Assembly (NCBI RefSeq): GCF_900631615.1
Contig: NZ_LR131273.1
Span: 2,108,001 to 2,172,000 of the forward strand
Reading direction: 5' to 3'
Origin: Tsukamurella paurometabola
GTDB taxonomy: Bacteria > Actinomycetota > Actinomycetes > Mycobacteriales > Mycobacteriaceae
DNA length: 64,000 bases
Program-made: the position numbers and the translations under genes
Shown: positions 1-64,000 of the stretch, one piece after another
How the letters are laid out: the number at the start of each line of letters is the position of its first letter
How positions within the stretch are numbered: position 1 is the stretch's first letter
The notes under the pieces: model-generated
Told to the model about the DNA's origin: nothing
The model's database searches: none
What the model saw: the letters and a program-made list of their open reading frames with translations, nothing else

Positions 1-434
1 AGTTCGACGGTGCCGGCCGCGCCATCGGGTTCGAGGAGAAGCCGGAGCAGCCCCGGTCGCCGTACGCGGTACCCGGCCTGTACTTCTACGACCCCTCGGT
101 GGTCGAGGTCGCCCGGAATCTGAAGCCCTCGGCGCGCGGCGAACTCGAGATCACCGACGTCAACCGGCACTACCTCGCCGCGGGACGGTTGACCGTCGAG
201 GTGCTGCCGCGCGGTACCGCCTGGCTCGACACCGGGACCTTCGACGCCCTCGCCGATGCCACCGGCTACGTCCGCGCCGTGGAGCAGCGGCAGGGCACCA
301 AGATCGGAGCACCCGAGGAGGTGGCGTGGCGGTGCGGCTTCATCGACGACGCGCAACTGCGCGAGCACGCCGACCGGCTCCACAAGTCGGGCTACGGCGC
401 CTACCTGCACGGACTGCTGGAGGAGGGGCGATGA
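1..434 (+). CDS. rmlA: Glucose-1-phosphate thymidylyltransferase, C-terminal part
   Basis: This is the 3' part of a gene that begins before the window. It reads in frame from base 3. RmlA makes dTDP-glucose from glucose-1-phosphate and dTTP, the first step to dTDP-L-rhamnose, which actinobacteria use in the arabinogalactan linker. Visible family signatures are GFEEKP near the left edge, [17 protein letters not shown] and [12 protein letters not shown], which line the nucleotide-sugar site. The TGA stop overlaps the ATG of rmlC (ATGA), so the two are translationally coupled. I am sure of the family; the missing N-terminus carries the nucleotidyl-transfer motif and cannot be checked here. Confidence 0.93.
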
Positions 435-1003
435 ACGTCGTGCCGCTGCCCATCGCCGGCGCCTTCGTCCTGGACCCGGTCGTGCGCCCGGACGCGCGCG
501 GCGAGTTCTTCGAGTTGTTCAAGGGCTCCGCGTTCCGCGAGGCGACCGGGCACGAGCTCGTCGTCGCGCAGACCAACGTCTCGGTGAACCGGATGGGCGC
601 CGTGCGCGGCATCCACTACGCCGATGTACCGCCGGGGCAGGCGAAACTGGTCGCCTGCCTGCACGGCGCGGTGCTCGACGTGATCGTGGACCTGCGCGTC
701 GGTTCGCCGACCTTCGGCGCGGTCGAGACGGTCCGACTGGACGATGCGACGCGGCGCACCGTCTATCTCGCGGAGGGGCTGGGACACGGGTTCTGCGCAC
801 TGACCGAGGGCGCCGTCGTGGCCTATCACGTCTCCTCCGAGTACAACCCGTCCGCCGAGCACGGCGTGGACCCGCTGGATCCGGAGCTGGCGATCGCGTG
901 GCCCGATGCGGCGCCGCCGATCCTCTCCGAGAAGGACACGGCCGCACCGTCACTGGCGGAGGCGCTCGCCGCCGGGGCCCTGCCCGTGTGGCAGGCGCCG
1001 TGA
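431..1003 (+). CDS. rmlC: dTDP-4-dehydrorhamnose 3,5-epimerase
   Basis: A 190-residue cupin-fold epimerase that converts dTDP-4-keto-6-deoxyglucose to dTDP-4-keto-rhamnose in the cytosol. Visible features are [10 protein letters not shown] near the N-terminus, the RGIHY motif with the catalytic-base histidine (His62), Lys72 in QAKLV, and the C-terminal [19 protein letters not shown] segment typical of the family. The length matches RmlC. The start is the ATG that overlaps the rmlA stop; longer upstream starts in this frame would run deep into rmlA. It forms an operon with rmlA. rmlB and rmlD are not in the window. Confidence 0.93.
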
Positions 1004-1030
1004 AGCCCCGCCACGTCTGAGAGCGATCCG

Positions 1031-2353
1031 TCACCCCGTTCGGTTCTCAGCGGCCCGTCCCCGGAGCAGGGAGCGTTCGGCTTCGTTCCGGGTGCGGCGC
1101 GCGGCCTCGTCGAACTGCTCCGCCGCTTCGGTGGGGCGCCCCGCCCGCTCCAGGAGGTCGCCGCGGACGCTCGGCACGAGGGGCGCATCTCCGAGCGCGA
1201 CCGGGTCGACGGCGTCGAGCACCGTCAGGCCCGCCTCGGGGCCGAACGCCCGGCCGTGCGCCACAGCGCGATTGACCTCCACGACCGGGCCGGGTGCGGC
1301 CTGGGCCAGCGCGTCGTACAGGCGGGCGATCCGCGTCCAGTCGGTATCGGCCGGCGTCGCCGCGCGGGCGTGCTGCGCGGCGATCGCGGCCTGCAGGTAG
1401 TACCGGCCCACGGGAACACCGCGGGCCGCGAGCTCGTCGGCGCGGCGGAGCGCGGCCAGGCCCCGTCGGATGAGGAGCCGGTCCCACAGGGCGCGGTCCT
1501 GGTCGTCGAGGAGGACGGGCGCCCCGCCGGCGTCCGTGCGGGCGTCGATGCGGGAGCCCTGGAGCTCGACGAGCGCCTGCAGGCCGTGGACCTCGGGTTC
1601 GTCGGGCGCGAGCTCGGCGAGCATGCGGGCCAGCCGGATGCCCTCCCGTGCCAGGTCCGGCCGCATCCAATCATCGCCCGCGGCGGCGGAGTAGCCCTCG
1701 GTGAAGATCAGGTAGATCACGGCCATCACGTCGTCGAGGCGGCGCGTGCGCTCCTCGCCGATGGGGAGCTCGAATTCGGCCCGGGCGGTCGTGAGCGTCT
1801 TCTTGGCGCGGGAGATGCGTTGGCCCATGGTCTTCTCGGGGACCAGGAAGCCGCGGGCGATCTCGCCGGTGGTGAGGCCGCCGACCACGCGCAGCGTGAG
1901 GGCCGCCCGTGACTCGGGCGTGAGCGCCGGGTGGCAGGACAGGAAGATCAGGCGCAGCGCATCGTCTTCGATGAAGTCGACCTGCGCATCGAGGTCGGGC
2001 ATACCGTCGTCCTCCCGCAGGCCGCGACCGATCTCCTCGGTCTTGCGGCGCAGGGTTTCCGCGCGGCGGATCGCGTCGACGCCGCGGCGCTTCGCGGTGG
2101 TCATGAGCCACGCGGCCGGGTTGTTCGGGACACCCGTCTCCGGCCACTGCTCCAGCGCGGCGACCAGCGCGTCCTGCGCGAGATCCTCCGCGAGCTGGAT
2201 GCTGCGGGTCATGCGGGTGAGCGCGCCGACGAGGCGCGTGGATTCGGCCCGCCACGTGGCGGTGATCGCTTCGGCTGAATTCGACCCGCTCGCGTCGTTC
2301 CCGGCGTCGGCGGTGGTCCCGGCTGGCACGTCGACCAGCGTAGGCGGGACCAC
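1031..2353 (-). CDS. ECF42-type RNA polymerase sigma factor
   Basis: A 440-residue extracytoplasmic-function sigma factor with a long C-terminal extension. Region 2 covers about residues 35-100 (AEDLAQDALVAALEQWP). Region 4 covers about 140-200 (LTTGEIARGFLVPEKTMGQRISRAKKTL). A helical TPR-like extension follows from about 205. That extension, plus the DGPF/YCII-family gene encoded just upstream in the same operon (10 bp gap), marks the ECF42 group, which has no anti-sigma factor and is thought to depend on its C-terminal domain. The operon promoter (2794-2820) matches the published ECF42 motif, so autoregulation is likely. The inducing signal is unknown. It converges on rmlC. Confidence 0.9.
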   Translation of the reverse strand: MVPPTLVDVPAGTTADAGNDASGSNSAEAITATWRAESTRLVGALTRMTRSIQLAEDLAQDALVAALEQWPETGVPNNPAAWLMTTAKRRGVDAIRRAETLRRKTEEIGRGLREDDGMPDLDAQVDFIEDDALRLIFLSCHPALTPESRAALTLRVVGGLTTGEIARGFLVPEKTMGQRISRAKKTLTTARAEFELPIGEERTRRLDDVMAVIYLIFTEGYSAAAGDDWMRPDLAREGIRLARMLAELAPDEPEVHGLQALVELQGSRIDARTDAGGAPVLLDDQDRALWDRLLIRRGLAALRRADELAARGVPVGRYYLQAAIAAQHARAATPADTDWTRIARLYDALAQAAPGPVVEVNRAVAHGRAFGPEAGLTVLDAVDPVALGDAPLVPSVRGDLLERAGRPTEAAEQFDEAARRTRNEAERSLLRGRAAENRTG

Positions 2354-2363
2354 CGCCGGTGCG

Positions 2364-2747
2364 TCAGTCGTCCGCCAGGGTGGGCGGCTCGTCGGCGATC
2401 TGCCGGAGCGTGGAGACCATGTTCAGCTCGGGCCAGTGGGTGGCGTGCAGCTGCGCGAACTCCTCCGATGCGGCGATCGCCTCCTCGAGGGTGTCGTACT
2501 GCAGCAGCGACCAGCCGCCGACGATCTCCTTCGACTCCGCGTAGGGGCCGTCGACCCGCGTGATCTCGCCCTTGCGGACGACGAAGTTGACGGCGTCCTC
2601 CGAGCCGTACAGGCCGCCGCCGTCGAGGAAGTGGCCCTTCGCGGCCTGTTCCCCGATGTAGACGTCCATGGCGTCGAAGAGGGCCTTGGGCGGCGCGCCG
2701 ACCTCGGGGCCCTCCGCCATCCGCACGAATCCCATGAAACGAGGCAT
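2364..2747 (-). CDS. YCII-related DGPF-family protein
   Basis: A 127-residue small alpha/beta protein of the YCII/DGPF family. The name-giving motif appears here as DGPYAESKE, followed by GGWSLLQYDTLEEA; the family's usual Phe is Tyr. Such proteins are the standard genetic partners and transcriptional targets of ECF42 sigma factors; their biochemical role is not established. The gene is first in the two-gene operon with the sigma factor. The ATG at 2747 is the natural start (MPRFMGFVRM). Confidence 0.88.
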   Translation of the reverse strand: MPRFMGFVRMAEGPEVGAPPKALFDAMDVYIGEQAAKGHFLDGGGLYGSEDAVNFVVRKGEITRVDGPYAESKEIVGGWSLLQYDTLEEAIAASEEFAQLHATHWPELNMVSTLRQIADEPPTLADD

Positions 2748-2793
2748 ATCGATCAGTCCTTCTTCTGTGGTGGTGAGCGTGTCTCGTACAGGC

Positions 2794-2820
2794 GTCGAAC
2801 GGGACGACCCCGTTTCGACA
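2794..2820 (-). promoter_or_regulatory. ECF42-type promoter of the DGPF/sigma operon
   Basis: On the minus strand TGTCGA (-35) is followed by a 17-bp spacer and CGAC (-10), about 45-50 bp before the DGPF start codon. The motif reported for ECF42 targets is TGTCGA with CGA/TC at -10, so the match is complete. It is expected to be read by the sigma factor encoded in the same operon. Confidence 0.75.
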
Positions 2821-2873
2821 TCGTCCCCACAGAAAGTTTCCGCCGCCCCGCGGTCGGACGTCAGCGGAACCGG

Positions 2874-4241
2874 TCAGAGAGCGGTGAGCACCGGCAGCGG
2901 CGGCAGCGCCGTCTCGTACAGCCACGTGCGCCACAGGTTGCGCAGCGGCTCCGGGCTGTACTTCGCCGCGAGCGTGATGAGATCCTCGGTCGTCACCGAC
3001 TGGTGCGCGAACTCGGCGGTCCACTCGTGGAGCATCGAGAAGAACGCGGGGTCGCCGAGAGCCACCCGGACGGCGTGCACCGTGAGCGCGCCGCGCTTGT
3101 AGACGCGGTCGTCGAACATCAGGTCCGGCCCCGGATCGCCGACCACGATGTCGGTCGGCGAGGCCGCCAGCTTCGCGTAGTAGCGGGCGGCCATCTGCTG
3201 CGTCGTCGCCTCGCCGCACTCCTGCGCCCACAGCCACTCGGAGTAGCACGCGAAGCCCTCGTGCAGCCAGATGTCCTTCCACCGGGTCAGCGTCAGTGAG
3301 TTGCCGAACCACTGGTGCGCCAGCTCGTGGGCGACGAGGCGCTCGGCGTGCCGCGTCCCGTCGCAGTGGTTCGCCCCGAAGATCGAGACGGTCTGCGCCT
3401 CGACGGGGATCTCCAGGGTGTCGTCGGTGACGACGACGGTGTATTCGGGGAAGGGATACGGGCCGAACCAGCGGGTGAAGGCGCGCATGATCCGCTCCTG
3501 GTTGCCGAAGCTGCGCTGGAAGTCGGAGGTGAGGCGCGCGGGCACGGCGGCGCGGATCGGCACCGGCTTGTCCGCGACCTTGAGCAGGTCGTAGCTGCCG
3601 ATCTGGATGGTCGCGAGGTAGGAGGCCATCGGCGCGGCCTGCTCGTAGACCCAGGTGGTGTGCGCGGCCGAGACCTTGCGGGAGACGAGCTTGCCGTTGG
3701 ACACCACCCGGTACGGCGAGTCGGTGGTGATGGCGATGCGGTACGACGCCTTGGAGGCCGGATGGTCGTCGCAGGGGAACCACGACGGTGCGCCGCTCGG
3801 CTGCGAGGCGACGATGACGCCCTCGGACAGCTCCTCCCAGCCGACCTCGCCCCAGGTGGACCGGATCGGCTTCGGCGTGCCCGCGTACCGGATCGAGATG
3901 GTCATCGCCGCGCCGGCGGGAACCTCGTGGGCGAGGGTCAGCTCGAGCTTGCCTCCGCGCTGCGTGTAGCGCTGCGGGCGGCGGCCGTTGATCGTGATCT
4001 TGGACGCGGTCAGCGCGTCGGAGAGGTCGATAGCGAACCGCTTGAGCGGCTCGTTCGTCGTCGCCGTGATCTCGGCCTTGCCGTCGAGGCGGTTGCTCTC
4101 GACCTTGTACGTCAATTCGAGGTCGTACCGCGAGACCCGGTAGCCGGGGTTGCCGTGGCGGGGGATGTACGGGTCCACCGCGCGGGCGTGCTGCGGATTC
4201 GGTGCGGCGACGAGTTTCGGCTTTGCCGATTTGCGCACCAC
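2874..4241 (-). CDS. M1-family zinc aminopeptidase
   Basis: A 455-residue metallopeptidase that removes N-terminal residues from peptides. The zinc site is complete: HELAH at 305-309 and Glu328 give HExxH-x18-E, followed by the usual GFACYSEW. The N-terminal beta domain is present (WFPCDDHPASKASY, residues 154-167). The GAMEN substrate loop is replaced by IPVEAQ (278-283), a change seen in short actinobacterial M1 proteins. It is about half the length of PepN and lacks the large C-terminal helical domain. There is no signal peptide, so it is probably cytosolic. It is monocistronic. Confidence 0.9.
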   Translation of the reverse strand: MVRKSAKPKLVAAPNPQHARAVDPYIPRHGNPGYRVSRYDLELTYKVESNRLDGKAEITATTNEPLKRFAIDLSDALTASKITINGRRPQRYTQRGGKLELTLAHEVPAGAAMTISIRYAGTPKPIRSTWGEVGWEELSEGVIVASQPSGAPSWFPCDDHPASKASYRIAITTDSPYRVVSNGKLVSRKVSAAHTTWVYEQAAPMASYLATIQIGSYDLLKVADKPVPIRAAVPARLTSDFQRSFGNQERIMRAFTRWFGPYPFPEYTVVVTDDTLEIPVEAQTVSIFGANHCDGTRHAERLVAHELAHQWFGNSLTLTRWKDIWLHEGFACYSEWLWAQECGEATTQQMAARYYAKLAASPTDIVVGDPGPDLMFDDRVYKRGALTVHAVRVALGDPAFFSMLHEWTAEFAHQSVTTEDLITLAAKYSPEPLRNLWRTWLYETALPPLPVLTAL

Positions 4242-4275
4242 GGATCCACTTCCTTCTCGCTCGGGGGTCGGGGGA

Positions 4276-4752
4276 TTACCTTACCGGTTTCCGCAGCGTC
4301 ACCGTGGGTACGCCGCCGTGCGGCGCGGGCTCGGGCTCGGAGACGACGTAGCCCGCCCGCTCGTACGTCCGGATGTTGCGGGCGCTGCCCGCACCCGTGA
4401 ACATGATGAACTCCTCCGTCGCCGGCGGGGCGAGGGACTCCATGAGAGTGATCAGCTCGGTGCCGAGTCCGCGACCGGCCAGGTCGGGCGCCACCATCAC
4501 GCGGCCGATGTGCCACCGGTGGTTCGGCTCCGCCCGGCCGCGCACCGCGCCGATCAGCCGACCGTCGAGCCGCATGACGAACGTCGCCCACTGCGTCGCC
4601 CATTGCAGGATGTCCTCGTGCGTCTCGGTGAGCGGCGGGATCTCCAGGCTGTCGTTCGCGATCGCCTCCTGCACCCAGCAGCACCGTTGCAGGACGAGCA
4701 GTTCCGCCACGTCGCTCGGCTGGAACGGGGTGATCTCGAGCCCGTCGCTCAC
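4276..4752 (-). CDS. GNAT-family N-acetyltransferase
   Basis: A 158-residue acetyltransferase. The acetyl-CoA binding motif A is VMVAPDLAGRGLGTELI, followed by a motif-B tail ending NIRTYERAGYVV. The GTG start at 4752 is preferred because GAAAGG lies six bases upstream; the longer frame would overlap the preceding gntR gene. The substrate cannot be told from sequence. It lies downstream of the gntR/membrane-protein pair and could share its transcript. Confidence 0.85.
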   Translation of the reverse strand: MSDGLEITPFQPSDVAELLVLQRCCWVQEAIANDSLEIPPLTETHEDILQWATQWATFVMRLDGRLIGAVRGRAEPNHRWHIGRVMVAPDLAGRGLGTELITLMESLAPPATEEFIMFTGAGSARNIRTYERAGYVVSEPEPAPHGGVPTVTLRKPVR

Positions 4753-4786
4753 GGGGGACCTTTCGTCGGGGGTGTCGGTGCCCACC

Positions 4787-5197
4787 CTAGTCGGCGGGGC
4801 CGGCACCGTCGTTCTCGCCGCGGAGCGCGGCCATGACCGCGTCCAGGGCGGCCTGCGGTGGCGCGTCGAGCCGGCGGGCGGCGGCGACGTACCGCGCCGC
4901 CGCCTCTCGCAGCGCCCCCGCGTCGAAGGTTGACGCCGCGTCCGGCGACGGCAGCGCGATCACGCGGGTGCCGCCGCCGCGTCTGCTTTCGATGAGGCCG
5001 GTGGCTTCCAGCTCCCGATACGCGTGCGCCGCAGTGCCGACCGCGATGCCCAGGTCACGGGCGAGCTGTCGAAGCGGTGGCAGCTTGGCGCCGACCGGCA
5101 GCGCACCCGATGCGATGTGTCCCGTGATCTGCCGTCGGATCTGCTCGAACGCCGGGGTCGGGTCGGATTCGTCGACGCCGATGCGGGGTGCCGTCAC
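4787..5197 (-). CDS. GntR-family transcriptional regulator, YtrA type
   Basis: A 136-residue regulator with an N-terminal winged helix (AFEQIRRQITGHIASGALPVGAKLPPLRQLARDLGIAVGTAAHAYRELEATGLI) and a short helical C-terminus of about 60 residues. This is the small YtrA architecture, which typically represses a neighbouring membrane or ABC operon. The GTG start overlaps the stop of the upstream membrane-protein gene as GTGA. It probably controls its own operon through the dyads at 6187-6249. Confidence 0.87.
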   Translation of the reverse strand: MTAPRIGVDESDPTPAFEQIRRQITGHIASGALPVGAKLPPLRQLARDLGIAVGTAAHAYRELEATGLIESRRGGGTRVIALPSPDAASTFDAGALREAAARYVAAARRLDAPPQAALDAVMAALRGENDGAGPAD

Positions 5198-6177
5198 TGT
5201 GCAGTGGCCTCGTCGTCGGAGTCCTCCCTTGTATCGGCGGATCGGGCCGCAGCTGCAGTGAGGGCGCGGGGCACCGGCGGTCGGGCGAAGACGACCAGTA
5301 CGACGACGATGCCGAGCATCAGTAGGGCACTGATGCCGTCGGTGATGTGCGGGATGGTGGTCGAGTTCAACCACAGGGGCCACCCGTCGACCGCTTCGCC
5401 GCCGGCGCGCGTGTGATCGACGTAGGCCATCGCCGCGTCTCGGGGAATCTCGAGGCCGTCGATGATCACGTAGGTCGCCGGAATGTAGAGCAGGCACAAG
5501 GCGCGGACGGATGTGCCGCTGCGCCCCCAGCTGTCGCTGCCCGTGATCGGGTCGATATCGGGCCGGCGAGTGGCGGAGAGGATCACCCAGAGGACGAATA
5601 CGGCCGCGATGAGGAACGTGCCGTATGCGATCCACATCCCCGACGGGTCCACCGAGTACTCGTGCGTGGGCGGATTGCTCGCACTGCGCAGGGTGCGATC
5701 GGCGGCGATCGGAGAACCCAGGATCAAGGGCGTGAGCGCGGCGATCGCGAAGACCGAGCCGAACGCGATCAGCAGCCAGCGCGGGAACAGTTCGCGGACG
5801 CCCCGCGGCGCGAGCGTGGCTACGCGCGGCCCCGACGGGCGGGTTGTCTTCTCGGTGAGCAACATCGCCAATAGCGGGAACAGGAAGATGCCGGGCCACC
5901 AGAGCAGACCGAGGACCAGACTCACGGGACGATAGGTCGGGGAGGGATTGGTCGGATCGAGGGCCGTGGCGATGATCCCGTAGATCGCCCCCACGACGGC
6001 GGCCGCAACAGGGACGAGGAAGGCGACCTTCAGCCGGGAGCGCATCGTCGCCCGGTAGGCGCGGTAACTCTCCGACTGCGGTGCCGAGTCGTCCGGTGTC
6101 AGGGTGCGGGTGATGACGTAGGTGACGGCCACGAGCGTCGCGACGACCGTGAGGCCGACGAACGGAATTATCGGCAT
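5194..6177 (-). CDS. Multi-pass membrane protein of unknown function
   Basis: A 327-residue protein with about seven hydrophobic segments (for example FVGLTVVATLVAVTYVI, FLVPVAAAVVGAIYGIIA, SALLMLGIVVVLVVFA) and a soluble acidic C-terminus. I do not recognise a named family. The layout resembles the DUF1648-type proteins often paired with small GntR regulators, but this is only a resemblance. It is the first gene of an operon with the YtrA-type regulator. GGAGTT stands four bases before the ATG. The product may be the effector side of a cell-envelope stress response; that is inference from the pairing. Confidence 0.75.
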   Translation of the reverse strand: MPIIPFVGLTVVATLVAVTYVITRTLTPDDSAPQSESYRAYRATMRSRLKVAFLVPVAAAVVGAIYGIIATALDPTNPSPTYRPVSLVLGLLWWPGIFLFPLLAMLLTEKTTRPSGPRVATLAPRGVRELFPRWLLIAFGSVFAIAALTPLILGSPIAADRTLRSASNPPTHEYSVDPSGMWIAYGTFLIAAVFVLWVILSATRRPDIDPITGSDSWGRSGTSVRALCLLYIPATYVIIDGLEIPRDAAMAYVDHTRAGGEAVDGWPLWLNSTTIPHITDGISALLMLGIVVVLVVFARPPVPRALTAAAARSADTREDSDDEATAQ

Positions 6178-6186
6178 CCGAACTCC

Positions 6187-6249
6187 TTGTGTCAGTGGAC
6201 TGGCACAAGACTAGAACGCAGCTGCGTTTGTGTCAATCGACTGGTTCAA
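6187..6249 (-). promoter_or_regulatory. Promoter with paired operators for the GntR operon
   Basis: On the minus strand TTGACA (6231-6236) and TAGTCT (6208-6213) are separated by exactly 17 bp. Two related dyads flank them. Dyad 1 is TTGTGTCAGT-gg-ACTGGCACAA (6187-6208) over the start of transcription. Dyad 2 is TTGTGTCAAT-cg-ACTGGTTCAA (6228-6249) over the -35 box. Their centres are 41 bp apart. A third, perfect palindrome AACGCAGCTGCGTT (6215-6228) fills the spacer. This suits tight repression by the encoded GntR protein. Confidence 0.7.
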
Positions 6250-6341
6250 GTGGCTGGAAGGTGCGTCGGAGTCACGAAGCGATCGCGCGAGTCCGGCCGT
6301 CGTGGGTAGGGGCGCGCTGCAGATTTCGCCGGTCGCTACTG

Positions 6342-6385
6342 GAATCTCCTGGCGCTACGAGGATGCGCGTAGCGCCAGGAGATTC
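6342..6385. repeat. Perfect 18-bp inverted repeat (strong hairpin)
   Basis: The arm GAATCTCCTGGCGCTACG (6342-6359) is repeated exactly as its reverse complement at 6368-6385, with an 8-base loop. It lies about 70 bp beyond the stop of the minus-strand NRPS gene and upstream of the divergently placed GntR operon promoter. No T-tract follows on either strand. It may be a transcription stop for the NRPS gene or a dispersed palindromic element. Confidence 0.8.
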
Positions 6386-6456
6386 GGACCGCGAGGGGAG
6401 ATTTCCGGGGCGAGCGGCGCGGGGGCGGAAGGCGCCGTCGGGCACGGACCGCGCGG

Positions 6457-9400
6457 CTAATCGCGCTTGCGCTTGCCCTCGTTGAAGACCCACGGCGAGA
6501 TCGGGTTGCCCTGCCACTTGGTGTTCGCGGGCACCGAATCGCCGCGCATGACGAGGGACGCCGGGCCGACGGTGGCACCGTCGCCCACGGACGACGCGGG
6601 GAGCGCGACGCAGTGCGGGCCCAGCGTGGCGCCCTTGCCGAGCACCACGGTGTCCATCGCCATGATCCGGTCGTGGAAGAGGTGCGTCTGGACGACGCAG
6701 CCGCGGGAGACGGTGGCGGCGTCGCCGAGGGTCACCAGGTCGGCCTCGGGGAGCCAGTAGGTCTCGCACCAGACGCCGCGGCCGATCTTCGCGCCCAGCA
6801 TCCGCAGCCACAGGTTGAGGATCGGCGTGCCGGTGGCGGCGTGCGCGAACCACGGCGCCGCGACGCACTCGACGAAAGCGTCGGACAGCTCGTTGCGCCA
6901 GACGAAGCTCGACCACAGGGGGTGCTCCTCGCGGCCGATCCGGCCGACCACCAGCCACTTCGCGGCCGCGGCGACGCAGCAGGCGATCGCGCCGGCCACG
7001 AGCAGCGTGACGCCGGACAGCAGGGCGGCGAGCCACCAGCCCACGTTGATCACGAAGTAGTTGAGTGCGACGAGCGTCGCCAGGCCCAGGCCGAAGCTGA
7101 CGAAGACCGCCAGCAGGCGCGCCGTCTCGACCGAGCCGCGCGCGACGCGCAGCGCGAACGACGGGTTGTAGGTGAACGTCGAATCGGTGTTGCCGGCGGT
7201 GCGGCGCAGGCGGACCGGGGGAGAGCCGAGCCACGAGCTGCCGCTCTTCGCCTTCGACGGGGTGGCGCTCAGCACGGCCACGAGGCCGTCCTTCGGGACG
7301 CGACGGCCCGGCCCCGTCATCCCCGAGTTGCCGAGGAAGGCGCGCTTGCCGATCTTGGCCTCGTCGATGCGCATCCAGCCGCCGCCGAGTTCGTAACTAC
7401 CGACCATGGTGTCGTCGGCGAGGAACGAGCCGTCGCCGATCGTCGTGAACTTCGGGATCACCATCGCCGTGGAGATCTCGGCGTCCTTGCCCACCTTGGT
7501 ACCCAGCATGCGGAACCAGATCGGCGTCAGCAGCGACGCGTACAGGGGGAACAGGAAGGTGCGCGCGGCGTCCATGAGACGCTCGGTCGCCCACACCTGC
7601 CAGCCGACGCGGCTGCGCACCGCGTGGTACCCGGGCTTGAGCCCGACCGCGAGCAGGCGCACCGCGATGAGCGTGAGGAGCGCGTACACGGTGAGCGAGA
7701 CGATCACGGCGATGGGCAGCGCCGGAAGGGCGTGCAGCGCCGCCTCTTCGAGGTTCGAATCGTCGCGCACGATCCAGCCGAGGAGGGCCAGGCCGGCCCC
7801 GATCGCGACCATCGGGAGGCCAGCGAGGAGCACGGAGCTGACGCCGTAGATCCACACCCAGTACGGCTTGCGCGGCGGCCGGTCCGCGGGCCAGGGGTGC
7901 TCGGCCTTGCCGATCTTCTCCGCCGGAGAGCCGGCCCAGTGCTGCTTCGCCTTGACCTTGCCGAAGACCGCGGAGCCCGGTCCGATCTCGGCGCGGCGGC
8001 CGATCTTCGCGCCGGGGAGGAGCGTGGAGCGCGCCCCGATCGAGGCCTCCTCGCCGACGCTGATCGCGCCTATGTGCAGCTCGTCGCCGTCGAGGTAGTG
8101 GCCCGCCAGATCGACCTCGGGCTCGACGGACGCGTGGTCGCCGAGCTCGAGCATGCCCGTCACCGGCGGCAGGGCGTGCAGGTCGACACCGCGGCCGATG
8201 GTGGCGCCGAGGGCGCGCGCGTAGTAGATCATCCACGGTGCGCCGGAGAGGTTCTCGGCGCCGGACGCCGCGGTGAACCGCTCGGCGATCCACAGCCGCA
8301 GGTGCTCGGGGCCGCCGCGCCGGTAGACGCCGGGCTTGAGCCCGCCGAGCAACAGGCGGCACGCGATCACCGAGAGGGCCATGCGCCCGATGGGTGTGAT
8401 GAAGACCAGGAACAGCGCGAGCACGACCCACCAGCTGAGCGTGGGCAGCAGCGTCGATCCCGTGGCCCAGGCGAAGACGTTGTTGGCGATCGCCATCCAC
8501 GTGAGCCACTGCAGGCCCGTGAGGGTGGTGAGCGGCACCGACAGCAGGATCTGCGCGATCCCCGTCGACCGCGGCGTCGGCCGCACCTCGCGCGGCTCGG
8601 CAACCTCCGCGGGCCGCAGCGAGTCCAGGTACGCGGCGAGCGAGCCGAGCCGCGGGTGGTCGTACAGGTCTGCGACCGTGACCGACGGGTACTGCTCGCG
8701 CAGCGCCGTGACCAGCTGGGCCGCGCTGAGCGATCCGCCGCCCTCGGCGAAGAAGTCGGCGTCCTCGCTGGTGATCGACGCGCCGAGGATTCCCGACCAG
8801 CGCTCCGCGACCCACGCCGCGGTACCCACGAGATCGCCGGTATCGGTCTCGTCGGCGCCGGGGAGGGGCCAGGGCAGCGCGTTCCGGTCGACCTTGCCCG
8901 ACGTGCGCGTCGGCAGCTCGTCCATGAGCGCGAGGCGCGGGACCAGCGCGGCCGGAAGCTGTTCGGCGAGCAGCTCGCGGGCGGCCTTCAGGTCGAAGGC
9001 GGGATCCGTCGAGGCGAGGTAGCCGACGAGCATCGACGTTCCCGCCGAGTTCTTCCGCACCGCCGCGGCCGCGGCGGACACGCCCGGCAGGTTCTGCAGC
9101 GCGTTGTCGACCTCGCCGAGCTCGATGCGCCTGCCGCCGACCTTGACCTGGTCGTCGGCGCGCCCCTCGAACAGCAGGCCCTCGGGTTCGAGCCGCACGA
9201 GATCGCCCGAGCGGTAGGCGCGCTCCCAGCCGAGAGTGTCCATGGGCGCGTACTTCTCGGCGTCCTTGGCCGGATCGAGGTAGCGGGCCAGGCCGACGCC
9301 GCCGATCACCAGCTCGCCGGACTGGCCGACGGCCACCGGCAGCGATGTGGCCGGGTCCACGACCGCGAGGTCCCAGCCCTGCAACGGCAGGCCGATCCGG

Positions 9401-10365
9401 ACGGGGCCCTTACCGTCCAGCGGTGCGGCGCACGCCACGACGGTGGCCTCGGTGGGGCCGTAAGTGTTCCACACCTCGCGGCCGTCCACGGCGAGCCGCT
9501 GCGCCAGTTCGGGCGGGCAGGCCTCGCCGCCGAAGATGAGCAGCCGCACGGCTTCCAGGGCCTCGGCGGGCCACATGGCGGCGAGGGTCGGCACCGTCGA
9601 CACCACGGAGATGTCGCGCGAGACGAGCCAGGGCCCGAGGTCCATTCCGGACCGCACCAGCGACCGCGGCGCGGGTACGAGGCAGGCGCCGTGACGCCAC
9701 GCGAGCCACATCTCCTCGCAGGACGCGTCGAACGCGACGGACAGCCCGGCCAGCACGCGGTCGCCGGGCCGCAACGGCTCGTCCTGCAGGAACAGGCGCG
9801 CCTCGGCATCGACGAAGGCCGCCGAGTTGCGGTGCGTGACGGCCACGCCCTTCGGGGTGCCGGTGGATCCCGAGGTGAAGATGATCCAGGAGTCGTCGTA
9901 GGGCACGGGCAGCCGGTTGCCGGGCTCCACGGTGCCGGCCTCGATCGCGGCCGCCCGCTCCTTGGTCGACGGTGCGCGCCACAGCCCGTCGCCGGTGAAG
10001 ATCGCCGCGGCGTGCGCCTCGCCGAAGACGAGGTCGGCGCGCTCCTGCGGGTCGTCGGCGTCGACCGGGACGTACGCCGCGCCGGCGGCGAGCGTCGAGA
10101 GGATCGCGACGTACAGCGAGCGGTGCCCCGACGGCATGCGGATGCCCACGCGGTCACCGGCCTGCACGCCGCTGCGGCCGAGGAAGTCTGCGCCCTCGAG
10201 CACCTCCTCCCACAGCTCGGAGTAGGTGAGGACGACGTCGCCGTCGTCGATGGCGGGCACCTCGGGGAAGGCGTCCACGGTCGCCCGGAGGATGTCGATC
10301 AGGGTCCGCGGCTCGGGTGCCGAGGCGGACAGCAGGTACTGCGGGGGGATCGCGTTCGGGACCAC
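6457..10365 (-). CDS. Pls/PosA-type single-module non-ribosomal peptide synthetase
   Basis: A 1,302-residue membrane-anchored NRPS. The adenylation domain spans about 25-500: FTSGSTGTPKG at 163-173, NTYGPTEA at 300-307, YRSGD at 384-388, and the catalytic lysine Lys491 in SGKVDRNALP. The carrier domain has the phosphopantetheine Ser545 (EGGGS). Transmembrane helices begin near 605, and hexapeptide-repeat (left-handed beta helix, acyltransferase-like) segments follow, for example near 740-800. This is the architecture of epsilon-poly-lysine synthetase and relatives, which polymerise one amino acid. There is no condensation or thioesterase domain in the usual sense. The GTG start at 10365 has GGAGGAAG nine bases upstream. 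The amino acid used cannot be read reliably. Confidence 0.88.
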   Translation of the reverse strand: MVPNAIPPQYLLSASAPEPRTLIDILRATVDAFPEVPAIDDGDVVLTYSELWEEVLEGADFLGRSGVQAGDRVGIRMPSGHRSLYVAILSTLAAGAAYVPVDADDPQERADLVFGEAHAAAIFTGDGLWRAPSTKERAAAIEAGTVEPGNRLPVPYDDSWIIFTSGSTGTPKGVAVTHRNSAAFVDAEARLFLQDEPLRPGDRVLAGLSVAFDASCEEMWLAWRHGACLVPAPRSLVRSGMDLGPWLVSRDISVVSTVPTLAAMWPAEALEAVRLLIFGGEACPPELAQRLAVDGREVWNTYGPTEATVVACAAPLDGKGPVRIGLPLQGWDLAVVDPATSLPVAVGQSGELVIGGVGLARYLDPAKDAEKYAPMDTLGWERAYRSGDLVRLEPEGLLFEGRADDQVKVGGRRIELGEVDNALQNLPGVSAAAAAVRKNSAGTSMLVGYLASTDPAFDLKAARELLAEQLPAALVPRLALMDELPTRTSGKVDRNALPWPLPGADETDTGDLVGTAAWVAERWSGILGASITSEDADFFAEGGGSLSAAQLVTALREQYPSVTVADLYDHPRLGSLAAYLDSLRPAEVAEPREVRPTPRSTGIAQILLSVPLTTLTGLQWLTWMAIANNVFAWATGSTLLPTLSWWVVLALFLVFITPIGRMALSVIACRLLLGGLKPGVYRRGGPEHLRLWIAERFTAASGAENLSGAPWMIYYARALGATIGRGVDLHALPPVTGMLELGDHASVEPEVDLAGHYLDGDELHIGAISVGEEASIGARSTLLPGAKIGRRAEIGPGSAVFGKVKAKQHWAGSPAEKIGKAEHPWPADRPPRKPYWVWIYGVSSVLLAGLPMVAIGAGLALLGWIVRDDSNLEEAALHALPALPIAVIVSLTVYALLTLIAVRLLAVGLKPGYHAVRSRVGWQVWATERLMDAARTFLFPLYASLLTPIWFRMLGTKVGKDAEISTAMVIPKFTTIGDGSFLADDTMVGSYELGGGWMRIDEAKIGKRAFLGNSGMTGPGRRVPKDGLVAVLSATPSKAKSGSSWLGSPPVRLRRTAGNTDSTFTYNPSFALRVARGSVETARLLAVFVSFGLGLATLVALNYFVINVGWWLAALLSGVTLLVAGAIACCVAAAAKWLVVGRIGREEHPLWSSFVWRNELSDAFVECVAAPWFAHAATGTPILNLWLRMLGAKIGRGVWCETYWLPEADLVTLGDAATVSRGCVVQTHLFHDRIMAMDTVVLGKGATLGPHCVALPASSVGDGATVGPASLVMRGDSVPANTKWQGNPISPWVFNEGKRKRD

Positions 10366-10487
10366 GGTGGCCGACTTCCTCCGGTTATGCAGACGGGCAC
10401 GACAGAGAACACAGAACTTCGCGTTGATTGTGTCAGGTCACAGGAATGCCGCAGCACGGACCGGCGGGGCTAAGCTGGAGACATAGA

Positions 10488-10501
10488 TTACTGGCCAGTA
10501 A
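10488..10501. promoter_or_regulatory. 14-bp palindromic operator upstream of the esterase
   Basis: TTACTGGCCAGTAA is a perfect palindrome 15 bp before the esterase start codon and directly before its AAGGAG ribosome-binding site. This size and position suit a TetR-family repressor acting from elsewhere in the genome; no regulator gene is adjacent. Confidence 0.5.
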
Positions 10502-10516
10502 CAAGGAGTGCTCGAC

Positions 10517-11479
10517 ATGGCCGTCATCGCCCATCGCGGCCGCAGTGTGCGTGCCCTGATCGTGCTGTGGTTCGTCCGGATCGTGATGAAGACGGTGTTC
10601 CGCGTCTTCCCCATGAGTGACCGGACGCTCCCGGTCCTCCGCGCCGCGGAGCCCTATCTGAGCCGCGTGCCCCAGTCGGTGCGCGGCGTCCGGATCGAGA
10701 AGATCACGCTCGGCGGCGTGCCCACCGAGCGGATCGTTCCCGACGGTGACGCGGACCCGCACCCTCGTGCCGCCCTCGTCTATTACCACGGCGGCGCGTT
10801 CATCGGCTGCAACCTGGACACCCACCGTCGGATCGCGGTGCTGCTCGCCCGCGGCCTGCGCGTGCCCGTCTACAACGTCGAGTACCGGCAGTACCCGGAC
10901 GGCGGCGTCGGGACGTCGGTCGCCGACGGCTTCGCCGCCTACCGCGAGCTGCTGGACTCGGGCGAGTTCGACCGGATCCTGGTGGCGGGCGACTCCGCCG
11001 GTGGTTTCGTGTGCGCCAAGGTGATCCAGTACGCGGCCGAGGCCGGCGTCCAGGGGCCGACGGCCTTCGCCGGCTTCTCCCCGTTCCTCGACATCAGCGC
11101 CGAGCTGCCGCGCACCTCGCGGCACGACGCGATGCTCCCGCTCGGCAAGATCCGCAAACTGCGCCGGGTGCTGGGTCGCGGCCCGGAGGACCTGCGCGGC
11201 CCCGAGAACATGACCACCGATGCCACCGCCCGGTACTTCCCGCCGAGCATCCTGTTCGCGGCGAGCCGCGAGGCGCTCGAGCTGGACTCGCTGGAACTGC
11301 ACGCGGCGCTCGACCGCGCCGGCATCGAGAACGAGGTGCACGTCTACGACGGCCAGGTCCACGCCTTCGTCGTGAGCGCGGGCCTCACACCGGAGTCGTG
11401 GGCGGCGTACAAGACCGCGGTCGCCTTCCTCTCCGATCACCTCACCGAGGCCGAGGAGTCGCGCAGCGAAGCGGCCTGA
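10517..11479 (+). CDS. Alpha/beta-hydrolase esterase of the hormone-sensitive lipase family
   Basis: A 320-residue hydrolase. The oxyanion-hole HGG is in VYYHGGAFIGCN, the nucleophile elbow is GDSAGG, and the conserved acid and histidine lie in the C-terminal third (histidine in YDGQVHAFV). It likely hydrolyses carboxylic esters. Actinobacteria carry many such Lip proteins and the substrate is not predictable. The N-terminus has a hydrophobic stretch (ALIVLWFVRIVM) that may associate with the membrane. The ATG at 10517 is chosen because AAGGAG ends six bases before it; a GTG at 10508 sits too close to that site. Its promoter is divergent from the NRPS gene. Confidence 0.88.
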   Translation: MAVIAHRGRSVRALIVLWFVRIVMKTVFRVFPMSDRTLPVLRAAEPYLSRVPQSVRGVRIEKITLGGVPTERIVPDGDADPHPRAALVYYHGGAFIGCNLDTHRRIAVLLARGLRVPVYNVEYRQYPDGGVGTSVADGFAAYRELLDSGEFDRILVAGDSAGGFVCAKVIQYAAEAGVQGPTAFAGFSPFLDISAELPRTSRHDAMLPLGKIRKLRRVLGRGPEDLRGPENMTTDATARYFPPSILFAASREALELDSLELHAALDRAGIENEVHVYDGQVHAFVVSAGLTPESWAAYKTAVAFLSDHLTEAEESRSEAA

Positions 11480-11528
11480 CACTCCCGAAATATCGTCAAT
11501 CGATCATTGCTCATCGTAAACTCGTCGC

Positions 11529-12092
11529 ATGGCTGGTCGATGGACTGTCCGAGGGCCGGCAGCGGCGCTCGCCATGCTGTTCATGGTTCTCGGGATCGGC
11601 GTTGTGGCACCGGGCGTGAGCGGCATCGCCTCCGCGTGCTCGTGCGCGGCCCTGGAGGTCCCGAAGGACCTCGTCGTGATCCACGGAGTGGTCGAGAAAC
11701 AGCTGGTGGGCGCGCGCACCGTCGACATCCAGGTCAAGGTCACGTCGATGTACGGCGCGCCGGCGGAGAAGGTGACCGTCATCCGCGCCGAGTCGGGCAG
11801 CAGCTCGTCGTGCGGCAGCGAGTTCCGCGACGGACAGACGGTCCGCCTGGTCGTCGAACGCGGTGGCCCACGGTGGGAATACGCGACGTGCGCGAACGCG
11901 GTCCTCGGCCGCGCTGATGCGCCCGACGTGACCGGCTCGCCGCCCGGTCCGGGAGCGGAGGAACACCGCCTGCCCGGACCGCCGATGTCGTGGTTCTACT
12001 CGGGGCTCACGTTCGAGGGACTCGCCATCGGTGTGGCGGTGCTCGCGATCGCCGTCATCACGAGCGTGGTGTGGCGCCGCCGCCGCGCCTGA
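11529..12092 (+). CDS. Secreted NTR/TIMP-like protein with C-terminal anchor
   Basis: A 187-residue exported protein. A signal peptide (about 1-36) is followed by ACSCA, the conserved start of bacterial netrin-like (TIMP-type OB-fold) domains. Two further cysteines occur at SSSCGSEF and YATCAN and could form disulphides with the N-terminal pair. A proline-rich linker leads to a C-terminal transmembrane helix (about 160-180) ending WRRRRA, so the domain would face the outside. Its function is unknown; the metalloprotease-inhibitor link of the animal family should not be assumed. A TAAACT element six to seven bases before the ATG suggests a leaderless transcript. Confidence 0.72.
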   Translation: MAGRWTVRGPAAALAMLFMVLGIGVVAPGVSGIASACSCAALEVPKDLVVIHGVVEKQLVGARTVDIQVKVTSMYGAPAEKVTVIRAESGSSSSCGSEFRDGQTVRLVVERGGPRWEYATCANAVLGRADAPDVTGSPPGPGAEEHRLPGPPMSWFYSGLTFEGLAIGVAVLAIAVITSVVWRRRRA

Positions 12093-12099
12093 TCCGCCT

Positions 12100-12834
12100 T
12101 CAGCGGCGGCGATCGATCTCCGCGACGACGGCGCTCTGCCCGCGCGCGACGGCGTGCTCGCGCGCCGTGACGCCCTGCCGGTCCGCGAGGTCGCGCCGGG
12201 CGCCGGCGTCGAGGACGAGGCGGACCGTCTCCACGTGGTTCGCGTCGCCGTTGCCCAGGATCACCGCCTCCAACAGGCACGTCCAGCCCGAATCGTTGAC
12301 GTGATCCACGTCCACCCCGGCCGCGATCAGCAGCTTCACGTTCTCGACGTGCCCGTGCTCGCACGCCGGGATCAGCGCGGTGCCGCGGTACCGGTTGAGG
12401 CTGCGCACGTCTGCTCCGTGCCGCAGGGTCGAGGCCAGGATCTCGGTCATGCCCTCGGCGCCGGCGTAGAGGTAGGCCGAGTCCTGGATGTCGTCCTTGG
12501 CGTTCGGATCCGCGCCCGCGTCCAGCAGCGCCAGCGCGATCTGCGTGTGGCCGGCCTTCGTCGCCGCCACGACCGCCGTCCGGGCGCGGGTGATGCGGAC
12601 CTCCAGGTCCGCGCCGTCGGCGATGGCGGAGCGGGTCGCCGCGAGGTCACCACCGGTCACGGCGCGCACCAGGGCGCGGGTCGCCTCCGGGTTCGGGGTG
12701 GGGCGCACCGTCGATGACGGTGCCGCGACCGGGCTCGACGGGGCCGCCGGCGCGCTCGAGGGCGCCGGTGGGAGGCGCTCGACCGAGCATCCGGCGAGCA
12801 GCACGGCGGCGCCGATCGCGGCGAGGCGCCTCAT
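12100..12834 (-). CDS. Ankyrin-repeat lipoprotein
   Basis: A 244-residue lipoprotein. The signal ends in LLAGC, with Cys16 as the lipidated residue. A Pro/Ser/Ala-rich linker (about 20-48) leads to five or so ankyrin repeats (for example KAGHTQIALALLDAGADPNAKD, EHGHVENVKLLIAAGVDVDHVND). It is probably anchored outside the membrane and binds a protein partner. The ATG overlaps the stop of the upstream deaminase gene (ATGA), so both are made from one transcript. No catalytic domain is present. Confidence 0.85.
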   Translation of the reverse strand: MRRLAAIGAAVLLAGCSVERLPPAPSSAPAAPSSPVAAPSSTVRPTPNPEATRALVRAVTGGDLAATRSAIADGADLEVRITRARTAVVAATKAGHTQIALALLDAGADPNAKDDIQDSAYLYAGAEGMTEILASTLRHGADVRSLNRYRGTALIPACEHGHVENVKLLIAAGVDVDHVNDSGWTCLLEAVILGNGDANHVETVRLVLDAGARRDLADRQGVTAREHAVARGQSAVVAEIDRRR

Positions 12835-13322
12835 GCGTCGACGCCCGCGGCGCGGGCGTGCAGCGCGCGGAGCTCGTCCGCGAGGGACGGCTCCGGGCCG
12901 GCGACGGGCACCCCCGGCGCGACGGCGTTGATCGGCAGCGGCGTCACCGGGGACGGGGCGAGTCCCCACGCGGCGTGCCAGGCGACGAGCTGCTCCGTGC
13001 TCCCCGCGTAGGCGATGCGGCCCAGTCCGACCCAGGCGTGCGCGGCGCTGCACATCGCGCAGTGCTCGCCCGACGTGTAGGTCAGCGCGGCGGCGCGTTG
13101 CGCCGGTGTCAGGTGCTCCGCCGCCCAGCGGGCGATCTCGAACTCGGGGTGCCGCGTCGCATCGCCGCCCGAGACCCGATTGCGGTCCTCGAAGACGATC
13201 ACGCCCTCGTGGACGAGTAGTGAGCCGAAGGGTTCGTCGCCCTCGTCGAGGGCGGCGCGGGCGAGGTCGACGCAGCGGCGGAGGTACGGAAGGTCGGCGG
13301 TGGTGGGCGCGGAGACGATCAT
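12831..13322 (-). CDS. Nucleoside/guanine deaminase-family protein
   Basis: A 163-residue zinc-dependent deaminase of the CDA superfamily. Zinc ligands and the catalytic Glu are visible as HPE (58-60) and Cys88/Cys91 in GEHCAMC. The usual PCxxC is EHCAMC here, so the proline before the first cysteine is missing, which is known in some guanine and cytosine deaminase relatives. It probably deaminates a free purine or pyrimidine base rather than tRNA, judging from the lack of the TadA tRNA-binding tail. It is the first gene of a pair with the ankyrin lipoprotein, and its promoter region is shared with the divergent merR gene. Confidence 0.8.
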   Translation of the reverse strand: MIVSAPTTADLPYLRRCVDLARAALDEGDEPFGSLLVHEGVIVFEDRNRVSGGDATRHPEFEIARWAAEHLTPAQRAAALTYTSGEHCAMCSAAHAWVGLGRIAYAGSTEQLVAWHAAWGLAPSPVTPLPINAVAPGVPVAGPEPSLADELRALHARAAGVDA

Positions 13323-13350
13323 CGTTCGACCGTAGCCCGCCGTCCCGGAC

Positions 13351-13382
13351 TTGACCCTCCCCTCGGGGGGAGACCCCATACT
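13351..13382 (+). promoter_or_regulatory. MerR-type promoter with 20-bp spacer
   Basis: TTGACC (-35) and CATACT (-10) are separated by 20 bp. The spacer contains the inverted repeat CTCCCC-tcgg-GGGGAG (13357-13372). Overlong spacers with a central dyad are the hallmark of promoters untwisted by MerR-family activators. The -10 box ends six bases before the merR GTG codon, so the transcript would be leaderless and self-regulated. Confidence 0.7.
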
Positions 13383-13388
13383 CGACCC

Positions 13389-14213
13389 GTGACCACACCG
13401 GGCCTCATGTCGATCGGGATGTTCTCCCGCGCAACCCTGCTCTCCGTCAAGCAGCTGCGCCGCTACCACGAGCAGGGCGTGCTGGTGCCCGCCGCGATCG
13501 ATCCCGCGACGGGATACCGCCACTACGACGCGGCGCAGGTGCACGACGCCGCGGTGCTCACCCGGCTGCGCGACCTCGATGTGCCGCTCGCGGCGGTGGC
13601 CCGCGTACTCGAGGCGCGCGACCCCGACGTGACCCGCGAGATCCTCGCGGAGCACGAGGCGACGCTGCGCGAGCGTCGCGCCGGCCTGGAGCGGGCCATC
13701 GTCGCACTGCAGGACGCGACCGCCCCCGTCGCGCACACCCCGACCCACCTGCGCGAGTTCGAGGCGGTCGACGCGTTGGAGATCGTCGGCACGGTCGAGC
13801 ACGCGCGGCTCGCCGAGTTCCTCGACGCCGCCTACGACGAGTTGGAGGCGTGCGCGGCCGCCGCGGGCCTGACGGTGACGGGGCCCTCCCTCGCCGAGTA
13901 CCCGGCACAGGTCGCCGAGGTCGAGCAGGTCGCGGCGTTGATCCCGGTCTCCGGTCCGGGCGCGGCGACGGGGCGGGTGCGCAACCGGCGGCTGGGCCGA
14001 GCGCTGTGCGCCGTCGCCGTCCACCACGGCGCGTACGAGCGGTTCGACGAGACCTACGGCCAGCTCGGTGCCTGGGTCGCGCGCAATGCGACCGACGCGC
14101 GCGGCTCGATCATCGAGCGCTACCTCGTGGACCCCTGCGCCGCCGCGGACCCCGCGGACCTGCGCACCGAGATCTGGTGGCCCGTCCAGGCCGCCGCGAC
14201 GAAGGAGAGCTGA
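13389..14213 (+). CDS. MerR-family regulator with GyrI-like effector domain
   Basis: A 274-residue regulator. The MerR winged helix occupies about 8-75 (MFSRATLLSVKQLRRYHEQGVLVPA, TGYRHYDAAQ). A coiled-coil dimer helix follows at about 85-115, and a C-terminal GyrI-like ligand-binding domain at about 120-270. This is the BmrR-like layout that senses cationic or hydrophobic compounds. No cysteine cluster is present, so it is not a SoxR or metal sensor. The GTG start fits the leaderless promoter. It shares a transcript with the VOC gene one base downstream, and may activate it. Confidence 0.85.
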   Translation: MTTPGLMSIGMFSRATLLSVKQLRRYHEQGVLVPAAIDPATGYRHYDAAQVHDAAVLTRLRDLDVPLAAVARVLEARDPDVTREILAEHEATLRERRAGLERAIVALQDATAPVAHTPTHLREFEAVDALEIVGTVEHARLAEFLDAAYDELEACAAAAGLTVTGPSLAEYPAQVAEVEQVAALIPVSGPGAATGRVRNRRLGRALCAVAVHHGAYERFDETYGQLGAWVARNATDARGSIIERYLVDPCAAADPADLRTEIWWPVQAAATKES

Positions 14214-14214
14214 C

Positions 14215-14577
14215 ATGGCCCTGACCCTGCAGATGATCAACCTCGATTGCGCCGACGTCGCCGGACAGGCCGCGTTCTGGTCGCAGGCGCTCGGCGTCCC
14301 CGTCGACGAGAACGACGGCAACGCCTTCATGCGCACCGTCGGCTACGGCAGCCCCGCGCTGCCGCGGATGATGTTCCTCGCGGTCCCCGAGGGGAAGACC
14401 GTGAAGAATCGCATGCACCTGGATCTGGTGGCCGACGACCGCGCCGCCGAGGTCGCGCGCCTGGTCTCACTGGGCGCCACCGCCGTGCGGGAGCACGACG
14501 AGTGGGGCTTCCAGTGGACCGTGCTGCAGGACCCGGAGGGCAACGAGTTCTGCGTCGCGGCCGCCGCGGGACATTGA
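14215..14577 (+). CDS. VOC-superfamily (glyoxalase-like) protein
   Basis: A 120-residue protein with the vicinal-oxygen-chelate fold, in one pair of beta-alpha-beta-beta-beta modules (INLDCADVAGQAAFWSQALG and VLQDPEGNEFCV). Members bind or modify small molecules, for example bleomycin-type antibiotics or glyoxals; the substrate is unknown here. The gene starts one base after the merR stop, which suggests the MerR protein senses the compound that this protein handles. GGAGAG precedes the ATG. Confidence 0.82.
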   Translation: MALTLQMINLDCADVAGQAAFWSQALGVPVDENDGNAFMRTVGYGSPALPRMMFLAVPEGKTVKNRMHLDLVADDRAAEVARLVSLGATAVREHDEWGFQWTVLQDPEGNEFCVAAAAGH

Positions 14578-14587
14578 GGCGGGCCGA

Positions 14588-16456
14588 TCAGGCCGCCTGG
14601 TCGGCGAACTGGGTGCGGTAGAGCTCCGCGTACCGGCCGCCGCGTGCGAGAAGCGTCTCGTGCGTGCCGCGCTCGACGATGCGGCCGGCCTCCAGCACCA
14701 GGATCTGGTCCGCGGCGCGGATCGTCGACAGCCGGTGCGCGATCACCAGGGAGGTGCGATCCGCCAGCGCCTCGCCGAGCGCGGCCTGCACCGCGGCCTC
14801 GGACGTCGAGTCCAGGTGCGCCGTCGCCTCGTCGAGGATCACGACCGACGGCTGCGCGAGCAGCAGTCGCGCGATCGTGAGGCGCTGGCGCTCGCCGCCC
14901 GAGAGCCGGTAGCCGCGCTCGCCGACGACGGTGTCCAGACCGTCCGGGAGGTGCTCGACGAGATCCTCGAGGCGAGCTCGGCGCAGGGCGTCGCGGATCT
15001 CGTCGTCGGTCGCGTCCGGATTCGCGAGCAGCAGGTTCGCCCGGATGGTGTCGTGGAACAGGTGGCCGTCCTGCGTCACCAGGCCGACGGCGGAATGCAG
15101 GCTCCGGGCGGTGATGTCGCGCAGGTCGACGCCGTTCAGGGTGATCGAGCCCGCGTCCGGGTCGTACAGCCGCGTGGCGAGCTGCGCGATCGTCGACTTC
15201 CCGGCGCCCGAGCTGCCGACCAGTGCGACCATCGAGCCGGGCGCCGCCGTGAACTCGATGCCGTGCAGCACCGTCTCGCCGCCGCGGGTGTCGAGCTGCG
15301 CGACCTCCTCCAGCGAGGCGAGGGAGACCTTCTCGGCGGACGGGTAGGCGAAGTCGACACCGTCGAAGCGCAGCTCCGTCGGGCCCTTGGCGATGGTGCG
15401 CGCGTCCGGGGTATCGCGCACCATCGGCTCCAGGTCGAGCACCTCGAAGACCCGCTCGAACGAGACCAGGGCCGTCATGACCTCGACCCGGGCGTTGGCG
15501 AGCGCGGTGAGCGGCACGTACAGGCGGGTGAGCAGCAGCGCGAGGGCGACGACCGCGCCGGCCTGCAGGTCGCCGCGGATCGCGTAGAAGCCCCCGAGGC
15601 CGTAGACCAGGGCCAGTGCGAGCGAGCTGACCAGCGTCAGCATGGTCACGAAGGTCATGCGGGCCATCGCCGTGCGGACGCCGATGTCGCGGACCGCCCC
15701 TGCGCGCCAGGCGAACTCGTGCGACTCGATCTCCGGTCGGCCGTACAGCTTGACCAGCGTGGCGCCGGGAGCGGAGAAGCGTTCGGTCATCTGGTCGCTC
15801 ATGGAGGCGTTGTGCCGGGCCGCGCGGCGCGACATCGCGGCGATCTTCCGGCCCATGCTGCGCGACGGGATGATGAAGACCGGCAGCAGCACCAGCGCGA
15901 GCAGCGTGATCTGCCATGAGATGCTGAGCATGACACCCAGCGTGAGCGCCAGGGTGACCACGTTGGTCACGACACCGGCGAGGGTGTCGGAGAAGGCGCG
16001 TTGCGCGCCGAGCACGTCGTTGTTGAGGCGGCTGACCAGCGCTCCGGTGCGGGTGCGCGTGAAGAAGGCCACCGGCATCGTCTGGACGTGGTCGAAGACC
16101 GCGGTGCGGAGCTGGTAGATGAGGCCCTCGCCGATGCGCGACGAGAACCATCGCGAGAGCAGGTCCACACCGGCGCCGACGATCGCGATGAGGGCGATGA
16201 GCAACGCCAATCGGACGACGGTGCTCGTGGGGCCACCGCCGACGATCCGGTCCACCACCTTGCCCGCGAGCAGCGGCGTGGCGACCGCGAGCAGCGCCGA
16301 GAAGACGGAGAGCAGGAGGAACGCGGTCAGGCGCCCGCGGTGCGGGCGGACGAAGGGACCCATCCGACGCAGCGTCTCGCTCGGGCGGCGCGACGGTGCG
16401 TCCAGCGACCGGTTGGTCTGATACAGCGTGCTCCACGCGACCGATTCCATGCTCAT
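14588..16456 (-). CDS. Multidrug/lipid-type ABC exporter (fused permease-ATPase)
   Basis: A 622-residue half-transporter that would dimerise. Six transmembrane helices lie in about 30-340, and the ATPase follows in about 370-615: Walker A LVGSSGAGKST near 410, signature LSGGERQR, Walker B VVILDEATAHLD, and the switch histidine in VIAHRLS. It exports hydrophobic compounds or lipids. Its promoter carries a SoxR-like box with a 19-bp spacer, which points to induction by redox-active compounds. It converges on the VOC gene. Confidence 0.9.
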   Translation of the reverse strand: MSMESVAWSTLYQTNRSLDAPSRRPSETLRRMGPFVRPHRGRLTAFLLLSVFSALLAVATPLLAGKVVDRIVGGGPTSTVVRLALLIALIAIVGAGVDLLSRWFSSRIGEGLIYQLRTAVFDHVQTMPVAFFTRTRTGALVSRLNNDVLGAQRAFSDTLAGVVTNVVTLALTLGVMLSISWQITLLALVLLPVFIIPSRSMGRKIAAMSRRAARHNASMSDQMTERFSAPGATLVKLYGRPEIESHEFAWRAGAVRDIGVRTAMARMTFVTMLTLVSSLALALVYGLGGFYAIRGDLQAGAVVALALLLTRLYVPLTALANARVEVMTALVSFERVFEVLDLEPMVRDTPDARTIAKGPTELRFDGVDFAYPSAEKVSLASLEEVAQLDTRGGETVLHGIEFTAAPGSMVALVGSSGAGKSTIAQLATRLYDPDAGSITLNGVDLRDITARSLHSAVGLVTQDGHLFHDTIRANLLLANPDATDDEIRDALRRARLEDLVEHLPDGLDTVVGERGYRLSGGERQRLTIARLLLAQPSVVILDEATAHLDSTSEAAVQAALGEALADRTSLVIAHRLSTIRAADQILVLEAGRIVERGTHETLLARGGRYAELYRTQFADQAA

Positions 16457-16463
16457 GCATACA

Positions 16464-16494
16464 AGGCTAGGACCTCAAGTTACGTTGATGTCCA
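16464..16494 (-). promoter_or_regulatory. SoxR-like promoter of the ABC exporter
   Basis: On the minus strand TGGACA (-35) and TAGCCT (-10) are 19 bp apart. The spacer holds CCTCAAGTTACGTTGATG (16473-16490, plus-strand reading), which matches the enterobacterial SoxR box CCTCAAGTTAACTTGAGG at 15 of 18 positions. The -10 box lies seven bases before the exporter's ATG, so the mRNA would be leaderless. No soxR gene is in the window. Confidence 0.65.
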
Positions 16495-16557
16495 GTCCGT
16501 TCGCCGTGGGCGAATACGCACTCGCGCCAGGGTGTCGATCCGGGGGAGACTGCACCG

Positions 16558-17517
16558 ATGAAGAGCCTCGTGTGGGACCAGCACGCCTGCCTGCCGCTCA
16601 CCGTCGGAACCGACGTCGCTCCGCTGCTGCGGTTCGCCTCGTCCTCGCCGACCTACGTCTCGGTCAACGCCGGGTACCGGCCGCAGTCGTTCGCCGACTC
16701 CGCGGCCCTGCTCGGCTCCTTCCGCTCGTCGATCGACGCGTGTGCCGGCCTCCGCACGGTCGGCACCGTCGACGAACTGCGGGCCGCGGGGGCCGCGGGT
16801 GAGATCGCGGTCGCCTTCGATCTCGAGGACGCGGCTCCCCTCGACGGCGACCTCGACAACGTGGCTCGGCTCGCGGACCTGGGAGTGCGCACCGTCGCGC
16901 CGACCTACAACTCCGCGAACCGGGCCGGTTCGGGCTGCCTCGATGCGGCCGATGCGGGCCTGACCCGATGGGGGCGGGACCTGGTGGCGTGCCTGAACGC
17001 GTCGGGCGTGGTTCCCGACGGTTCGCACTGCGGTCGCCGGGCCGGGCTGGACATCGCAGCCGCGACGTCCGGCCCGATGGTGTACAGCCACTCCTGCATG
17101 GCGGCCGTCTGGGAGCATCCTCGCAACATCACCGACGACCAGGCGCGGGCGTGCGCCGAGACGGGTGGCGTCGTGGGCATCACGGGCGTGGGGATCTTCC
17201 TCGGGCCGAACACCCCGACGCTCGAGGCGATGGCACGACACCTGGAGTACGCGGTGGAACTCATCGGCATCGAGCACGTCGGCGTCAGCACGGACCACTC
17301 CTTCGATTCCGAGGACTTCCTCGCCGAGCTCGCCGCCAACCCCGACGTCTTCGACGAGTCGTACACGCGGTGGGGCCCGATCCGGTGGATGCCTCCGGAG
17401 GACGTCATCCGCCTCGGTGCCCACCTGGCGGGGAGGGGCTGGTCGCCGTCGGACATCGAGGCCGTGACGGGTGGCAACTTCCTGCGGGTCGCGGAGCGGT
17501 CCTGGGCGCGCCGATGA
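16558..17517 (+). CDS. Peptidase M19 (renal dipeptidase) family protein, divergent metal site
   Basis: A 319-residue TIM-barrel protein of the M19/amidohydrolase type, which hydrolyses dipeptides or related amides. Family segments are VAFDLEDAAPL (bridging Glu), MVYSHSCMAAVWEHPRNITDDQ and VGVSTDHSFD. The first metal-binding motif is normally DGHxD; here it reads DQHAC, so the second ligand aspartate is a cysteine (Cys11). The enzyme may bind one metal or use Cys as a ligand. It has no signal peptide. It is monocistronic and divergent from the ABC exporter. Confidence 0.8.
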   Translation: MKSLVWDQHACLPLTVGTDVAPLLRFASSSPTYVSVNAGYRPQSFADSAALLGSFRSSIDACAGLRTVGTVDELRAAGAAGEIAVAFDLEDAAPLDGDLDNVARLADLGVRTVAPTYNSANRAGSGCLDAADAGLTRWGRDLVACLNASGVVPDGSHCGRRAGLDIAAATSGPMVYSHSCMAAVWEHPRNITDDQARACAETGGVVGITGVGIFLGPNTPTLEAMARHLEYAVELIGIEHVGVSTDHSFDSEDFLAELAANPDVFDESYTRWGPIRWMPPEDVIRLGAHLAGRGWSPSDIEAVTGGNFLRVAERSWARR

Positions 17518-17618
17518 CTCCGCCCGCTTGACAACCCTCGATCTTTACTTGAGTCTCATTAGTAACAACAGTCACGTCAGCCCCACGGTGCGTGGCCGAC
17601 GACGAAGGAGACCCGAGG

Positions 17619-18527
17619 ATGCCCGTGTGGATCGACGGCGGCCCGAGGCGGTCGCGGCGCAGCCGCGCCCTCCGCGCCGCACTCGTCGCGACGGTGCCCG
17701 TCCTGGCGATCGGTGGTGTCCTGGCGGGGACGGGCGCCCTGCCGGAGACGATGCTCGTCGACGCCCCGGGCGACGTCGCTCCCGGTGCCGCCGGTGGGCA
17801 CGGCCGCGGCATGAGCCAGCTCGGCGCGCTCACGTACGCGAAGCAGGGGTGGGACGCCCAGCGGATCCTCGCCTACTACTACCCGGGCACCACGCTCGGC
17901 ACCGTCCACACGGGGCTCCCCGTCACCGTGCGCCTCAGTGAGCGCAACCGGGTCGACGTGCTCGCCCCGGCCGGCGCGCTCGTCGGCGGCAAGCAGGTCG
18001 CGCCGGGCCAGGCGGTCAGTATCGACGGGACCACCGCGACGATCCGGCAGGGCTGCGGGGGACAGGTGCTCGGCACCGTCGAGGCGCCGGACAGCACCGT
18101 CGGGCCGCTGACGGCCGACCAGGGCGTCCCCAAGGACCAGGTGCTGCGTTTCTGCAGCGACAACGCCGGCTACCGGGGCAAGCTCGTCGCCCGCGGCGGC
18201 AATGTGCTCAACGTGGTGGGCATCGAGGACTACGTGCGCAGTGTGGTCCCCGTGGAGAACTCACCCGGCTGGGCCGATCAGGGTGGCGTCGCCGCGCTCC
18301 AGGCGCAGGCGATCGCGGCGCGCTCCTACGTGTTGGTCCGCGGCGCGGAACGCGGCGAGACGTTCGACGACACCCAGGCGTCGCAGGTGTACGGCGGCGT
18401 CGACAAGGAGGACCCGCGGACCGACGCCGTCATCGTCAGCACCTACGGACTGGTGATGGCCAAGGACGGCCGCGTCTTCGAGACCGAGTACGGCGCCTCC
18501 CGGGCCGACGATCCCGCCTCGCCGTAG
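17619..18527 (+). CDS. SpoIID/LytB-domain protein
   Basis: A 302-residue exported protein. A positively charged N-terminus (RRSRRSRALR) leads to one hydrophobic signal or anchor segment (about 20-45). The SpoIID/LytB core includes GHGRGMSQLGALTYAKQGWDAQRILAYYYPGT and a second block with IEDYVRSVVPVENSPGWADQGGVAALQAQAIAARSYVL. The family acts on or binds peptidoglycan. The reading frame stops shortly after FETEYGAS, where relatives often continue, so it may be C-terminally short. The ATG at 17619 is chosen for AGGAG eight bases upstream. Confidence 0.85.
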   Translation: MPVWIDGGPRRSRRSRALRAALVATVPVLAIGGVLAGTGALPETMLVDAPGDVAPGAAGGHGRGMSQLGALTYAKQGWDAQRILAYYYPGTTLGTVHTGLPVTVRLSERNRVDVLAPAGALVGGKQVAPGQAVSIDGTTATIRQGCGGQVLGTVEAPDSTVGPLTADQGVPKDQVLRFCSDNAGYRGKLVARGGNVLNVVGIEDYVRSVVPVENSPGWADQGGVAALQAQAIAARSYVLVRGAERGETFDDTQASQVYGGVDKEDPRTDAVIVSTYGLVMAKDGRVFETEYGASRADDPASP

Positions 18528-18611
18528 GCGTCGAAACCCGCGACGGCCGCTGAAGTCCCAGGTCGCCCCGCGCGCTGACGGTGCCCGATGGGACGCAGTA
18601 GTGTGAGTCAC

Positions 18612-19622
18612 ATGGCGAAGTTGCAGCTGGGGTACAAGGCATCGGCGGAGCAGTTCGGGCCCCGCGAGTTGGTGGAGATCGCGGTCGCGGCGGAGGCCGC
18701 GGGCATGGATTCGGTCGCGGTGAGCGACCACTTCCAGCCGTGGCGCGTCAACGGCGGCCACGCCCCGTTCTCCCTCGCCTGGATGGCGGCCGTCGGCGAG
18801 CGGACCGAGCGCGTGAAGATCGGCACCTCGGTCATGACGCCCACCTTCCGCTACAACCCCGCCGTGATCGCCCAGGCCTTCGCGACCATGGCCTGCATGT
18901 ACCCCGACCGCATCTTCCTCGGTGCCGGCACCGGAGAGGCGCTCAACGAGTACGCCACCGGTTTCCAGGGCGAGTGGCCCGAGTTCAAGGAGCGCTTCGC
19001 CCGGCTCCGCGAATCCGTGCGGCTCATGCGCGAGCTCTGGTCCGGCGAGATCACCAACTTCGAGGGCGACTACTACCACACCAAGGACGCCGTCCTCTTC
19101 GACATCCCGGAGAAGCCGGTGCCCGTGTACATCGCCGCGGGCGGCCCCGTCGTGGCGAAGTACGCGGGGCGCGTGGGCGACGGCATGATCTGCACCTCCG
19201 GCAAGGGCATGGAGCTCTACACCGACAAGCTGATCCCCGCCGCGCAGGAGGGCTCCGGCCTCGCGGGCCGCGACTTCGACGCGCTCGACAAGATGATCGA
19301 GATCAAGATCAGCTACGACCCGGATCCCGAGCTGGCGCTGGAGAACACGCGCTTCTGGGCACCTCTGTCGCTCACCGCGGAACAGAAGCACTCGGTGAAC
19401 TCGAGTGCCGAGATGGAGCGCCTCGCCGACGAGCTGCCCATCGAGCAGGTCGCCAAGCGCTGGATCGTCGCCTCCGATCCCGATGAGGCCGTCGCCGCCG
19501 TGAAGCAGTACGTCGACGCGGGCCTCAACCACCTCGTGTTCCACGCGCCCGGCCACGATCAGCGCCGGTTCCTGGACAACTTCCAGCGCGATCTCGAGCC
19601 CCGCCTGCGTGCGCTCGGCTGA
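18612..19622 (+). CDS. fgd: F420-dependent glucose-6-phosphate dehydrogenase
   Basis: A 336-residue luciferase-like TIM-barrel enzyme. It oxidises glucose-6-phosphate to 6-phosphogluconolactone and reduces cofactor F420. Length and sequence match mycobacterial FGD1 closely ([73 protein letters not shown]). The ATG at 18612 gives exactly the family length. TAGTGT lies seven bases before it, so the message may be leaderless. As in M. tuberculosis, pta and ackA follow directly. Confidence 0.96.
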
Positions 19623-19646
19623 GCCGCAGCTGCGATAGTAAAGCCC

Positions 19647-21770
19647 ATGGCCGCGGATCGAGCACCGAAGACGACCAGCATCTACATCGCCTCCCCCGAG
19701 GGGGACACCGGCAAGTCCACCATCGCGCTGGGCGCGATGAACCTCCTCACGTCCACGGGCTGGACGATCGGCGTGTTCCGGCCGATTCCACGCTCGACGG
19801 GGGAGCAGCGCGACTACATCCTGGAACTGCTCATCGAGCAGGCCACCGCCGATCTCGACTACGAGGACTGCGTCGGTGTCAGCTACGAGCAGGTCCACGA
19901 GGATCCGGACGCCGCGATCGCCGAGATCGTGAGCCGGTTCCACGCCGTCGCCGACAAGTGCGACTTCGTGCTGGTGCTGGGCTCGGACTACACCGACGTG
20001 ACCACGCCGACGGAGCTGTCCTTCAACGCCCGCATCGCCGCGAACCTCGGCTCGTCGATCCTGCTGGCGGTGAAGGCGCTCGACCGGACCCCCGAACAGG
20101 TGGTCGCGGTCGCCGAGCAGTCGATGGCGGAGATCCGGGCCAACCACGCCCACACGGCGTCGATCATCGCGAACCGGTGTGCGCCGCAGCAGCTCGACGC
20201 GGTGTGCGAGGCGCTCAAGGCCGACACCGGCCTGCCCGTCTGGGTGCTGCCGGAGGAGCCGGTGCTCACCGCGCCCACGATGGGCGAGCTCATGGAGGCC
20301 ATGGACGGCAAGCTGCTCTGGGGCGACCCGGAGCTGCTCTCCCGCGAGGCGATGTCCGTGCTCGTGGCGGGGATGACGGCCGAGCACAGCCTCGAGCGGA
20401 TCACCGAGGGCGTGGCCGTGATCGCCGCGGGCGACCGATCCGAGGTCCTGCTCGCCATGGTCACCGCGCACCGCGCCAACGGCTTCCCGTCGCTGGCCGG
20501 GATCATCCTCAACGGCGGGTACATGCCGCACCCGATGACCGCGGCGCTGGTCGACGGCCTCAAGCCCAACGTGCCGATCATCGCCGTCGAGCACGGGACG
20601 TACGAGACGGCGCGGCTCGCGGCGAAGACCCGCGGCCGCGTCGGCCCCGGCTCGGAGCGCAAGGTGGATCTCGCGATCGCGCTCACCGAGAAGTACGTCG
20701 TCTCGGACGCGCTGCTGGAGGCCCTGCAGGTCTCCAACCCGGGCGTCGTGACCCCGCAGATGTTCGAGTACAACCTCATCGCCCGGGCCCGCGCCGACCG
20801 CAAGCGGATCGTGCTGCCCGAGGGCGGCGACGACCGGATCCTCCGCGCCGCCGGGCGCCTGCTGCAGCGCGAGGTCGCCGACCTGACCATCCTCGGCCAG
20901 GAGTCGCGCGTGCGGGCCCGCGCCGCGGAGCTGGGTGTCGACCTCGGGAACACCGACGTGATCGACCCCAAACGCGCGACCGATCTCGTCGACAAATTCG
21001 CCCAGGCCTACTACGAGCTGCGCAAGCACAAGGGCATGACGCTCGAGCGCGCCGCCGAAGCCGTGGTCGACGTCAGCTACTTCGGCACGATGATGGTGCA
21101 CCTCGGCATGGCCGACGGCATGGTCTCCGGCGCGGCGCACACCACCGCGCACACCATCCGGCCGTCCTTCGAGATCATCAAGACCAAGCCCGGGGTCTCG
21201 ACGGTGTCGTCGATCTTCCTGATGTGCCTGGCGGACAAGGTGCTCGCCTACGGCGACTGCGCGGTGGTGCCCGACCCGTCCGAGACGCAGCTGGCCGACA
21301 TCGCGATCTCCTCGGCGCAGACCGCGGCCCAGTTCGGGATCGATCCGCGCGTCGCGATGCTCTCCTACTCGACCGGCGAATCCGGCACCGGCGCCGATGT
21401 CGACAAGGTGCGGGCCGCCACCGCGCTCGTCCGCGAGCGCGCACCGGAGCTGTTGGTGGAGGGGCCGATCCAGTACGACGCGGCCGTCGATCCCGGCGTC
21501 GCCGCGTCGAAGATGCCCGATTCCGCGGTCGCCGGCAAGGCCACGGTGCTGGTCTTCCCCGACCTCAACACGGGCAACAACACCTACAAGGCCGTGCAGC
21601 GGTCCGCCGGCGCCGTCGCCATCGGACCGGTGCTGCAGGGTCTCAACGCGCCGATCAACGACCTCTCGCGCGGCGCGCTGGTCGAGGACATCGTCAACAC
21701 CGTCGCCATCACCGCGATCCAGGCCCAGGCCTTCGCGGCGGAGCGCACGGCGGGGGAGGGGCGGGCATGA
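19647..21770 (+). CDS. pta: Phosphate acetyltransferase
   Basis: A 707-residue long-form Pta that interconverts acetyl-CoA and acetyl phosphate. The N-terminal P-loop-like domain ([11 protein letters not shown], residues 15-25) and the central DRTGG domain lead to the catalytic PTA domain from about residue 375 ([17 protein letters not shown]). That domain carries the conserved [17 protein letters not shown] and [19 protein letters not shown]. It lies 24 bp after fgd and overlaps ackA as ATGA, so acetyl phosphate formation and use are coupled. Confidence 0.95.
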
Positions 21771-22924
21771 GCGGCGTCGCGGGCACCGTCCTGGTCCTCA
21801 ATTCCGGCTCGTCGTCGCTGAAGTACCAACTGCTGCACCCGGAGACGGGGGAGGTGGTGCACGGCGGCATCGTCGAGCGGATCGGCGAGACCGAGGTGCC
21901 GGACCACAAGGCCGCGTTGCGGCAGGTCTTCGAGGAGTTCGCCGGCCGGGGGCTCGATCTCACCGACGGTGCCGGCACCCCCGCCGGTATCGCCGCGGTC
22001 GGTCATCGGGTCGTGCACGGCGGGCGCTCCTTCCACTCGCCGACGCTCATCGACGATCACGTTCTCGCGGAGATCCGCCGGCTCAGTTCGCTGGCGCCGC
22101 TGCACAACCCGGCGAACGCGCAGGGCATCGAAGTGGCGCGGGAGCTGCTGCCCGGGGTGAAGCAGGTCGCGGTCTTCGACACCGCCTTCTTCTTCGACCT
22201 CCCGCCCGCCGCAGCCACCTACGCGATCGACAGGGAACTCGCCACCGAACACGCGTTGCGCCGCTACGGCTTCCACGGCACATCGCACGAGTACGTCTCG
22301 CAGCAGGCCGCGGCGTTCCTCGGCCGGCCCACGTCCGAGGTGAACCAGATCGTGCTGCACCTGGGCAACGGCGCCTCCGCCTCCGCGGTCCGCGGCGGCC
22401 GCGCCGTCGACACGTCGATGGGCCTCACGCCGCTCGAGGGCCTCGTGATGGGTACCCGCAGCGGCGACGTCGATCCGGGGCTCGTGCTGCACCTCGGGCG
22501 CTCGCTCGGCATGAGCATCGACGAGATCGACGACCTGCTCAACCGTCGGTCGGGCCTCAAGGGCATCGCCGGCGAGAACGACTTCCGCGCCCTGAGCGCG
22601 CTCATCGAGCAGGGCGACGAGCACGCCAAGCTCGCCTACGACGTGTACATCCACCGCCTCCGCCGGTACATCGGCGCCTACCTCGTCGATCTCGGCGGGG
22701 CCGATGCGATCACCTTCACCGCCGGCGTCGGGGAGAACGCCGCGCAGGTCCGCGCCGACGCCCTCGCCGGTCTGGAGAGATTCGGCATCGTCGTCGATCC
22801 CGCGCGCAACGCGGGCCGCGTCACCGAGCCCACGCGGATCTCGCCGGACGGAGCACCCGTGGCCGTGCTCGTCGTCCCGACCAACGAGGAGCTCGCGATC
22901 GCCCGCGAGGCAGCGGCACTCTGA
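21767..22924 (+). CDS. ackA: Acetate kinase
   Basis: A 385-residue ASKHA-fold kinase converting acetyl phosphate and ADP to acetate and ATP. Motifs are [10 protein letters not shown] near the N-terminus, [45 protein letters not shown]-type sequence ([14 protein letters not shown]) and FTAGVGENA. The start overlaps the pta stop; the stop overlaps the next start as TGATG. Length is close to the family norm of about 390-400. Confidence 0.95.
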
Positions 22925-24483
22925 TGCCCCTCGGGCGCGTGGCGGGGATCGAGGGCGACGGGGCCGACTACGGCTCCCCACTCCTCGGTACCCGCACGGA
23001 GGGCGCCCGGCAGCGCAGGACCCGCACCGTCGCGCTGATCGCGGTCAGTTCGTCCGCCGCGACGCTGCTCGGCGGCGGCTTCGCGGCGATGCTCATCGTG
23101 GTCGGCATCCCCGAGCCCTCCGTGCAGCGGCCCGAGCTGTACACCGTCAACACCGTGGCCGTGCCGTCGTACATCGCGGCGGGCCTGATCGTGGGGCACC
23201 TCTACACCTTCTGGCTGGTGTACCGCTCGCTGCGGTGGACCGGCGGCGACGATCCGCCGACGCAGCAGGAGGCCGCCGACGCCCTGGCCCTGCCGCGCCG
23301 CCTCTACTGGTTCGAGATGCTCGCGTGGCTCTGCGCCGCGATCCTGTTCGGGTGGCTGTACGGCCGCGTCGACATGGATCTCGTGCCCAAGGTGTCGCTC
23401 GTCGTGCTCGGTGCCGGGCTGATGACCTCGGGCGTGGTGCGGGTGCTCACCGAGTTCAGCATGCGGCCCGTCACCGCGATCGCGCTGCGCGTCACCCGGC
23501 CGGAGCCGCGGCACCAGAGCCTGCAGGGACGTTCGCTGCGGCTGTGGATCCTGGGGTCGGGGCTGCCCTTCCTCGGCGTCATCACGGTGGCGCTGTTCGC
23601 GCTGTTCGAACCCGCCGCCACGGTGCGCGGCATCGCGATCAGCATGTGCGCCCTCGCCGCCGGAGGATTCTTCTCCGGGATGGTCTTCAACCTGCTCTCG
23701 TCCTCGCGGGTCTCCGCTCCCGTGAAGAGCGTGACCACCGGCATGCGGCGGGTGTCGGAGGGCCGCTACGACACCGAGGTCGTGGTCTACGACGGGACCT
23801 CATTGGGCGACCTGCAGTCCGGGTTCAACGCGATGGCCGCGGGCCTGCGCGAACGGGAACGCGTGCGCGACCTCTACGCCCGGCAGGTCGGCGAACAGGT
23901 CGCCCGCGCCACCATCGAGAGCGAGCCCGAGCTGGGTGGCGTCGAGCAGACCGTCGCCGTGATCTTCATCGACCTCGTCGGCTCCACGGCCCTCGCCGCG
24001 GAGCGGCCCGCCGCCGAGGTCGTCCAGATCCTCAACCGGTTCTGCGGCGTCGTCGTCGCGGAGGTGAACAGCCGCGGCGGCCTGGTCAACAAGTTCGAGG
24101 GCGACGCGGTGCTCGCGATCTTCGGCGCGCCCGCCCCGCTGACCGATCCGGCGGGCGCCGCGCTCTCGGCTGCGCGCGCCATGATGCGGCGCCTCGCCCG
24201 CGAGGTGCCCGAGATCCGCGCGGGCTGCGGCGTCACCCACGGCGTCGTCGTCGCCGGCTACGTCGGCGCAGCCGACAGGTTCGAGTACACGGTGATCGGC
24301 GATCCGGTCAACGAGGCCGCCCGCCTCTCGACCTACGCCAAGGCGGATCCGACGGTGCCCTGGGCCTCGGCCCCGGCGGTCGAGACCGCCGACCCGGCGG
24401 AGTGCACGCGCTGGCGGCCCGGCCCCATCGACGTGCTGCGCGGCCGCACCCAGGAGACCCGGATGTACGTCGCGAAGCGCTGA
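22924..24483 (+). CDS. Membrane-bound class III adenylate cyclase
   Basis: A 519-residue protein with about six transmembrane helices (to about 270), a HAMP domain (about 272-325, SAPVKSVTTGMRRVSEGRYDTEV) and a class III cyclase domain (about 340-500). Catalytic residues are in place: metal aspartates Asp350 (FIDLVGS) and Asp394, substrate lysine Lys390 (NKFEGD), Asp460, and transition-state Asn463 and Arg467 (GDPVNEAAR). It should make cAMP. The layout resembles Rv1318c-Rv1320c. Its ATG shares one base with the ackA stop, so it is co-translated with acetate metabolism genes. Confidence 0.9.
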   Translation: MPLGRVAGIEGDGADYGSPLLGTRTEGARQRRTRTVALIAVSSSAATLLGGGFAAMLIVVGIPEPSVQRPELYTVNTVAVPSYIAAGLIVGHLYTFWLVYRSLRWTGGDDPPTQQEAADALALPRRLYWFEMLAWLCAAILFGWLYGRVDMDLVPKVSLVVLGAGLMTSGVVRVLTEFSMRPVTAIALRVTRPEPRHQSLQGRSLRLWILGSGLPFLGVITVALFALFEPAATVRGIAISMCALAAGGFFSGMVFNLLSSSRVSAPVKSVTTGMRRVSEGRYDTEVVVYDGTSLGDLQSGFNAMAAGLRERERVRDLYARQVGEQVARATIESEPELGGVEQTVAVIFIDLVGSTALAAERPAAEVVQILNRFCGVVVAEVNSRGGLVNKFEGDAVLAIFGAPAPLTDPAGAALSAARAMMRRLAREVPEIRAGCGVTHGVVVAGYVGAADRFEYTVIGDPVNEAARLSTYAKADPTVPWASAPAVETADPAECTRWRPGPIDVLRGRTQETRMYVAKR

Positions 24484-24488
24484 GCGGG

Positions 24489-25415
24489 TCAGCCGAAGGT
24501 GGGGAGCCGCGGCGGCAGTTGTTGGAGCACCCACTCGATGGTCACCGGGTTCGGCATCGACATCGCGTTGCCGATCGTCTTGTCGATGGTCGTGACCCGG
24601 TGTTCGCGGCTCACCGCGAGTGAGCGGAACGCGGTGTCCTCAGCGACCTTCGTGCCGTAGTCCAGGTAGACCAGGGCGTCGAGGTTCAGTACGTCCACGC
24701 GCTCCGCCGGGATCTCGGCGAAGAACGTGCCGGCGGGGATCAGCGACGAGACGGTCTCGGGCAGCGTGAAGCCGAGCATGGTGAGCACCTGGCCGCGGCC
24801 GTCGCTGGTGGCGTACGCGTAGAAGCCCCCATCGGACTTGGGCAGGACGGTGGCCGCCGTCTTCCCCCGGTACTGCGGGTGCTGCTCCTGCGTGCGGCGG
24901 ATCGTCGCCTGCGTCTTGGTGACCAGGGCATCGCCCTGCGCCGCGCGGCCGATACCGCCGGCGATCGCGCGGACCTGGTCCTCCCACGGCACGCCCCACG
25001 CGGTGAACTGTGCGGGCCGCCGGATCACGGGCGCGATCGCCTCGAGGCGCGAGAAGGTGGCGTCATCGAAACCCGAGTTCACGGCGACGATGACGTCGGG
25101 CTTCGACGCGGCTAGCGTCTCGACGGCCTTGGTGTCCATCGCGGTGCCGGTGCCGAGCAGCATCTGCGGGTTCTTCCCCTGTAGCAGGGGCTTCGCCCAT
25201 TCGCCCACGGGTTCCTTGGCGTCCTGCGCCCAGGGTGCGACGATCACCGGGACCACGCCGAGCGCGAGCAGGGTGTCGACGTCGCCGAGCCCGAGCGAGG
25301 CGACGCGCTGCGGCGACCGCGGGGCGTCACCGCCGGGACGCGAGTCGGACGCGGAGCCGCACGCCGCGAGGGTGATCGAGAGCAGCACGGCGAACACCGC
25401 CGAGACCAGACGCAT
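24489..25415 (-). CDS. Iron-siderophore type ABC substrate-binding lipoprotein
   Basis: A 308-residue lipoprotein with lipobox LAAC (Cys19) and the type III binding-protein fold: QRVASLGLGDVDTLLALGVVPV, PDVIVAVNSGFDDATFSRLEAIAPV, and a long helix linking two lobes. FecB/FepB relatives deliver ferric siderophores or haem. It is transcribed divergently from the FecCD-FecCD-FecE operon that starts 43 bp away, and both would share the control region at 25423-25453. Confidence 0.87.
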   Translation of the reverse strand: MRLVSAVFAVLLSITLAACGSASDSRPGGDAPRSPQRVASLGLGDVDTLLALGVVPVIVAPWAQDAKEPVGEWAKPLLQGKNPQMLLGTGTAMDTKAVETLAASKPDVIVAVNSGFDDATFSRLEAIAPVIRRPAQFTAWGVPWEDQVRAIAGGIGRAAQGDALVTKTQATIRRTQEQHPQYRGKTAATVLPKSDGGFYAYATSDGRGQVLTMLGFTLPETVSSLIPAGTFFAEIPAERVDVLNLDALVYLDYGTKVAEDTAFRSLAVSREHRVTTIDKTIGNAMSMPNPVTIEWVLQQLPPRLPTFG

Positions 25416-25422
25416 ACCGCCC

Positions 25423-25453
25423 CTTCCCTAGAATGAAGGGAAGCCTATCATTA
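25423..25453. promoter_or_regulatory. Shared control region of the siderophore importer, possible IdeR box
   Basis: The 43-bp divergent gap holds an inverted repeat, CTTCCCT (25423-25429) and AGGGAAG (25437-25443). Read on the minus strand, 25435-25453 matches the DtxR/IdeR consensus (TTAGGTTAGGCTAACCTAA) at about 12 of 19 positions. TATCAT (25446-25451) lies seven bases before the GTG of the permease gene, a leaderless arrangement. Iron control is plausible but the box is weak. Confidence 0.5.
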
Positions 25454-25458
25454 CGGTC

Positions 25459-26562
25459 GTGACCCTTTCTGCGACTGAGGAGGCCCCGACCGGGGGCACT
25501 CCGTCCGCGCGTCCGGGGCCGGCCTCCGGCGCCTCCCGGCGCAGGCGCCGCCTGGTCGGGCTGGTCCTGCTGCTCGCGCTGCTGGTGGTGACGGTGATCG
25601 CCTCGCTCGCGATCGGCTCCCGCAGCCTCGCGCCCTCGCTGGTGTGGGACGGCCTGTGGCACGACTACACCACCGGGCCGAATCCAGCGGATCCCGAGCT
25701 GAACCAGGCCGCGATCATCATCCAGACGCTGCGCGTGCCGCGCACCCTGCTGGCGCTCATCGCAGGCGCGGCGCTGGCGTTGGCGGGTGCGCTGATCCAG
25801 GGCCACACCCGCAACCCCGTCGCCGATCCCGGCTTCCTCGGCCTCACCCAGGGCGCGGCGTTCGCCGTGGTCTGCGCGACCTTCGTCGGCGGCCTCACCC
25901 AGCCGATCCAGTACGTCTGGTTCGCCTTCCTCGGCACCGCCCTCACTGCGATCCTCGTGTTCGGCCTCTCCAGCCTGGGGCGCGGCGTCGGCTCGCCGCT
26001 GACGCTGGTGCTCGCGGGCATGGGCGTGGCGATGTTCCTCAGCTCGACGACCTCCGCGATCGCGCTCAGCGACAACGCCTCGCTCGAGACCCTCCGGTTC
26101 TGGAACGCCGGCGCCGTCGTCGGCCGCGGCTTCGACGTCATCGCCGTCGTGGCACCGTTCATCGCCGCCGGAGTGGTCCTCGCGCTCGCCAACGGCCCGG
26201 CGGTGAACCTGCTCAACATGGGCGACGACGTCGCCAAGGGGCTGGGCCTCAACATCAACCTCGCGCGGACCGTCGGCATCACGGCGGTCACGCTGCTCGT
26301 GGGCGCCGCCACCGCCGCCTGCGGCAGCATCTCCTTCCTCGGACTCATGGTGCCGCACATCGTGCGCTACTTCACCGGCCCCGACTACCGCTGGCTGCTG
26401 CCGTATTCGGCGCTGATGGGCGCCTGGCTGCTGCTGGCCGCCGACATCGTGGGCCGTGTGGTCGCGCGACCCGGAGAGCTCGAGGTCGGCATCGTCGTGG
26501 CGCTGTTCGGCGCGCCCTTCTTCGTGGCACTCGTCTGGTGGCGGAAGGCGGTCAAGGTATGA
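25459..26562 (+). CDS. FecCD-family siderophore ABC permease 1
   Basis: A 367-residue inner-membrane permease with about nine or ten helices. Family blocks are LRVPRTLLALIAGAALALAGALIQGHTRNPVADPGFLG, the cytoplasmic coupling segment LGLNINLARTVGI, and GSISFLGLMVPHIVRYFTGPDYRWLLP. It pairs with the next gene as the heterodimeric channel for ferric siderophore uptake. The first 35 residues are a polar tail. The start is GTG; its TGA overlaps the ATG of the second permease. Confidence 0.9.
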   Translation: MTLSATEEAPTGGTPSARPGPASGASRRRRRLVGLVLLLALLVVTVIASLAIGSRSLAPSLVWDGLWHDYTTGPNPADPELNQAAIIIQTLRVPRTLLALIAGAALALAGALIQGHTRNPVADPGFLGLTQGAAFAVVCATFVGGLTQPIQYVWFAFLGTALTAILVFGLSSLGRGVGSPLTLVLAGMGVAMFLSSTTSAIALSDNASLETLRFWNAGAVVGRGFDVIAVVAPFIAAGVVLALANGPAVNLLNMGDDVAKGLGLNINLARTVGITAVTLLVGAATAACGSISFLGLMVPHIVRYFTGPDYRWLLPYSALMGAWLLLAADIVGRVVARPGELEVGIVVALFGAPFFVALVWWRKAVKV

Positions 26563-27647
26563 GCACCACCCTCGAGCCGGTCGACGAACGCAAGCCGCCG
26601 ATCCGGCCCGGCCTGCGGTTCGGGAACGTCGTCTCCTTCGTGTGGCGGCCCTGGCCCGTCGCCGTGACGGTGCTCCTCGCCCTCGTGGCCTTCGTGGCCT
26701 TCTGCGCCAGCATCCGCCTCGGCGCCTTCCCGATGACCTTCGGCGAGGTCCTGCAGGCGCTGGTCGGCACCGGCGACCAGACCACGCACTTCATCGTCAT
26801 GGAGCTGCGCATGCCGCGCGCCCTCGTCGGGCTCGTGGTCGGTGCCGCGCTGGGCATGTCGGGCGCCATCGTTCAGTCGATCGCCCGCAACCCGCTGGCC
26901 AGCCCCGACATCCTCGGCGTGACCGCCGGTGCGGGCGTGGCCGCCGTCTTCCTCGTCACCTCGACCGGCACCCTCGCGGCCACGCTCAACAACGGCGTCG
27001 GGCTCCCCGTGGTCGCTGTGACCGGAGGCCTCCTCACGGGTGGGCTGGTATACCTCCTCGCCGTCCGCGGCGGGGTCGACGGTATGCGGCTGATCCTGGT
27101 CGGCATCGCCATCACCTTCCTCATGCGGGCCCTCGTCGACTGGATGTTGGTGCGCGCCGACATCCGCGACGTGGCGCGCGCGCAGACCTGGCTCGTCGGC
27201 TCGTTGGAGAGTCGCGACTGGTCGGACGTGTGGACCGCGCTCGGCCTCGCCGTTCCCGCTGCGCTGCTCGCGTTGGCCGCGGCGTTCCCGCTGCGCGCCG
27301 TGCAGCTCGGCGACGACGTGGCGCTCGGCCTGGGCGTGCGGCTCGGCCGCAACCGCGCGGTGCTGCTCATCGCCTCGGTCCTGCTCGCCTCCGCCGGCGT
27401 CGCCGCCGCCGGGCCGATCGGCTTCATCGCCTTCGTCTCGCCCCAGCTCGCGATGCGGCTGACCCGGCTCCCCACGCCGCCGCTGATCCCGTCGGCGCTC
27501 ATGGGCGCGGCGCTGCTCTCCTGCGCCGACCTCGCCGCCCGCACGATGTTCTCCGTCGCGCTGCCGGTGGGCATCATCACCGCCGCCGTGGGCGGGCCGT
27601 TCCTCGTCTATCTCCTCGTCCGCCAGAACCTCAAGGGGGCCAAGTGA
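26559..27647 (+). CDS. FecCD-family siderophore ABC permease 2
   Basis: A 362-residue permease of the same family as its neighbour, with the blocks LRMPRALVGLVVGAALGMSGAIVQSIARNPLASPDILG, LGDDVALGLGVRLGRNRAVLL and GPIGFIAFVSPQLAMRL. It would form the transmembrane pore with permease 1. The ATG overlaps the upstream stop and its own stop overlaps the GTG of the ATPase gene, so the three proteins should be made in equal amounts. Confidence 0.9.
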   Translation: MSTTLEPVDERKPPIRPGLRFGNVVSFVWRPWPVAVTVLLALVAFVAFCASIRLGAFPMTFGEVLQALVGTGDQTTHFIVMELRMPRALVGLVVGAALGMSGAIVQSIARNPLASPDILGVTAGAGVAAVFLVTSTGTLAATLNNGVGLPVVAVTGGLLTGGLVYLLAVRGGVDGMRLILVGIAITFLMRALVDWMLVRADIRDVARAQTWLVGSLESRDWSDVWTALGLAVPAALLALAAAFPLRAVQLGDDVALGLGVRLGRNRAVLLIASVLLASAGVAAAGPIGFIAFVSPQLAMRLTRLPTPPLIPSALMGAALLSCADLAARTMFSVALPVGIITAAVGGPFLVYLLVRQNLKGAK

Positions 27648-28477
27648 CCACAACAGACACCGCGACGACGGCACCGTCGCGCCTCGGCGCCCGCAACGTC
27701 ACCTCCGGCTACGGGCAGGTCGCGGTCCTCGACGGCCTGGACCTGGACATCCCGACCGGGGTGGTCACCACCATCATCGGGCCCAACGGGTGCGGCAAGT
27801 CGACGCTGCTGCGGACCCTCGCCCGGCTGATCAAGCCCTCGTCGGGGCACGTCGTCCTCGACGGCGCCGACATCGCCACGCTCAAGTCGAAGCAGATCGC
27901 CACGACGATGGGCCTGCTCCCGCAGAGCCCCCTCGCCCCCGAGGGGCTGACGGTGGGCGACCTCGTGGCCCGCGGCCGGCACCCGCACCAGTCGTGGCTG
28001 CGGCAGTGGAGCTCCGACGACGCCGAGGTCGTCGACGCCGCGCTCGAACAGACCGGGGTCCGCGATCTCGCGGACCGCACCGTCGACTCGCTCTCCGGCG
28101 GCCAGCGCCAGCGCGTGTGGATCTCGATGACCCTCGCGCAGGGCACCGACCTGCTGCTTCTCGACGAGCCGACGACCTACCTCGACCTCTCGCATGCGCT
28201 CGACGTACTCGACCTCGTCGACGAGCTCAGCAGCCAGGGGCGGACCGTCGTCATGGTGCTGCACGACCTGAACCTCGCGATCCGGTACAGCGACCACATC
28301 ATCGCGATGAAGGACGGCGCGGTGGTCGCCCAGGGGGCGCCCGCGGACGTCATCAGCGAGGAGATGCTGCGCGAGACCTTCGGCCTGCACTCCCGGGTGA
28401 TCGACGATCCGGTCGCGCCCGGACGCCCCTGCATCATCCCGATCGGCACCCGCCGCACGGGCGACGCCGCTCCGTAG
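27644..28477 (+). CDS. Siderophore ABC transporter ATP-binding protein
   Basis: A 277-residue FecE/FepC-type ATPase that powers the two permeases. Walker A is GPNGCGKST, followed by a Q-loop (GLLPQSPLAPEGLTVGDLVARGR), signature LSGGQRQR, Walker B LLLLDEPTTYLDL and the switch histidine in VLHDLNLA. It is the last gene of the importer operon. The 85-bp palindromic element at 28505-28589 follows and probably ends transcription. Confidence 0.93.
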   Translation: MTTTDTATTAPSRLGARNVTSGYGQVAVLDGLDLDIPTGVVTTIIGPNGCGKSTLLRTLARLIKPSSGHVVLDGADIATLKSKQIATTMGLLPQSPLAPEGLTVGDLVARGRHPHQSWLRQWSSDDAEVVDAALEQTGVRDLADRTVDSLSGGQRQRVWISMTLAQGTDLLLLDEPTTYLDLSHALDVLDLVDELSSQGRTVVMVLHDLNLAIRYSDHIIAMKDGAVVAQGAPADVISEEMLRETFGLHSRVIDDPVAPGRPCIIPIGTRRTGDAAP

Positions 28478-28504
28478 CAGGACGTGCGGCACCGTCGGCC
28501 AGCG

Positions 28505-28589
28505 GTCCCTAGCGGGGCGTGCTGCGCCACCGCGTGTCGTGCATTCCCCATGTCCGTGGACGTAGGGAGGTGGCCGCCCCGCTAGGGAG
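28505..28589 (+). repeat. 85-bp palindromic element, copy 1
   Basis: This element fills the gap between two convergent genes, the importer ATPase and pknG. It is matched at about 73 of 85 positions by the reverse complement of 33923-34007. Its ends are inverted repeats (TCCCTAGCGGGGCG at the left, CGCCCCGCTAGGGA at the right), and the core holds a second dyad around CCCCATGTCC/GGACGTAGGG. The nested hairpins could act as a bidirectional terminator. No coding function is seen. Confidence 0.85.
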
Positions 28590-28610
28590 CACCACGAGCG
28601 CAGCGAGGCC

Positions 28611-30950
<2,340 letters not shown>

Positions 30951-31931
30951 TCACCCCTCGTACCTCGCCGCCGGTGCCGACCAGACCTGCCCGAGCGACG
31001 GGGCGAACCACTGGTTGTACAGGCGCATCCACGTCCCGTCGAAGGCCATCCGCAGGAGCACCCCATTGATGAAACGCACGAGGTCGGTCCGGTTCTTCCC
31101 GACGCCGACCGCGTAGTACTCGAGCCCCATCGACGGCCCCGTGATGGTGAGGTTCGGGTCCTGGTCCTCCAGCCCCGCGAGGATGGCGTCGTCGGTGGAG
31201 ATCGCGTCCACCTGCGACTGCTGCAGCATCACCAGGCAGTCCGACCAGGAGTCCGCGGCCACGACGGTGGCGCTCGGGACCAGTCGTCGTACCCGGTCGA
31301 GCGACGTGGTGCCGCGCACCTCGCACACCCGGCGGCTGGACAGATCGCCGACGGTGTTGATCGGGGCGCCCCGCGGGGCGAGGATGCGCTGCTGCGCGAT
31401 GAAGTAGGTTGCCGAGAAGGCCACCGACTTCGCGCGGTCGCACGTGGCGGACATGGTCTTGACCACCACGTCGACGGTGCCCTCCTCGAGCGCCTTCTGC
31501 CGCTCCGCGGTGGAGAGGATGCGGAAGTGGATGCGGTCCGGATCGCCGAAGATGGCGGCGGCGATCTGGTGCGCGATGTCGGCGTCGAACCCCTTGATCT
31601 CCCCGGTGATGGGGTCTCGGAAGGAGAGCAGGTTCGAGCCGATGTCGATGCCGACGACGAGGCGGCCGCGGTCCTGGATGTCGGCCATCGTCGTGCCCGG
31701 CACCATCTGTCCCGGCGCGGGCAGGCCCGACGGCGAGGGCGTCGCGGTGCACATCGACACCTCGGGGGGAATCGGGGTGTCCGCCGGGACGACGGCACCG
31801 GACCCCGGGACCGGCTGGTTGACCGCGGTGACGGCGTCGCCGGGCGCCTCGGGCGCCGAGACGACGCAGGCCGTCGACGCCAGCGCGATGGTCATCGCGA
31901 GGGCGATCCCACTCAGTGCGCGGCGCATCAT
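30951..31931 (-). CDS. glnH: Amino-acid sensing binding lipoprotein GlnH
   Basis: A 326-residue lipoprotein with an N-terminal signal ending near Cys22 and a class 3 solute-binding fold (MADIQDRGRLVVGIDIGSNLLSFRDPITGEIKGFDADIAHQIA, LEEGTVDVVVKTMSATCDRA). In mycobacteria it binds aspartate or glutamate outside the membrane and signals through GlnX to PknG rather than serving transport. Two adjacent ATG codons start the frame; the first overlaps the glnX stop. Synteny with Rv0410c-Rv0412c supports the assignment. Confidence 0.93.
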   Translation of the reverse strand: MMRRALSGIALAMTIALASTACVVSAPEAPGDAVTAVNQPVPGSGAVVPADTPIPPEVSMCTATPSPSGLPAPGQMVPGTTMADIQDRGRLVVGIDIGSNLLSFRDPITGEIKGFDADIAHQIAAAIFGDPDRIHFRILSTAERQKALEEGTVDVVVKTMSATCDRAKSVAFSATYFIAQQRILAPRGAPINTVGDLSSRRVCEVRGTTSLDRVRRLVPSATVVAADSWSDCLVMLQQSQVDAISTDDAILAGLEDQDPNLTITGPSMGLEYYAVGVGKNRTDLVRFINGVLLRMAFDGTWMRLYNQWFAPSLGQVWSAPAARYEG

Positions 31932-33265
31932 CGGTACTCCCTGACCCGCGGGTAGAAGCCCGCCGCGATCCCGGCGGCCGCGAGCACGCACAGGACGAAC
32001 GCCCCCGGGCCGGAGAAGGCGATCGCGAAGCGGGCGGTGTTCACATTGTCGCGATAGAGCGTGCGGGCCCGGTCGATGGCCGCGGTGAGGTGCCCGTCGA
32101 GCGAACGGTAGGCGACCGCGGCCGATCCGGGGTCGGTGCCGATCGCCAGTCGCGTCGCGCCGAGGTAGTCGCCCGTCGCCTCGCGCGCGGCGATCTGCTG
32201 GTGCGCGGTGACCCAGCGCTGCGCGTCGGCTCGCGCCGCCTCGACCGCGGCGGCGATCTGGGGATCGGAGTCGCCGACCGACTTCAGGTCCTCCTCCGCG
32301 GCCTGCAGGGTCTCGGCGAAGGCCGAGGTGGGCACGCCGCGGCCGGCGCCGCGCTGCACCAGACCCATCGTCTCCATGGAGCGGGCCTTCTGCGTCAGGG
32401 TGCGGGCCTGGGAGAGCGCGTCGACCGCCGCGGTGCCGCGTTGCTCGGCGCGCAGCGAGTAGGTCGACGAGGTGAGGCCGGCGACCACCACCCAGGTCAT
32501 CGCGATGGTGAGCGCCGCTGCCGCCACGACCAGGCCGCGGTTCACCCGGCGCTGCGTGCGCCGCGCGAGGTACTGGTGCGTGAGCAGGACCGACGCCAGC
32601 GCGATGCCGAGCACGCCGTAGATCGCCCACGGCGGCGACGCGAACTGGTCGTGCGTGCGGCGAAGGTTCTCGGTCTCCTCGCGGTAGAAGCTCTCCGCCG
32701 CCGGCAGCAGGGTGTCCTGCATCAGCGTGGACGCGGTCGCGAGGTACGCGGCGGCCACCGAGTTGTCGAGCCGGTTGTTGGTACGTGCCGTCTCCACCAG
32801 CCCGGTGTAGACGGGCAGGTTCATCGCGAGCGTGTCGAGGTTGTCGTGGGCGCGGCCGTCGTCGGCCGGCAGGCTCGTCGCCGAGGTGATGAGCGCCTTC
32901 CCCGCCGTGGCGAGGGCGACGCTGTAACTGCTCTGGATCTCGTCCGAGGGGAGGCCGCCGGCGACGAACGCGGCGTTGGCCGATTCGTTGGCCGCGGAGA
33001 GGGAGCTGTAGAGCACCTGCGCCGCGTGCGCGCGGGGCTCGTAGTCGGCGAGGTTCTGTTGCAGCACCTCGGTCCGCGACAGTTGCGCCGCGGAGGTGAA
33101 CCAGCCGGCGAACAGGCACATCGTGATGAGCACGATCGCCATCGAGACGAGCTTGCCGGGGCTGGAGGTGAAGAACTCACGGAGCTCCGCGAAAACCGAG
33201 GATTCGGGGAAGGATCGGAGGCGCAGGGACGACAGCTGCCGGTTCTTCGACGCCTGGGCTGTCAC
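31928..33265 (-). CDS. glnX: Transmembrane sensor protein GlnX
   Basis: A 445-residue integral membrane protein with four hydrophobic segments: about 40-60, 220-240, 250-275 and near the C-terminus (FAIAFSGPGAFVLCVLAAAGIAAGFY). Two large, mainly helical extracytoplasmic regions lie between them. In M. tuberculosis it links the binding protein GlnH to PknG. The GTG at 33265 is preferred over a longer frame because AAGGAG stands five bases upstream. It is the first gene of glnX-glnH-pknG. Confidence 0.9.
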   Translation of the reverse strand: MTAQASKNRQLSSLRLRSFPESSVFAELREFFTSSPGKLVSMAIVLITMCLFAGWFTSAAQLSRTEVLQQNLADYEPRAHAAQVLYSSLSAANESANAAFVAGGLPSDEIQSSYSVALATAGKALITSATSLPADDGRAHDNLDTLAMNLPVYTGLVETARTNNRLDNSVAAAYLATASTLMQDTLLPAAESFYREETENLRRTHDQFASPPWAIYGVLGIALASVLLTHQYLARRTQRRVNRGLVVAAAALTIAMTWVVVAGLTSSTYSLRAEQRGTAAVDALSQARTLTQKARSMETMGLVQRGAGRGVPTSAFAETLQAAEEDLKSVGDSDPQIAAAVEAARADAQRWVTAHQQIAAREATGDYLGATRLAIGTDPGSAAVAYRSLDGHLTAAIDRARTLYRDNVNTARFAIAFSGPGAFVLCVLAAAGIAAGFYPRVREYR

Positions 33266-33417
33266 GTCCACTCCTTCCCTGAGTTCCGCCCTTCGGCCGG
33301 GGTCGGTCCACTGCGGACATCGTGCCTTCGACCCTATCGCGCGGCCCCCTCCCACAGCCGGGATGACGCGCAGAGACGTCTCCCCGAGTGGCCCGTCGTT
33401 CGGCTACGGTGGGTGCC

Positions 33418-33888
33418 ATGTTGGGTGACGGGAACGGCTGGGTCCGCGACCCGGACGGTTCCCGGTTCTGGGGCCGGTTCGGTGCCGCGGGTCTGTTGGC
33501 TCTGTCGCCGGACGAGAGCCGCGTGTTACTCCAGCACCGGGCGTGGTGGAGCCACCAGGGCGGGACGTGGGCGCTGCCCGGCGGGGCGCGCGATTCGCAC
33601 GAATCCGCCGCCGACGCGGCGCTGCGCGAGGCGTTCGAGGAGACGGGGCTCCCGCCCACGTCGCTCGAGGTGATCTCGGAGGTGGTCACCGCCCGCTCTC
33701 AGGTCGGCTGGACCTACACGACGGTGCTCGCCCGCCTCGTCGAGCCGCGCGAACTGGTGCCGAACGAGGAGTCCACGGCGCTCGAGTGGGTGCACCTCGG
33801 TGCCGTCTCGGACCGCAAGCTGCACCCCGCCTTCGCCGCCGCCTGGCCGGAGCTGCAGGTCCAGGTGCGCGCCCTCGCGGACGACTAG
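33418..33888 (+). CDS. mutT3: NUDIX hydrolase MutT3
   Basis: A 156-residue NUDIX enzyme with an intact box GGARDSHESAADAALREAFEETGL (split: GARDSHE, then REAFEETGL), which binds magnesium and cleaves a nucleoside diphosphate linked to another group. Position next to glnX and thiE matches Rv0413, MutT3, linked to clearing oxidised nucleotides. TACGGT lies seven bases before the ATG, so it may be leaderless; a GTG ten codons upstream is the alternative. The substrate is not proven. Confidence 0.88.
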   Translation: MLGDGNGWVRDPDGSRFWGRFGAAGLLALSPDESRVLLQHRAWWSHQGGTWALPGGARDSHESAADAALREAFEETGLPPTSLEVISEVVTARSQVGWTYTTVLARLVEPRELVPNEESTALEWVHLGAVSDRKLHPAFAAAWPELQVQVRALADD

Positions 33889-33922
33889 CTCCGCTCCCCG
33901 CGCTGCCGCTCCGCTCCCCGCG

Positions 33923-34007
33923 CTCCCTAGCGGGGCGGACACCTCCCCATGTCCATGGACACGGGGAATGCACGACACGCGAGGGTGCTGAACGTCCCGC
34001 TAGGGAG
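33923..34007 (-). repeat. 85-bp palindromic element, copy 2
   Basis: This copy is inverted relative to copy 1 (28505-28589), identical in length and about 86 percent identical. Ends CTCCCTAGCGGGGCGG and GTCCCGCTAGGGAG are near-inverted repeats, and the core dyad is CCCCATGTCCATGGACACGGGG (written in parts: CCCCATGTCC and GGACACGGGG around AT). Like copy 1 it sits between convergent genes (mutT3 and thiE), which favours a bidirectional terminator role. Confidence 0.85.
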
Positions 34008-34016
34008 GGCCACGGC

Positions 34017-34688
34017 TCAGCCGGCGGTGAGGGCGGACGCGAGGGCGCGGGCGGCGGCTTCGGGGTCGGCGGCGGCGGTGATGGCGCGGACCACGACGAT
34101 CGCGTCCGCACCGGCGGCGGTCACCTCGGGCACCCGGGGCAGGTCGATGCCGCCGATGGCGAACCACTTCCGGGCGGGCGCCGCCGCGGCGGTCTCGCGG
34201 ACCAACGGCAGCCCCGGCGCGGGGCGGCCCGGCTTCGTGGGGGTGGGCCAGCACGGCCCGGTGCAGAAGTAGTCGACGCCCTCCTCCGCGGCGGCCGCGC
34301 GGGCCTGGGCACCGTCGTGCGTGGAGCGACCGATCACCACGTCCGGCCCCACGATCTCCCGGGCCACCGGCACCGGCAGATCGTCCTGGCCGAGGTGCAG
34401 GACGTCGGCGCGGGCGGCGTACGCGATGTCGGCGCGGTCGTTCACCGCGACCAGGGCGCCGTGCGCGTGTGCGATCTCCCGCAGCTGCGCGACGAGCTCG
34501 ATCTCCTGCGCCGCCTCGAGCGCCCCGAACTCGCGCTCGCCGGCCGAGCCCTTGTCGCGCAACTGCACGATGTCGACGCCGCCCCGCAGTGCGGCGGCCA
34601 CGAACTCGGCGAGGTCACCGCGCTCGCGTCGGGCGTCGGTGCACAGGTACAGGGAGGCGGAGGCGAGCCGCTCGCGGGGGGAGATCAT
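34017..34688 (-). CDS. thiE: Thiamine-phosphate synthase
   Basis: A 223-residue TIM-barrel enzyme that joins HMP pyrophosphate and thiazole phosphate into thiamine monophosphate. Signature blocks are [65 protein letters not shown] and WFAIGGI. The ATG at 34688 gives the length of M. tuberculosis ThiE. It is divergent from thiO and, unlike the other thi genes here, has no TPP riboswitch of its own that I can see. Confidence 0.95.
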
Positions 34689-34732
34689 GGCCACAGCGTA
34701 GGCCCGGCGGAGTAGGCTGGGGCACGTACACA

Positions 34733-34820
34733 CACGGGAGCTCCCGCCGCGGGGCTGAGAGTGGGGCACGTCGCGCCCCTGACCGTCAGACCTGATCCGG
34801 GTAATGCCGGCGAAGGAAGG
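34733..34820 (+). ncRNA. TPP riboswitch upstream of thiO-thiS-thiG
   Basis: The conserved THI-box elements are present in order: GGGGCTGAGAGTGGGG, then ACCTGATCCGG and GTAATGCCGGCGAAGGAAGG. The 3' end of the aptamer merges with the GGAAGG ribosome-binding site of thiO (GTG at 34829). TPP binding should hide the ribosome-binding site and stop translation. A TAGGCT element at 34713-34718 is a candidate -10 box. Confidence 0.93.
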
Positions 34821-34828
34821 ATTTCGGC

Positions 34829-35856
34829 GTGAAGAAGACTGTGACCGTCGTGGGCGGAGGCACCGTCGGCCTCACCGTCGCCTGGACCCTGGCACGGCGC
34901 GGAAGCACCGTCACCGTCGTCGATCCGCAGCCCGGATCAGGTGCCTCCTGGGTGGCCGGCGGCATGATCGCCCCCTACTCCGAGGCCTGGCCCGGCGAGG
35001 ACGAACTGTACCGGCTCGGTGTCGAATCCCTCGGCCTGTGGGAGGGATTCGCGCGCGACCTCCAGCCCTTCGCCGACGGTCCGCTGATCACCGCCCGCGG
35101 TACCGTCCACCTCGCGGTCGACGACGGCGACGCCGCCGACGTGGAGACGATCGCCGCCGCGGTCGGTGATGCCGCGGTCTTCGGCCCACTGCGTCCGTCG
35201 GCGGCGGCACGGGCGGTTCCCGGTGCGGCGCCGCGGATCCGGGCGGCCGCATCGGCTCCCACGGAGATCGCCGTCGACAACCGGCGCGTGCACGGGGCGC
35301 TCCGCGCGGCCTGCATCACCGAGGGGGTGACCTTCCGGGCGGAGGCGGTGGACGGCCCCGCCGGCCTCGACGACCTCCCCGGCGACGCTGTGATCGTCTG
35401 CGCCGGAGCGAATTCCGGCGCCCTTGCGCCGGGCCTCGGCGTGCGGCCCGTCAAGGGGGAGGTGGTGCGGCTGCGGCGCGGCGCGACGTGCCTGCCGCCG
35501 CCCGAGGTGACGGTCCGTGCCCGCGTGCGGGGGCGGCAGGTGTACGTGGTGCCCCGTTCCGACGGGGTGGTCGTGGGGGCGACGCAGTACGAGAACGACC
35601 ACGACCTCGGCGTGCGGATCGGCCCCGTGGTGGAGCTGCTGGACGACGCGTTCACGGTGCTGCCGTTCCTGCGCGAGTACGAGTTCGCCGAGGTCACCGC
35701 AGGCCTGCGGCCCACCACGGCGAGCAACGTGCCGGTGATCGCCCCGCTCGGCGGCCGGGTCTACGCGGCCACGGGCCACGGACGCAACGGGCTGCTGCTC
35801 GCCCCGGTGACGGGCGCGCGAGCGGCCGATATGGTTCTTCAGCAGGAGGTGCAGGC

Positions 35857-35866
<10 letters not shown>
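34829..35866 (+). CDS. thiO: Glycine oxidase for thiazole synthesis
   Basis: A 345-residue FAD-dependent amine oxidase of the DAO family that oxidises glycine to iminoglycine for the thiazole ring. It shows the Rossmann motif [16 protein letters not shown] (residues 7-22), the FAD-binding [15 protein letters not shown], and the C-terminal [16 protein letters not shown]. The GTG start is fixed by the riboswitch-embedded GGAAGG. It overlaps thiS by 10 bases. Confidence 0.95.
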
Positions 35867-38264
<2,398 letters not shown>

Positions 38265-38275
38265 AATCTTCAACC

Positions 38276-39628
38276 ATGTCGGTACCGGAGTCGGGCGTCG
38301 CGGAGGCCCCCAGGCCGCGCCGCGGCCGGCCGCCCTCGGTCGGCCTCGCGGAGCGCCGTCGCGAGGAGTTGACGGACGCCGCGTTCGCGGTGTTCGCGGA
38401 GCAGGGCTACGAGCAGGCTTCCGTCGCCGATATCGCCCGTCGCGCAGGCATGGGGCAGGGCACGCTCTACCGGTACGTCGAGGGCAAACGCGAACTCCTC
38501 GACCTCGTCTTCGACCGCTGCGTCGACGAGCTGATGACGGCGATCCAGCCCGACCGGGTCGTCGAGGTGACCGCGAGCGCGGACCTCCAGACGGCGGAGA
38601 ACATGGTCGAGGAGGTGGCCGCGCGCCTGTTCGACCTCATCGACTCGCGGCCCGACATCCTCAAAGTCGTGATGGTGCAGTCCGGCACCGTCGACGAGGA
38701 GCTCCGGTTCCGCATTCAGGGCCTGTACCAGACCTTCGACTCGATGATGGGGCGCGCGCTCGGACACGCCCGCGACCGCGGCTGGATCGTGACCCGCACG
38801 GAGGCCCCCGAGAAGGAGACCGTGCAGCTGGGGCGCCTGCTCCCCGCGCTCGGTGTACCGGGCCTGGTGATGGCGCTGACCGGGGGCGACGATCCCGAAC
38901 GGCGCCGCGCCTACGTCCGCGCCGCCGTCCGGATGTCGGCCAGCGGTGTCCTGTCCGACGATGCCCGGACCGCTCTGCCGGCCCTCGCGCCCTCGCACGA
39001 CGCGGCGCCCTCGCCCGCGTCCCCGCCGTCGCCGGGCGCCGGCCGTTCCGCCGAGCTGCTCGACGCGGCGATCGCCGAATTCGTGGAGAACGGGTACGCC
39101 GCGGTCGGGGTGCGCGAGATCACCGAACGCGCCGGCGTCAGTCACGGCACGTTCTACAACTACTTCGACAGCAAGCGGCACATGCTGTCCGTCCTCATCG
39201 AGCGGAACCGGGAGGTGCTGCTCCGCCGGCTCGACGCGGTGGTCGCCGCGCTGCCCGAGGAGGTCACGGTGGAGGGGCTGCAGGCCGCGGTCCTGGGCCT
39301 GAACCTCGATGTCCTGCTGGACATCGCCGAGCGCCTGGACGAGTTCCGGTTCCTCGCGCTCGAGGTCCCGGGGGTCGACGTCGAGGCGTTCGACACCTAT
39401 CTGGGCCTGTACCGCGAGGCCACGGACCGGCTCGGGGCGGTCCTCGGCCGCGCCCGCGCGGCCGGCCTGCTGCACGAGAGTCTCGGCACCGGCGACATCG
39501 CGGAGGTCTGGCTGGGGTACATGCTCGGCACCGTCGCCGCGATGGTCAACGACGTCGACGTGACGAGCCCCGCCGAGAGCGCTCGCGTGGTGACGAATCT
39601 GCTTCTCGGCGGGGCCCGGACGCGCTGA
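38276..39628 (+). CDS. Fused double TetR-family regulator
   Basis: A 450-residue protein made of two complete TetR units. Unit 1 has its helix-turn-helix at about 47-72 (ASVADIARRAGMGQGTLYRYV) and a ligand domain to about 230. A Pro/Ala/Ser-rich linker (232-257) leads to unit 2, with its helix-turn-helix at about 278-302 (REITERAGVSHGTFYNYFDSKR) and its own C-domain. TetR proteins normally act as dimers of one unit, so this chain could bind DNA alone as a pseudo-dimer or link two sites. TAGAAT eight bases before the ATG suggests a leaderless transcript. It converges on the MFS gene four bases away. Confidence 0.88.
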   Translation: MSVPESGVAEAPRPRRGRPPSVGLAERRREELTDAAFAVFAEQGYEQASVADIARRAGMGQGTLYRYVEGKRELLDLVFDRCVDELMTAIQPDRVVEVTASADLQTAENMVEEVAARLFDLIDSRPDILKVVMVQSGTVDEELRFRIQGLYQTFDSMMGRALGHARDRGWIVTRTEAPEKETVQLGRLLPALGVPGLVMALTGGDDPERRRAYVRAAVRMSASGVLSDDARTALPALAPSHDAAPSPASPPSPGAGRSAELLDAAIAEFVENGYAAVGVREITERAGVSHGTFYNYFDSKRHMLSVLIERNREVLLRRLDAVVAALPEEVTVEGLQAAVLGLNLDVLLDIAERLDEFRFLALEVPGVDVEAFDTYLGLYREATDRLGAVLGRARAAGLLHESLGTGDIAEVWLGYMLGTVAAMVNDVDVTSPAESARVVTNLLLGGARTR

Positions 39629-39632
39629 CCGG

Positions 39633-41036
39633 TCAGACGGCGGCGAGATCCTCGCCGGGCCGTGCCTCGTCCGCGTCGGCCGGGGAGGACTCGACGATGT
39701 CGTGGTCCTTCGTCTCGACCATCAGGTAGCAGCAGACGACGCTCACCGCGGACAGGGCGGCGAGCATGACGCCCACCCACAGCACGCGACCGTCGGCGAC
39801 CAGGCGTGCCGCGAGCAGCGGCGGGACGGCGCCGCCGAAGATGCCCGCGAGGTTGTAGCCCAGGCCCGCGCCGGTGTAGCGGTAGCGCTCGTGGAACAGC
39901 TCGGGCAGCGCGGCGCCCGCGGGGCCGTAGGCGATGCCGAAGATGACCAGCGTGCCGATCAGGCCGAGCGCGTACATGGGCAGTGACCTGGTGTCGAGGA
40001 TCGGGAACAGCACGAGGGCCCACACCACGGCCAGTGCACACGACGCCATGATGACCTTGCGGCGGCCGATCCGGTCGGAGTACACCGCCGAGGCGGCGAT
40101 CGAGACGCCGAAGAAGACGGCGGCGATCATGCCCATGGTGAGGACGGTGCTGCGCTCGAAGCCCAGGTTCTTGGTGGCGTAGTTCGTGAGGAACGCGGTG
40201 CCCATGTAGAACAGCGAGAACAGGCTGGCCAGGGCGCCGCCGGCGATGAGGATCTCCTTCCACTGGAAGCGGATCGCGTCGAGGAAGGGCAGCTTGGTGC
40301 GGTGGATCTCGGCCATCGCGCGCTTGCGGACCGCGGTGAAGACCGGCGTCTCCTCGACCGACAGCCGCACCCACAGGCCGACGAGTACCAGCAGCGCCGA
40401 CATCAGGAAGGGGATGCGCCAGCCGATGGTCATGAACGCGCTGTCGGCGTTCTTGGTGTCGCCGGCGACCAGGGTGAACAGCAGGAAGGTGCCGCTCGAG
40501 AGGAAGAACGCGAAGGCGGGGCCGAGCTGCGGGAACATCGCGTACAGACCGCGCTTGCCCTTCGGCGCGTACTCGGCGGTCAGCAACGTGGCCCCCGCCC
40601 ACTCGCCTCCGACGGCGAAGCCCTGCAGGAAGCGCATGGCGACGAGCAGGACGGGCGCCAGTGTGCCGATGCCGTTCGGGAAGAGCCCGAAGACGCCGGT
40701 CTCGCTGCCCGGGAGCAGGCCGATCGCGACGGTGGCCGCGCCCATGATGAGCAGTGTCCACACCAGGGTGCGCTTGCGCCCGATGCGATCACCGAAGTGC
40801 CCGAACAGGATCGCGCCGACAGGACGCGCGAAGAAGGCCACCGCGAACGTGGCGAAGGACGCCAGCGTCGCGACCGCGGGCGACATGTCGGAGAAGAAGA
40901 TGGTGGGGAAGACCAGGGCGGCGGCGGTGCCGTAGATGAAGAAGTCGTAGAACTCGATCGTGGTGCCGATCGAACTGGCCATCGCCACCCGGCGGAGCCG
41001 GGCTTTCGGGACGGCGGGGAGGTCGGGTGCGCTCAC
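39633..41036 (-). CDS. MFS metabolite:proton symporter (MHS family)
   Basis: A 467-residue transporter with twelve helices. The family hallmark after helix 1 (SSIGTTIEFYDFFIYGTAAAL), the loop GHFGDRIGRKRTL and GEWAGATLLTAEYAPKGKRG identify the metabolite:H+ symporter group that includes ShiA, ProP and alpha-ketoglutarate permeases. The substrate is probably an organic acid or betaine. It lies downstream of the GAF-LuxR gene on the same strand, with a hairpin (41094-41113) between them that could be the regulator's operator. Confidence 0.88.
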   Translation of the reverse strand: MSAPDLPAVPKARLRRVAMASSIGTTIEFYDFFIYGTAAALVFPTIFFSDMSPAVATLASFATFAVAFFARPVGAILFGHFGDRIGRKRTLVWTLLIMGAATVAIGLLPGSETGVFGLFPNGIGTLAPVLLVAMRFLQGFAVGGEWAGATLLTAEYAPKGKRGLYAMFPQLGPAFAFFLSSGTFLLFTLVAGDTKNADSAFMTIGWRIPFLMSALLVLVGLWVRLSVEETPVFTAVRKRAMAEIHRTKLPFLDAIRFQWKEILIAGGALASLFSLFYMGTAFLTNYATKNLGFERSTVLTMGMIAAVFFGVSIAASAVYSDRIGRRKVIMASCALAVVWALVLFPILDTRSLPMYALGLIGTLVIFGIAYGPAGAALPELFHERYRYTGAGLGYNLAGIFGGAVPPLLAARLVADGRVLWVGVMLAALSAVSVVCCYLMVETKDHDIVESSPADADEARPGEDLAAV

Positions 41037-41093
41037 GTGTGCTCCTCGGGTCGGTGGACCTCAGGAACGGTAGTGATGACGGTCACACCGCCG

Positions 41094-41113
41094 GTACCCC
41101 CGAAAGGGGGTAC
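41094..41113. promoter_or_regulatory. Perfect inverted repeat between LuxR and MFS genes
   Basis: GTACCCCC and GGGGGTAC pair exactly around GAAA. It sits 58-77 bp upstream of the MFS start and 20-40 bp beyond the GAF-LuxR gene. As DNA it is a good operator size; as RNA it is a GNRA-type hairpin. There is no T-tract, so a simple terminator is less likely. Confidence 0.5.
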
Positions 41114-41133
41114 GCGTTCGACGGTGCGCGTCC

Positions 41134-41979
41134 TTACGGCAGGAGGCCGAGGCTGCGGGCGCGGGTGACGGCCTCGAATCGCGTCCGGGTGCCGAGCTTC
41201 TGCCCGGCGCTGCGCAGGTACGCCTTGACGGTCTCGGTGCTGATCGACAGGCGCTGCGCGACTTCCGCGTTCGTGCATCCGAGGGCGACGTGGGCGAGCG
41301 CGTCCAGCTCACGGGCGGTGAGGGGGCGCTCGGGCTGCGCGGCCGGTTCGGTGGGGCGCCCGACGTCGGTGATGCGGCCGCACGCCGCCTCCAGGCGGGA
41401 GCGGACGGCACCGTCGGTGATCTCTCCGGCGAGGGCGCGGAGCTCGGAGAAGACCTCGCGCAGAAGTTCTCGGTCGACGCCGCCGAGGGCGGACCGCTCC
41501 GCGGCCGCGGCCTCGGCGAACTGCATCCGTCGTTCCACCTCGTCGCGCACGCGGAGCTCGTACGCGAGGTCGCGGACGGTCTGCGCCACGGCGCCGAGGA
41601 TGCTGTCGCCGAAGGTGGACTCGCGGCGGTCCGCGGCGTAGAAGACCGCGCGCACGATGCCGTTCACGGCGAGCGGCACGGCGACCATCGAGCGCAGCCC
41701 CTCGGCCTGCACGTGCGCGTGATAGTGCTGGGTGATGCCCGCGGTCCCGTAGTCGGCCACGGCGGTGGGGCGGCCGGTGCGCAGGACGTGCCCGCCGAGG
41801 CCCGCGCCGCGCGCGACCGGCAGTCCGCTCAGGGCCGGGGTGCGCAGGCCGACGCCGCCGTTGAGCACCACGTGATCGTCATCCACGAGGCCCACGAAGG
41901 CGACTGGAAGTTCTGTGCGCGTACGAATGGTGCGGAGGGCGGACCGGGTGGCGTCGGCGTCGATCGTGCTGGCGGTCAT
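41134..41979 (-). CDS. GAF-LuxR transcriptional regulator
   Basis: A 281-residue regulator. An N-terminal GAF domain (about 10-150; FVGLVDDDHVVLNGGVGL, SMVAVPLAVNGIVRAVFYAADR) is followed by a linker and a LuxR helix-turn-helix (about 220-281; LTARELDALAHVALGCTNAEVAQRLSISTETVKAYL). It would sense a small molecule or redox state and regulate the neighbouring MFS gene. GGAGAG precedes the ATG. The ligand is unknown. Confidence 0.87.
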   Translation of the reverse strand: MTASTIDADATRSALRTIRTRTELPVAFVGLVDDDHVVLNGGVGLRTPALSGLPVARGAGLGGHVLRTGRPTAVADYGTAGITQHYHAHVQAEGLRSMVAVPLAVNGIVRAVFYAADRRESTFGDSILGAVAQTVRDLAYELRVRDEVERRMQFAEAAAAERSALGGVDRELLREVFSELRALAGEITDGAVRSRLEAACGRITDVGRPTEPAAQPERPLTARELDALAHVALGCTNAEVAQRLSISTETVKAYLRSAGQKLGTRTRFEAVTRARSLGLLP

Positions 41980-42032
41980 CGGTCTCTCCGGGCGGTCGCG
42001 GCGGGTGATTCATCATCGCATGACCGATTCGC

Positions 42033-42054
42033 GGCTGTGATGGAAACCACAGCC
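42033..42054. promoter_or_regulatory. Inverted repeat in the LuxR/ABC divergent region
   Basis: GGCTGTG (42033-42039) and CACAGCC (42048-42054) are a perfect 7-bp dyad with an 8-bp spacer, 54-75 bp upstream of the GAF-LuxR start codon. It is an operator candidate. The remaining sequence of this 222-bp gap shows only a possible leaderless -10 box (TAGCGT) six bases before the downstream ABC gene. Confidence 0.4.
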
Positions 42055-42201
42055 GAGGCGCCGGTCCGCTGGACCGCGCCTTCACGTCAGCAGGTGCCCG
42101 CGGGGCCCATGGCTCGCCCCCTCCGCGGAGTCCGGTTCGGGCCGAGTCCATGCCGTGACACGCTCGCGGCGGGGCCGCCCGAGAATTGCTAGCGTGAATC
42201 C

Positions 42202-43140
42202 ATGATCGAAGTCGCGGGCTTGACCAAGACCTACGGGGCCGTGCAGGCGGTGAACAACCTGTCGTTCGCGGTGCGGCCCGGTCGGGTCACCGGGTTCCTG
42301 GGGCCGAACGGCGCGGGCAAGTCCACGACGATGCGCTGCATCCTCGGGCTCGACCGCCCCACCGCCGGGCGCGCGACGATCGGCGGCAGCGAGTACCGCA
42401 CCATCGACCGGCCGATGACGAAGGTCGGCGCCCTGCTCGACGCGAAGTGGGTGCATCCCAACCGGACCGCGCGCGACCACCTGCGGTGGCTCGCGGTGGC
42501 CAGCGGCATCCCGGTCGGTCGTGCCGACGAGTGCCTGGCCGCGGTGGGCCTCACGGACGCGGCCCGGAAGAAGGCCGGCGGATTCTCCCTCGGTATGGCA
42601 CAGCGTCTCGGCATCGCCGGCGCACTCCTCGGGGACCCGGGCGTGCTGCTCTTCGACGAGCCCGTGAACGGCCTCGACCCCGAGGGCATCGTCTGGGTGC
42701 GCACCTTCATGAAATCGTTGGCGGCGCAGGGCCGCACCGTCTTCGTCTCGAGTCACCTGCTCGCGGAGATGGCGCTCACCGCGGACGACGTGGTGATCGT
42801 CGGCCGGGGGCACCTCGTGTGGAACGGCACGATGGCCGATTTCATCGCGCAGAACTCCGAGCACACGGTGCGGGTGCGCAGCCCCCGCGACCGTGAGCTC
42901 GCCCAGGCGCTCACGTCGCGCGGTCTCGCGGTCGACGCCGCGGCGGAGGCCGCGCCGGGTGGTGGCGGACGCACGGTCCTGACGGTGCGCGGCGCCACGA
43001 GCGACGCGGTCGGCGAGATCGCCGCCGCGGAGGGGCTGCCGCTGGCCGAGCTCGCCCCGCAGAGCAGCTCGCTGGAACAGGTGTTCATGCGGCTCACGGG
43101 CGGTGCGGTGGAGTACCGCGGGACGGGAGGCATCGGATGA
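42202..43140 (+). CDS. ABC exporter ATP-binding protein
   Basis: A 312-residue ATPase of the DRA/NatA type: Walker A GPNGAGKST, signature variant FSLGMAQRLGIAG, Walker B VLLFDEPVNGLDPEG and switch histidine in SSHLLAEM. The signature is SLGMAQR rather than SGGQQR, which is common in this subfamily. A C-terminal regulatory segment follows from about residue 225. It works with the permease encoded next (ATGA overlap). Such pairs export antibiotics, lipids or peptides. Confidence 0.92.
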   Translation: MIEVAGLTKTYGAVQAVNNLSFAVRPGRVTGFLGPNGAGKSTTMRCILGLDRPTAGRATIGGSEYRTIDRPMTKVGALLDAKWVHPNRTARDHLRWLAVASGIPVGRADECLAAVGLTDAARKKAGGFSLGMAQRLGIAGALLGDPGVLLFDEPVNGLDPEGIVWVRTFMKSLAAQGRTVFVSSHLLAEMALTADDVVIVGRGHLVWNGTMADFIAQNSEHTVRVRSPRDRELAQALTSRGLAVDAAAEAAPGGGGRTVLTVRGATSDAVGEIAAAEGLPLAELAPQSSSLEQVFMRLTGGAVEYRGTGGIG

Positions 43141-43895
43141 TCGTGCGCGCCGTGCAGGCCGAGTTCGTCAAGATCGCGACGGTCCGCGCCACCAAGTGGC
43201 TGCTGATCGGATCGTGCGCGGCGGCGCTGGCGATCACCGTGATCGTGGCGCTGGTCATCCGCAACATCGGCGAGACCGTCGAGGACATCGGGGTCGTCGC
43301 ACTCGCGCCGCTCTCCGGATTCTTCGTCCTGCCGGGCATCGCCATCACCTTCGCCGCCGTCATCGGCGTGCTGTCCGTGACCACCGAGATCCGCTACAAC
43401 ACGCTGCGGTCCACCTTCCTCGCCGTGCCGAACCGGTGGGTGGCGCTGCTGGCCAAGACCTTCGTGGTGGCCGTGGTGTGCGCGGTGACCTACGCCCTGG
43501 CGATGGTCGTGGCGGTCCTGCTGTTCGGGTTGATCGTGGACGGTTCGCCCGGCGAGGTGCTCAGTTCGGGCGCGGCCTCCTTCCTCGCCTTCCCCGTGGG
43601 GACGGCCTTCGCGGCGGTCCTCGGGGTCGCCGTGGGCTGCGCGCTGCGCAACGGCGCGGGCGCCGTCACGCTGCTCCTGGGCTACCTGTTCGTCGTGGAC
43701 AACGTGATCACGACGATTCCGCAGACCCGCGACGCGGGCCCCTACCTGCCGTTGTCGAACCTGCAGAACTTCATGGGCGTCCTCTTCGACGAGAGCTTCC
43801 CGTGGGGTCCGCCGGTGTCCTTCGTGTACCTCGTCCTGGTGGTCGGCGCCCTCTGGGCCGGGGGCGTCGCACTCGTCGCGCGACGTGATGCATGA
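43137..43895 (+). CDS. ABC-2 type exporter permease
   Basis: A 252-residue membrane protein with six helices (WLLIGSCAAALAITVIVALVI, FFVLPGIAITFAAVIGVLSV, then LAKTFVVAVVCAVTYALAMVVAVLLFG and others). STEIRYNTLRSTFLAVPNR-type sequence (TTEIRYNTLRSTFLAVPNRW) is typical of these permeases. It forms the channel for the ATPase encoded directly upstream. The substrate is unknown. Confidence 0.88.
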   Translation: MIVRAVQAEFVKIATVRATKWLLIGSCAAALAITVIVALVIRNIGETVEDIGVVALAPLSGFFVLPGIAITFAAVIGVLSVTTEIRYNTLRSTFLAVPNRWVALLAKTFVVAVVCAVTYALAMVVAVLLFGLIVDGSPGEVLSSGAASFLAFPVGTAFAAVLGVAVGCALRNGAGAVTLLLGYLFVVDNVITTIPQTRDAGPYLPLSNLQNFMGVLFDESFPWGPPVSFVYLVLVVGALWAGGVALVARRDA

Positions 43896-44002
43896 CTCAC
43901 TCGATCATCGTGTCGCCGCAGGTCACACCGTGTATGTAAGCAACGCGTGAACGTTCGTCGTCGTCCCTTCACCGCGGTCGTTCGCAGTGCTACACACAAG
44001 GG

Positions 44003-45184
44003 GTGACCGTCGACAGCGCCGCCCCGCCGACCGCCCCGGACGTGCCTGCGAGTGACCCCGCGCCGGGGCTCGTCCGGCGTACCCTCGGGCGGCGCGGGGT
44101 GCGGTACCTCGCGGTCCTGGTCGCGGCGTGGGTGCTGGCGGAGGCGTTGTCGCGCGGGGGCGTCCCCGCCCCGGCGCTGCTGGGCGCACTGCTCCTGGGC
44201 GGCGCCCTACGGCTCGCGATCGGGCGGGAGGTCGCGGTCCCGGCGGAGGTCGGCCGGTGGACGCAGGCCTTCATCGGAGTGATGCTCGGCGGCTACCTCA
44301 ACCTCGAGGCGATGCGCGCCGTCGGGCCGGTGTTGACGCCGTTCCTGGTGATCTCGGTCCTCACGGTCGTCCTGTCGGTCGCGGCGGCGTGGGTACTGAG
44401 CCGCTGGGTGTCCGGCCTCGACCAGCGCACGGCCACCCTCGGCATCATGGCCGGCGGGTCGTCGGCGGTGGTGACCCTGTGCGACGAACTCGGTGCGCGT
44501 AAGGACGTGGTGGGCGTGATGCAGTACTCGCGGGTGCTGTTGGTCAGCCTCACGGCGCCGTTCGTGATGGTCGGCCTCGCCGGCGGGACGACGGCGTCCG
44601 CGCAGTCCTGGTCGTTCGATCTGCAGATCGTCGGGCGCGGCGACCAGGTGGCGGGCCTGTCCACCGCCATCGTCTTCGCGCTCGCCGGGATGTGGCTCGG
44701 CCGGAAGCTGCACCTGCCCGGTGGCGGGCTCATCGGGCCGATGCTCGTGGCGGCGGTGATCGGCGGCGCCGAACTCACTCGCGGTTTCGCGCCGCAGGGC
44801 GCCTTCAAGGAGCTGCTGCTCATCGTCGTCGGGCTGGAGGTCGGGCTGATGTTCGACCGCCGGCTGCTGCGCCGGCTGGCCCACCTGCTGCCCGCGATCG
44901 CGGGTGGCATCGTGGTGCTGTGCGGCGTGGTCGCGCTGCTGGCGGGCGTCGCCGCGCGGCTCACGGGGGTGTCGATGGCGGATGCGTACCTCGCCACCAC
45001 GCCGGGCGGCATCAACGCCGTGGTGGCCAGCGCGGCGGGGAGCGCCGAGGCGGACATGGCGCTCATCGCGACCGTCCAGAGCCTGCGGCTCATCATCGTG
45101 GTGCTCGCGCTGCCGCTCGTGGTGGCGGCGATGAACCGCTGGGCGGGGCTCAGGGGTGCTCGCGCAGCCGCCACGACGCGTTGA
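44003..45184 (+). CDS. AbrB-family (AbrB_2 duplication) transporter
   Basis: A 393-residue membrane protein of about ten to twelve helices built from two related halves. Each half carries a small-residue motif (IMAGGSSAVVTLCDELGARKDVVGVMQYSR in the first, TTPGGINAVVASAAGSAEADMALI in the second), as in the AbrB/YdfJ-type 'ammonia monooxygenase regulator' transporters. The substrate is unknown. TACACA lies six bases before the GTG, so the mRNA is probably leaderless. Its 3' end overlaps the convergent thiD gene by 35 bp. Confidence 0.82.
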   Translation: MTVDSAAPPTAPDVPASDPAPGLVRRTLGRRGVRYLAVLVAAWVLAEALSRGGVPAPALLGALLLGGALRLAIGREVAVPAEVGRWTQAFIGVMLGGYLNLEAMRAVGPVLTPFLVISVLTVVLSVAAAWVLSRWVSGLDQRTATLGIMAGGSSAVVTLCDELGARKDVVGVMQYSRVLLVSLTAPFVMVGLAGGTTASAQSWSFDLQIVGRGDQVAGLSTAIVFALAGMWLGRKLHLPGGGLIGPMLVAAVIGGAELTRGFAPQGAFKELLLIVVGLEVGLMFDRRLLRRLAHLLPAIAGGIVVLCGVVALLAGVAARLTGVSMADAYLATTPGGINAVVASAAGSAEADMALIATVQSLRLIIVVLALPLVVAAMNRWAGLRGARAAATTR

Positions 45185-45992
45185 CGGGGCCGTGGCCCGC
45201 GCCCACCGGGTACGCCGCAGCGAGTGACCGGGTGACCCACTCCTTGCCGAAGGCCACCGCCTCGGGGACCGCGTAGCCGTGCGCCAGTGCGCAGGTGACG
45301 GCCGCGCCCAGAGTGTCGCCTGCGCCGTGGTCGTGCCGGGTGCCGAGCCGCGGGGCCTCGAACTCGAGGAATTCGGCACCGTCGTACAGCACGTCCGTGC
45401 TGGTGGAGGCCGTGCGGAGGTGCCCGCCCTTGACCAGCGCCCAGCGCGGGCCGAGGGCGTGGAGGGCGCGCGCGGCATCGCGCTGCGTGGCGTCGTCGAC
45501 CACGTCGATGCCGGTGATCAGCCGCACCTCGTCGAGGTTGGGGGTCACCAGGTGCGCGAGCGGGAACAGGCGGCGCAGCAGGGTCCCCAGAGCCTCCGGA
45601 GAGAGCAGCGGGTCTCCGTGCTGTGAGGCGCACACGGGGTCGACCAGGAACGGGATGGTGGCGCCGATACCCAGCTCCTCGGCGGTGTCGGCGATCGCAT
45701 CGATGATCCGTGCCGTGGCGAGCATGCCGGTCTTGGCCGCCCCGATCCCGATGTCCTCCACCACGGCGCGGATCTGGCCCGCGACCGTCTCCGGCGGGAT
45801 CGGATGGAATCCCGTGACGCCCAGGCTGTTCTGCACGGTGACCGCGGTGACCGCGCTCGTGCCGTGCACCCCGGCGAGGGCGAAGGTGCGCAGGTCCGAC
45901 TGCAGTCCCGCGGCGCCGCCCGAATCGGACCCGGCGATGGTCATGACCCGCACGGGGGTCTCGCCGGTATCGGGCAGGGGAAGGAACCGCAT
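45150..45992 (-). CDS. thiD: HMP kinase / HMP-P kinase, second copy
   Basis: A 280-residue ribokinase-fold enzyme that phosphorylates hydroxymethylpyrimidine twice for thiamine synthesis. Motifs are MTIAGSDSGGAAGLQSDLRTFAL, AKTGMLA, VDPVCASQHGDPLL and the anion hole DHGAGDTLGAA. It is a clear paralogue of the next thiD, 30 bp upstream. In the first motif it has GGAAGLQSD where the other has GGGAGIQAD. TATCCT six bases before the ATG could give it a private leaderless promoter, outside riboswitch control. Confidence 0.92.
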   Translation of the reverse strand: MRFLPLPDTGETPVRVMTIAGSDSGGAAGLQSDLRTFALAGVHGTSAVTAVTVQNSLGVTGFHPIPPETVAGQIRAVVEDIGIGAAKTGMLATARIIDAIADTAEELGIGATIPFLVDPVCASQHGDPLLSPEALGTLLRRLFPLAHLVTPNLDEVRLITGIDVVDDATQRDAARALHALGPRWALVKGGHLRTASTSTDVLYDGAEFLEFEAPRLGTRHDHGAGDTLGAAVTCALAHGYAVPEAVAFGKEWVTRSLAAAYPVGAGHGPVNASWRLREHP

Positions 45993-46022
45993 GGGCCGAG
46001 GATACCGCCGGGCGGGCCCCGC

Positions 46023-48703
<2,681 letters not shown>

Positions 48704-48740
48704 TGTGCGCTTCCGAGCGTAGCGCACCTGCCGAGGAGTC

Positions 48741-49868
48741 TCAGGCGATCCGTACGCCCCGGGGCAGGTCTGCGGCGGGAACCCGCAGCCGGCGGGCCGC
48801 GAACGCCAGCCCGATCCCACCCAGCGCCAGGTTCGCCAGCAGACCCCAGTACCAGGTGCGGCCCACGTTCCGGGTCGTGTCCCAGTCGTCGTACCGGGAG
48901 GATGGGTACCGATTCGCGTACTTCTCGGAGCACGTCCGGTCCTGGTCGGGATTCGGGCCGGTGCGGGTGTCCGACACGACGTCAGCGAGTTCGCCGAGCG
49001 CGGTCTCGTCGGGTTCGGCGCCGGTGTAGTCGGCGTAGCGGCGGGGCATGCCGCCCGGCGGCCTGCCCGGCTCGGACTGCGAAGCGGCATCCGCGAAGAC
49101 CACCGCGGGGTTCGGTGCCAGGATCCACCAGATGCGTTCGGTGTGCGTGACCTCGACCTGCTCGCGTACCTCGGTGCACCGGCCGGTGCTGTCGGAGTCG
49201 TTGTACTCGAACCTGGTCTGGATCGCGCTCTGCTGGGAGACCGTCGCCGGAACCAGCATCGCGGTGATGAGCGGAAGCCCGATCAACAGGAACAGCATCG
49301 CCAACTGAGTGACGGCGGCGGAACCGATGGGTCTCGACAACAGGGCTGAGAAGCCCAGGCCGATACCGCAGTAGCTGAGGAACAGCAGCGCCACCACGAC
49401 GACACCGAGGACCGACGCCCATACCGGATACGGGGCCTCGACCATCGCCCAGATGACGTAGGGCGTTGCGACCAGAAGGAGCGCGCAGGAGGCGATCCAC
49501 GCGCCGAGCAGCTTGCCCACGGCGATCTGCGCCCCGCTCGCGGGCGTGGCCTGGACGACGGCGAGAGTCGCGTCCTTGCGGTCGCCGTTGATGGAGGTCG
49601 CCGTCATCGTCGGGGAGATCACCAAACCGAGGAAGCCGACGAAGCCGAGGACGATGAAGTAGAGGTTCTCGGACCAACCGTCGTAGGCCCAGTCCTTTCG
49701 CTCCGGGCTCATCGCGAACGCGAACCACAGCGAGCCGAAGACCACGGCCGAGACGACGAGGAAGAACGCGCCGAGAAGGACCCGCCAGCGGGTGGCGCGG
49801 GTGCGCTGTCGCAGTTCCAGCCCGGTGATCACTCCGACGGTGCGCCACCACTGTGTGAAGCCGTTCAT
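48741..49868 (-). CDS. ABC-2 type exporter permease with large external loop
   Basis: A 375-residue membrane protein. The first helix (RWRVLLGAFFLVVSAVVFGSLWFAF), four helices in about 70-210 and a last helix near 340-360 frame a polar external loop of about 110 residues (about 220-330, two cysteines). TSINGDRKDATLAVVQATPASG is the conserved cytoplasmic segment of this permease class. It pairs with the ATPase gene upstream by ATGA overlap. The substrate is unknown. Confidence 0.85.
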   Translation of the reverse strand: MNGFTQWWRTVGVITGLELRQRTRATRWRVLLGAFFLVVSAVVFGSLWFAFAMSPERKDWAYDGWSENLYFIVLGFVGFLGLVISPTMTATSINGDRKDATLAVVQATPASGAQIAVGKLLGAWIASCALLLVATPYVIWAMVEAPYPVWASVLGVVVVALLFLSYCGIGLGFSALLSRPIGSAAVTQLAMLFLLIGLPLITAMLVPATVSQQSAIQTRFEYNDSDSTGRCTEVREQVEVTHTERIWWILAPNPAVVFADAASQSEPGRPPGGMPRRYADYTGAEPDETALGELADVVSDTRTGPNPDQDRTCSEKYANRYPSSRYDDWDTTRNVGRTWYWGLLANLALGGIGLAFAARRLRVPAADLPRGVRIA

Positions 49869-50704
49869 GTGCGATCAGCCTCCAGTGCGAAGTACGAGTC
49901 CTCGAGGGCGTTGGTCGCGCGGGCGAACTCCACGACCTCGGCACCGTCGGCGATGCGCTGCGCGAGGTGCGCGGCGGCGTCATTCTCGGATGCGAAGGTG
50001 AGATACGTTCCGCCGCTCGGCGGTTCGCCGAGCAGCCGGATCCGCCACCGGGTCACCGTGGATTCCGGCGGTGCCTCGGTGCGGCCCCGTGCCATCATCA
50101 CCACGTCGTCGACCATCTCGCCGAGCTCGGACAGGATGTGCGAGGAGACCAGGACGGCGACACCGCTGTCGGCGAGCGCGCGCAGCGAGTCGCGCAGCTC
50201 GAACCGCGAGCGCGGGTCCATGCCGGAGGCGGGCTCGTCGAGCAACAGGATCGGCGGGTGGTGCACCATCGCGCGGGCGAAGCCGAGCCGCTGCTTCTGT
50301 CCGCGCGAGAGCACCTGGGCGGGGCGGTCGGCGAACTCCGTCAGGTGCACGCGCGCCAGCAGGTCCTTCGCTCGGGTGCGGGCCTCGCCCGACGGGACGC
50401 CGTACAGCTTCGCGAAGGTGGTCAGGATCTCCGTGGGGGTCAATGAATCCCAGGTACCGAAGACGTCGGGCATCCAGCCGACCCGGGTGCGCAGTGCCTC
50501 GGGCGCGACGGGCGCGCCGTCGAGCTCGAGGACACCGCTCGACGGTCGGAGCAGGCCCGCGAGCATGAGCAGCAGCGTCGTCTTGCCCGCCCCGTTCGGT
50601 CCGACCAGGCCGGTGATGCGGCCAGGAGTCAGCGCGAGCGTCGCGTCCGCGACGGCGAGGTGCTGTTTGAAGGTCCGCGTGAGACCGCGGGCGACCAGCG
50701 TCAT
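49865..50704 (-). CDS. ABC exporter ATP-binding protein
   Basis: A 279-residue ATPase: Walker A GPNGAGKTT, signature LSRGQKQRLG, Walker B ILLLDEPASGMDPRS and switch histidine SSHILSE. TACTGT lies seven bases before the ATG at 50704, so a leaderless start is most likely; a GTG three codons upstream is the alternative. It forms an exporter with the permease encoded next. It is divergent from the GNAT gene at 50838. Confidence 0.91.
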   Translation of the reverse strand: MTLVARGLTRTFKQHLAVADATLALTPGRITGLVGPNGAGKTTLLLMLAGLLRPSSGVLELDGAPVAPEALRTRVGWMPDVFGTWDSLTPTEILTTFAKLYGVPSGEARTRAKDLLARVHLTEFADRPAQVLSRGQKQRLGFARAMVHHPPILLLDEPASGMDPRSRFELRDSLRALADSGVAVLVSSHILSELGEMVDDVVMMARGRTEAPPESTVTRWRIRLLGEPPSGGTYLTFASENDAAAHLAQRIADGAEVVEFARATNALEDSYFALEADRT

Positions 50705-50837
50705 GCGATCCACAGTAGCCGCGTTTCGATATTCATGATCGAGAAATGTGACGGATGTGAAAACACCGGTCGCGAGTGCGCCGACTTGTCGGTGTTCCGG
50801 CGTACGGTGGAGTGATCCGCATCACATGGAGGTGTTC

Positions 50838-51179
50838 ATGGCTGACAAGGTCGAGGTTCCCCCGCCCACGCTGGAACTGGGGGAGCCGTTGCGTCTCTTC
50901 GACAATCCGGTGCGCGACCGGTACGAACTCTGGGCCGGTGACGAGCTCATCGGGGTGGAGGGCTACGAGGTCACCGAGCACGGTGACGTGATCCTGCTGC
51001 ACACGGTGGTGATGGAGAAGTTCGGCAAGCAGGGGTTCGCCCGTGCCCTCGTCTCCGGAGTCCTGGATGATCTGCGGTCCCGCGGCCGGCGCGTGATCCC
51101 CGTGTGCACCTACGTGCGCTCCTTCCTCACCCGCTTCCCGCAGTACCAGGACGTCGTCACCTCCGCGGCGCACACCTAG
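50838..51179 (+). CDS. Small GNAT (YjdJ-type) N-acetyltransferase
   Basis: A 113-residue minimal acetyltransferase domain. Central motif is LHTVVMEKFGKQGFARALVSGVLDDLRSRGRRVIPVCTYVRSFLTRFPQYQDVV, matching the YjdJ/Gcn5-like short family, often with a conserved cysteine before YVRSFL. GGAGG is five bases before the ATG. The target is unknown. It converges on the DUF1990 gene; the two stop codons overlap (CTAG). Confidence 0.87.
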   Translation: MADKVEVPPPTLELGEPLRLFDNPVRDRYELWAGDELIGVEGYEVTEHGDVILLHTVVMEKFGKQGFARALVSGVLDDLRSRGRRVIPVCTYVRSFLTRFPQYQDVVTSAAHT

Positions 51180-51670
51180 GCTCCGGGGCCGCCCGGGGCG
51201 CGCAGCGCCCGGACGTACCGCGCGCGGGCCACGCGCTGCGCGACGAGGAGCGCCGGGAAGGCCGTGCGCCAGAAGCCTCGCGGTGCGGCTCGGGTGAGCG
51301 AGCGGATCGTGAGGAGCGCGACATCGCCGTCCCGGTGCACGACGAAGGCCTCCTCGCCGCGCACGGGATGTCCGGGCAGTGCACGGTACGAGAACCCGGC
51401 GCGGTCGTGCGTGTCGACGACGTCGACAACCTGGACGGGCTCCCGCACCGAGAGGCCCGCGACCCGCGCGGTCACCGTGAGTCGTTGACCGGGCTCGACG
51501 GGACCGTCGGTGGAGACCGTGAACCCGCTTCGCGTCTTCACGGCCCACCGCAGGACGTCGTGCGCCGCGCGGGTGAAGTCCGCATCGCCGCGACCGATCG
51601 GGACGGTGATCTCGGAACGGCGGTACCCGGCCGGGCTCGGGCCCCACTGCGGGGAGGACGGCGCGGTCAT
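51176..51670 (-). CDS. DUF1990-family protein
   Basis: A 164-residue protein of the DUF1990 (UPF0548) family, recognised by GYRRSEITVPIGRGDADFTRAAHDVLRWAVKTRSGF and the GEEAFVVHRDGDVALLTIRSLTRAA segment. The fold is thought to be a small helix-grip-like domain; no biochemical role is established. It is the third gene of def-GNAT-DUF1990, its ATG overlapping the GNAT stop. Confidence 0.82.
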   Translation of the reverse strand: MTAPSSPQWGPSPAGYRRSEITVPIGRGDADFTRAAHDVLRWAVKTRSGFTVSTDGPVEPGQRLTVTARVAGLSVREPVQVVDVVDTHDRAGFSYRALPGHPVRGEEAFVVHRDGDVALLTIRSLTRAAPRGFWRTAFPALLVAQRVARARYVRALRAPGGPGA

Positions 51671-52557
51671 CGCGGCTCGACCCAGTAGTGGTAGCCGTGA
51701 TGCCGGGCGAAGCCCGCCGCCCCGTACACCGCCCGCGCCGCAGCGTTCTCGTGGGTGACCTCGAGGAAGACCCGGCGCGCGCCCGCGTCGGCCGCGCGCG
51801 AGCGGAGGGCGCCGAGGAGGCGGGTCGCGAGTCCTCGCCGCCGGTGCTCCGGTGCGACGGTCATCGAGCTGATACCGCCCCACGCGGTGCCCGCGGCGTC
51901 GGCGGCGATCGCGAGGCGCGCGGCGGCGACGGGGGTACCGTCCGGCCCGTCGAGCGCGGCGAACAGCGCGACCCCGTCGACCGAGGTCACGAGCGGCGCC
52001 GCGGTGCCGGTGAGCGCGAGCCAGTCGGCGTCGGGGTCGGTGGCGAAACGCACGCCCGGATCGGCGCCGCCGCTACCGGCCGGTGCGGTGAGAACGTCGG
52101 TCGGCTGGTCGACGGGAGCGAGGCCGGCGGAGCCCGGCAGCACCCGCTCGGAGAGCATGAGGCGCAGCGGCAGGTCGCGGGCGGCGTACCAGGCGCGCAC
52201 CCCGTCGAGCCGGTCGAGCGCGGCGTCCGGGTGCAGCGGGGCGGCGGCGTTCGCCCGATGCCCGGGCAGGCCAGGGGCGGCGCGGCACAGCCAGCCGTCG
52301 ATCCACTCCCGCTCGACCGACCACCACGACCGGGCCCGCGCCAGGTCCAGCGACCGGATCTCGCTCGCGCGGACGGGGCGCGGCGGCACCGTCTTCGCCC
52401 GGACGATCTCGGCGCGCGCGATCACGTGCTCCGCGCCGTCCCGGTCGGCACGGACGAGCAGCGGGTCGCCGTCGGACAGCAGGGTCCCGATCACGTCCGC
52501 GGCCTGCCCGGACGGCAGCAGCCGCCGGACCACCACCCGGTCGCCGACGGCGGGCAC
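51667..52557 (-). CDS. GNAT acetyltransferase, Rv0428c-like
   Basis: A 296-residue protein. The N-terminal half (1-150) is a family-specific domain that includes RARSWWSVEREWIDGWLCRAAPGLPGHRANAAAPL. The C-terminal half is the acetyl-CoA domain (ISSMTVAPEHRRRGLATRLLGALRSRAADAG, NAAARAVYGAAGF). The position after def matches Rv0428c in M. tuberculosis. It starts with GTG one base after the def stop. The substrate is unknown; N-terminal acetylation is tempting because of the def link but is not shown. Confidence 0.85.
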   Translation of the reverse strand: MPAVGDRVVVRRLLPSGQAADVIGTLLSDGDPLLVRADRDGAEHVIARAEIVRAKTVPPRPVRASEIRSLDLARARSWWSVEREWIDGWLCRAAPGLPGHRANAAAPLHPDAALDRLDGVRAWYAARDLPLRLMLSERVLPGSAGLAPVDQPTDVLTAPAGSGGADPGVRFATDPDADWLALTGTAAPLVTSVDGVALFAALDGPDGTPVAAARLAIAADAAGTAWGGISSMTVAPEHRRRGLATRLLGALRSRAADAGARRVFLEVTHENAAARAVYGAAGFARHHGYHYWVEPR

Positions 52558-52558
52558 G

Positions 52559-53149
52559 TCAGTGCCCGAAGGGGTCTTCGACGGTGCCGGGCACCCAGGT
52601 CAGGCCCGGCACGTTCCAGCCCTGCTTCTTGATGAACTTCTTCGCCTGCCGGGCGTAGCGGCCCGTGAGGACGTCCGTGTAGAGGAAGCCGTCGAGGTGT
52701 CCGGTCTCGTGCTGCAGCATCCGCGCGAAGAAGCCCGTGCCCTCGATCTCCACCTTCTCGCCGTTGCGGTCGGTGCCGACGACCTTCGCCCAGTCGGCGC
52801 GCCCCGTCGGGAAGGACTCGCCGGGAACGGAGAGGCAGCCCTCCCAGTCGTCGTCCGGATCCGGCATGGTCTCGGGGATCTCCGAGGTGGTGAGGACGGG
52901 ATTGATCACCTCGCCGCGGCGCCGTTCGCGGGTCTCCTCGTCGGGGCAGTCGTAGACGAACAGCCGCAGGTCGCGGCCCACCTGGTTGCCGGCGAGGCCC
53001 ACTCCGTTGGCGACGTCCATGGTCTCGTACATGTCGTCGAGGAGCGTCACGATCTCGGCCGACGGCCTGCCGTCCGCGTCCAGCTCGACGGGCGTCGTGG
53101 GGGTGTGCAGCACGGGGTCGCCGACGATGACGATGGGGAGAACGGACAT
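52559..53149 (-). CDS. def: Peptide deformylase
   Basis: A 196-residue metalloenzyme that removes the formyl group from nascent proteins. The three motifs are [10 protein letters not shown] (usual GxGLAAxQ), EGCLSVPGE (metal cysteine) and QHETGHLDG (HExxH). Length and sequence match Rv0429c. TACCGT lies seven bases before the ATG at 53149, giving a leaderless transcript. It is first in an operon with the GNAT and DUF1990 genes. Confidence 0.95.
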
Positions 53150-53311
53150 GCCGTACACGGTAGTCGGGGGCGGTGCGGGCCGCACCGGCGCACCGGGCGC
53201 GGAAGGGGCGCGAGCTGCGCGACACGCGCCCGTAGCCCCGTGGCACCGCCGCCGGCCGTGGTTAGATTGAAGCGAACTACAGAAGTGTTATTTCGAATGC
53301 GAGGGGAACGC

Positions 53312-53638
53312 ATGGAGGGCGCCGGTGCGGCCGCGCAGAAGACGGACCGAACTGATGCGCAGCCCGTCGACGAACGCGGCGAGGACGGCCTGACCAGGCG
53401 CGAGCACGACATTCTGGCCTTCGAGCGCCAGTGGTGGAAGTACGCCGGCGCCAAGGAGGACGCGATCAAGGAGCTCTTCGGGCTCTCCGCGACCCGGTAC
53501 TACCAGGTGCTCAACGCCCTGGTCGACACGCCCGAGGCGTTGGCCGCGGACCCCATGCTCGTCAAGCGTCTGCGCCGCGTGCGGGCCAGCCGGCAGCGGG
53601 CCCGCGCCGCCCGCAAGCTCGGCTTCGAGATCACGTGA
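53312..53638 (+). CDS. DUF3263 protein, Rv0430-like
   Basis: A 108-residue protein with a conserved helical core, REHDILAFERQWWKYAGAKEDAIKELFGLSATRYYQVLNALVD, which looks like a helix-turn-helix, and a very basic C-terminus (KRLRRVRASRQRARAARKLGFE). It is nearly identical to Rv0430 of M. tuberculosis over the core; no function is established, but DNA binding fits. GAGGGG six bases before the ATG fixes the start. It lies 19 bp before virR. Confidence 0.87.
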   Translation: MEGAGAAAQKTDRTDAQPVDERGEDGLTRREHDILAFERQWWKYAGAKEDAIKELFGLSATRYYQVLNALVDTPEALAADPMLVKRLRRVRASRQRARAARKLGFEIT

Positions 53639-53657
53639 TCCGATACAGTCGGGTGTC

Positions 53658-54125
53658 GTGAGCACTCAGAACACCCGCGCCGTCCCGATCCGGACCATCA
53701 TCATGATCCTGATCTCGGCCGCGATCATCCTCGCGGCCATCGGGGTCCACGGGCTCGTGACCCGCAACGACGATCCCCAGGCGGCGCTCAACGCGCAGGA
53801 GGCCAAGATCAAGGCCGCGGCGACCGAGACGGCGCAGCCCGCCGCCGACAAGCCGGCGGTGTGCCTGATCTCCGTCGCCAAGGCGCCGGTCGCCGAGACG
53901 CGGGACAAGCTCAAGAAGGCCGGGTTCACCGTGCAGGGCGAGGCCGCCGCGGCCTGGCCGAACCGGCCCGCCGCGCCGCGCGCCACCACCGTGTACTTCG
54001 ACGACGGTGGCGAGGACGCCGCGAAGACGGTCTCCACCGCGCTTCCGGGCTCCGGCACCGCCGCTCGCCCCGCCGGGCTCGAGGCGTGCGAGGGCGTGCT
54101 CGCCGTCGCCGTCGTGAAAAAGTAG
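53658..54125 (+). CDS. virR: LytR_C-domain envelope protein, VirR-like
   Basis: A 155-residue membrane protein: short cytoplasmic tail, one transmembrane helix (TIIMILISAAIILAAIGVHGLV, about 13-34), then an external LytR_C domain (about 65-155). Position and layout match Rv0431 (VirR), which controls membrane-vesicle release through peptidoglycan or scaffolding of LytR-CpsA-Psr proteins. The start is GTG. The symbol is given by synteny and domain only. Confidence 0.8.
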   Translation: MSTQNTRAVPIRTIIMILISAAIILAAIGVHGLVTRNDDPQAALNAQEAKIKAAATETAQPAADKPAVCLISVAKAPVAETRDKLKKAGFTVQGEAAAAWPNRPAAPRATTVYFDDGGEDAAKTVSTALPGSGTAARPAGLEACEGVLAVAVVKK

Positions 54126-54243
54126 CCGGCGACAGGCGGAGCGGGGACCTGTCCCTCGCCGCGAGAGCGGCCCCGATATGATTTCGGGCAACACCAGCCC
54201 CAGGGCGGCCCTGCCCCGGTAGCCGTCCCATAAGGAGTCATCG

Positions 54244-54978
54244 ATGACGAAGCGTCAGTTCCTCGCCCCGATCGCGATCCTTCCGGTGGCGGCCCTCGCC
54301 CTGACGGGCTGCACCCCGGACGAGAAGAGCTCGGACACGCCCGGCACGACGCCCGCGGTCGTCACCGGCGCGACGGTGCCCGGTCAGGGCCCGGTCCGCA
54401 GCCTGGACCCGAGCGCGCACGGTGAGGAGGCCAAGCCGGGCGAGAGCGCACCGTCGGCCGGCACCGCGGAGGCCTCGCTCGTCAAGCCCGACGGCAGCAG
54501 CGCCGGCAAGGCCACCTTCTCCGAGAAGGACGGCGTCGTGGTGATCGACGTCCGCGTCACCGGGCTCCCCGCGGGCTTCCACGGCATGCACATCCACGAG
54601 GTGGGCAAGTGCGAGCCGAACTCGGTGGCCAAGAACGGCGCGCCCGGCTCGGCGACCAACTTCGGCTCCGCCGGCGGCCACTGGCAGAAGCCCGGCGCCT
54701 CCGGCCACCCGATGACCGGCGACCTCGTCTCGATCTACGTGAACGCCAACGGGACCGGTCAGACCGTGACCAGCACCGGCGCCTTCACCCTCGCCGACAT
54801 CAAGAAGAACACCGACGGCAACGCGCTCATGATCCACGCGGGCCCCGACAACTTCGGCAACATCCCGTCGGCGCGCTACGCCAACATCGTTCCGGGCCAG
54901 CCCGTGCCGGACGAGACGACCCTCAGCACCGGCGACGCCGGCGGGCGCATCGCCTGCGGCGTGATCAAGGTCGGTTAG
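54244..54978 (+). CDS. sodC: Periplasmic Cu-type superoxide dismutase lipoprotein
   Basis: A 244-residue lipoprotein (lipobox LTGC, Cys23) that converts external superoxide to peroxide and oxygen. Copper ligands appear in GMHIHEVGKCEP, the bridging histidine in SAGGHWQ, GHPMTGDL and MIHAG. A disulphide pair is Cys in GKCEP and Cys near the end (IACGVI). The mycobacterial orthologue Rv0432 needs copper but lacks zinc. A linker of about 70 residues separates the lipid anchor from the domain. AAGGAG precedes the ATG. Confidence 0.95.
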   Translation: MTKRQFLAPIAILPVAALALTGCTPDEKSSDTPGTTPAVVTGATVPGQGPVRSLDPSAHGEEAKPGESAPSAGTAEASLVKPDGSSAGKATFSEKDGVVVIDVRVTGLPAGFHGMHIHEVGKCEPNSVAKNGAPGSATNFGSAGGHWQKPGASGHPMTGDLVSIYVNANGTGQTVTSTGAFTLADIKKNTDGNALMIHAGPDNFGNIPSARYANIVPGQPVPDETTLSTGDAGGRIACGVIKVG

Positions 54979-54980
54979 TC

Positions 54981-56117
54981 ATCGAGCCCGTCGCCTTCGA
55001 GGCGTCGCAGCGGCCGACGATCGGTGTCGAGTGGGAATTCGCCCTCGTCGACCGGGAGACCGCGGACCTGGTGAGTCGCGCCGGGGAGCTGTTCGACGGC
55101 ATCCGCGCCGGCCACCCGGACCTCGCACCGCAGGTGCACTCCGAGATGCTGCGCAACACCGTCGAGGTCGTGACGGGCGTCTGTGACAACGCCGCGGAGG
55201 CGATGGGCGATCTGGCGACGGTGATCCGCGCGGTGCGCGCGGCGGCCGACCCGATGGGCGTGGACCTGTTCGGGGCCGGCACGCATCCGTTCGCGCAGTG
55301 GAACGCGCAGCAGCTGACCGAGAATCCGCGTTACGACGAGCTGATCGCGCGCACCCAGTGGTGGGGCCGGCAGATGCTCATCTGGGGCGTGCACGTGCAC
55401 GTCGGCGTGAACCACCGCGACAAGGTGCTGCCGATCATCTCGGCGCTGCTCAACCACTACCCGCACCTGCTGGCGCTCTCGGCCAGCTCCCCGATGTGGG
55501 GCGGCCACGACACCGGCTACGCCAGCACCCGCGCGATGATGTTCCAGCAGCTCCCCACCGCGGGCCTGCCCTTCCAGTTCGAGCGGTGGAGCGAGTTCGA
55601 GCGCTTCGTGCACGACCAGAAGACCACCGGGATCATCGACCACCTCAACGAGATCCGCTGGGACATCCGACCCGCCTGCCACCTCGGCACCATCGAGGTG
55701 CGGATCTGCGACGGCATGTCCTCGTTCGCGGAGCTCGAAGCGGTCGTCGCCCTGATCCACTGCCTCGTCGTGTGGCTCGACTCCCGGCTGGACGCGGGGG
55801 AGACCCTGCCGACGCTGCCGCCGTGGCACGTGCAGGAGAACAAGTGGCGCGCCGCCCGGTACGGCCTGGACGCCATCATCATCCAGGACGCCGACAACAA
55901 CGAGCGCCTGGTCACCGAGGACCTCGACGACCTGCTGGAGCAGCTCGCGCCCATCGCCCGCCGGCTCGGCTGCTCCCGCGAACTGGAGGCCGTCGCCGCG
56001 ATCCCGCGCCACGGGGCCTCGTATCAGCGGCAGCGCGCCGTGGCCGCGGGGGTGTGCAGCCCCGACGCCTACCGCGACGTCGTGCGGTCGGTCACCGGCG
56101 AACTCGTGCTGCCGTAG
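54981..56117 (+). CDS. Glutamate-cysteine ligase-like carboxylate-amine ligase, non-canonical start
   Basis: About 378 residues of the GCS2/YbdK family, collinear with Rv0433 (RPTIGVEWEFALVD, LRNTVEVVTG, GAGTHPFAQW, RTQWWGRQMLIWGVHVHVGV, WDIRPACHLGTIEVRICDG). The family joins an amino acid to glutamate through its gamma-carboxyl with ATP. The catalytic GVEWEF motif begins near the N-terminus, yet there is no ATG, GTG or TTG in frame between 54612 and that motif. The best start is ATC at 54981, two bases after the sodC stop; GTC or CTG are others, and a sequence error is possible. Translation probably reinitiates from sodC. Confidence 0.82.
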   Translation: MEPVAFEASQRPTIGVEWEFALVDRETADLVSRAGELFDGIRAGHPDLAPQVHSEMLRNTVEVVTGVCDNAAEAMGDLATVIRAVRAAADPMGVDLFGAGTHPFAQWNAQQLTENPRYDELIARTQWWGRQMLIWGVHVHVGVNHRDKVLPIISALLNHYPHLLALSASSPMWGGHDTGYASTRAMMFQQLPTAGLPFQFERWSEFERFVHDQKTTGIIDHLNEIRWDIRPACHLGTIEVRICDGMSSFAELEAVVALIHCLVVWLDSRLDAGETLPTLPPWHVQENKWRAARYGLDAIIIQDADNNERLVTEDLDDLLEQLAPIARRLGCSRELEAVAAIPRHGASYQRQRAVAAGVCSPDAYRDVVRSVTGELVLP

Positions 56118-56133
56118 CGCCTCGCGGAGGCGC
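56117..56133 (+). terminator. Hairpin after the ligase gene
   Basis: GCGCCTC and GAGGCGC pair perfectly around a 3-base loop, starting at the last base of the stop codon. There is no U-tract, which is common for actinobacterial stops. It separates this gene from the metal-regulated operon. Confidence 0.45.
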
Positions 56134-56157
56134 GCACCCATGGCCGCATGCGCCTTT

Positions 56158-56182
56158 GTTAACGAAAATGATTGTCGTTAAC
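56158..56182 (+). promoter_or_regulatory. Zur/Fur-family operator covering the metallophore operon promoter
   Basis: Perfect arms GTTAACGA (56158-56165) and TCGTTAAC (56175-56182) enclose AAATGATTG. The centre reads GAAAATGATTGTC, one base off the Zur-like GAAAATGATTTTC. It lies between and over the candidate -35 (TTGTTA, 56156-56161) and -10 (TTAACT, 56178-56183). The -10 ends seven bases before the GTG, so the transcript is probably leaderless and switched off by metal-loaded regulator. Zinc is the best guess, iron the alternative. Confidence 0.78.
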
Positions 56183-56190
56183 TTGGTCGC

Positions 56191-57258
56191 GTGCTCACCA
56201 CCCCGCTCGGCCGTCGCGCCGGCGCCTCCCCGCTCGTCCTCGCCGGAGCCCTCGCGGCGGCGCTCGTCGTGTCGATGGCCGTCGCGGTGTCCCAGGGCGC
56301 GGCGACGGTGCCGCTCGGCGACGTCCGTCGCCTCCTCTGGGCGGCGCTGACCGGCGGAACCCTCGCCCGCGAGGACGCGTCCACCTATTCGATCCTGTGG
56401 GACCTCCGCGTTCCCCGCGTCCTGCTCGCCGCCCTCGTCGGTGCCGGCCTGGCGATCGCCGGCGTCGCCTGCCAGGCCCTCGTCCGCAATCCGCTCGCCG
56501 ACCCCTTCATCCTCGGGATCTCCAGCGGCGCGTCCGTCGGCGCGAGCCTCGTCGTCACGACCGGGTTCGCCGCGGGGCTCGGGCTCGCGGGCACCGCCGG
56601 GGCGGCCTTCGCGACGGCCGTGCTCGCCTCCCTGCTCGTCTACCTGCTCAGCCGCACGCCCGACGGTGCGCTCAGTCCCGTCCGGCTGGTGCTCACGGGC
56701 GTGGTGCTCGCCTTCGCTTTCCAGGGGCTCGCCGGCGCCGTCGTGTTCTTCGACCCCGTCGGCGACGCTGCGCGGTCCGTGATGTTCTGGCTGTTGGGCG
56801 GACTCGGCGGGGCGCAGTGGTCGGTGCTGCCCCTGGTTGCCGCGACGGTCGCGCTGTGCGGCGCGATCATCGGGCGCCTCGCGGGGGTCCTCGACGTCCT
56901 CGCACAGGGCGACGAGGCGGCCGCGTCGCTCGGGCTCGACCCGCACCGCGCCCGGCGGGTGCTGTTCCTCGTCATCGTGGCCATGACCTCGGTGCTCGTG
57001 GCGACGGCGGGCACCGTCGGCTTCGTCGGCCTCGTGGTCCCGCACGCGGTGCGGATGATCGTCGGCCCGGCGCACCGGGCGGTGCTCCTGGTCGCGCCGG
57101 TCGTCGGCGCGCTGCTGCTGGTCTGGGTGGACCTGCTGAGCCGGCTGGTGGTGGCGCCGCGGGAGCTACCGCTGGGCATCGTCACGGCGCTCGTCGGCGT
57201 GCCCGTCTTCATCGCCCTGCTGCGGCGCCGCGGGGGTCTGCTGGGCGGTGGCGTGTGA
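56191..57258 (+). CDS. FecCD-type metal-chelate ABC permease
   Basis: A 355-residue permease with about nine or ten helices. Family blocks are LRVPRVLLAALVGAGLAIAGVACQALVRNPLADPFILGISSGAS, the coupling segment LGLDPHRARRVLF and GTVGFVGLVVPHAVRMIVGPAHR. Unlike the other importer in this window there is a single permease gene, so the channel would be a homodimer, as in BtuC. First gene of a seven-gene operon; starts with GTG behind the Zur-type box. Confidence 0.9.
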   Translation: MLTTPLGRRAGASPLVLAGALAAALVVSMAVAVSQGAATVPLGDVRRLLWAALTGGTLAREDASTYSILWDLRVPRVLLAALVGAGLAIAGVACQALVRNPLADPFILGISSGASVGASLVVTTGFAAGLGLAGTAGAAFATAVLASLLVYLLSRTPDGALSPVRLVLTGVVLAFAFQGLAGAVVFFDPVGDAARSVMFWLLGGLGGAQWSVLPLVAATVALCGAIIGRLAGVLDVLAQGDEAAASLGLDPHRARRVLFLVIVAMTSVLVATAGTVGFVGLVVPHAVRMIVGPAHRAVLLVAPVVGALLLVWVDLLSRLVVAPRELPLGIVTALVGVPVFIALLRRRGGLLGGGV

Positions 57259-58004
57259 GGGTCGAGCTCGATCGCGTCACCGTCGACCTCGGCGGCTCCC
57301 GGGTGCTCCACGAGGTCTCGCTCGACATCGCGGCGGGCGAGCACATCGGGCTCATCGGGCCCAACGGCAGCGGCAAGTCGACCCTCCTGCGCTGCCTCTA
57401 CCGCGCCATCGCTCCGACCTCAGGAGTCGTGCGCGTCGGCGGCGAGGAACTCGGCGCCCTCCGCCGGCGCGAGGGCGCGCGCCGGATCGCCGCCGTCACC
57501 CAGAGCGAGACCGGGCACCTGGGCTTCACCGCGAGCGAGACCGTCATGCTCGGCCGGTTCGCACACGGCGACGCGGGCGATGCCGCGGCGGCACGGGTCT
57601 GCGAGGCGGCGCTCGCCGCGGTCGGCGCCACCCACCTCCGCGACCGCAGCGTGCTCGGGCTCTCGGGCGGCGAACGGCAGCGCGTCCTCATCGCCCGCGC
57701 CCTCGCGCAGGACACTCCCGTCCTCCTGCTCGACGAGCCACTCAACCACCTCGACGTGCGGCATCAACTGGACCTGCTGCGGCTGCTCCGCGCCACCACG
57801 AAGACGACCGTCACGGCGATCCACGATATCGACCTCGCCGCGCAGAGCTGCGAGCGCCTGGTGCTGCTCGACCGCGGGCGAGTGGTCGCGGCCGGGACCC
57901 CGGCCGCGGTCCTCACACCCGATCGGATCGCGGACGTCTACGGCGTGCGGCCCGTGATCACCGCGGACGGCGCAGCACCGCCGCGCATCCGCTTCGACCT
58001 GTAA
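57255..58004 (+). CDS. Metal-chelate ABC transporter ATP-binding protein
   Basis: A 249-residue FecE/BtuD-type ATPase: Walker A GPNGSGKST (35-43), Q-loop in VTQSETG, signature LSGGERQR, Walker B VLLLDEPLNHLDVR and switch histidine in AIHDIDLA. It starts with GTG overlapping the permease stop (GTGA) and powers that permease. Confidence 0.92.
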   Translation: MRVELDRVTVDLGGSRVLHEVSLDIAAGEHIGLIGPNGSGKSTLLRCLYRAIAPTSGVVRVGGEELGALRRREGARRIAAVTQSETGHLGFTASETVMLGRFAHGDAGDAAAARVCEAALAAVGATHLRDRSVLGLSGGERQRVLIARALAQDTPVLLLDEPLNHLDVRHQLDLLRLLRATTKTTVTAIHDIDLAAQSCERLVLLDRGRVVAAGTPAAVLTPDRIADVYGVRPVITADGAAPPRIRFDL

Positions 58005-58033
58005 CACCCCACCGATCGAAAGGATCGACCCCG

Positions 58034-59035
58034 ATGCCTCCCCGTTCCCTGCTCGCCGCGACCGTCGCGGCGAGCACGCTGCTCGCCGGCACCGCCTGCG
58101 GTGCGCGGCCCGCAGAATCCACGACGGACCTCGTCGACGTCACCAACTGCGGTGTGCACCAGCAGTACCGGTCGCCGACCGCCGCGGTGCCGTACGACGT
58201 CTCGGCGATCGAGAAGATGTTCGCGCTCGGGCTCACCGACCGCATCAAGGGCATCGTCCTGCCGAAGACCGTGCACGGTGTGATCGCGAAGTCCCCGTAC
58301 CGCGACGAGTACGCGAAGGTGCCGATCCTCAGCGACGGCGTCCTGACCCAGGAACCGCTCGTAGCCGCCAAGGCGGACTGGGTGTTCGCGGGCTGGCAGG
58401 CGGGCTTCAGCCCCGCCCGCGGGGTCACGCCGGAATCGCTGGGGAAGCTGCGGATCGACAGCTACATGCAGGAGGAGACCTGCTACAACTACGGCGACAA
58501 GCCCGCCGCGCGCGCAGCGAACCCGTTGGCCGACACCTACACCGATCTCACCAACCTGGGCGCGATCTTCCGCGTCCAGGACCGCGCGACGAAGCTGGTC
58601 GACGACCTGCGCGCCCGCGAACGCGCGTTGCAGGAGCGCGCCGACCGCAAGACGGTGCGGCCGTCCGTCTTCGTCTACGACTCGGGGACCGCGGAGCCGT
58701 ACACCGCGGGCCGCCGCGCCGCGGCCGACCAGGTGGTCTCCCTGGCGGGCGGGCGCTCCGTGACGCACGACGTGGACGGCCGGTGGACCTCCGTCGGCTG
58801 GGAGTCCGTGGTGCAGGCGCAACCGCAGGTGATCGTGATCGTCGACTACGACAAGCAGCCCGCGCAGCAGAAGATCGACTACCTCCGGCAGTCGTCGCCG
58901 ATCAAGGACGCGCCGGCCGTGCGCGAGAACCGCATCCGGGTCGTGGACTACGCCGAGCTGGTGGCGGGGCCGCGCAACCTCGACGCGGCCGCGGGTCTCG
59001 CGGACTACCTGGAGCAGAGCGGGGCGGCCCGATGA
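58034..59035 (+). CDS. Metal-chelate binding lipoprotein
   Basis: A 333-residue FecB/BtuF-like lipoprotein. The lipid-anchored cysteine is Cys22 (GTAC). The binding fold is recognisable from DVSAIEKMFALGLTDRIKGIVLP, VAAKADWVFAGWQAGF and VVQAQPQVIVIVDYDKQP. Extra cysteines in VTNCGVH and EETCYNYG are unusual and might form a disulphide or touch the ligand. AAAGGA precedes the ATG. It is the capture protein for the upstream permease and ATPase. Confidence 0.87.
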   Translation: MPPRSLLAATVAASTLLAGTACGARPAESTTDLVDVTNCGVHQQYRSPTAAVPYDVSAIEKMFALGLTDRIKGIVLPKTVHGVIAKSPYRDEYAKVPILSDGVLTQEPLVAAKADWVFAGWQAGFSPARGVTPESLGKLRIDSYMQEETCYNYGDKPAARAANPLADTYTDLTNLGAIFRVQDRATKLVDDLRARERALQERADRKTVRPSVFVYDSGTAEPYTAGRRAAADQVVSLAGGRSVTHDVDGRWTSVGWESVVQAQPQVIVIVDYDKQPAQQKIDYLRQSSPIKDAPAVRENRIRVVDYAELVAGPRNLDAAAGLADYLEQSGAAR

Positions 59036-59826
59036 GCGCGCCCGGTTCCGTCGCCGATGCGCTGGACCTGGCCAGGGAGGCCGCCGGGGACGAGATCGCG
59101 CGCAGCGTCTTCTTCGTCGCGCACGGCACCCGTCTCGCCGGCAGCGACCAGCGCTACCGCAACCGCTACGTCCTCGTCCGCGTCGGGGACTCCTTCGGCG
59201 CGTGCGCCTTCGAGGAGGGCGAGCTCGACCCCACGGTCGCGGACCTCTCCGGTGAGCCGCTCGCGGCGTTGCTCGACGCACCGGCGCAGCCGCTGCGGAT
59301 CGCCGCGGCGGACGCCGCCCTCGCCGCAGCGGCCCCGCACCGCGACGACCCGCGCGCCGAGCTCCGGACGCTGCCGACCGGCACCCCCGACGCCCGGGCG
59401 ATCGCCCGCGACGCCGCGGTGGCGGAGCTGCTCGCCGTCGCGCCCGGCGCGCGCGTCGCACTGATCGGCGTGGTGAATCCGCTGGTGGCCGCGATCCGCG
59501 AGCGCGGCGGAGTGCCGCTGCTCGCGGACCGGAACCTGCAGCGCACGCACTGGGGCGACCCGGTCGCGGACGACCACCGCGCCGTCCTCGCCGAGGCGGA
59601 CGCCGTGCTCGCGACGGGGATGACGCTGGGCAACGGCAGCTTCGACGAGATCGTCGCGACCTGCCGGGAGCGCGACGTGCCGCTGGCGGTGTACGCGCAG
59701 AGCGGTGCCGCCGTCGCCCGCGCCTTCCTCGGCGCGGGCCTGAGCGCCCTCTCGGCCGAGCACTTCCCGTTCTCGCAGTTCTCCGCCGACGCGTCCCCGA
59801 TGTACCTGTACCGGGGTGCCGCGTGA
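59032..59826 (+). CDS. DUF364-like Rossmann protein
   Basis: A 264-residue cytosolic protein. An N-terminal alpha/beta part (about 20-100, enolase-N-like in the family) is followed by a Rossmann-like C-terminal part with GVVNPLVAAIRERGGVPLLADRN (146-168) and GMTLGNGSFDEIVATCRE (196-213). The DUF364/DUF4213 structure from Desulfitobacterium was proposed to take part in heavy-metal chelation. No enzyme activity is proven. The gene overlaps both neighbours by 4 bases, and its place between importer and exporter genes suggests work on the metal chelate, such as metal release or a biosynthetic step. Confidence 0.7.
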   Translation: MSAPGSVADALDLAREAAGDEIARSVFFVAHGTRLAGSDQRYRNRYVLVRVGDSFGACAFEEGELDPTVADLSGEPLAALLDAPAQPLRIAAADAALAAAAPHRDDPRAELRTLPTGTPDARAIARDAAVAELLAVAPGARVALIGVVNPLVAAIRERGGVPLLADRNLQRTHWGDPVADDHRAVLAEADAVLATGMTLGNGSFDEIVATCRERDVPLAVYAQSGAAVARAFLGAGLSALSAEHFPFSQFSADASPMYLYRGAA

Positions 59827-61028
59827 GCGCGGCCGCGGACCGCCCGCTCCCCGATCGGGTACTCGTCCGCGCGATCTGGCCGCTGCTCGCCGCCGCCGCG
59901 CTGGGTCTCGTCCCGTTCACGGTGATGGCGAACTTCCTCGTCGCCATCGCCGCCGACGCGCACGCCGGCGTCGACCTCATCGGCGGACTCCGCGGCCTCG
60001 GCGGGGTCGCCGCGCTCCTCGTCGGCGTCGCGGCGGCGCCCCTGCTGGACCGGCTGCCCCGGTCATCGGTCGCCGCGCTGGCGCTGGTCGTCCTCGCCGT
60101 GGGCTGCGGCCTCGCGCTCCAGGGCAGCACCGTCGCCTGGGTCGCCTTCTGCCTGTTGATCGGTGCGGGCACCGCCGTCCTCAACCCCGCGGTGGCCGCC
60201 ATGGCCGCCGACCGGTTCGACTCGCCGTCGGCATCCGCCCGCGCCGCGACCCTGGTCTCCTCCACCATGACGCTGACCGCGGTCCTCGCGGCACCGGTGC
60301 TCGCGCTGCCCGCCGTGCTGTGGGGTTGGCGCGCCGACATGGCCGGCACCACGGCGGTGCTGCTCGTGGTCGCGCTGCTGATCGCCCGGCGCCGCGACCC
60401 GCGCGGCGGCGACACCTCGGTGAGCTACCTGCAGGCGTTCCGCACCGTCCGGTCCCTACCCGGCGCACTCGACGTCCTGACCGTCTCGCTCCTGCGCACG
60501 CTGGCCTTCATGGGCTCCCTCGCCTACATCGCCGCAGCCTTCGGTCAGCGCTTCGGGATCGGCACCGGCTGGTTCTCACTGGTCTGGGCCACGTCCGGCC
60601 TCGCCTTCTTCCTCGGGAACTTCCTGGGCGGCAGGGTAATGCAGGACCGCGGCGCCGACCGGCTGCTCGGCGTGACGACGGCCGCGATCCTCGTCGCCGC
60701 CGCGGCGATGGCGGCGCTCTACACCGCGCCCCACGTCGCCGTCGCCTGGCTCATGGTGGCACTGGTCTCGGCGTCGCACGCCGTCATCGCGGCCGCGGTG
60801 ACCACGACGCTGGTGCGGGCGGCGGGGCCGGTGCGCGGCACCGTCCTGTCCCTGAACGGCGCGGCGCAGAGCGTCGGCGTGTTCGCCGGCGCCGCCCTCG
60901 CCGGCGCCGCCCTCGCGCTCGCCGGCTGGGCCGGCGTCGGCATCGCCCTCGGCGTCGCCACCGCGCTGGCGGTCGTCTTCGCCCGGCGCGCGCTGCGCGG
61001 GGCCCGCGCGACGGCGGGCGTCGAATGA
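59823..61028 (+). CDS. MFS transporter, candidate metallophore exporter
   Basis: A 401-residue major facilitator with twelve predicted helices, in two halves of six (for example LIGGLRGLGGVAALLVGVAAAPLLDRLPRSS between helices 2 and 3, the family's signature loop). It resembles drug or metabolite exporters of the DHA/Bcr group, with no match to sugar porters. Its place between a chelation-type protein and two biosynthetic genes suggests it exports the product, as CntE does for staphylopine. Direction and substrate are inferred. Confidence 0.82.
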   Translation: MSAAADRPLPDRVLVRAIWPLLAAAALGLVPFTVMANFLVAIAADAHAGVDLIGGLRGLGGVAALLVGVAAAPLLDRLPRSSVAALALVVLAVGCGLALQGSTVAWVAFCLLIGAGTAVLNPAVAAMAADRFDSPSASARAATLVSSTMTLTAVLAAPVLALPAVLWGWRADMAGTTAVLLVVALLIARRRDPRGGDTSVSYLQAFRTVRSLPGALDVLTVSLLRTLAFMGSLAYIAAAFGQRFGIGTGWFSLVWATSGLAFFLGNFLGGRVMQDRGADRLLGVTTAAILVAAAAMAALYTAPHVAVAWLMVALVSASHAVIAAAVTTTLVRAAGPVRGTVLSLNGAAQSVGVFAGAALAGAALALAGWAGVGIALGVATALAVVFARRALRGARATAGVE

Positions 61029-61945
61029 CAGCGGCACACATCGGTTCCCGCGGCCGCGGCGTCGGGCGGAGCAGCGGCCACCACGGCGAACTCCTGCAGG
61101 GCCGGTTCCGCTGCCGCGTCGCGGGCGAATGCCCCGGCCTCGTGACCGTGCCGATCGGCACCGTCGGGTCCGTGGCGGTGTTCACCCCGGACGCGTCCGG
61201 CGCCGTCCGCGCACGGTCCACCGTCGGCGCACACGATCTCGTCAAGGCGCGCCGCGCCGCCGCGGCGACGCTGGCGCACCTCCGCGCCCACGGCGTGCTC
61301 GGGTACACCGGCGGCGAGCTCCGCGTGACGCGGACGGCGGCCGTCGGCCTGGGACTGGGATCCTCGACCGCGGACGTGCTCGCGGCGGTCCGCGCGGTCG
61401 CGGACTGCGCCGATGCCGAGCTCGATGCCGGCACGGTCGCGCGACTCGCCGTCGCCGCCGAAGGGGCCTCCGACCCGCTGTGGGCCGATCGCCCGATCCT
61501 GTTCGCGCACCGGCACGGCCACGTCATCGAGGAGCTCGGGGAGGCCCTGCCCCCGATGCACCTGGTGCGATGCGTGCTCGGCGGGCCGGTCGAGACCCTC
61601 GCGCTGCGGCCCACGGGCACCGGTGACGTGGCGGAGTACGAGGTGCTGCGCGCACTGCTGCGCCGCGCCGTCGCCGCCGGTGATGCGGCGGGCGTCGCCG
61701 CAGTGGCGACCCGCAGCGCCGTGCTCAACCAGAGCCGCCACTACAAGCCGGGCCTCGAGCGCCTCATCGCCGCGGCCGAGCACGGGGGAGCGCTCGGGGT
61801 GCAGGTGGCGCACTCCGGGAACGTCGCGGGCCTGCTGTTCGAGCGCGGGCACCCGCGGGAACGGCTGCGCCGCGCCTGTTCCCGCGTGCGGGCCGAGGGC
61901 TTCCGCGTCGCGGAGGACCCGATCGCGATCGGTCGCGCCGCATGA
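61025..61945 (+). CDS. GHMP kinase, PduX-like (amino-acid kinase candidate)
   Basis: A 306-residue kinase of the GHMP superfamily. The ATP loop is GLGLGSSTAD (108-117), and the N-terminus has SGHHGELLQGRF, like the GxxGELLQG start of PduX, the L-threonine kinase of cobalamin side-chain synthesis. No cobalamin gene is nearby; instead a PLP enzyme follows with a 4-base overlap. The likely reaction is ATP-dependent phosphorylation of serine, threonine or homoserine to give a good leaving group for that enzyme. The substrate is inference. Confidence 0.78.
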   Translation: MTAAHIGSRGRGVGRSSGHHGELLQGRFRCRVAGECPGLVTVPIGTVGSVAVFTPDASGAVRARSTVGAHDLVKARRAAAATLAHLRAHGVLGYTGGELRVTRTAAVGLGLGSSTADVLAAVRAVADCADAELDAGTVARLAVAAEGASDPLWADRPILFAHRHGHVIEELGEALPPMHLVRCVLGGPVETLALRPTGTGDVAEYEVLRALLRRAVAAGDAAGVAAVATRSAVLNQSRHYKPGLERLIAAAEHGGALGVQVAHSGNVAGLLFERGHPRERLRRACSRVRAEGFRVAEDPIAIGRAA

Positions 61946-62946
61946 GGACCCACGGGCACATCGCCGAGGTGTTGAGCCGTCCCGCCCTCCTCCGCGGCGG
62001 CGAACACCGGTACCTGCTGCGATTCGAGTCGATGAAGGTCGCCTCGGCGAGGGCCGCCCTCCGCGCCGCACTCGACGCGGGCCGGGTCCGGCCCGGCGGC
62101 ACCGTCATCGACTCCTCGTCGGGCATCTACGCGTACGCGCTCGCGCTGGCCTGCCACGAGGCGGGCGTCCGCTGCCGCATCATCGGATCGACGACGATCG
62201 ACGAGGGACTGCGGCTCCAACTCCTCGCCCTCGGCGTGCACCTCGAGCAGATGCCGCCGTCGGCCTCGCTGAAGCTCGACCAGGACCGCCGCGTCCGGCG
62301 CATCACCGAACTGCTCGCGCAGGACCCGTCGTTGCACTGGATGAGGCAGTACCACGACCCCGTGCACTACCTCGGGTACCGGGACATCGCCCGCGACACG
62401 GCGACCGAGCTCGCGGCCCACGGGGCCGCGGCGGTGCGGCTCGTGGCGCCCGTCGGGTCGGGCGTCTCCAGCGGTGCACTGCGGCTCGGCTTCGAGGAGG
62501 CCGGCCTGGCCGTGGAACTGGTCGGCGTACAGCCGTTCGGCAGTGTCACGTTCGGCGCGGAGCACGTCGAGGACCCCGCCATGCTCATCGCCGGGATCGG
62601 CTCCTCGATTCCGTTCGACAACGTGCGTCACGGACTCTACGACGTGATCCACTGGGTGTCCTTCGACGTCGCCCGGGCCGGTACCCACCGGCTGCTCCGC
62701 GAGCACGCGCTGTTCGCCGGTCTCTCCTCCGGGGCCGGGCACGTCGCCGCCGACTACGAACAGGACCACGGCGCACCGGTCGACGCCACCGTGCAGGTGC
62801 TGCCGGACACGGGCCACCGCTACCTGCACGCCCTGGCCGAGCACTCCGATGCGGCCGGACCGGAGCGGCCGAGACTCGTCGACGATCCGTCGGAGGTCGC
62901 TGTGCCGTGGTCGCGGATGCGGTGGGCCGGCCGCCCCGGTACGTGA
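61942..62946 (+). CDS. PLP-dependent enzyme of cysteine-synthase fold, divergent
   Basis: A 334-residue fold-type II PLP enzyme. The Schiff-base lysine is probably Lys32 (FESMKVASA), the substrate loop DSSSGIYAYALA (57-68) stands for the usual S-G-N-T-G, and the phosphate cup is VGSGVSSGA (171-179). All are altered from cysteine synthase and SbnA, so a new substrate is likely. It may swap the phosphate of a kinase product for an amine or other nucleophile. It is the last gene of the operon, and its frame ends just before the convergent mnh genes. Confidence 0.8.
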   Translation: MRTHGHIAEVLSRPALLRGGEHRYLLRFESMKVASARAALRAALDAGRVRPGGTVIDSSSGIYAYALALACHEAGVRCRIIGSTTIDEGLRLQLLALGVHLEQMPPSASLKLDQDRRVRRITELLAQDPSLHWMRQYHDPVHYLGYRDIARDTATELAAHGAAAVRLVAPVGSGVSSGALRLGFEEAGLAVELVGVQPFGSVTFGAEHVEDPAMLIAGIGSSIPFDNVRHGLYDVIHWVSFDVARAGTHRLLREHALFAGLSSGAGHVAADYEQDHGAPVDATVQVLPDTGHRYLHALAEHSDAAGPERPRLVDDPSEVAVPWSRMRWAGRPGT

Positions 62947-62957
62947 CCCGCGGGTCG

Positions 62958-63290
62958 CTAGTCGCGGTTGCCGGTCTCCATCTGGTCCGGGTCGATGGTG
63001 CTGTCGCGCAGCCGCTGCTCCTGGTAGGCCACCCGACCGACCCGGTGCGCGACGGCGGGCGCCGTGATCATGGTGAACAGCCCGGCCAGCACCAGCATCC
63101 ACACGTCGACCGAATCGGTCATCCGCACGATCGCGCCGGCCAGCAGCAGGAGCATCCCCAGGGTCTGCGGCTTGGTGGCCGCGTGCATGCGGGTCAGCGT
63201 GTCCGGGAACCGGATGATGCCGATCGCCGCGGTCACGGCGAAGACGGCGCCCGTGAGGAACAGGATCGAGGAGACGACGTCGACGATCAT
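62958..63290 (-). CDS. mnhG: Na+(K+)/H+ antiporter subunit G
   Basis: A 110-residue subunit with three helices: about 5-27, 42-60 and 62-85. It shows the conserved IGIIRFPDTLTRMHAATKPQTLGM motif of MrpG/MnhG. The Mrp complex exchanges sodium or potassium for protons and supports pH and salt tolerance. Its ATG overlaps the mnhF stop. It converges on the metallophore operon with an 11-bp gap. Confidence 0.92.
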   Translation of the reverse strand: MIVDVVSSILFLTGAVFAVTAAIGIIRFPDTLTRMHAATKPQTLGMLLLLAGAIVRMTDSVDVWMLVLAGLFTMITAPAVAHRVGRVAYQEQRLRDSTIDPDQMETGNRD

Positions 63291-63610
63291 CGGAGACCCC
63301 CGTTCCGCGGCGCGATGTCCGGCGTCTCGTCGGGCGGCGAGGGGGCCGTCCCCGCATCGTCGGGCACCCGGAACCGGACCACCGAGACCGAGCCCACGAA
63401 ACCGATGAGCGAGAGCGCGACGATCCCGGGGATGACCGACGAGTTGCGGCTGTACGCGGCCCACACCGCGAGGCCGCCGACGGCGATCGCGACGAGCGCG
63501 TCCACCGCGACCACCCGGTCGAGAGTGTTCGGGCCGCGCAGCAGCCGATAGGCGGTGAGGAAGGCGGCGGCCATGAGGATCACGCCGGTGATGACGAAGA
63601 CGACGGTCAC
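63287..63610 (-). CDS. mnhF: Na+(K+)/H+ antiporter subunit F
   Basis: A 107-residue subunit of the Mrp/Mnh complex with three helices. The conserved RLLRGPNTLDRVVAVDALVAIAVGG segment identifies MrpF/MnhF. The C-terminal 25 residues are polar and specific to this lineage. The GTG start overlaps the mnhE stop (GTGA). Confidence 0.91.
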   Translation of the reverse strand: MTVVFVITGVILMAAAFLTAYRLLRGPNTLDRVVAVDALVAIAVGGLAVWAAYSRNSSVIPGIVALSLIGFVGSVSVVRFRVPDDAGTAPSPPDETPDIAPRNGGLR

Positions 63611-64000
63611 GGCTTCCCCTCTCCCTCGGTGCTCTGCGCCCTGCGGTAGGCGATCTCGGGCGCGGCCATCCGGCGCGCGTCGCCCGCCAGGCCACGGGCA
63701 CCGGGCGCGACGTGGTGGTACTCGTCGTCATCGATGCCGTGCATCGGGCTGGCGTGCCACTCGTTGTCGCGCTCGAACGCGTCGATGAACAGCCGCTCGA
63801 GGCGCGCGGTGCTGCGGTAGAACTGCCGCACGGCCTTCTCGCTGCTGACGTCGACGACGTGCACGTAGAGCAGCCGCCGCTTGGTGTCGATCTCCAGCAC
63901 CATCGTGCCCGGGATGAGGTTCATCATGTCGACCAGCAGGGTGAGCACCAGGTCGGACTTGATCGAGACCTTCGCCCGCAGTACCGCGCTGAGCGGCATC
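63607..64000 (-). CDS. mnhE: Na+(K+)/H+ antiporter subunit E, C-terminal part
   Basis: This gene runs out of the window at its 5' end; the last 130 codons are present. The visible VSIKSDLVLTLLVDMMNLIPGTMVLEIDTKRRLLYVHVVDV is the conserved core of MrpE/MnhE, followed by a polar C-terminal tail. The ATG at 63999 is internal, because the family's first two helices lie upstream. The order E-F-G matches Mrp operons. Confidence 0.88.
   Translation of the reverse strand, partial: MPLSAVLRAKVSIKSDLVLTLLVDMMNLIPGTMVLEIDTKRRLLYVHVVDVSSEKAVRQFYRSTARLERLFIDAFERDNEWHASPMHGIDDDEYHHVAPGARGLAGDARRMAAPEIAYRRAQSTEGEGKP

Follow-up and report, generated by a model that had tools for sequence, protein, structure and literature searches.

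A seven-gene operon behind a Zur-type palindrome in Tsukamurella paurometabola is a candidate system for zincophore synthesis, export and re-uptake

Results

Seven tightly packed genes follow a 25-bp palindrome

The window analyzed here is a 64,000-nucleotide stretch of the Tsukamurella paurometabola genome (contig NZ_LR131273.1, positions 2,108,001 to 2,172,000, forward strand). Seven tightly packed genes stand behind a 25-bp palindrome in the order FecCD permease, ATPase, binding lipoprotein, DUF364, MFS, GHMP kinase and PLP enzyme.

56158..56182, no strand: putative Zur-type operator, 25-bp palindrome, core GAAAATGATTGTC at 56164-56176
56191..57258, + strand: FecCD-type permease, GTG start, presumed part of a metal-chelate ABC importer (Pfam FecCD, 3.3e-81)
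57255..58004, + strand: ABC importer ATPase, FecE/BtuD-like, GTG start (Pfam ABC_tran, 4.8e-32)
58034..59035, + strand: substrate-binding lipoprotein of the Peripla_BP_2 family (Pfam Peripla_BP_2, 2.3e-14)
59032..59826, + strand: DUF364 protein (Pfam DUF364, 3e-10)
59823..61028, + strand: MFS transporter, presumed exporter (Pfam MFS_1, 4.4e-25)
61025..61945, + strand: GHMP-fold kinase, presumed free serine/threonine kinase (Pfam GHMP_N, 3e-9; GHMP_C, 7e-5)
61942..62946, + strand: fold-type II PLP enzyme, divergent SbnA-like, presumed beta-replacement synthase (Pfam PALP, 3.1e-27)

Five of the six junctions are 4-base overlaps and the sixth is a 29-nt gap (58005-58033). The gene set, the box and the tight junctions were all found again as claimed in the initial annotation, which had described a seven-gene operon with one Zur/Fur-type box. 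Pfam and NCBIfam searches of the seven proteins detected no SbnB-, NRPS- or NIS-type protein, no opine dehydrogenase (CntM) and no CntL-type (nicotianamine-synthase-like) synthase.

The palindrome resembles a Zur box

The palindrome at 56158-56182 has 11 of 12 arm pairs complementary and ends 8 nt 5' of the first start codon. The box GAAAATGATTGTC was matched once in the window at ≤1 mismatch, compared with a mean of 0.01 in 100 window shuffles. The shuffle mean climbs to 0.71 at ≤3 mismatches, so looser matches in the window carry little meaning. The Streptomyces coelicolor Zur motif is given as tGaNNatSatNNtCa (PMC5472717), and the box core agrees with its GaNNatSatNNtC portion, the outer t/a being replaced by c/g.

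Searching the organism's own genome with TGAAAATNATTTTCA at ≤3 mismatches returned nine places, and the reversed control returned 3. Five of the nine are this operon, AztD, a ZigA-like GTPase, a cobW-family GTPase with an L28-L33-S14-S18 cluster of paralogous ribosomal proteins, and an ArsR/SmtB and Fur-family gene pair; recognized zinc genes are absent at 4 of the 9. No iron box (DtxR/IdeR-like) was found in the window or, at 114 other loci, within 2 kb of the DUF364 and PLP genes, L042 being the exception. That locus has the PLP and DUF364 genes without the kinase and without a Zur box, and its importers are of other kinds. The operon's palindrome is best read as a zinc box that Zur would bind, because it fits the S. 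coelicolor motif and because looser boxes of the same type accompany AztD, the ZigA-like GTPase, the ribosomal paralogues and the ArsR/Fur pair.

The gene set and its box are conserved in actinobacteria

A scan of species genomes returned 417 relatives of the PLP enzyme, of which the best 80 were kept, so the locus counts describe nearest relatives only. Removal of 12 loci shorter than 17 kb left 68 full-length loci. A gene was counted as present when its tblastn match spanned 40% or more of the query length at a set identity (kinase, 37%; DUF364, 45%; FecCD, 40%; MFS, 40% or 55%; argininosuccinate-lyase (ASL)-like, 35%). Counts for L032-L065 were made by tblastn, since gene calling overlooked several kinases whose genes overlap that of the PLP enzyme. 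The two locus samples overlap, for example in L032 and L079.

Fifty of these 68 full-length loci contain the PLP, DUF364, kinase, FecCD and MFS genes together. DUF364 is found in 64 and MFS also in 64, with a second MFS group substituting for the window's MFS in Pseudonocardiaceae-type and most Streptomyces loci. A methyltransferase is added in 19/68, and an ASL-like gene (tblastn, at least 35%) was detected in 0/68. All 54 kinase-holding loci of this set have DUF364. Conversely, a kinase of at least 37% identity is missing in 10 of the 64 DUF364-holding loci: four have one of 33-34% and six have none detected.

Boxes of the same type are present at 12 of 13 window-type order-level loci, the window counted. 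A module gene has an upstream box in 48 of the 80 nearest loci (best 80 of 417 relatives), and 57 of the 64 boxes there lie ≤600 nt upstream of a module gene; the corresponding figure for four permuted palindromes is 0 of 3. A box at ≤2 substitutions is missing in 29 of these 80 loci, and the three inspected carry looser palindromes. At L041 the box and the called permease start overlap. The co-occurrence of the kinase-PLP pair with the importer and Zur boxes that the initial annotation proposed to test is borne out by the 50 complete loci and the boxes in front.

A class sample of 296 genomes was analyzed for the same linkage. The PLP gene is present in 13 of 15 kinase genomes (hypergeometric 5e-16, uncorrected for kinship); of the two kinase genomes lacking it, one is an assembly of 970 contigs and the other has a weak kinase match. 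It is also present in 17 of 22 DUF364 genomes and missing from 5, and in 16/16 of those with a DUF364 match below 1e-100 (hypergeometric 4e-23, with the line chosen post hoc and kinship uncorrected). A kinase match at 1e-40 is lacking in 7 of 20 PLP genomes.

The kinase and importer belong to broad families

All 19 of 19 sequence homologues place the kinase among the GHMP kinases, and the predicted fold agrees. Structure matches leave homoserine, mevalonate and galactose kinases unseparated. The GHMP part of the earlier label "PduX-like GHMP kinase" stands; for the PduX part, the kinase matched no PduX model in NCBIfam, which may hold none. The nearest solved chains to the lipoprotein, 4mlz and 4n01, are periplasmic binding proteins. 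The permease's top NCBIfam model is an 'F420-0 ABC' permease, below cut-off, and the F420-0 ABC transporter models TIGR03868/03869/03873 fell short at 158 of 392, 263 of 437 and 240 of 372 bits.

The second-best NCBIfam permease model is BtuC (194 bits), which would suit a cobalamin-related operon in which a BtuC/BtuD/BtuF-like importer is joined by a threonine kinase of the PduX kind, serving the aminopropanol arm. This assignment is very improbable: the BtuC model has a cut-off of 461, the operon has a Zur-type box, and an Rfam gathering scan of the window and seven relatives found no cobalamin riboswitch. Moreover, the PLP enzyme is of fold-type II, whereas the cobalamin aminopropanol route uses a type I PLP decarboxylase. 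Those conserved neighbors that are annotated are neither cobalamin nor cysteine genes, the two contexts that the initial annotation had set against its own reading. The Rfam scan also located two TPP riboswitches in the window, away from the operon.

The PLP enzyme is a divergent relative of SbnA

The best NCBIfam model for the PLP enzyme is SbnA (TIGR03945), with 113.8 bits against a curated cut-off of 349.95, which together with the PALP match agrees with the divergent fold-type II enzyme first proposed. The Schiff-base lysine, Lys32, is invariant (12/12) and aligns with Lys47 of the SbnA variant 5d87. Tyr137 is likewise invariant (12/12) and aligns with position 152 of that variant, which we take to be Tyr in wild-type SbnA. 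At SbnA position 185, presumably Ser in the wild type, the window enzyme has Gly. It also has no NPxGS segment ahead of the lysine, and its counterpart of the TSGNTG loop is missing the Asn. The reaction may differ from that of SbnA, given the sub-cut-off score, the two missing elements and Gly at 185.

Distant kinase-PLP pairs occur in a different setting

Distant relatives of the kinase-PLP pair define type C clusters, in which the kinase is 31-45% and the PLP enzyme 30-35% identical to the window's proteins. Their PLP enzymes fall across a 100/100 branch from the window-type enzymes. In 13 of the 14 regions holding the kinase, the pair sits in a lyase/ATP-grasp cluster with no FecCD permease (ASL-like lyase, 13/14; FecCD, 0/14), and the adjoining genes are lyase, ATP-grasp and in part NRPS-like. 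The kinase-PLP pair alone is therefore not specific to the metallophore-type operon. The initial annotation's metallophore synthesis, export and uptake system holds at the level of the whole gene set, with its 50 loci and boxes, but not as a property of the pair; its chemistry and metal we infer. The type C clusters may be likened to the diamino-acid cassettes of friulimicin and pacidamycin. They share with the window operon a related kinase and PLP enzyme within one cluster, and differ in having an ASL-like lyase and no FecCD, whereas the window operon has FecCD and no lyase.

The type C lyase would split an aspartate adduct, and building blocks are the probable products of the related pairs in ASL-like/NRPS-like clusters. 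By analogy, and with the methyltransferase in 19 of the 68 full-length loci in view, the zincophore could be made through one of the diamino acids Dap and diaminobutyrate, or through another small unit, formed by ammonia or sulfur addition, with other genes finishing the molecule. We give this route a slim chance: the ASL-like gene that would release the unit is absent from those 68 nearest-relative loci, and the seven genes include none of SbnB, NRPS or NIS type to release or use it.

DUF364 (PF04016) scores above its gathering cut-off with a full-length fold match, and Pfam names the family for heavy-metal chelation. This name, the constant presence of DUF364 in the 54 kinase-holding full-length loci among the nearest relatives, the importer genes' first place in the operon and a PLP enzyme divergent enough for a lyase role would all fit import of a foreign chelate under Zur, its dismantling by DUF364, kinase and PLP enzyme, and expulsion of the remains by the MFS protein. 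Such a catabolic operon is unlikely, though worth keeping in view: SbnA, the best family match, is biosynthetic, the related pairs adjoin lyase, ATP-grasp and partly NRPS-like genes, and a GHMP kinase is not obviously needed for degradation.

Discussion

The operon probably encodes zinc-repressed synthesis, export and re-uptake of a zincophore by a two-enzyme route with the uncleaved adduct as ligand, judging from gene content and sequence. Under zinc shortage Zur would leave the palindrome and the operon would be transcribed. The GHMP kinase would phosphorylate free L-serine or L-threonine, and the PLP enzyme would eliminate the phosphate to give aminoacrylate (or its beta-methyl form) and couple this to a second amino acid through the amino group of the latter, aspartate being the likeliest candidate. 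The resulting N-(2-amino-2-carboxyethyl)-amino acid would be an aminopolycarboxylate of the toxin A/ACEGA type, like toxin A or EDDS. The adduct itself is taken as the product because there is no lyase or SbnB-type dehydrogenase to cleave it. The MFS protein would export the adduct, which would bind zinc and perhaps also nickel or cobalt, and the lipoprotein with the FecCD/ATPase importer would return the metal complex. DUF364 may act in the cytoplasm in metal release or ligand finishing.

More tentatively, and with somewhat less than even confidence, the operon may represent a widespread, so far unrecognized zincophore class for which a GHMP amino-acid kinase plus an SbnA-like synthase of divergent sequence are the only dedicated enzymes; the uncleaved adduct, toxin A or its beta-methyl counterpart, would be the chelator, and DUF364 would free the metal or finish the ligand inside the cell. 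If this is right, many actinobacteria including Streptomyces own compact zinc acquisition without NRPS, NIS or opine enzymes, and the hosts probably number in the hundreds of species, going by 417 relatives of the PLP enzyme (best 80 examined). The DUF364 family would gain a concrete setting beside metal importers, and bacteria an added route to AMA/EDDS-type aminopolycarboxylates, a class that attracts interest both for biodegradable chelation and for inhibiting metallo-beta-lactamases. No description of the gene set was found in the literature collection searched.

The operon differs from the staphyloferrin B SbnI-SbnA-SbnB system in having no SbnB and no NIS synthetase, in its Zur-type box as opposed to Fur control, and in its GHMP kinase; SbnI is not known to be a GHMP kinase. 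The proposed likeness lies in a serine kinase that supplies a fold-type II PLP enzyme with O-phosphoserine: SbnI makes O-phosphoserine, the SbnA substrate, and SbnA converts it with glutamate to ACEGA and phosphate (PMC7139808). The parallel drawn in the initial annotation is apt, SbnA being the best named family of the PLP enzyme. The export and ABC-import logic is that of staphylopine and pseudopaline, but the operon has neither CntM nor a nicotianamine-synthase-like gene; FecCD importers accompany some actinobacterial CntM clusters (PMC7438024).

Aspergillomarasmine A (AMA) and toxin A belong to the same class as the predicted product; they are fungal, and the likeness is one of product class. 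We know of no uptake operon for either. AMA consists of Asp and two Dap units and is described as a metallophore preferring Zn, Co and Ni (PMC11091072), with toxin A as its natural precursor (PMC10792612).

A relative's genome carries a separate Zur-boxed operon (L164) with SbnB-like, LysA-like decarboxylase, SbnA-like PLP and MATE genes and without kinase, DUF364 or FecCD genes. Its PLP enzyme shares 32% identity with that of the window operon and retains NPTGS and TSGNTG. By gene content L164 fits the EDDS set (aes genes), which we take to be SbnB-like, PLP decarboxylase, SbnA-like and exporter genes; of these the window operon has only an SbnA relative and an exporter of a different kind. 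[S,S]-EDDS of Amycolatopsis japonicum is a Zur-controlled zincophore with aspartate as a precursor (PMC9252823, PMC4993170, PMC6103462), which parallels the Zur-type box and the predicted use of aspartate in the window operon. Zincophores of a related chemical kind under Zur control are already known.

An operon of seven genes behind a Zur-type box

Gene calls, Pfam and the palindrome itself bear out the sequence observation of the initial annotation, a seven-gene operon with a regulatory box in front. The genes retain the coordinates assigned to them (56191-62946, + strand), and their packing was re-derived: five of the six junctions are 4-base overlaps and the other is a 29-nt gap. Pfam assigns the seven proteins to FecCD, ABC_tran, Peripla_BP_2, DUF364, MFS_1, GHMP kinase and PALP, the last a fold-type II PLP enzyme. 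Other features of the window are:

Features outside the operon
54244-54978, Cu/Zn superoxide dismutase-looking lipoprotein (by eye), directly upstream of the operon
about 54979-56117, carboxylate-amine ligase-like gene (by eye), directly upstream of the operon
62958-63999, - strand, Mrp-type antiporter subunits (by eye), convergent with the operon and running on into region L069
34724-34835, + strand, TPP riboswitch (58.1 bits)
48597-48709, - strand, TPP riboswitch (58.8 bits)

The order superoxide dismutase-like lipoprotein, carboxylate-amine ligase-like gene, operon is seemingly kept in L032, a region from another genome.

The palindrome GTTAACGAAAATGATTGTCGTTAAC lies at 56158-56182, 11 of its 12 arm pairs are complementary, and its end is 8 nt from the GTG start of the permease gene (56191). 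At one mismatch, GAAAATSATTTTC is expected 0.01 times by chance in the window. The core agrees with the Streptomyces coelicolor Zur motif, tGaNNatSatNNtCa, except for the outermost t and a (PMC5472717).

A whole-genome scan with TGAAAATNATTTTCA at up to 3 mismatches returned nine sites, and the reversed-pattern control returned 3. Five of the nine stand at zinc-type genes, the window operon among them. The others are an AztD homologue (zinc chaperone; 397.2 bits against a cut-off of 400), a ZigA-like GTPase gene (473.7 bits; cut-off 600), a cobW-family GTPase gene divergent from L28-L33-S14-S18 paralogues that are presumably the zinc-independent forms, and an ArsR/SmtB gene with a Fur-family gene behind it and a glycyl-tRNA synthetase gene (by eye) adjoining, which is also the order of mycobacterial smtB-zur. 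No recognized zinc gene was found at the remaining four sites. The window contains no DtxR/IdeR-like iron box. On its motif fit, its zinc-type gene company and the lack of an iron-type competitor, the operon box is read as a predicted Zur box. At sites in three genomic regions (L072, L076 and L164), a Zur-type box overlaps the start codon of several genes whose proteins begin MKMI or MGII; these transcripts are perhaps leaderless.

Conservation of the gene set and the box

Among 84,980 species genomes scanned, 417 relatives of the PLP enzyme turned up, and the best 80 were kept for study. Among these 80 the eight closest named relatives are from Tsukamurella (77-90% identity); the other named genera are Streptomyces, Corynebacterium (C. 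falsenii), Rothia, Kocuria, Curtobacterium, Austwickia, Kribbella, Nocardiopsis, Actinopolyspora, Pseudonocardia, Amycolatopsis, Thermocrispum, Prauserella and Kitasatospora, and all belong to the Actinomycetota. Genes were counted in the 68 of these loci that span at least 17 kb. The PLP, DUF364, kinase, FecCD and MFS genes occur together in 50; singly, DUF364 and MFS are each present in 64, FecCD in 58, the kinase in 54 and an ATP-grasp gene in 4. An argininosuccinate-lyase-like gene was found in 0 of the 68. The exporter position is filled by one MFS group in 23 loci and by another in 41, which speaks for a conserved role rather than an inherited neighborhood alone. In 51 of the 53 loci whose kinase and PLP genes are both on the + strand, the closest candidate PLP start falls within the 3' end of the kinase gene.

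Boxes at up to 2 substitutions number 64, spread over 51 of the 80 loci, and 57 of them (48 loci) precede a module gene by no more than 600 nt. With four permuted palindromes as controls, the search of the same 80 loci returned 3 boxes, 0 of them in such a position. Three box-less loci were inspected and have looser palindromes at the same place.

In a class sample of 296 genomes (thresholds 1e-60 for PLP, 1e-40 for kinase and DUF364), PLP was present in 20, kinase in 15 and DUF364 in 22. With kinship ignored, PLP accompanies the kinase in 13/15 genomes and DUF364 in 17/22, rising to 16/16 for DUF364 matches below 1e-100. Conversely, no kinase reached the 1e-40 threshold in 7 of the 20 genomes with PLP. 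Beyond the importer of one window-type locus lies a second, apparently broken kinase copy with one internal TGA (L165:16303-16734; G357:C1 about 1890004-1890652).

Within the order, 32 of 200 sampled genomes matched PLP at 1e-25, and 34 regions were each searched by tblastn. The 12 window-type regions (L032-L043) all contain DUF364 and an MFS gene; the kinase (43-84%), the permease (at least 55%) and a Zur-type box in front are each present in 11/12, L042 being the exception every time, and the window has the box as well. The PLP gene of eight further regions (L044-L051) adjoins an ATP-grasp gene, with a FecCD permease (31-57%) and a methyltransferase each in 7/8. DUF364 was not found by tblastn in these eight, nor was a Zur-type box at up to 2 substitutions or an iron-type box. 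This sister PLP type possibly serves an EDHA-like pathway.

In the last 14 regions (L052-L065), the PLP enzyme is more distant (30-35%). An argininosuccinate-lyase-like gene and a kinase (31-45%) are each found in 13/14, and a FecCD permease in 0/14 (tblastn). In four of these regions (L062, L063, L064 and L065), which also contain kinase and lyase-like genes, the PLP enzyme and an ATP-grasp ligase form a single fused protein of 744-782 residues. L061 is an intermediate gene set: its distant PLP gene adjoins an ATP-grasp gene and a DUF364 gene 43% identical to the window's (L061:8363-11543), and neither kinase nor lyase was found there.

Proposed chemistry

The initial annotation proposed a metallophore system whose product is made by the kinase and PLP enzyme. 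A metallophore system is the best explanation of the operon as a whole; the kinase-PLP chemistry is hypothetical. What stands out most among the new facts is how widely the gene set is conserved, how specifically it is tied to Zur-type boxes, and that it lacks the cleaving enzymes of related pathways.

In staphyloferrin B synthesis, SbnI makes O-phosphoserine, SbnA couples it with glutamate to give ACEGA, and SbnB cleaves ACEGA to Dap (PMC7139808). In the lyase clusters, the same kind of kinase accompanies a related PLP enzyme, and the lyase, judged by its family, would free fumarate from an aspartate adduct. The window operon lacks both SbnB and the lyase, though it has the kinase and PLP enzyme. 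The simplest reading of these two, set amid an exporter, an importer and a Zur-type box, is that the adduct formed by the PLP enzyme would stay whole and act as the chelator. It would be an aminopolycarboxylate like toxin A, the precursor of AMA (PMC10792612), which is itself a Zn/Co/Ni metallophore (PMC11091072).

The kinase is undetectable in 6 of the 64 DUF364 loci among the best 80 of the 417 relatives. Such loci could work if O-phosphoserine came from ordinary serine synthesis, and such use would favor serine over threonine as the phosphorylated substrate.

Comparison with known zincophores

No description of this gene set was found in the literature searched, a body outside which most subscription journals fall. 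EDDS of A. japonicum is under Zur control (PMC9252823, PMC4993170, PMC6103462). Another genome of the same order (G069) has a single box at up to 1 mismatch; it lies across the start of an amidase gene, ahead of divergent genes of the SbnB-like, LysA-like decarboxylase, SbnA-like and MATE types (L164:7953-14101), a set that fits EDDS chemistry. This EDDS-like operon and the window operon share a common logic but use other genes. The EDDS-like operon has no kinase, DUF364 or FecCD gene. The PLP enzyme of the EDDS-like operon retains the usual motifs and shares 32% identity with that of the window. Opine-type zincophores employ CntM (PMC7438024), and CntM is missing from the window operon. The window operon is probably of the Zur-controlled zincophore kind, yet its gene set is unlike the EDDS-like and opine-type sets and it is therefore placed outside both families.
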